Source: a virus. From it: a stretch of 22,097 bases of DNA. The stretch is taken from positions 1-22,097 of IMG/VR virus record IMGVR_UViG_3300038410_000021; one strand, written 5' to 3'. The notes under the pieces are model-generated. The model was given only the letters and a program-made list of their open reading frames with translations. It made no database searches and was not told where the DNA came from. A program made the translations under genes and the position numbers. Of the stretch, positions 1 through 22,097 are shown piece after piece (position 1 is the first letter of the stretch; each line of letters starts with the position of its first letter).

Positions 1-1073
1 GCTTTCTTCTGCTCCGGCGTCTCGGTCTGTGGTGCGACTGGTGTTTCAGTCTGTGGCGCAGCGCCACCAGCGCCGGGAAACGCCCGCAGTTTGGCCTCCA
101 TATCAGCCTTTGCGCGGTCGCGCAGCACCTGAATCTTCTGGTGCGCCAGTTCTGGCGAGTCCCACGGCTCTGGATACTGACCTTCATATCGCTCCAGCTC
201 CTTGACGCTGAATTGCGCCCCGGTCACGCTCTTGATATAGGCATTGAGCGCGGCGCGCCTGCTGGCCGTATACTCGGCATATTCTGGTGCCAGTTTGCCG
301 CCAACCCGGCTCTCTCCAACGTAGGTGCCAATCACCTGTTTGGAGAATGGACGATTGGATACGGTATCGTGAATCTTCTGATATGCCTGCTCCAGATCGT
401 CCAGCCCGCCCATGGTGGCCGTGCCAGCCGCAACGCTCTGCACCACGCCAGCCGGTGGTGTTGGATATATTGGATTGCCGCTCTTGCTTAGAATAGGCGT
501 GGCCGCGCCACCCTGCTTTGGCGCTCTCTGGAATCCTTCCGGTGATGCCAAGATTGCTGGTGCATAGCCAACAGGCCCGGCATCATGTTCGCCAATCAAC
601 TCATTCGTGTTAGCATCGAAGAATTGGATGATCTTGTGCGTCTCGCCGCCAATGTCCCGGTTAACTTCCGATTTGAATGCTCGCTGATTCGCGGCGCGGC
701 CAGCATTGCGCAAGCCAATCATTCCACCTTCTGCACGCACCCGATTGCGCGCCTCTCTATCCGCCGCCCGCGCCTCAGCCAACGTCTCCTGATACTTCTG
801 CTGCAACGCCGCCCGCTGATTCTGCGTCTGCATCTGCCGCATGGCAAACGGCCCAAACTGCGGAGCCTGCCCGCCCGCCCGCACCGCTGACATCGCCAGC
901 AGCGCATCGCCTATGCCGCCAGCAATTCGCGCGCCGGTTCCAGCCATCGGCGGGAGTTGCGGGGGCGGTGGCACGGGAGTCGGCTCCAGGCTGCCAAGTA
1001 TCTGCTGCACCATCTTCGCCACCGTGTCTTCCTCTTGCTGGTCAGGCCCGACGCCATACAATCCCCAAGGCAT
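1..1073 (-). CDS. Candidate internal virion / DNA-ejection protein, partial at window edge
   Basis: A continuous reading frame of 357 codons starts at an ATG one base after the stop of the preceding gene and runs off the left edge. GGAGG lies 5 bases before the ATG. After a Pro-rich stretch (residues about 30-43), residues about 75-105 are rich in Gln, Ala and Arg and look helical (MRQMQTQNQRAALQQ). Residues about 225-325 form a mixed helical region that includes ITSV-like text around YIKSVTGAQFSVKELERYEG and a PWDSPELAHQKI stretch. That arrangement resembles segments I associate with phage virion or ejection proteins. The visible end is a Pro/Thr/Gln linker with APQTETP in two copies. Lying last in the structural operon next to another Gly/Ala-rich virion-like protein fits a DNA-transfer role, but no catalytic motif is visible and the C-terminus is missing. 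The frame is certain; the function is inferred. Confidence 0.8.
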   Translation of the reverse strand, partial: MPWGLYGVGPDQQEEDTVAKMVQQILGSLEPTPVPPPPQLPPMAGTGARIAGGIGDALLAMSAVRAGGQAPQFGPFAMRQMQTQNQRAALQQKYQETLAEARAADREARNRVRAEGGMIGLRNAGRAANQRAFKSEVNRDIGGETHKIIQFFDANTNELIGEHDAGPVGYAPAILASPEGFQRAPKQGGAATPILSKSGNPIYPTPPAGVVQSVAAGTATMGGLDDLEQAYQKIHDTVSNRPFSKQVIGTYVGESRVGGKLAPEYAEYTASRRAALNAYIKSVTGAQFSVKELERYEGQYPEPWDSPELAHQKIQVLRDRAKADMEAKLRAFPGAGGAAPQTETPVAPQTETPEQKK

Positions 1074-1074
1074 G

Positions 1075-2190
1075 TTATCCTCCCTGCTTCGGCTGGAGCA
1101 GACTGCCAAGCAGCGCCATCATCGCCGCGTTCTGCTGAGACTGGAGCGCTGTGCCTGCGCCGATGCCAGCCGTAGCCGTGCCGCGCCCTGCCTGCTGGAA
1201 TGCGAGAATGGCATTCAGAAGCTGGTATACCTGCTCCAGATCGCCGCGCCGCATGGTATCGCTCGCCGTCAGCGCCTCATTGCGTGCCGACCGCTGCGCT
1301 CGCTCCTGCGCCACGTCCAGCGCAGATGCCAGCGCGTTCTTGATGCTCACCGGGGCATTGCCGCGCGCCGCCACGCCGGCCTGATTCGCCTGCAACCCGC
1401 GATAGTTCTGCGCGATGGACTGCGACTCCTCGGCCAAGCGCGGGCGGATGGCATCGAGCACGACAGGCGACAGCCCGCCGGGATTGCGCAGCAGTTCGCC
1501 AATGCCCTGCACGCCAGCGCCAATAAGCGGACCAGTGGTGCCTGAGCGCAATTCGGGCGGCAGATAGCGTTGTAGATCGCCGGACTCATAGGGCGAGCGC
1601 GACAAATCCTTGCCGGGCGCTTGCTGCTTATTCAGCAGGCTTCCGCCTAGCGTTCCAACTCCCAGCTTGATTAACTCGCCCCAGTCCATACCGCCTCCTT
1701 GCGCGCTTCCGCCGCCACCGCCTCCTAGCAATTTTGCGAACAGTCCCATCCTGCCGATTGATGACGATGGCGTGGCGAGCGCTGGGCCGCCACCGCCACC
1801 CGCTACAAATCCACCGCTACCGCCTCCCGCTCCGGCTCCGCCAGACATCGCCCCGACCGCCGACGCCAGCGCCACAAACGCCGCAATCTTCGCCATAGCC
1901 GTGCGGCCCTCGGAGCTAAACGCTGGCGTCTCGCGCGTCGTCTGCTTGATGCGTCCCCACAATCCGTGGCGCGGACCGGCCGTCTCCGTGTCGAATTGAC
2001 CGGCCAGAGGATTAGAGTAGAGCGCCTGATGGTAGGCATCCTCATCGGAGCGGTTGGGTTGCCTGCGATACAGGCTCTTTAGTCCCATCCATTCGCGGCG
2101 ATCTGTGGTAGAGCGCGCCAGATCCATCCAATCGGCCGGAAGCGGAGGCGCGGCATTCGGCAGAGCACCCTTGGCTATATCAGGTAGCAT
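1075..2190 (-). CDS. Gly/Ala-rich candidate internal virion protein
   Basis: This 371-residue protein starts at ATG with GAGG 6 bases upstream and overlaps the preceding microgene by 11 bases. Residues about 1-95 are polar. A small hydrophobic stretch follows (MAKIAAFVALASAVGAM, about 98-114) and could touch a membrane. Next come Gly-rich linkers (about 115-170) with runs of four or more Gly. The C-terminal half (about 230-371) is helical and rich in Gln, Ala and Arg. The layout of flexible Gly segments, a small hydrophobic patch and Gln/Ala helices is common in podovirus internal or ejection proteins, and the position beside the nozzle and fibres agrees. No enzymatic motif was found, so the function is an inference from composition and place. 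Confidence 0.8.
   Translation of the reverse strand: MLPDIAKGALPNAAPPLPADWMDLARSTTDRREWMGLKSLYRRQPNRSDEDAYHQALYSNPLAGQFDTETAGPRHGLWGRIKQTTRETPAFSSEGRTAMAKIAAFVALASAVGAMSGGAGAGGGSGGFVAGGGGGPALATPSSSIGRMGLFAKLLGGGGGGSAQGGGMDWGELIKLGVGTLGGSLLNKQQAPGKDLSRSPYESGDLQRYLPPELRSGTTGPLIGAGVQGIGELLRNPGGLSPVVLDAIRPRLAEESQSIAQNYRGLQANQAGVAARGNAPVSIKNALASALDVAQERAQRSARNEALTASDTMRRGDLEQVYQLLNAILAFQQAGRGTATAGIGAGTALQSQQNAAMMALLGSLLQPKQGG
1079..1083 (-). promoter_or_regulatory. Ribosome binding site GGAGG for the left-edge gene
   Basis: GGAGG lies 5 bases before the ATG at 1073. It sits inside the last codons of the upstream gene, so ribosomes ending there can restart on the next frame. It supports the chosen start of the partial gene. 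Confidence 0.7.
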
Positions 2191-2335
2191 GCTTATCCTC
2201 TGCCGGCGGCTCGACCGCCTGCGGGCCGCGCAGCCGCTGCACCTCTAATCGCAACGCTGCGTTCTCATGCTCAAGAATCTCCGCGCGGGTCGCCAGTCGC
2301 GCATACGCCATCGCCAGCCACACGTTCTCGTTCAC
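2180..2335 (-). CDS. Coiled-coil microprotein, 51 residues
   Basis: A short frame fills the gap between two longer genes. Its GTG start overlaps the upstream stop as GTGA, and its end overlaps the next gene by 11 bases. The product begins MNENVWLAMAYARLATRAEI. It continues with a Leu/Glu/Arg helix (about residues 14-36) with heptad-like spacing, and ends in an acidic Pro-containing tail. This looks like a single coiled-coil helix. Coupling at both ends argues that it is translated. It could be a small virion or assembly partner of the adjacent proteins; I do not recognise a family. Confidence 0.65.
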   Translation of the reverse strand: MNENVWLAMAYARLATRAEILEHENAALRLEVQRLRGPQAVEPPAEDKHAT

Positions 2336-2586
2336 GGTGTACCTTCCAATCCCGGCTCATTGGCCGATAAATAGGTCTCGATTGCGCCGCGCAGCCCGTT
2401 GAACTGAGTCACCGCATTGCGCAGGGCGGCGAGGCGCGGTCCCTCGAATATGACATCCTGCGTATCGCCGCTGGCGAATCGCACGCGCACAACCACGCGG
2501 TTGCTATCGTAATTCGCGCCAATCATCGCCACTTCATACGTCTGGTCGTCGGGTCGCACGCGCGTCTGACTAAGCGTTACGCTCAT
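2332..2586 (-). CDS. Unknown 84-residue protein downstream of collagen-like fibre gene
   Basis: The ATG overlaps the stop of the preceding gene by one base (TAATG), and the stop overlaps the next microgene by GTGA. Residues 1-50 alternate hydrophobic and charged residues as in beta strands (VVVRVRFASGD, QDVIFEG). Residues about 50-75 look like a helix (RLAALRNAVTQFNGLRGAI). No signal peptide or membrane segment is seen. The position suggests a small virion or tail-assembly protein, but I do not recognise the family. Confidence 0.7.
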   Translation of the reverse strand: MSVTLSQTRVRPDDQTYEVAMIGANYDSNRVVVRVRFASGDTQDVIFEGPRLAALRNAVTQFNGLRGAIETYLSANEPGLEGTP

Positions 2587-2990
2587 TATGACACCGTAAT
2601 CAGGCGACCGAGCGAGCCGGGGCGGATTGCCACGGTCGTGCCTGCAATTTCGCTGCCCATCATCAGGTTAAGCGTGGTATCTGCGGACGGATTCACCACG
2701 CCATCTATCAGCGCCAGATAGGTGGTGTTTGCCACCGCCACGCCTGTGCCGGTTATGCTCCCGCCGCTGGCCGTGATAATCCCATCGAGGCTGGCAGCCG
2801 TTCCAGGCGCGGCAATGGGAATCGAGCAATAGGCCGCCGCATAACTCACCGCGCCATACGATAGCCCGAGGCGCAGGCCGGTAGTCGTCACGCTGCTCCC
2901 AAACAGCACGCGATACTCGTAATAGTATGTGACACCGCTTGTGAGCGCGAACGACATGCCGGTGACGAATGAGACGCCGGCAACGGCCAC
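2586..2990 (-). CDS. C-terminal tip domain of the collagen-like fibre (possible separate product)
   Basis: If the TAA at 3162 is real, the tip domain can only be made by readthrough or from an internal start. The most reasonable in-frame start is GTG at 2990, giving 134 residues that begin VAVAGVSFVTG. No convincing ribosome binding site precedes it, so independent translation is doubtful. The sequence is beta-rich, with one Cys and no signal peptide. In related fibres this kind of domain follows Gly-X-Y repeats and is thought to form the trimeric tip. Here it keeps an undamaged frame and ends in a TAATG junction with the next gene. Confidence 0.45.
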   Translation of the reverse strand: MAVAGVSFVTGMSFALTSGVTYYYEYRVLFGSSVTTTGLRLGLSYGAVSYAAAYCSIPIAAPGTAASLDGIITASGGSITGTGVAVANTTYLALIDGVVNPSADTTLNLMMGSEIAGTTVAIRPGSLGRLITVS

Positions 2991-3035
2991 GTGCGTCTGG
3001 CTCGACGTCTTGATGACATTGGTGGAGCCGCCGCC

Positions 3036-3251
3036 AGATGCGCCGGTGTTGCCTTGCGGGCCGGTGTTACCTTGTATGCCTTGCGAGCCCGTTGCGCCGG
3101 TAGCGCCTGTATTGCCCTGTATCCCCTGCGAGCCAGTCGCACCAGTAGCACCCGTGTTGCCTTATATACCCTGTGAGCCAGTGGCCCCGGTTGCGCCGGT
3201 ATTACCCTGAATACCCTGCGCGCCGGTATTCCCCTGCGGCCCCTGCTCGCC
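3036..3251 (-). repeat. Collagen-like Gly-X-Y repeat, with 45-base repeat units
   Basis: Twenty-four Gly-X-Y triplets in a row, mostly GNT, GAT, GSQ, GIQ and GPQ. The core is a 45-base unit coding GSQGIQGNTGATGAT, present about three times with synonymous differences between copies, so it is not a fresh copy-number error. The first full unit carries the TAA in place of a Gln codon. Confidence 0.9.
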
Positions 3252-3313
3252 GCCGCCCTCGCCCTCGAATAGTATGGACTGCGTAATCGGCGTGTCGCCA
3301 AGCATCCCAGGCA

Positions 3314-4675
3314 TTAGAGGCTGATACCTCCTATATCCAGCACGCGCTGCGCCAGCGTGAGTGTGAAATCCTTCAACTGATTCAGCGTGAACGATGACCC
3401 ATCGAGCGACTTGCTGGTCGAGTAGCCGGAGAACGTCCACCCGGTCGATTGCGCCACGGTAGACGTTCCGTAGAAGCCAAGCTGCACGCCGGTATGCTTG
3501 AGCTTCCCATCCGCATGTACAACGCCAGCCTGATATAGCGTATCGCTTGACCCGTAGAAAGAGAACCGATTGGTGCCGGAGTTCTGCGCATCCACGAAGA
3601 TAGCCGAGCGTGTGGTCGCGGTGGCCTGCGCCCCCTGCTGCCTGATATATATGCCATATTGCGGGCTGGTGGCGCATGTCGGCGGCTCGATGATGAGCGC
3701 CGCTTGGGTCGTAATCGTCGGGCTGCTGATTGAGCGTCGCACGCCGCGAAAGTAGGCCGTCGCCGCCTCGGTCCACGATGCGTTGGTATTGTTGATCTGG
3801 AACGTGGCGTTCTTGATTCCGTAGAGACAGTTGCCGCCGCTTGACCCGGCAGAAGGAGCCATGGTCATCGTCGTGATGTCGTAGCCGACGAATGTGCAGC
3901 CGGTGTGCTGGCCCGCGAACGATATCATCTGCGAGTCCCAGCAGCGGAATACCTCGCCGGAGAATGTATCGCCAGCGGCCGGGCTAAAGAAGTTCGGGGC
4001 CATGCCGGTGCGGCTCCCCGCCACGGGACGTATTCTGACAAGAACTACACTTGCTTCCGATGCTGCCGTGTCTGGATCGACGATGAACGTAGAGGCCGAC
4101 GCACTGTTGGCCAGATTGAACGTGATGCGCCCCTCGGCGTTTACCGTAAACCCTCCGGTCGGGTTGACGTTGAGATCTCCGAGGCTCCCCGCCAGCGTCT
4201 GATCCGTCGCATCATCAGTCAGCGCCAGCGTCGAGTCGTTCGCTGTCGATTGCAGCGTCGGCGGGAACAGATGCACATGGTCGCCGCGCGCGGCATATGC
4301 CGATGTGCCGGTGGCCGCAGTCGCCGCAAGCGCCGCCGGAACCTGCGTGCCGAACAGAGCGACGGATGAGTCGATTGCCACCGCCGTGGTCGTGCTGCCC
4401 ACCGCATTGACCGTGCCGAGAGTGAACTGTGGCGCGCCCACAACGGTCGATACGCCGGATACAACATTGGTGATAGACGGCGTGATGCGCGACACGTCCA
4501 CCTGCACGCTCGCGCGGCGGCTAATCGTGTTATCGCTCCGCTTGGCGTTGATGGGCTGGCGAATGGCTCCTTCGAGGCCGAACACTTCGCGCAATTCGGC
4601 GTTCAGCCGCTTGATGTATGGCCGCGCCTTCTCATCGAACACTTCGGGCGGCAGCGGATGAAACTGTATTGCCAT
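3314..4675 (-). CDS. Tail-fibre-like structural protein
   Basis: This 453-residue protein starts at ATG right after the upstream TAA (TAAATG), with AAGG 8 bases before. Residues 1-45 are charged and partly helical, as in a virion-anchoring segment. Residues about 46-190 are Ser/Thr/Ala/Val-rich and include ARGDHVHLFPP (about 129-139), a His-containing motif of the kind often seen in phage fibre proteins. The rest (about 190-453) is beta-rich with Gly and Asn turns. No enzyme motif is evident. It lies between the nozzle-like gene and the collagen-like fibre, so a fibre or fibre-adaptor role is likely. The family assignment rests on composition and context. Confidence 0.75.
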   Translation of the reverse strand: MAIQFHPLPPEVFDEKARPYIKRLNAELREVFGLEGAIRQPINAKRSDNTISRRASVQVDVSRITPSITNVVSGVSTVVGAPQFTLGTVNAVGSTTTAVAIDSSVALFGTQVPAALAATAATGTSAYAARGDHVHLFPPTLQSTANDSTLALTDDATDQTLAGSLGDLNVNPTGGFTVNAEGRITFNLANSASASTFIVDPDTAASEASVVLVRIRPVAGSRTGMAPNFFSPAAGDTFSGEVFRCWDSQMISFAGQHTGCTFVGYDITTMTMAPSAGSSGGNCLYGIKNATFQINNTNASWTEAATAYFRGVRRSISSPTITTQAALIIEPPTCATSPQYGIYIRQQGAQATATTRSAIFVDAQNSGTNRFSFYGSSDTLYQAGVVHADGKLKHTGVQLGFYGTSTVAQSTGWTFSGYSTSKSLDGSSFTLNQLKDFTLTLAQRVLDIGGISL

Positions 4676-6553
4676 TTATGCGCCCTTCATCGCGCCCGCG
4701 CTCGACAGGTCTAATCCTTCCACGTCTATCCAATGCACGCCATACGACTGCGTGCCCACGCTCTGTATCTCCAGGCTGAATGAGTTGACATCGCGCCCGA
4801 GCACTACGGTATCACCGTTGCGCTCAGTGGGATTCGGCATCACCTTCGTCTCAGGGTTGTCATCGCGCCGGTTGAAGTAGAAGCGGTGATCAATGACTGC
4901 CGGGCCGGCATCATGCATCCAAGTGGCCTTGCCAAGCGATACCACGCCACGTGGTCCGCCGGGCATAAACTCTTTCGTGCGCATGCGGAAGCGGACGGTG
5001 CCGCTGGACGAGAGCAATTGCGAATCATCCACATCCTGTGTCGATTCAACGTATACCTGCCCATTGCCGCTGCGCGAGTCGAGCGACAAGGCGCGACGCT
5101 GGCCGTCCACCCATGCCACCGTCTGCGCATCGACCAGTGGGCCGTGATCGGCAAAGGTGACGCGGATGCCCAGTTCGTTGAATCGCTGATAGTCCAGATA
5201 CCATATGCCGGTGTTATAGGTGGTGTCTGTGGCGCGGCGATAGAGGAATATCAGGCGGCGATTGGTAGAGTCATCGAGCAGCCTGCATGTTGCCAGATTC
5301 GCCACGCTAACGCGCCCCTCCCAGTCAATCGCGTCGGTGGCGGGGCTGGGTGAGTCGGCCAGCGTGCTAACCCATATGCCGTCGCGCGCTACCCATGCGG
5401 CCAGGGCGGGCGACCGGGGCGGCGTGAACACGGCGGCCCCGCGCCTGCTCACGCACCCGCGCGCGCCAGTCACCACCTCCATCATCTCCCCGGCGGCGAA
5501 GATGCTGTCAGAGTCGCGCGGCAGGCGATAGACCACATGCACGCTATCGTTGCAGAACACGCCGATGCGCCCAGGCATAACCACGCCAATCACGATGTTG
5601 TCCTGCCGACTGGTCTCCAGCGGGATGCCATACGCAGACGGCCACGAATCGGGATAGCCAGCCGGGGTGAAGCGCAGCACGCGCGGCTCCGCGACGGCCA
5701 CGCCCAGCAGCGAATCCTGGAATGGACCGAAGATTGTGGACATCACGCCGGGGGCTTCGTCGCGCTCCGTATCCAATCCGCCTATGCTGATGAGGCCATA
5801 TAGCGGCACGGTCAGGCTGCCAGTCTGCGTAAGAGTATCCGTTATGCTGGTCGTGCCAATCGCAGTCGTAGCCACCAATCCGCCATCGGGGAATCCGCCG
5901 CCGTCTACGCTGCGATACCAGCGAATCTGGTCGGCAAGCGCATTGGCCGGTGAGCCCGTGACGGTTGCAACCACGCCATCCTTGAGCGAGAATTCGCCGG
6001 TGCTCACGCTCGCGCCAGTCAGACTCTCGATGCCGCGTGTGCTGTCATACTCCGTCACCCAGTACACCAGCCCCGTCGTAGCGCTCATGGTGGACACGCC
6101 CTGCGTCACGCTCACCCCAATCGAGTATGTCGAGACTGACATACCAATCGTGTAGGAGGTCAAGCCGGCCGCCGCGCTCACATACTCGATGCGCCGGTTG
6201 CCAACGCCCGTTGCCACGTAATGCCGATTCGCATAGTGCGAGCCGACGACAGCCGATGTGCCGGTTGGCAGATTGTCGAGTAGCGAGAATGCCAGCGATG
6301 CGCTCACCGGCGATGCGTGCAGCGAGTTGCCCTCATGCACAATCACATACGCCGTGCTGCCGTCGAATCCGGCCTCGTATAGCCCCACGCCTGTTACGCC
6401 GCCGACATCCCCGGCCTGATCCCGACCGCGTGCCACGAACAGACCAATCTCCCCGACGCGATACTCCGCGCCATCGGTATCTTGCAGCGCGCCATCCGCG
6501 ATTAGCGTTGGCTCTTTTTCGTTGCATCCGGCTTCGGGGCTGAATGTTGCCAT
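4676..6553 (-). CDS. Nozzle-like / beta-propeller-type tail protein
   Basis: This 625-residue protein is rich in beta strands, without signal peptide or membrane segments. Residues about 160-260 look like an immunoglobulin or Fn3-like insertion (GLVYWVTEYDSTRGIESLTG and IRWYRSVDGGGFPDGG). The centre (about 270-460) carries repeated beta blades, with GYPDSWPSAYGIP and GRIGVFCNDSVHVVY. This pattern is like the tail nozzle or stabilisation proteins of short-tailed phages (the P22 gp10 type), which extend the tail tube and bind fibres. Neighbouring fibre genes on both sides fit that role. The start is ATG in a TAG-ATG context 11 bases after the previous stop, with no strong ribosome binding site. 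Homology is inferred from motifs only. Confidence 0.65.
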   Translation of the reverse strand: MATFSPEAGCNEKEPTLIADGALQDTDGAEYRVGEIGLFVARGRDQAGDVGGVTGVGLYEAGFDGSTAYVIVHEGNSLHASPVSASLAFSLLDNLPTGTSAVVGSHYANRHYVATGVGNRRIEYVSAAAGLTSYTIGMSVSTYSIGVSVTQGVSTMSATTGLVYWVTEYDSTRGIESLTGASVSTGEFSLKDGVVATVTGSPANALADQIRWYRSVDGGGFPDGGLVATTAIGTTSITDTLTQTGSLTVPLYGLISIGGLDTERDEAPGVMSTIFGPFQDSLLGVAVAEPRVLRFTPAGYPDSWPSAYGIPLETSRQDNIVIGVVMPGRIGVFCNDSVHVVYRLPRDSDSIFAAGEMMEVVTGARGCVSRRGAAVFTPPRSPALAAWVARDGIWVSTLADSPSPATDAIDWEGRVSVANLATCRLLDDSTNRRLIFLYRRATDTTYNTGIWYLDYQRFNELGIRVTFADHGPLVDAQTVAWVDGQRRALSLDSRSGNGQVYVESTQDVDDSQLLSSSGTVRFRMRTKEFMPGGPRGVVSLGKATWMHDAGPAVIDHRFYFNRRDDNPETKVMPNPTERNGDTVVLGRDVNSFSLEIQSVGTQSYGVHWIDVEGLDLSSAGAMKGA

Positions 6554-6564
6554 CTATGGTGTAC

Positions 6565-8622
6565 CTATGAACTCGGTGAAAACACGAACCATGTCGTACC
6601 CGTGCAAAAGCACTTGACGGCGGAGTTCTGCGGCACATTGAATGATGCGCCGACGACAACGAGAGCATTAGATTTAGAGAATCCCATCGTGCCAGCCGCC
6701 GCCCACAGGACAATCTCTCTGCCGGTCGCCAATGTCATTTGAGATATGGACGTTCCCGCGCCAAGCGTCCCGGACACGCCGAAGAAATACCCGGCAGGGA
6801 CCGTCAAAGTCGCTGCTTGGGTAAGATTGCCAGTAGACGTGCCAGAGAACTTCACGCTTGCGAGCGGCTCCATCGTTCCATCAGCCAAAACATAGACACG
6901 ATCCGAATTGTTAGACATGATCGAAACCGTGCTGCCGGTTTTCGATCCGACCCGCACGACGCCGCCTGACGGCCCGAACAGCCCCTCGTCGTTGTTATTA
7001 CTATCGCGCGCGACGATATGTGTTTCGCCTTCCCGCGTCACGTAGACGAGCGCGTTGGTGGTTGTCGGCGCGTCGGTGCCCGTGCCGAACTGAGTCGAAC
7101 GCTGCGTCAATGATTCATACGACGAACTCAGCCATGTTGAAGGGAAAATCGGCGTTGTCGTGGTCGTGTTGTCAACGATGATGTTGCGAAGGTGAATCTG
7201 CGATACGTTCCCCCCATCGACTACTGCCGGACCGCTCACGACCCATCCCTTGAATGTCACGGAATCAATCGCCATGCCAATGGCATTGCCGAACCGCCAG
7301 TTGGCCCCAGTAGAGGTATAGACTGAGCGAATGTCTATGCCCCAGATGCGATTATTGGTCGAATCGAATCCCTGCGCGTCTATGTCATAGAGAGTGTTGC
7401 CCTCGAAGCGCATGTCGCGGATATAGAGCCCGTACATCCCGCGCGAGCCAACGCGCACCCCGGTAGCGCAGTTCTTGATTCGGCAGCCCTCGATGGAGAT
7501 TGGACTGATTGCGGCTGTTGGACTCAGTTCTATGGCAACAGTCGCCGCGATGAACGTGCTATTGCTGATCTTGCAATTGTTGCAGTCGATGGTGATGCCG
7601 GTCCCGGCGGCGCTACTGGACCACCAGTTGATATCTGTGAATATGAGTTCGTTGACGGCGGAGTTTGTCGAGGTATAGATTCCGTGCGCAGATGCGCCGG
7701 GGTTGATGAAGTGGAGATGCTCGCCAATTCCGTTCTGGCCCCACCGCTGCCAATACAATCCAGTGGCGTCGGTGCTGTCGAAGTCGAACATCAGGCTGCT
7801 GACGACGTTGCCCGCATTCGCCGTGAGTGATCCGCTGGATGGCCCAATCGTCATCATCGTGATGCCGCTGACCGCCTTGAGAATGCTGCCGCGTCCCATG
7901 CCGCGCACGCGCAAATCGACATCCTCGACGGTCAGGCCGGTGCCGATCAGATAGGTTCCGACCGGGAAAAATATCTCGCCTGCGCCCTCCGCTTCGGCGG
8001 TGTCAATGGCCCTCTGAATGGCGGTTGAATCGTCGGTCACGCCATCTCCGGTAGCGCCATAGTCGATCACGTTGAACACGGATTCGGGGTGCGCGCCAAC
8101 TTCAAGGTCTATAATGAGCCCCTGATTGGCCTGGTTGCCGTCTTGAATGAGCGCGTCGTAAAATCCGGTATGCGCGAACCCCTGCACCAGCCCATTGGCA
8201 TTCGTGGTGATCATGCTATTGGTGTACAGGTCGGCGGCGTCATCATCGCGCTGGCGCACAATTGTGTTAGGCGTCGTGTACGTTGCGCTGCCGCCTACAA
8301 CGGTGGGTTCTGTGCTGCCAATCAGCAGGATGCGATCATTCTCGCTGACGGTGACGGTGGTATTCAGCGAGATGCTATTCCCGCCGACACCCGCCACCTG
8401 CCGAATCTTGGATGTCGCGGTGCCCACCTGCACCCAATCGTTGACGGTGAAGCGCGAGGCCACCGAGGCGCTGTCGAATGTGACGACTGCGCCGGTGGAG
8501 TCCTGCGCCGCATAGCCGCCACGAGGCAGGATGTAGACGCGATATGATTGCTTGGGCGACAGCAATCCTTGGCTGCCGCTCGCCCCAGTTATGTCGAATC
8601 GGAATCCCGGCAGGCTCGCCAT
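6565..8622 (-). CDS. Tail spike B: anchor module plus pectate-lyase-3 type beta-helix
   Basis: This 685-residue protein has three parts. Residues 1-170 match the same part of the 410-residue fibre gene without gaps (95 identical of 170 by my count), so this is probably the virion-binding module. Residues about 181-470 begin FNVIDYGATGDGVTDDSTAI, the typical opening of the pectate-lyase-3 / tailspike parallel beta-helix. IFFPVGTYLIG and many Asn/Ile-rich turns follow. The last 130 or so residues are a beta-rich tail, perhaps for trimerisation. Tail spikes of this fold bind and often cut surface polysaccharide; catalytic residues cannot be assigned by eye. The ATG directly follows the upstream stop (TAGATG), with AAGGA 7 bases earlier. 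Confidence 0.85.
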   Translation of the reverse strand: MASLPGFRFDITGASGSQGLLSPKQSYRVYILPRGGYAAQDSTGAVVTFDSASVASRFTVNDWVQVGTATSKIRQVAGVGGNSISLNTTVTVSENDRILLIGSTEPTVVGGSATYTTPNTIVRQRDDDAADLYTNSMITTNANGLVQGFAHTGFYDALIQDGNQANQGLIIDLEVGAHPESVFNVIDYGATGDGVTDDSTAIQRAIDTAEAEGAGEIFFPVGTYLIGTGLTVEDVDLRVRGMGRGSILKAVSGITMMTIGPSSGSLTANAGNVVSSLMFDFDSTDATGLYWQRWGQNGIGEHLHFINPGASAHGIYTSTNSAVNELIFTDINWWSSSAAGTGITIDCNNCKISNSTFIAATVAIELSPTAAISPISIEGCRIKNCATGVRVGSRGMYGLYIRDMRFEGNTLYDIDAQGFDSTNNRIWGIDIRSVYTSTGANWRFGNAIGMAIDSVTFKGWVVSGPAVVDGGNVSQIHLRNIIVDNTTTTTPIFPSTWLSSSYESLTQRSTQFGTGTDAPTTTNALVYVTREGETHIVARDSNNNDEGLFGPSGGVVRVGSKTGSTVSIMSNNSDRVYVLADGTMEPLASVKFSGTSTGNLTQAATLTVPAGYFFGVSGTLGAGTSISQMTLATGREIVLWAAAGTMGFSKSNALVVVGASFNVPQNSAVKCFCTGTTWFVFSPSS

Positions 8623-8943
8623 CTATGGATCCTTGTTCGTGCTGACACGGTTGTACGTAATGTGACCATACACCGCCACGGTATCGCTCAGGTTGATGCT
8701 CAGCGTATTGCCGGTCGTGGTGGTCATCAGCGGCGCATCCCGCGTGCCCGTTGCGCTGGCCCCGGAGTTGACGACGAGCGGCATCGGCCCGCTTATGTCG
8801 GTAGCGCCATCTGTAAACTTCACGCTCACCGTGCCATTAGCCACCAGCACGTAGTTGATGACCTCGTACTTGGTGTTGGCGACGGCGCTGGCCACCGTGT
8901 TGTTGCCGCTGGCCGAGATGCTGACGCCACTATGGACTATCAT
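8623..8943 (-). CDS. Small beta-rich phage protein (106 residues)
   Basis: The ATG at 8943 has AGGAG about 7 bases upstream and overlaps the end of the beta-helix gene by 14 bases. A longer frame to 9036 exists, but its first 31 residues lie inside the upstream gene and look like shadow sequence. The product has strands such as EVINYVLVANGTVSVKFTDG, then GPMPLVVNSGA and TLSINLSDTVAVYGHITY. I associate this pattern with a widespread small beta-sandwich protein of phage tail and head regions, of unproven role. It sits between two surface proteins and could be a fibre cap or decoration. Confidence 0.75.
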   Translation of the reverse strand: MIVHSGVSISASGNNTVASAVANTKYEVINYVLVANGTVSVKFTDGATDISGPMPLVVNSGASATGTRDAPLMTTTTGNTLSINLSDTVAVYGHITYNRVSTNKDP

Positions 8944-10840
8944 ATTCGCTCTCCTGCGGCAATGGCGACCTGGGGCCGACGTGAAGCAGCATGCGCTTCT
9001 TGGTGCTCCCCCCGCCGCCCTGGGCAACAAACTCATCCATGCCGATATCCACCGAGCCGCTTACTGATGCGCAATCGTTGTATGCCGCATAGCCGTGCGC
9101 GCTGGCGATGGAGTTGCAGATGTCAGCGGTGCGCCCGGCTGGCATCCCGGTCGCGGTGCCAGCGTCCTTGGCAGGGCTGGATGTCTGAATGTGATAGTTA
9201 TTAGAGGCGGCGTTTACAAACACCGGATCAGGGCAGCTATCCACATTGCCAGTCTGGAGAGTATCGAGCGCCGAACACGCATAGCTCGACCCGGCCCAAG
9301 TAGCAGCATTGCCAGCCCCCGTGATGTAGATATGGTTATGCTCGAACTTGTTGGAGGCATCGGTGGCATCCCATTGCACCTGCTTCACCGTGCCGTTGTA
9401 ATAGAATATGTTGTTGCGAATCAGATTGCCGGTAATCTCGGCGTTGTTGTCTGCTGCGAGCGCGCCACCCGCTGCGCCAATCACCGTGTTGTTGTAGATG
9501 AGGTTTCCGGCCATTGTGCCGGTCGCCTCTTGGCGGAATTGGAAGCTGAGGCCATCGCCTATTGTCGGGTTTAGGCAGAGATTGTTGTACACCTGATTGT
9601 TATCTGTGTGATTGCTCGACCCGCCGTTGGATGGGTGCCACTTGAAGCAGGTGCCGGAGTTGGCGATGATATTGTTGCGCACGATCAGGTTGTCGCAATG
9701 CGATTCGAACAGGATGGCCTTGCGCCCGCTACTATTAACTGTATTGCCGCAGCCGTCGAAGATGTTGTCCTCAACGATTGTGCCGGTGAAGTCCCCCGTC
9801 GTGCTGTAGGAGCAGCATGGAGCATCAGAGGTGAATGTGGTGCAGTTGGGTGTGCCGGACGTTCCTGCGCCAAGTGTTGTGAGGTCGCCTATACCATGCA
9901 CCCAGTTGCGCTGGATGACGGCGCTCACCGTGCCATCTGTAACGGTTGTGATGTGCAGCGGCTCGCTGGACGTGTAGGCCATCTCATTATCTGTGATGCT
10001 GACATTGGATGCGCTATCGACATGAACGGGCCGCGCCGATCCATTGCCAGAATCGTTGAAATACTTGAATGAGCAATCCTTCACGGTGGCGTGGTCAGAT
10101 GCAGATGTAATGTTGATGGCTGAGTTTAGGTTATAGCGGAAGTGGATGCCGCGAAAGATGATATAGTCGCCAGTAATCTGCGTGATGAACTGATTGTTCT
10201 CTCCATTGGCCCACGGCTCAGACGGCAGAGATCCTCCCCAGCGCACCGTCAGAATTGTGTCGGCACCATCGGTGCTGAATGCGTCGTATTGTGCGGCCAC
10301 AAGGTCGAGAGAGGCGCGTCGGGGCGTGATGCCACCGCTGGGCGTCTGTGCCCATAACGCCTTCTTGCCGGCGCTTGGTATATGAAACCACGCCTCGCCA
10401 CAAGTGCCGGGGATATTACGACAGCCGGTATCGGCGCTTCCCGCTCCGCAATCGGAGCATTGCGTCCACCCAGCCCCGGCCAACTCGTTCATGTTCTCAA
10501 AGTAGACGGCGCTCGTGGCAATATCGCCCACAGCCGACCATCCATTCCATTGCAGAATTAACTCATTGCCCGCCGTGCAAGATTGCGAGAACGTGGCGTT
10601 GTTAAAATTGTACACGCCATCAGTTACATTGATTGTGTCGCCGCATGCGCCCCCGGCCGCCGCGTTGGCGATGCTGTTGTAGGCACCCACTCCGTCTGGG
10701 GCGGCCGCGCAGGAGTTCGCGCTACCATCGCCGTTGTTGGTGCAGGGCGTCTTGACATACTTCGTTGCTCCCCACACCGGCGAGGCAAGAAGAAGCAGCA
10801 ATGCTATATAAGCGAATGCGTTGCGTAGCGTGCGCATCAT
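8930..10840 (-). CDS. Secreted-type Cys-rich parallel beta-helix protein
   Basis: The ATG at 10840 overlaps the upstream stop as ATGA and gives 636 residues. The frame is open further upstream (to 10942), but that part lies inside the previous gene. Residues 3-24 form a Sec-type signal peptide: basic RTLR, then AFAYIALLLLLASPV, with a likely cut after VWG at residue 24. About 20 cysteines follow, all in the mature part. Residues about 224-511 show Asn-rich beta-helix coils (SNVSITDNEMAY, NLIVRNNIIANSG, GNLIRNNIFYYNG). Then DPVFVNAASNNYHIQ, SSPAKDAG and DIGMDEF appear, a closing pattern common in secreted bacterial beta-helix proteins. A GGGGS linker and a short basic tail end the protein. It may act on surface glycans. 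The signal peptide is unexpected for a virion protein. Confidence 0.8.
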   Translation of the reverse strand: MMRTLRNAFAYIALLLLLASPVWGATKYVKTPCTNNGDGSANSCAAAPDGVGAYNSIANAAAGGACGDTINVTDGVYNFNNATFSQSCTAGNELILQWNGWSAVGDIATSAVYFENMNELAGAGWTQCSDCGAGSADTGCRNIPGTCGEAWFHIPSAGKKALWAQTPSGGITPRRASLDLVAAQYDAFSTDGADTILTVRWGGSLPSEPWANGENNQFITQITGDYIIFRGIHFRYNLNSAINITSASDHATVKDCSFKYFNDSGNGSARPVHVDSASNVSITDNEMAYTSSEPLHITTVTDGTVSAVIQRNWVHGIGDLTTLGAGTSGTPNCTTFTSDAPCCSYSTTGDFTGTIVEDNIFDGCGNTVNSSGRKAILFESHCDNLIVRNNIIANSGTCFKWHPSNGGSSNHTDNNQVYNNLCLNPTIGDGLSFQFRQEATGTMAGNLIYNNTVIGAAGGALAADNNAEITGNLIRNNIFYYNGTVKQVQWDATDASNKFEHNHIYITGAGNAATWAGSSYACSALDTLQTGNVDSCPDPVFVNAASNNYHIQTSSPAKDAGTATGMPAGRTADICNSIASAHGYAAYNDCASVSGSVDIGMDEFVAQGGGGSTKKRMLLHVGPRSPLPQESEYDSP

Positions 10841-12069
10841 CCTATAATCAGCCAAGAGAGATCGTATGCCGTGCCAGACACCGGCAATCCGATGAATTGA
10901 AAGTCTGCTTGCGTTGCGCCAACCGGCCTGGGCCTCCACCATCCCGTAGTCGGAGCATTCAAGTCGAGTCGATTGGCGAAACTGTACGCGAGGCCGCCGT
11001 TGGGGAATATGCCATTGGCTAGTGTCATGGATATGGTCGGGTTGTCTGTTATGCCAGCGCCACCGGCCCGCACTTCAACGAACCCGCGTGTATCGTTTGC
11101 TCCGACGCTTACTGATAGAATCGAGGCCGTGGCACCCCAGCCGGCTGTCAGGGAGAATCCAGACGTTGCCAGGGTGGTTCCAAGAAACGGGATGAGTCGG
11201 CGCAGGTAAATGTCGGTACTGGCGGTTATCGTACCAACATTGGTTATTCCGGTGGTAGTCAGCGTTGCGCCAAACACGCCAGTTCCGGTGACGCCGACTC
11301 CATTGCTGAATGTCGCCGTGGTTCCATACAGGCGACCGGATATGGTGGCCGTCGTGCCGACAACAAGCGCGTTGGTCGTGGTGAGCGTAGCGCCGACAGC
11401 GAACGTGCCCGTCACGCCCGCATTCGCATTCATCGTAACCGTCTGTCCGAATACCGCCCAGCCCGTCACGCCGAATGCCGCGTTAATCGTAACCGTCGCG
11501 CCGAACACGCTTGCCAGCGACGTGCTGATGCCCTCGGCTATGCCAATCGCCAGATCCGCTATATACCCCTGATTCGACTGATTGCCATCCTGGATGAGCA
11601 CATCGTACAGGCCCTGCTCGCAGTAGAATTGCGCGAGGCCATCCGCGTTGGTGGTCACGACAGAATTGGTGTAGCGGTCGCTGGCGTCGTCATCACGCGA
11701 GAGAATGGTCGTGCGCGGCACCAGATAGGTGGTCGAGCCACCCGTGGTCTGCGGCTGCGTATTGCCGATGAGGAATAGGCGGTCGTTCTCGCTGGCCGTC
11801 ACGGCGCTGTTCACGCGCACGCTCGCCGCACCCACCAGCGTCACCTTGCGAATGTTCGCGGTCGATGTGCCAATCTGCACCCAGTCGTCTACGGCGAAGC
11901 GGGCGGAGATGTCGCTGGTGTCCACGGTCAGATTGATGCCTGTCGAATCCCGCGATATCCACGCCCCGCGCGGGAACACGTAGGCATACCAGCCCTGCTT
12001 GGGCGACAGCAGGTTCTGAGAGCCGCTTGCGCCGGTTATGTTGAGCGATGCACCCGGGATGGCCGCCAT
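10837..12069 (-). CDS. Tail fibre A: shared anchor module plus 18-residue repeat stalk
   Basis: This 410-residue protein starts at ATG immediately after the upstream TAG (TAGATG); no strong ribosome binding site is seen. Residues 1-170 are a diverged copy of the N-terminus of tail spike B. Both have TGASGSQ, LSPKQ, SENDR and LIQDGNQ in the same positions. Residues about 188-283 are a low-complexity stalk of VFGATVT-like units with a period near 18. Residues 284-410 are a beta-rich tip. The shared module suggests that both proteins dock to the same virion site or to each other. The protein is shorter than a spike and has no lyase-type domain, so it is more likely a fibre or adaptor than an enzyme. 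Confidence 0.8.
   Translation of the reverse strand: MAAIPGASLNITGASGSQNLLSPKQGWYAYVFPRGAWISRDSTGINLTVDTSDISARFAVDDWVQIGTSTANIRKVTLVGAASVRVNSAVTASENDRLFLIGNTQPQTTGGSTTYLVPRTTILSRDDDASDRYTNSVVTTNADGLAQFYCEQGLYDVLIQDGNQSNQGYIADLAIGIAEGISTSLASVFGATVTINAAFGVTGWAVFGQTVTMNANAGVTGTFAVGATLTTTNALVVGTTATISGRLYGTTATFSNGVGVTGTGVFGATLTTTGITNVGTITASTDIYLRRLIPFLGTTLATSGFSLTAGWGATASILSVSVGANDTRGFVEVRAGGAGITDNPTISMTLANGIFPNGGLAYSFANRLDLNAPTTGWWRPRPVGATQADFQFIGLPVSGTAYDLSWLIIG
11221..11508 (-). repeat. Coding repeats, period about 18 residues, in tail fibre A
   Basis: At least three recognisable units are present: VFGATVTINAAFGVTGWA, VFGQTVTMNANAGVTGTF and a later VFGATLTTTGITNVGTITA. More diverged units lie between them. 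The pattern is Val/Thr/Gly with regularly spaced Gly-Ala-Thr, as in a beta-solenoid or trimeric shaft. Confidence 0.7.
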
Positions 12070-12753
12070 CTATACGTCGTACTGAATGCGGTCGCCGGGT
12101 TGATTCACATGCGCGGCGAGTTCGCGGAAAGCGAGCATGGCGTCGGCTTTGGCAACGTTGAGAGGGAAGCGCGTCTGCGCGGCCGGGAGACGCTTGGCGA
12201 ACTCATACCACGCAAATGCCATGTAGACCTCGATTGCGTAGTCTGGCACCTCAATCGTCTCGCTGTCTGCCTGTGGCGCTGGCGTCACGCGATAGTAGGT
12301 GAACTGGCATGTCTCGGCCGCCTGCGGGATGGGATACCAGCGGATTTGCCCCGTCTCGAACATATTGGGCACGCTGTACTTGCACGGGCGGCCGGCCAGC
12401 GACAGATCATACGCCTCTACCAAATGCTCATAGTCGATATAGGCGATGCGCTCGAATGGCAGCAACGCCGAGTCGGTGAAGTACATGGCGAGCGGCTTCT
12501 TGATTGCGCCAGTGACGGTCGTATATGGCGAGTTGACCGTCTGCGTCATCGACTCATCCTGCAATTCCCACGGCCAGTTACCCTTGCGATTCATGGTGCG
12601 CACGGCGGCGCGGAAGGCATCCGCCGCTATCGCCCTGACCGTGCTATCCGATGCGTCTATCGGCCGCGCCAGTTCATCGACCACATCCCCGAGTGTGCGC
12701 CGCCCGCTCGCCTCGGTGCCAGTCGATACAACTATGCCGCCTACTGTGGGCAT
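12070..12753 (-). CDS. Head-tail adaptor / tail completion candidate
   Basis: This 227-residue soluble protein is well placed between the capsid genes and the tail genes. The N-terminal half is helical (TLGDVVDELARPI, AIAADAFRAAVRTMN) with a GNWPWEL motif at about 59-65. The centre has IRWYPIPQAAETCQFTYYRV (about 137-156), and the C-terminus is helical again (YAIEVYMAFAWYEFAKRL). Helix bundle, Trp-containing turn, YYR strand and closing helices resemble phage adaptor (gp4-like) proteins that bind under the portal. The ATG directly follows the upstream stop, with GGGGAG 8 bases earlier. The role is inferred from layout and weak motif similarity. Confidence 0.65.
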   Translation of the reverse strand: MPTVGGIVVSTGTEASGRRTLGDVVDELARPIDASDSTVRAIAADAFRAAVRTMNRKGNWPWELQDESMTQTVNSPYTTVTGAIKKPLAMYFTDSALLPFERIAYIDYEHLVEAYDLSLAGRPCKYSVPNMFETGQIRWYPIPQAAETCQFTYYRVTPAPQADSETIEVPDYAIEVYMAFAWYEFAKRLPAAQTRFPLNVAKADAMLAFRELAAHVNQPGDRIQYDV

Positions 12754-13116
12754 CTAGCGCACTCCCCGGAACACTTCCCCGCATCGCAGCATCTTGGTAA
12801 TCCGCTTCATCTGCGCCTCGGTAATGTGCCTTCTCGCCCGCTTGAACTCCACGCGCCAGCCGGGGCGATGCAGCTTGAGCCCGATGAACTTGCTGTCGGG
12901 CGTCATCCATCCGCGCGGCAGATTCGCCAGCGTGGTCGCCGGCACCGACTTCTCCACGCGCGCAGTCGATTGCTGATCCCCCCACTTAATCGTGCGATAG
13001 TCCTTGCAAATGGTGATGAAGCCGCCATTCTCGCGGTAATCGCGCACATAGGAGCCGGGCACGCTACGGGTGAACGCCTCGATTATCCTGCTGGTTTCGA
13101 TTGATCCGTAATACAT
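12754..13116 (-). CDS. Unknown basic 120-residue protein after the capsid gene
   Basis: ATG start with AGAGG 8 bases upstream, just past the stem-loop spacer after the capsid gene. The product is basic and mixed: YVRDYRENGGFITICKDYRT early, an SVPATTLANLPRGWM middle, and a Lys/Arg helix near the C-terminus (ARRHITEAQMKRITKMLRCG, about 92-111). No signal peptide or membrane segment. By position it could be a head-completion or minor capsid protein. I do not recognise the family. Confidence 0.7.
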   Translation of the reverse strand: MYYGSIETSRIIEAFTRSVPGSYVRDYRENGGFITICKDYRTIKWGDQQSTARVEKSVPATTLANLPRGWMTPDSKFIGLKLHRPGWRVEFKRARRHITEAQMKRITKMLRCGEVFRGVR

Positions 13117-13129
13117 CCGCTAGACCTCT

Positions 13130-13182
13130 GGCGGCGGAGGCTCCACTGACCCCCGCCGCCCCCTTTCTGCGGCGTTAGCCGC
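13130..13182 (-). other. Two GC-rich stem-loops between capsid gene and next gene
   Basis: The 75-base spacer after the capsid gene holds two inverted repeats. The larger pairs 13130-13140 with 13150-13160, an 11-base stem with one mismatch and a 9-base loop. The smaller pairs 13169-13173 with 13178-13182, a 5-base stem with a 4-base loop. Neither is followed by a T-run in the direction of transcription, so they do not look like classical intrinsic terminators. They could weaken read-through, protect the 3' end of capsid mRNA, or be a processing site. Confidence 0.5.
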
Positions 13183-13191
13183 TTAGACTAC

Positions 13192-14283
13192 TTACCCCCA
13201 GGTGCCAAGATCGTCATGCTGCGCGACGTTCTTGATCCTCGTGGTGGCCACCTTGAGCAACTGCCCGGCCAGCGGGTTGAGCACCCCGCCGTCCGCGACC
13301 CAAATCTTCCACGTCATAATCCCGACGAGGCCGTATGGATCGTTCTTGTCCACCTGCGAGGGCGGGATGAAGTTGACGCTGGGACGCCCAACCCCCTTCG
13401 AGTGATTGATGCACGCCATGTATCCGTCGCCGAATACCGGGCAGCGCACAATCTCGTCGTTGGTGGAATCGACCGTGCCGGGCTGGCTAACACCAACGTT
13501 CTCATCTTCGAGAATGTCGCAGCCGAACACGGTGCCGACGCGCGCTCGCTCGAACTTGTCTTCGCCGCGCATGTTGCCTTTCAGGGCGATATCCTGGAAG
13601 GTTCCACAGGTGCGAAGATCGCCAGAGATTTCAGGCGGAACGAGCACGGGGAAAGCCTGACGGCCGCGCGGGAAGCGGGCCGACCGACCCTTCATCGCCG
13701 TGTAGATGGAGTTGAACGACTCGGCGGCCACGCGATGCGACGGATTGTCCGCATCGAGCGTCGCCTCGGTGAGCGGCTGGCTGCCGTCTCCCCACGTGGT
13801 AGGCGTGGAGGTGGATGCGCCAAAGTAGTTGACGGAAGGCGCAGTAGACGACTGCGTGTTCCCGTCGTTGCTCACCGCCACGTTGATCAGGAACTGGTCG
13901 AGCGAATCCTTGGCGTTATAGAGGAATCGCTCCGTCAGCGTGGGAATCGGGTTGGGCTCGCCGCACATGATCGACTGCTCGTCGATTTCGAGGTCGTTGC
14001 CCAGAAGATTCAGGCCATAGACCACGCTATCGACCGAGAAAGTCTGACCCTTGAGCCCGCCGAAGGTGGCGTAGCCGAGGAAACTGGAGATTCCGGCCAT
14101 CTGCTTCTTGAACGAGTTGATGCGCCGGAACTCGACCACGCGACCGCTATTGGCCGGGATGACCTGCTTGTCGCACAGGTCATAGGCCAGCATCGTGTTT
14201 TCGAGAATCCCCAGCAACTGCTGCTGCCAGTAGTTGCGGAGTAGACCGGCGGGGCCGGTCGAGGTTGAAATCAATACAGCCAT
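13192..14283 (-). CDS. Major capsid protein, N4 gp56-like
   Basis: This 363-residue protein has the expected size for an HK97-fold capsid protein. The N-terminal segment (about 10-60) has LRNYWQQQLLGILE and a SGRVVEFRRIN turn. The middle includes VLVPPEISGDLR (about 211-222), then FGCDILEDENVG (252-263). The end has DPYGLVGIMTWKIWVADGG (314-332). I associate these landmarks with the N4 gp56 family of major capsid proteins. It follows a scaffold-like gene after a 35-base gap and starts at ATG with only a weak AAGAG upstream. It is followed by the stem-loop spacer. It should assemble the icosahedral shell around the scaffold and portal. Confidence 0.85.
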   Translation of the reverse strand: MAVLISTSTGPAGLLRNYWQQQLLGILENTMLAYDLCDKQVIPANSGRVVEFRRINSFKKQMAGISSFLGYATFGGLKGQTFSVDSVVYGLNLLGNDLEIDEQSIMCGEPNPIPTLTERFLYNAKDSLDQFLINVAVSNDGNTQSSTAPSVNYFGASTSTPTTWGDGSQPLTEATLDADNPSHRVAAESFNSIYTAMKGRSARFPRGRQAFPVLVPPEISGDLRTCGTFQDIALKGNMRGEDKFERARVGTVFGCDILEDENVGVSQPGTVDSTNDEIVRCPVFGDGYMACINHSKGVGRPSVNFIPPSQVDKNDPYGLVGIMTWKIWVADGGVLNPLAGQLLKVATTRIKNVAQHDDLGTWG

Positions 14284-14318
14284 GTGGTGTTTCTCTTAGG
14301 CAGGCCACGCGCGCGCCG

Positions 14319-15242
14319 CTACTTATACTGTTCCACCGCTTTCTTCGCCCACTCGCTAACCATATCGGGCGTGACATCCCTGAAGTCGATGGAATCTTTC
14401 GGCGTGCTTGCGACCTGCGTTTTGCGCGGGGCGGAGGGGGCCGCCGATGCTGCTTTGGATGCCTGCTTCTGCACCCGCTGCACCACCTTGACGGCCTCAA
14501 CCGCATTCGCGCGTTGAGTGGTTTTGGCGCGCAACGAATCCTGCCAGCGACCGTGCGCGATGCGGAGAAAGCCGCTTACTGATTCATCGGCTATCTGCAA
14601 CTCGCGCGGTGTCATAGCAGATGTGGCATCCACCTGCATCCACCTGCCGAACTCCTGCGCCTCGGTGGCCGTCATGCCGTGCTCATTGAGAAAATCGTTG
14701 AGCGCGATGGCCTTGTCCTCGGTCGCCACGGGCTGCGGCGGGAGCGGTGCATACGACTGCGACGCGGGATTCATAGAGGCTTCAATCTCCTGAATCACGC
14801 GGTCTACGTCGGTTTCCGGCAGGCCGTGTTCGCTGCGGACGCCCTTGAGCGTCTTGAGCGCGCGGTCGGCCACCGTCGCCTTGCGTAGAAAGCGGTCGTT
14901 GAGGATGCGCTGGTTCTGCTGGTTGCGTTCGTTCATCGCATCCCAGCGAGCCTTGAATAGCGCCTCTTGCTCGGTGCGCGCCTTCTCGGCATCTGCCAAA
15001 CGCTGGCGGAGACTGGTTACGTCATCCGTCTCTGGTTCCGTCTCGGTTGCCGGGGATGCTTCCTGAGCATCTGGTTCTGTTGCGGGCTCCGCTGCTTCCG
15101 CAACGGTTTCCTCCGCGACTGGCTCCGTCGGCTCTGGCGCTGCGGCCACTGGCGCTTCCGCCGGCTGCTCGCCCTTGCTCTGAGCGAGTAACTGTCGGAG
15201 CGCGCCTGCCGCCTGATCCTCGGTAACTTGTGCTTCTGCCAC
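14319..15242 (-). CDS. Scaffold-like acidic coiled-coil protein
   Basis: The GTG start at 15242 has AAGGA about 8 bases upstream; 307 residues. Residues about 25-75 are Glu/Pro/Ala/Thr-rich and disordered-looking. Residues about 75-140 are a long charged helix with coiled-coil spacing (TSLRQRLADAEKARTEQEAL). After a Pro-rich linker a helical middle follows. The C-terminus is basic (about 250-280) and ends in a short helix (DMVSEWAKKAVEQY). An acidic flexible N-terminus, a coiled coil and a basic C-terminal region directly before the capsid gene are classic features of phage scaffolding proteins. No protease motif is visible, so how it is removed is unknown. Confidence 0.8.
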   Translation of the reverse strand: MAEAQVTEDQAAGALRQLLAQSKGEQPAEAPVAAAPEPTEPVAEETVAEAAEPATEPDAQEASPATETEPETDDVTSLRQRLADAEKARTEQEALFKARWDAMNERNQQNQRILNDRFLRKATVADRALKTLKGVRSEHGLPETDVDRVIQEIEASMNPASQSYAPLPPQPVATEDKAIALNDFLNEHGMTATEAQEFGRWMQVDATSAMTPRELQIADESVSGFLRIAHGRWQDSLRAKTTQRANAVEAVKVVQRVQKQASKAASAAPSAPRKTQVASTPKDSIDFRDVTPDMVSEWAKKAVEQYK

Positions 15243-15269
15243 GTGCGTTCCTTTCGGAGTCCCGGCAGA

Positions 15270-15590
15270 TTAAGCCGGTTGCTCTCTATCGTCAGCCGGC
15301 TGGTTAACTGGCGAGCGATACACGGCGTCGAGGCGCGCTAAGAGCCACCTCAACTCGTGATTGCGCTCCATAACCGCGCGGCAATCGAGCGGGTCGCTGG
15401 GAACCGGCTGGGATTCCCGCCCACTCAACCGGGCGCGTACAACGTTCACTAGTGCGTCATACAACTTCTGGTTGCCGCGCAGGTGCGGGCCAAGGTCGGC
15501 TTCCTCCTGAGTGAGCACGACGATGGGGCGCGGCGACGTGACCATGGCCAGAACCATGTCGCGCACGCGGCTCAACTTGGGCACCGTCAT
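15270..15590 (-). CDS. Unknown 106-residue protein between portal and scaffold
   Basis: The ATG overlaps the portal stop as ATGA, so it is probably coupled to portal translation. The sequence has a hydrophobic start (VRDMVLAMVTSPRPIVVLTQ, too polar for a clear membrane segment), a central helix (NQKLYDALVNVVRARLSG), and a charged C-terminal helix (HELRWLLARLDAVYRS). It looks like a small soluble helical protein. I do not recognise it. The position suggests a head assembly or packaging accessory. Confidence 0.7.
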   Translation of the reverse strand: MTVPKLSRVRDMVLAMVTSPRPIVVLTQEEADLGPHLRGNQKLYDALVNVVRARLSGRESQPVPSDPLDCRAVMERNHELRWLLARLDAVYRSPVNQPADDREQPA

Positions 15591-17563
15591 TGCGGCTCAC
15601 CCGCTCCCTGTGCCGGTGTATTGGCTCCGCGCCCGCCACCGTTGGCTGGAGTGCTGCGGCCTTTCTTGCCGGGCGCGCCGCCACCTGCTCCTGCGCCACC
15701 GCCATCCGGTGCCTTAATCGTGTTGGCGAGCCCGAACGCTTGCAGACGGGCAACGATTTCCTCTGGGTCTTGAATCATAATTCTCTCGAGCCCCTTAACC
15801 CGAAATCCCTCGTCGCCCCAGCGCCGCACATACTCGTTCCAATCGACAGACGCCGCCGTCAGGGGATTCGAGAGCATCACCGTAGCGAAGTCCCTGAAAT
15901 CATTGCTCGCCTGCTGCTTGGTGAGCATGCTGCGCGCACCGACGAAGTTGAGATCGGTCGTGGCGTCGATATCGAAGTAACTCACGCTCGTCGTCTCGCT
16001 CTCGCCCACGCGCCTGAACACCTTGGCCTCGTCGTCCAGGTTGATGTAATAGAGGTCATTGATCAGGCGTCCCATCACCGGCAATTCGTCGCGCTCGATA
16101 AGCACGGCGAGTTGATCGGCGTTCTGGAGCGCCGCCGCCGTCACCGCCTGAATCTCCGTGGCCGTGTTCTCGCCTGTCTGCTTCTGAATCCCCTGCACCG
16201 GGTCGCGGGCGTTCATGGCGTTGCGCATGGTCTGCGATAGCAATGAGAGGCCCTGTAGCGCAATACCAAGGCCGGTGTAATCCTTCTCCAGCGGCACCAG
16301 TTGGGTGACGTCGCCCTGCACGGTGAAGTTCTGGCGCGGGCGCTTGCGCTCCAAATCCTTCGCCAGCGTGTTGCCCAGTTCGCCGCCGATGATGTAGTTC
16401 TGATAGACACTCTCGATAAGCGCCTGCACGGTCAGAATCAACTCGGTATCGCTCACATCCTGCAAGTAGCGCACGACGGTGAGTGGCGACAGGCCGTATA
16501 TGCCGCGCCCGGTCGGCAGGATGGTGAGCACCCCGCCCTGTATCTGCCCGTTGCGCTGCGAAGACTGCATCGCCTGAATGCACACGCCATTGACTATGCG
16601 GATGATTACGCTGCCGCGCGCATCGAGGCCGCCAATCTTCTGCGCCACCTCACCGGGCACGATGCCATCGAATTCCCACCCGCCGTAATAGCCGTATTCC
16701 TCGATGTCCTCCATATCCTCGCGGGTCAGATTCTCGGTGAGCAACTTGGGGTGCTGCGTGCCGTCCGGGCCGGTAGCGGATGATTCGCTCGGGGCCTCAG
16801 TCTCCAGCACTTTGGCGATTCCCTCTGCATCCCAGTTCGGGTCGTTCATCAGCGCCAGCAATTCCTCATCGCGTATGCGGAAACGCTTGACCTTCCACTT
16901 CAACTGGTCAAAGCGATTGGCGGATGGATCGAACCAGGTGTCATAGAGGTCGTCGGTCTCCAGCACCGGGTCGTCGAATACCGGGGCCATCACGTTTTGC
17001 AGCACGCTCATGATTGCGCCGGTCTGCGGATTGCGCAGGAAGCCGTCGAGCGATGTGCCGGTGGGGTCGGGAACTGGTATGCGGCGCGGCACCAGGCGCG
17101 TATCCGTCTTCCAGCGTGCCGTATAGGAGCCTAGGCCGAATACGAGCGAATCGCCAACCGTCTCGAAATTGGTGCGGAAGTTGCCGGGGCGCTCGCAACC
17201 GAACATCACCAGCCTGCTTACGCGTTTGGCCGCCTCGATATCCTCATCGCCAACCGGGTCGGCCTGCACATAGTCGCGCACGCCGAATAGCGAGCCGAGC
17301 AGAAGCGCCCGTAGCGTGTTCACTCCCTGATGCGACTCCGGCGTCTTGAGGAAGTTGATGGGCGACACGTCGAATTTGCCGCCGCTCGCCATCGGGTACG
17401 TCTTATTGGGCACATTGCCGGCGATTGGCTCGACGCGATAGTTGGACCAATTCTCATCCCAGCCGGGCTCGTACTCCTTGCGCACGCGATGCGCCTGCTC
17501 CACGCAATCGTTGATGAAGTCGGTGGCGGCCAGATCGCGCGGGCGATTGCCCAGATTAGCCAA
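15587..17563 (-). CDS. Portal (head-tail connector) protein
   Basis: This 658-residue protein lies two genes before the capsid gene, the usual place for a portal. The TTG start has AAAGG 7 bases upstream and overlaps the previous stop by 8 bases. The N-terminus is helical (AATDFINDCVEQAHRV). Residues about 130-165 hold FRTNFETVGDSLVFGLGSY. Later come YDTWFDPSANRFDQLKW, a wing-like EYGYYGGWEFDG and a long helical region with LSPLTVVRYLQDVSDTEL (about 355-372) as in portal stems. The C-terminal 50 residues are Gly/Pro/Ala-rich and probably disordered. It should form the dodecameric DNA channel that docks the terminase and adaptor. Identity rests on size, fold-like pattern and context. Confidence 0.8.
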   Translation of the reverse strand: MANLGNRPRDLAATDFINDCVEQAHRVRKEYEPGWDENWSNYRVEPIAGNVPNKTYPMASGGKFDVSPINFLKTPESHQGVNTLRALLLGSLFGVRDYVQADPVGDEDIEAAKRVSRLVMFGCERPGNFRTNFETVGDSLVFGLGSYTARWKTDTRLVPRRIPVPDPTGTSLDGFLRNPQTGAIMSVLQNVMAPVFDDPVLETDDLYDTWFDPSANRFDQLKWKVKRFRIRDEELLALMNDPNWDAEGIAKVLETEAPSESSATGPDGTQHPKLLTENLTREDMEDIEEYGYYGGWEFDGIVPGEVAQKIGGLDARGSVIIRIVNGVCIQAMQSSQRNGQIQGGVLTILPTGRGIYGLSPLTVVRYLQDVSDTELILTVQALIESVYQNYIIGGELGNTLAKDLERKRPRQNFTVQGDVTQLVPLEKDYTGLGIALQGLSLLSQTMRNAMNARDPVQGIQKQTGENTATEIQAVTAAALQNADQLAVLIERDELPVMGRLINDLYYINLDDEAKVFRRVGESETTSVSYFDIDATTDLNFVGARSMLTKQQASNDFRDFATVMLSNPLTAASVDWNEYVRRWGDEGFRVKGLERIMIQDPEEIVARLQAFGLANTIKAPDGGGAGAGGGAPGKKGRSTPANGGGRGANTPAQGAGEPQ

Positions 17564-18395
17564 TGCTCAACCTTTGCGCCTCGGTGGGCTGCTTGCCGGC
17601 CAATTCCATCTTGTGGCGCGCCTGGTAGTACTGCTCAACCTGGCCGAGCGATAGCGTCTTCACGTGGTCGAAGCGCACGCCGGGGTGGACGGCGAGCGTG
17701 AACCCGGCGCGTCCGCACTCGACGGAGAAGTTGACATCCTCGCCGCCGCGCACCTTTCTGTCGTCCAGATAGGTGAAGTAGAATGGGACATCGCCAACGC
17801 CGTGCGGCTTAGGCGCGAACACCCGGCGGCGGATGGCGATTGCGCCAGTGCCGACGATAGGCACGCGATACGGTGTTACCATCTCCGGCGGCGGGGCCGG
17901 CAGGTTGTAGCAGCGGTTCTCGGCATCCACGCCGTAGTTGTTGACGCGCAGCATGGTCTCAGGGTCCATGTTGGCGACCCACACCGGGATAATCGCGCCC
18001 ACAACATCCGCATCCTTCACGGCGCACAGGTGCCAGAAGTTCTCCGGTGCCATCTGGTCGGCATCGATCATGTATAGCCAATCGTCATCCGTATCTTGCA
18101 GAAAGGTTTTCACGATGCTATTGCGCGCATAGTCGATGCCGCGCTTACCCACCTCCAGATGCACGGTGAAGCGGAACGGGCACTCGGGTATTGCATTGGA
18201 GGCCATCATGCGCGCGAATAGCATGGCAATCGTGAAGTTCACATTCCCATCGACCGTGGGCACTGCGACGAACACGCCCTGCTTGCGATTGGGCTGGAGC
18301 GCCTCGCGGCGACTGCGCGCCTCGGCAATGTTCACAATCGGTGCGGGCGCGGAGGATGCCATCGCGCTCGGTCTCTGTCGCCTAATCTTCGCCAC
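17556..18395 (-). CDS. Glycosyltransferase-like protein, GT-A type
   Basis: The GTG start at 18395 overlaps the upstream stop (TAGTG) and has AAGGAAGGAG 10 bases before it, giving 279 residues. An ATG 33 bases further in is a weaker alternative. The core starts with VFVAVPTVDG (about 41-50), has IDYARNSIVKTFL (86-98) and YMIDADQMAP (107-116), whose Asp-Ala-Asp fits a metal/sugar-nucleotide DxD motif. GTGAIAIRR (182-190), GGEDVNFSVE (217-226) and VHPGVRFDHV (236-245) follow. This order matches family-2-like GT-A transferases. No membrane segment is present, so it is cytoplasmic. It lies between head genes, which suggests a virion protein or host glycan as acceptor. The acceptor cannot be told from the sequence. 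Confidence 0.8.
   Translation of the reverse strand: MAKIRRQRPSAMASSAPAPIVNIAEARSRREALQPNRKQGVFVAVPTVDGNVNFTIAMLFARMMASNAIPECPFRFTVHLEVGKRGIDYARNSIVKTFLQDTDDDWLYMIDADQMAPENFWHLCAVKDADVVGAIIPVWVANMDPETMLRVNNYGVDAENRCYNLPAPPPEMVTPYRVPIVGTGAIAIRRRVFAPKPHGVGDVPFYFTYLDDRKVRGGEDVNFSVECGRAGFTLAVHPGVRFDHVKTLSLGQVEQYYQARHKMELAGKQPTEAQRLSIG
17571..17575 (-). promoter_or_regulatory. Ribosome binding site AAAGG supporting a TTG portal start
   Basis: AAAGG ends 7 bases before the TTG at 17563. No ATG in the right frame lies near the N-terminus, so this site decides the portal start despite the rare codon. Confidence 0.55.
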
Positions 18396-18658
18396 TAATG
18401 CACGTCTCCTTCCTTGAATCTGGCATCGGCAAGCCACGCCTCAAGCAGCCGCAGCGCATTCTTGCGAATGGCGTAGGCTGCGTGTTTAGCCATGCGCTTG
18501 CGCCCGGCCTCCTGGTACTTGAGCGCCAGCCACATGAAGGCGTGAACCTCGTCTATGCGCACCTGATAGCCAGATACGTTCAGGATGGTCAGGCGGCACG
18601 GGTCGGCCAGCCCGAACGTGACGCTGCGCCGGTCGTCTGGATCAATAAGCCTTGCCAC
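18395..18658 (-). CDS. Unknown small helical protein (87 residues, start uncertain)
   Basis: The frame is open to an ATG at 18760, but that would overlap the preceding gene by 119 bases and has no ribosome binding site. A GTG at 18658 overlaps it by only 17 bases and is preferred. The product has a short beta-like start (RSVTFGLADPCRLTILNVSG), then FMWLALKYQEAGRKRMAKHA and KNALRLLEAWLADARF, two amphipathic helices. No signal peptide or known motif. It is followed by the glycosyltransferase with a TAGTG junction. I do not recognise the family. Confidence 0.6.
   Translation of the reverse strand: MARLIDPDDRRSVTFGLADPCRLTILNVSGYQVRIDEVHAFMWLALKYQEAGRKRMAKHAAYAIRKNALRLLEAWLADARFKEGDVH
18406..18415 (-). 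promoter_or_regulatory. Strong ribosome binding site for the glycosyltransferase gene
   Basis: AAGGAAGGAG lies 10 bases before the GTG at 18395, inside the last codons of the upstream gene. It favours this GTG over both the upstream ATG at 18437, which would overlap the other gene by 43 bases, and the downstream ATG at 18362. Confidence 0.6.
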
Positions 18659-18827
18659 GTTTGCGCTTTCTGACGCGCCTTGGCGTACCGCCTCCGGCAA
18701 TGAGACCAAAGTAACCGCGTTGCTTCTCAGTAAGCGGACGCCCCTGCGCCGAGTTGTCATGCAGCATCTTGCGGGCCTTCCCAGGAGACAGGCCGCGCTT
18801 TCTCCGTCCTTCCATTGAGTCAGGCAT
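18642..18827 (-). CDS. Small basic phage protein with PLTxKQRxxFG motif
   Basis: This 61-residue, strongly basic protein has an ATG that overlaps the upstream stop (TAATG). Residues about 18-47 read as KARKMLHDNSAQGRPLTEKQ followed by RGYFGLIAGGG. I associate this KAxxML...G.PLTxKQRxFFG pattern with small proteins in phage head regions of unknown function, possibly nucleic-acid or virion binding. The C-terminus is a Lys/Arg cluster (RRVRKRKRGK). The motif plus coupling makes it a real gene despite its size. Confidence 0.75.
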   Translation of the reverse strand: MPDSMEGRRKRGLSPGKARKMLHDNSAQGRPLTEKQRGYFGLIAGGGTPRRVRKRKRGKAY

Positions 18828-19228
18828 TAGCCGCTATACTCCCCGGCCAGATAGACCGCTGCGGTGAAGCCGATAACCGCGCCCGCCGATCCCCATTGCA
18901 CATACGCCGGCTTTGGGAAGCCGCGATTGGGAACGCTGCCGGATGAGCCGACATAGAGAATCAGCGGGATGGGGAAGCCGCCCACCGCGTTTACGGCCGT
19001 GCGCCCGGCGATGACAAAGGTTGCGCCGCCGACCGCGCCGACCACGTTGACGAAAAACGCCCCGGAGACGCCCTGAGTGGTGGCCACCGCAAATTGCCCG
19101 CTGGAGAAATACTTGCCCGGCACGGCATCGGCAACCTGCGAGTAGGCAACGGCGGTCGCGCCCATGGTCTGCGACACGGTGCTGCCGTTGCGCGTCAGCG
19201 ATGAGACAAACCCGTTCCAGTTGGACAT
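18827..19228 (-). CDS. Gly/Val-rich beta-type structural candidate (133 residues)
   Basis: The ATG is preceded by AGGAGG, which overlaps the upstream stop (TAGGAGG). The spacing is only 2 bases. The protein is rich in Gly, Ala, Val and Ser, with strands such as GAFFVNVVGAVGGATFVIAG and PIPLILYVGSSGS. It has no charged helices or signal peptide. The composition fits a capsid decoration or small virion protein. It lies between a second unknown beta-type protein and small genes of the head module. I do not recognise the family. Confidence 0.7.
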   Translation of the reverse strand: MSNWNGFVSSLTRNGSTVSQTMGATAVAYSQVADAVPGKYFSSGQFAVATTQGVSGAFFVNVVGAVGGATFVIAGRTAVNAVGGFPIPLILYVGSSGSVPNRGFPKPAYVQWGSAGAVIGFTAAVYLAGEYSG

Positions 19229-19237
19229 CGCCGCCTC

Positions 19238-20104
19238 CTAGTCTTTCGCCAGCGAGCCGCGACCGGACTTGGCGATGCCAATGACTTCGAGGGCGTTGAT
19301 GGTGCCAGCGCTCACCTCGGTCACGATCACGTGCGATGGATTGATCGCCTGCCCGTAGGTGGCGTTGGCAAGCGCAAACTTGTTTCCGGTCGCCGAGATA
19401 TTGCCAGTCGTGCCGGACGTGGCAATGGTGAAGGTTCCGCCCGCGCACCTGCCAACCACATCGACTTCCCAAGTGCCGCTAACAGTCGATCCGGCGATAG
19501 CCCAGAACATCGCGTTGTCCCACAGGCGCATGCGGCCCATGCCGATGTTCGTGTCGGTGATGCCAATGGTCAGCGTGGTATCGGTGGTGAAGTCACCGGC
19601 GGCGGAGGTGGCCGCCTGATTACCGGCGAGCGAGCCCTGCAAGATGCGCTCGGAGGTGCCACCGCCAGAGCCCAACACGCCGCGATACTGCTTGGCGAAG
19701 CAATGCACCTGGAAGCTGAGCGCCTGCGTCGCACCTGCGGTAATCGTCGAGTCGATGTTGAGATGCGTCGGCATGGGCGATCCGGCGCTACGGTGCAGAG
19801 AATCCATAACGATGCGGCCGGTGGATAGCGGGCCGAGGCGCACGCGCGCGATGGGGAGGGCGGTGTAGCCGCGCAGCGCATCGGTTTCAATGGTGATGGT
19901 GTACGAGCCGCCGGTCGCGCCGCCATTAACCGTGACGCCGCTGAGAATGTACTGGCAGCGATCCCAGAACAGGGTGCCGCGCAGGGGATTGGGGAATGAG
20001 GTGTGCGTGTCGGCCGCCGAGTCGCCAATGGGCATGCGCACGTCGGAGAACTGAGCGGTCACACCCCAGAGGCGCGTTTCTTTCACTTTGCCGAAGTTCA
20101 ACAT
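19238..20104 (-). CDS. Unknown beta-rich virion candidate after terminase (288 residues)
   Basis: ATG start with AAGGAG 10 bases upstream, in a 46-base spacer after the terminase. The sequence is Gly/Thr/Ser-rich: NGGATGGSYTITIETDALRG (about 60-79), RVRLGPLSTGRIVMDSLHRS (87-106), SGTWEVDVVGRCAGGTFTIA (about 216-235). It appears all-beta with few charges, no signal peptide and no membrane segment. Alone it matches no enzyme motif. Next to a second Gly-rich protein between terminase and portal genes, both may be capsid decoration or head-fibre proteins, but this is inference. Confidence 0.7.
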   Translation of the reverse strand: MLNFGKVKETRLWGVTAQFSDVRMPIGDSAADTHTSFPNPLRGTLFWDRCQYILSGVTVNGGATGGSYTITIETDALRGYTALPIARVRLGPLSTGRIVMDSLHRSAGSPMPTHLNIDSTITAGATQALSFQVHCFAKQYRGVLGSGGGTSERILQGSLAGNQAATSAAGDFTTDTTLTIGITDTNIGMGRMRLWDNAMFWAIAGSTVSGTWEVDVVGRCAGGTFTIATSGTTGNISATGNKFALANATYGQAINPSHVIVTEVSAGTINALEVIGIAKSGRGSLAKD

Positions 20105-20150
20105 GTGTCTACTGCTCCTTTGCGGCCTTTATGGGCATCCGCTGGCCCGA

Positions 20151-21923
20151 TTAGTGAATAAGCGCAGGCAAGGCAGTGTATCTCGTGACAAATTGCACCT
20201 GTATCGGATCGTCATCAACCGGCTGCGCCTCGGGAATCGCCACGGGCACCCAGCGCGACAGCACCTCGTCGGCGTTGGCATTCGCCATCATGTCGATGGT
20301 GTCGCGCTTAATCGAGGCCGGGTACTCGTTCACCGTCGTTCGCAGCGCCGCCAATGCCTTCGCGTTGATATTGGTCAGATAGAACCAATGCCCCATGCGC
20401 GCCTGACCCGCCACGGTGGAGATGCGGTCATTCTTCACGCGCTTGCTCCACCCCTTGATGTCGATAAAGCGGGGTGGATTAATCGGCCGCGCGTCGATTG
20501 GAGTCGATTTCCACACCCGCTTCATCATGCCGACGATAGGCTTGTCGTTAGTCTGCTCGCAGACATAGAAGTGTGTGTGCCACACCCGCATCATGCGCAG
20601 CATCTCGTCGGCTCCCTCGTCCGATTCCATGTCGTTGCTCACGGTCATGTCCAGCAGCACGTTGTCGATCTGCCCGGCGATGCTGTAGGAGTCGATCACG
20701 CCGATTGCCGCATCCGCGCCTTCCTGATGGTTGTCGTCGCCCTTCCACGCCGGGTCGCAATAGACGCTGCGGAACTTAGGCAGGTTGCCGAATCGCTTGC
20801 GGAATTCCTCCGGCGTGAGTGGCTGAAACCACTCCCATTGCATCGCCTGCTCTCCGGTGAGCGTCGGGTCGAGCATGTATTGCAGATACCAGAAGCGGTC
20901 GGTGCCACGGCGGCGAATCTCGTTGGCGCGCTCTTTCGCCAATTGCTCAACGCTGAGGCGCGGAATGGTGGGGAAATTGGGCTTGTTGTCCTCGGTAAGC
21001 GCGGGCGTGCGAATCACGTAGTAGCGCGGCGTCCCGTCGTCATGCTTCTCCTCCAGCATGGGCTTGTAGAGCGATTGGATGTGATAGGGTGTGCCGCACG
21101 ACCATTCGCGGGTGAAGGGGGGCGCGTTCAATTGGCGCAACTGATCGTAAGCGTCTTTCACCTGCTCGCGCACCTGCTCCGAATCGCGCGAGTCGTCCGC
21201 CTCCCAGTCGTCAATGAACTTGTAGTTGTAGCCCGCTCCGGCCTTGCGTCCCTGGGCGGCCTCGGCCGTCATGTTCTTCTGGTCGGACATGAAGTCGGCA
21301 TCGCGGCACGGCCAATCCCACTGACCCTTCTCTCCCCACTGTTCATCAAGCGGGATGACGAAGTTGGCCGGTTTGCCCGTGATTGTTTTACACCCGGCTC
21401 CAAAATGCTTGCGCACATAGGCGTTGCGCCGGTTCATATTCTTGATGGATTCGAGCGCGCCGTGTGCTCTGCGCTCCAGGTTGTGCGAGTAGAGGACGAG
21501 CACGTCGAGATCGTCCATTATCTTGTGGCGCTTGGGCACCCAGTCGGCGGCCATCTTGGCGAAGAAGGATTTGAGGCCGCGGCGCGGATACTGGTGATGC
21601 ACGCCATCGTATTTGTCGAGTTCACCAAGCGCCATTGCTAGTACCGCCTTCGCAACCTCGTCTCGGTGGCGCGGCGGATGCAGCAACTTGCGATATTCCT
21701 TGCGCCGATACCATGTTTGCAGGCAATAGTGCCAGAAGGGATTATGGTCGGGGGCGATCTCCGCGACCGGCTTGCCGACAACGTGCGTGAACACCTTGGC
21801 CCCGGGGCCTTCGGAATACTTCGCCATCAACTCGCTGCCGGTCATAATCGACAGGTCGCGCTCGATGGCGATGGCGGCGTCTAATAGCGCCTGCGGTGTC
21901 GATTCACGCGGCTTCTGGGGCAT
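20151..21923 (-). CDS. Terminase large subunit (DNA packaging ATPase-nuclease)
   Basis: The start at 21923 has AAGGATAACGGAG just upstream; an ATG 18 bases earlier lacks a site. The 590-residue product has both terminase domains. The ATPase domain holds a degenerate Walker A (YPRRGLKSFF, about 112-121), a Walker B with acidic pair (YKFIDDWEADD, about 234-244) and a coupling motif (SCGTPYH, about 275-281). The nuclease domain holds YCDPAWKGDDN (Asp near 390), FYVCEQTND (Glu near 456) and KRDTIDMM (Asp near 541 and 544), the expected acidic triad of the RNase-H-like fold. It should drive DNA into the procapsid through the portal and cut the concatemer. No separate small subunit is recognised here. 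Confidence 0.9.
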   Translation of the reverse strand: MPQKPRESTPQALLDAAIAIERDLSIMTGSELMAKYSEGPGAKVFTHVVGKPVAEIAPDHNPFWHYCLQTWYRRKEYRKLLHPPRHRDEVAKAVLAMALGELDKYDGVHHQYPRRGLKSFFAKMAADWVPKRHKIMDDLDVLVLYSHNLERRAHGALESIKNMNRRNAYVRKHFGAGCKTITGKPANFVIPLDEQWGEKGQWDWPCRDADFMSDQKNMTAEAAQGRKAGAGYNYKFIDDWEADDSRDSEQVREQVKDAYDQLRQLNAPPFTREWSCGTPYHIQSLYKPMLEEKHDDGTPRYYVIRTPALTEDNKPNFPTIPRLSVEQLAKERANEIRRRGTDRFWYLQYMLDPTLTGEQAMQWEWFQPLTPEEFRKRFGNLPKFRSVYCDPAWKGDDNHQEGADAAIGVIDSYSIAGQIDNVLLDMTVSNDMESDEGADEMLRMMRVWHTHFYVCEQTNDKPIVGMMKRVWKSTPIDARPINPPRFIDIKGWSKRVKNDRISTVAGQARMGHWFYLTNINAKALAALRTTVNEYPASIKRDTIDMMANANADEVLSRWVPVAIPEAQPVDDDPIQVQFVTRYTALPALIH

Positions 21924-22071
21924 CTCCGTTATCCTTGGCATACACGATGTTGTAGTAGACCTTCATGCTCTCGGCCAGCTTGGCGCACATCTCGCGGCGC
22001 AGATAAGGCGAGTCGCCTTCCAGCGAGGCAATCTGGATGGATTCGATGAGCACTTCCTCGGGCGTCATCAT
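21904..22071 (-). CDS. Unknown 55-residue acidic microprotein before terminase
   Basis: The ATG at 22071 overlaps an upstream stop as ATGA, and the stop at 21904 lies 20 bases inside the terminase gene. The product starts MMTPEEVLIESIQIASLEGD. It then has a helical stretch (YLRREMCAKLAESMKVYY) and an acidic end. It is soluble and helical, with one Cys and no membrane part. The frame is also open to the window edge, so a longer form cannot be excluded. Its position just ahead of the terminase suggests a packaging accessory. It is too short for a typical small terminase, and I do not recognise a family. Confidence 0.65.
   Translation of the reverse strand: MMTPEEVLIESIQIASLEGDSPYLRREMCAKLAESMKVYYNIVYAKDNGDAPEAA
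21924..21936 (-). promoter_or_regulatory. Ribosome binding site deciding the terminase start
   Basis: The bases before the ATG at 21923 read AAGGATAACGGAG, with AAGGA 8 bases away. The alternative ATG at 21941 has no purine-rich site upstream, so the shorter protein is preferred. Confidence 0.55.
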
Positions 22072-22097
22072 TTGGCGAGCAAGGCCAGCAACTTGGC
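22068..22097 (-). CDS. C-terminal end of an unknown upstream gene, partial
   Basis: The last bases of the window read AKLLALLAK and then TGA, which overlaps the next ATG as ATGA. The ending is basic and hydrophobic, typical of a helix. The overlap makes a real gene end likely, but only nine residues are visible, so the protein cannot be identified. Confidence 0.4.
   Translation of the reverse strand, partial: AKLLALLAK

What the first reader, a model, noticed from the sequence alone, without database searches (positions are those of the whole stretch)
8930..10840. Tail operon encodes a signal-peptide, Cys-rich beta-helix protein
Virion proteins normally assemble in the cytoplasm, yet this one has a clear Sec signal and about 20 cysteines. 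It also closes with a pattern (DPVFVNA, SSPAKDAG, DIGMDEF) common in secreted bacterial beta-helix proteins. It is translationally coupled to tail fibre A (ATGA). It could be a phage-encoded exported glycan enzyme or shield that changes the infected cell's surface, or a captured bacterial gene on its way to becoming a fibre.
Basis: partly seen in the sequence, partly recalled or inferred. Interest (0 to 1): 0.65.

Follow-up and report, generated by a model that had tools for sequence, protein, structure and literature searches.

The report
Exported beta-helix protein in phage tail operon
A phage known only from environmental DNA carries, among its tail-fibre genes, a cysteine-rich beta-helix protein with a convincing export signal; other phages do the same, sometimes on ordinary-looking tail fibres, which suggests that some phages send part of their host-binding equipment out of the infected cell.

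Summary
The 636-aa ORF (8930-10840, minus strand) starts in an ATGA overlap with fibre A, has a textbook Sec signal (predicted cut VWG|ATKY), 20 cysteines and a right-handed beta-helix core. It is the only one of 20 window proteins with a signal; none of ~214 genes in 14 sibling-phage loci has one. It sits in the variable fibre slot of a conserved tail operon and lacks the ~180-aa N-terminal domain that fibre A and the spike share.

It is not a one-off. Two phage orthologues (31-33% identity) have different signals of the same design. The wider CxxNGDG beta-helix family in viral contigs mostly has signals. In several phages, runs of neighbouring tail genes carry them. One homologous pair (50% identical) differs by exactly the signal, and one ordinary-looking fibre has a signal added right at its usual start.

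Best reading: a Sec-exported, disulfide-bonded, probably glycan-active protein working at the envelope or after lysis. Joining virions after export is the most novel alternative. Vestigial bacterial capture is less likely. All of this is sequence evidence; SignalP was not available.

The parts
8930..10840 (-). Signal-peptide, Cys-rich right-handed beta-helix protein, 636 aa (the finding)
   Evidence: ORF and translation; signal score and 20 Cys; fold
10769..10840 (-). Sec signal peptide, residues 1-24, predicted cut VWG|ATKY
   Evidence: orthologous signals in L025 and L121; predicted helix 3-18
10837..10840 (-). ATGA overlap of the fibre A stop with the start codon
   Evidence: sequence
9323..10168 (-). 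Beta-helix core, residues 225-506, with invariant Asn residues at successive turns
   Evidence: AlphaFold2 strands; VIA-align; invariant residues
9029..9229 (-). C-terminal block, residues 538-604: DPVFVNA...SSPAKDAG...DIGMDEF
   Evidence: translation; alignment with L025 and L121
10837..12069 (-). Fibre A, with the N-terminal domain (residues 1-180) shared with the spike and with sibling-phage fibres
6565..8622 (-). Pectate-lyase-like tail spike with the same N-terminal domain and no signal peptide
   Evidence: Pfam PF12708 2.8e-19; phrog_2234 tail spike; shared domain 56% identical
8623..8943 (-). 106-aa gene, overlaps the end of the beta-helix gene by 14 bases; part of the same insertion
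4676..6553 (-). Conserved gene that closes the variable slot; follows fibre A directly in sibling phages
   Evidence: synteny; phrog_511 1.5e-5

Best explanation
The gene is translated with the tail operon, coupled to fibre A. The Sec machinery recognises residues 1-24, signal peptidase I cuts at VWG|ATKY, and the ~612-residue beta-helix folds and forms disulfides outside the cytoplasm. It lacks the N-terminal domain shared by fibre A and the spike, so it is probably not built into the tail the way they are. It acts in the envelope or is released at lysis, where it binds or cuts surface or matrix glycans, freeing progeny or clearing receptors from debris. Seen in the sequence: signal, cysteines, beta-helix (low-confidence model), operon position, missing shared domain, conservation of signal and Cys in phage orthologues. 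Inferred: export, cleavage, disulfides, glycan target and role. My split: export about 0.8; export plus a free glycan-active or glycan-binding role about 0.5.
For: Only window protein that passes the signal test; 20 Cys. No signals in ~214 sibling-phage genes, so the test is not permissive here. Orthologues in two other phage contigs, L025 (33% over 637 aa, E 3e-73) and L121 (31%, E 2e-41), both open with a different but equally good signal; nine Cys are invariant in all three. N-terminal domain shared by fibre A, the spike and the sibling fibres is absent. Most family members with the CxxNGDG motif in viral contigs have signals. Best solved match RbmB (Z 31.9), a beta-helix polysaccharide lyase; its authors note a predicted signal peptide and made it through the periplasm because of disulfides (PMC11637428).
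Against: No SignalP run and no experiment. A shared fold does not show activity: RbmB, an adhesin, epimerases and tailspikes score within a few Z units, and no catalytic site was identified. Relatives with signals include proteins of virion families, which favours the exported-fibre rival. How a phage protein would cross the outer membrane before lysis is not explained. The Shine-Dalgarno before 10840 is weak.
Confidence: 0.5

Rival explanations
1. Exported fibre: the protein is exported, oxidised and trimmed in the periplasm, then joins the virion at or after lysis, so that tail assembly is split between two compartments.
For: It sits in the fibre slot. In other phages signals occur on proteins of virion families: L029 and L067 fibres (phrog_10330 virion structural protein, 3e-20 and 1e-16), L024 (head decoration 9e-6), L118 306-aa protein (virion structural 3e-5), L022 (major tail protein 2e-5), L027 (tail fibre assembly 2e-5). 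The L025 orthologue ends in a domain of phage family phrog_15388 (1.7e-11). The fibre C-terminal domain also matches a Synechococcus phage S-CAM1 virion structural protein.
Against: The window protein has no recognisable virion-attachment domain. No virion proteomics exists. Several PHROG matches are weak and cover one domain only.
Confidence: 0.25
2. Vestigial capture: a bacterial secreted beta-helix gene was picked up recently as fibre raw material and the signal peptide is a leftover.
For: Lowest GC (0.570) and codon fit (0.113) of the larger window genes. Similar C-terminal blocks occur in bacterial secreted proteins (L017, L018). DUF11 and ASH-type domains, as in secreted bacterial proteins, occur on some relatives.
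Against: Signals persist in orthologues only 31-33% identical. L067 shows a signal gained by an ordinary-looking phage fibre. No bacterial homologue as close as the phage ones was found (both searches limited). The spike has nearly the same codon deviation (0.128), so it may just mark the exchange slot.
Confidence: 0.12
3. The real start lies downstream (for example the GTG at V22), so the protein is cytoplasmic and the hydrophobic stretch is not translated.
For: A GTG codon exists at V22. The Shine-Dalgarno before 10840 is weak. A family member without a signal exists (L033).
Against: Only the ATG at 10840 gives the ATGA coupling. Both orthologues also open with signals. The GTG has no obvious Shine-Dalgarno.
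Confidence: 0.06

Closest known systems
RbmB of Vibrio cholerae (secreted beta-helix polysaccharide lyase)
   Same: Right-handed beta-helix fold (Z 31.9, 2.4 A over 317 residues); predicted signal peptide and disulfides (PMC11637428)
   Different: 12% identity; bacterial biofilm-dispersal gene, not a phage gene; no catalytic site mapped here
Beta-helix tailspikes of phages Sf6, Det7-like (Dettilon), HK620 and P22
   Same: Fold class (Z about 27-29); encoded among tail genes
   Different: No signal peptide (own knowledge); they carry a virion-binding N-terminal domain, which the window protein lacks (for the domain used by this phage group)
Orthologues in IMG/VR contigs L025 and L121
   Same: Signal, Cys-rich N-terminal cap, helix and C-terminal block over the whole length
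   Different: 31-33% identity; L025 adds DUF11 repeats and a phage-type C-terminal domain
Sec-signal proteins of unknown function in Porphyromonas gingivalis phages (PMC10367356)
   Same: Phage genes with Sec signals and no known function
   Different: Not described there as tail-operon beta-helix or fibre proteins
Woeseiaceae MAG secreted repeat proteins (L017, L018)
   Same: C-terminal beta-helix block and a signal-like N-terminus
   Different: 27-28% identity over under 200 aa; bacterial, about 1,140 aa, with further repeat domains

Membership tests
Right-handed parallel beta-helix proteins | Repeated coils of short parallel strands with turn ladders | tested here: met
   Regular short strands at 225-506 in AlphaFold2 (block pLDDT mostly 50-83) with invariant Asn at successive turns; VIA-align Z 27-32 against solved beta-helices. 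Foldseek alone was weak.
Sec / signal peptidase I substrates | Positive n-region, hydrophobic core, small residues at -3 and -1 | tested here: met
Sec / signal peptidase I substrates | Actual export and cleavage | not testable with these tools
   needs fractionation and N-terminal sequencing
Tailspike of this phage group | The ~180-aa N-terminal domain shared by fibre A, spike and sibling fibres | tested here: not met
   BLAST with fibre A residues 1-180 hits the spike (56%) and the sibling fibres but not the beta-helix protein
Polysaccharide lyase / glycoside hydrolase | Match to a curated enzyme family | tested here: not met
   No Pfam, NCBIfam or PHROGs match
Polysaccharide lyase / glycoside hydrolase | Catalytic residues and activity | not tested
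   Only fold similarity; invariant polar residues such as E293, H296, H315 and E379 are untested candidates

The most novel reading that the evidence does not exclude
Some tailed phages finish part of their receptor-binding apparatus outside the cytoplasm: fibre and beta-helix proteins are exported by Sec, oxidised and trimmed, and join or assist virions at lysis. Signals are gained and lost as an exact N-terminal module, and the window gene is one instance.
Probability: 0.25. Interest if true: 0.9.

Novelty: new variant of a known kind. Interest (0 to 1): 0.62.

Why it matters
Tailed-phage virion parts are generally taken to be made and assembled in the cytoplasm; one phage study even used the lack of signal peptides as support for phage origin of proteins (PMC6199706). 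Recurrent signal-bearing genes in tail modules point either to a class of exported phage proteins that remodel host surfaces at the end of infection, or to a two-compartment route for building fibres. Both can be tested directly by virion proteomics and cell fractionation.

Tried and rejected
The first protein scan of viral contigs found only a distant relative, and the phage and plasmid collections had no match; a motif scan was needed. A broad YYV pattern was too strict. The genome-contig scan and 398 bacterial genomes gave no close bacterial homologue, but the first is pattern-limited and the second had no positive control, so neither proves absence. The two-sequence AlphaFold2 model was poor, the three-sequence one modest. 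No paper reporting signal peptides on tail-fibre modules was found; the library is partial. L095 passes the signal rule but looks like a false positive. I dropped the idea that the invariant Asn residues of the core are catalytic: most sit at successive turns, as in a structural ladder. I had first taken the L025 C-terminus for a fibre tip from memory; the test supports only 'phage family of unknown function'. The host was not determined.

Full report
Observation. The gene at 10840-8930 (minus strand) is open over 636 codons, starts in an ATGA overlap with fibre A, and overlaps the next gene by 14 bases. The translation opens MMRTLRNAFAYIALLLLLASPVWG|ATKYVKTPCTNNGDGSANSCAA. By a von Heijne-type score combined with hydrophobicity and charge rules, it is the only one of 20 window proteins that passes (score 9.4), and it has 20 Cys. 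None of about 214 genes in 14 loci from sibling phages passes, so the rule is not permissive in this phage group.

Place in the genome. The window is a 22,097-base virus record. Portal scans gave eleven loci (69-79% identical; L003, L012 and L013 are near-copies). They show a fixed order: terminase..., portal, scaffold, major capsid, two small genes, fibre A. After fibre A, the homologue of 4676-6553 follows directly in L005, L010 and L014, and after about 150 bp in L008; L012 has one extra spike between them. The window phage has the beta-helix gene, the 106-aa gene and the spike in that slot. Fibre A and the spike share a ~180-aa N-terminal domain that is also in the sibling fibres; the beta-helix protein lacks it. 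That this domain is the virion anchor is my inference from its being the conserved part of otherwise variable fibres. The beta-helix gene has the lowest GC (0.570) and codon fit (0.113) of the larger genes, with the spike next, so the slot looks like an exchange site.

Relatives. A motif scan (CxxNGDG[ST]xxxCA) found 17 viral loci. Thirteen have the motif in a long frame; merging copies of one phage leaves 10 lineages. Seven pass the signal rule (L019, L020/L023, L021, L024, L025, L026/L029, L028), two more (L022/L027, L031) have long hydrophobic N-termini that miss on charge or position, and one (L033) has none. The motif lies just after the signal, so the scan is not independent of N-terminal type, but it does not require a signal. 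L025 encodes a full orthologue (33% over 637 aa, E 3e-73) in a phage that shares the 12070, fibre-A C-terminal and 4676 families with the window; it adds DUF11 repeats and a C-terminal domain of phage family phrog_15388. A second scan with a C-terminal motif found L121 (31%, E 2e-41, 40 Cys), again with a signal. The three signals differ in letters but not in design. Nine Cys are invariant.

Wider pattern. In seven whole contigs genes that pass the signal rule are adjacent more often than chance (13 adjacent pairs against 3.4 expected; 0 of 100,000 shuffles). The contigs were chosen because they hold such genes; adjacency was not a criterion for the choice, although I had seen the runs in the loci before testing. 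Single contigs are significant only in part (G004 0.0007, G005 0.024, G008 0.032, G006 0.07). L067 has four in a row: a fibre, two small proteins and a lectin-domain protein. Phage context is confirmed by portal, capsid, terminase, ejection and tail families in L019, L021, L023 and L031. To avoid choosing by signal, I probed with a fibre C-terminal domain: of 76 complete carriers, only L037/L038 (the L029 phage) and L067 have convincing signals, so signals on fibres are rare. The L067 fibre reads MNKLFKIIAILILFATTSVHA|ADTKVSALTDI, where other carriers begin MAEDKKITELTAL or MADKKTTALTEL: the signal is added right at the usual start. The L029 and L033 beta-helix proteins are 50% identical over 516 aa (E 4e-167) and align from residue 24 of the one to residue 2 of the other; the neighbouring gene differs in signal status too (37%).

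Structure. AlphaFold2 with three sequences gives beta-helix coils at about 225-506 (block pLDDT mostly 50-83), the rest mostly under 50. VIA-align's best hit is RbmB, Z 31.9, closely followed by PfbA, polygalacturonases, tailspikes and epimerases. Foldseek alone is weak. The fold class is well supported; the activity is not. RbmB is a useful analogue because its authors, wary of disulfides in the cytoplasm, produced it through the periplasm and note a predicted signal (PMC11637428).

Interpretation. Export is the best reading of the N-terminus. A free exported glycan-active protein fits the window gene because the shared N-terminal domain is missing. Joining virions after export fits some relatives better, because there signals occur on proteins of virion families. 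Leftover capture is disfavoured by the signals in strongly diverged phage orthologues, but not excluded.

Literature. P. gingivalis phages are reported to encode Sec-signal proteins of unknown function (PMC10367356). Another study took the lack of signals as support for phage origin (PMC6199706). I found no report of signal-bearing tail-fibre runs, in a partial library.

Limits. No SignalP, no proteomics, no known host, incomplete contigs, home-made gene calling, and only three full-length orthologues.

Noticed in passing
L067:4216-8346: Four consecutive signal-peptide genes, including a tail fibre with a virion-structural C-terminal domain and a Laminin_G_3 lectin-domain protein.
   Followed up: partly
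L029:4774-6839 and L033:3281-5274: Two homologous neighbouring genes that both carry a signal in one phage and both lack it in the other; the beta-helix pair is 50% identical and differs by exactly the signal.
   Followed up: yes
L121:6564-9020: An 819-aa protein with a signal sits just upstream of the beta-helix orthologue; the next-but-one gene upstream is a tail fibre (phrog_11439) without a signal.
   Followed up: partly
L019:1140-6145: Three tandem beta-helix genes, two passing the signal rule and the third with a hydrophobic N-terminus, flanked by further signal and lipoprotein genes in a tail region.
   Followed up: partly
window 17556-18437: A glycosyltransferase-like gene (weak Pfam and PHROG matches) overlaps the portal gene start and is kept at 64-74% identity in the sibling phages.
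   Followed up: no
L008:15517-16161: A Cys-rich 214-aa gene, by eye a zinc-finger/HNH-like homing-type protein, is inserted just before fibre A in a sibling phage, another insertion at this slot.
   Followed up: no
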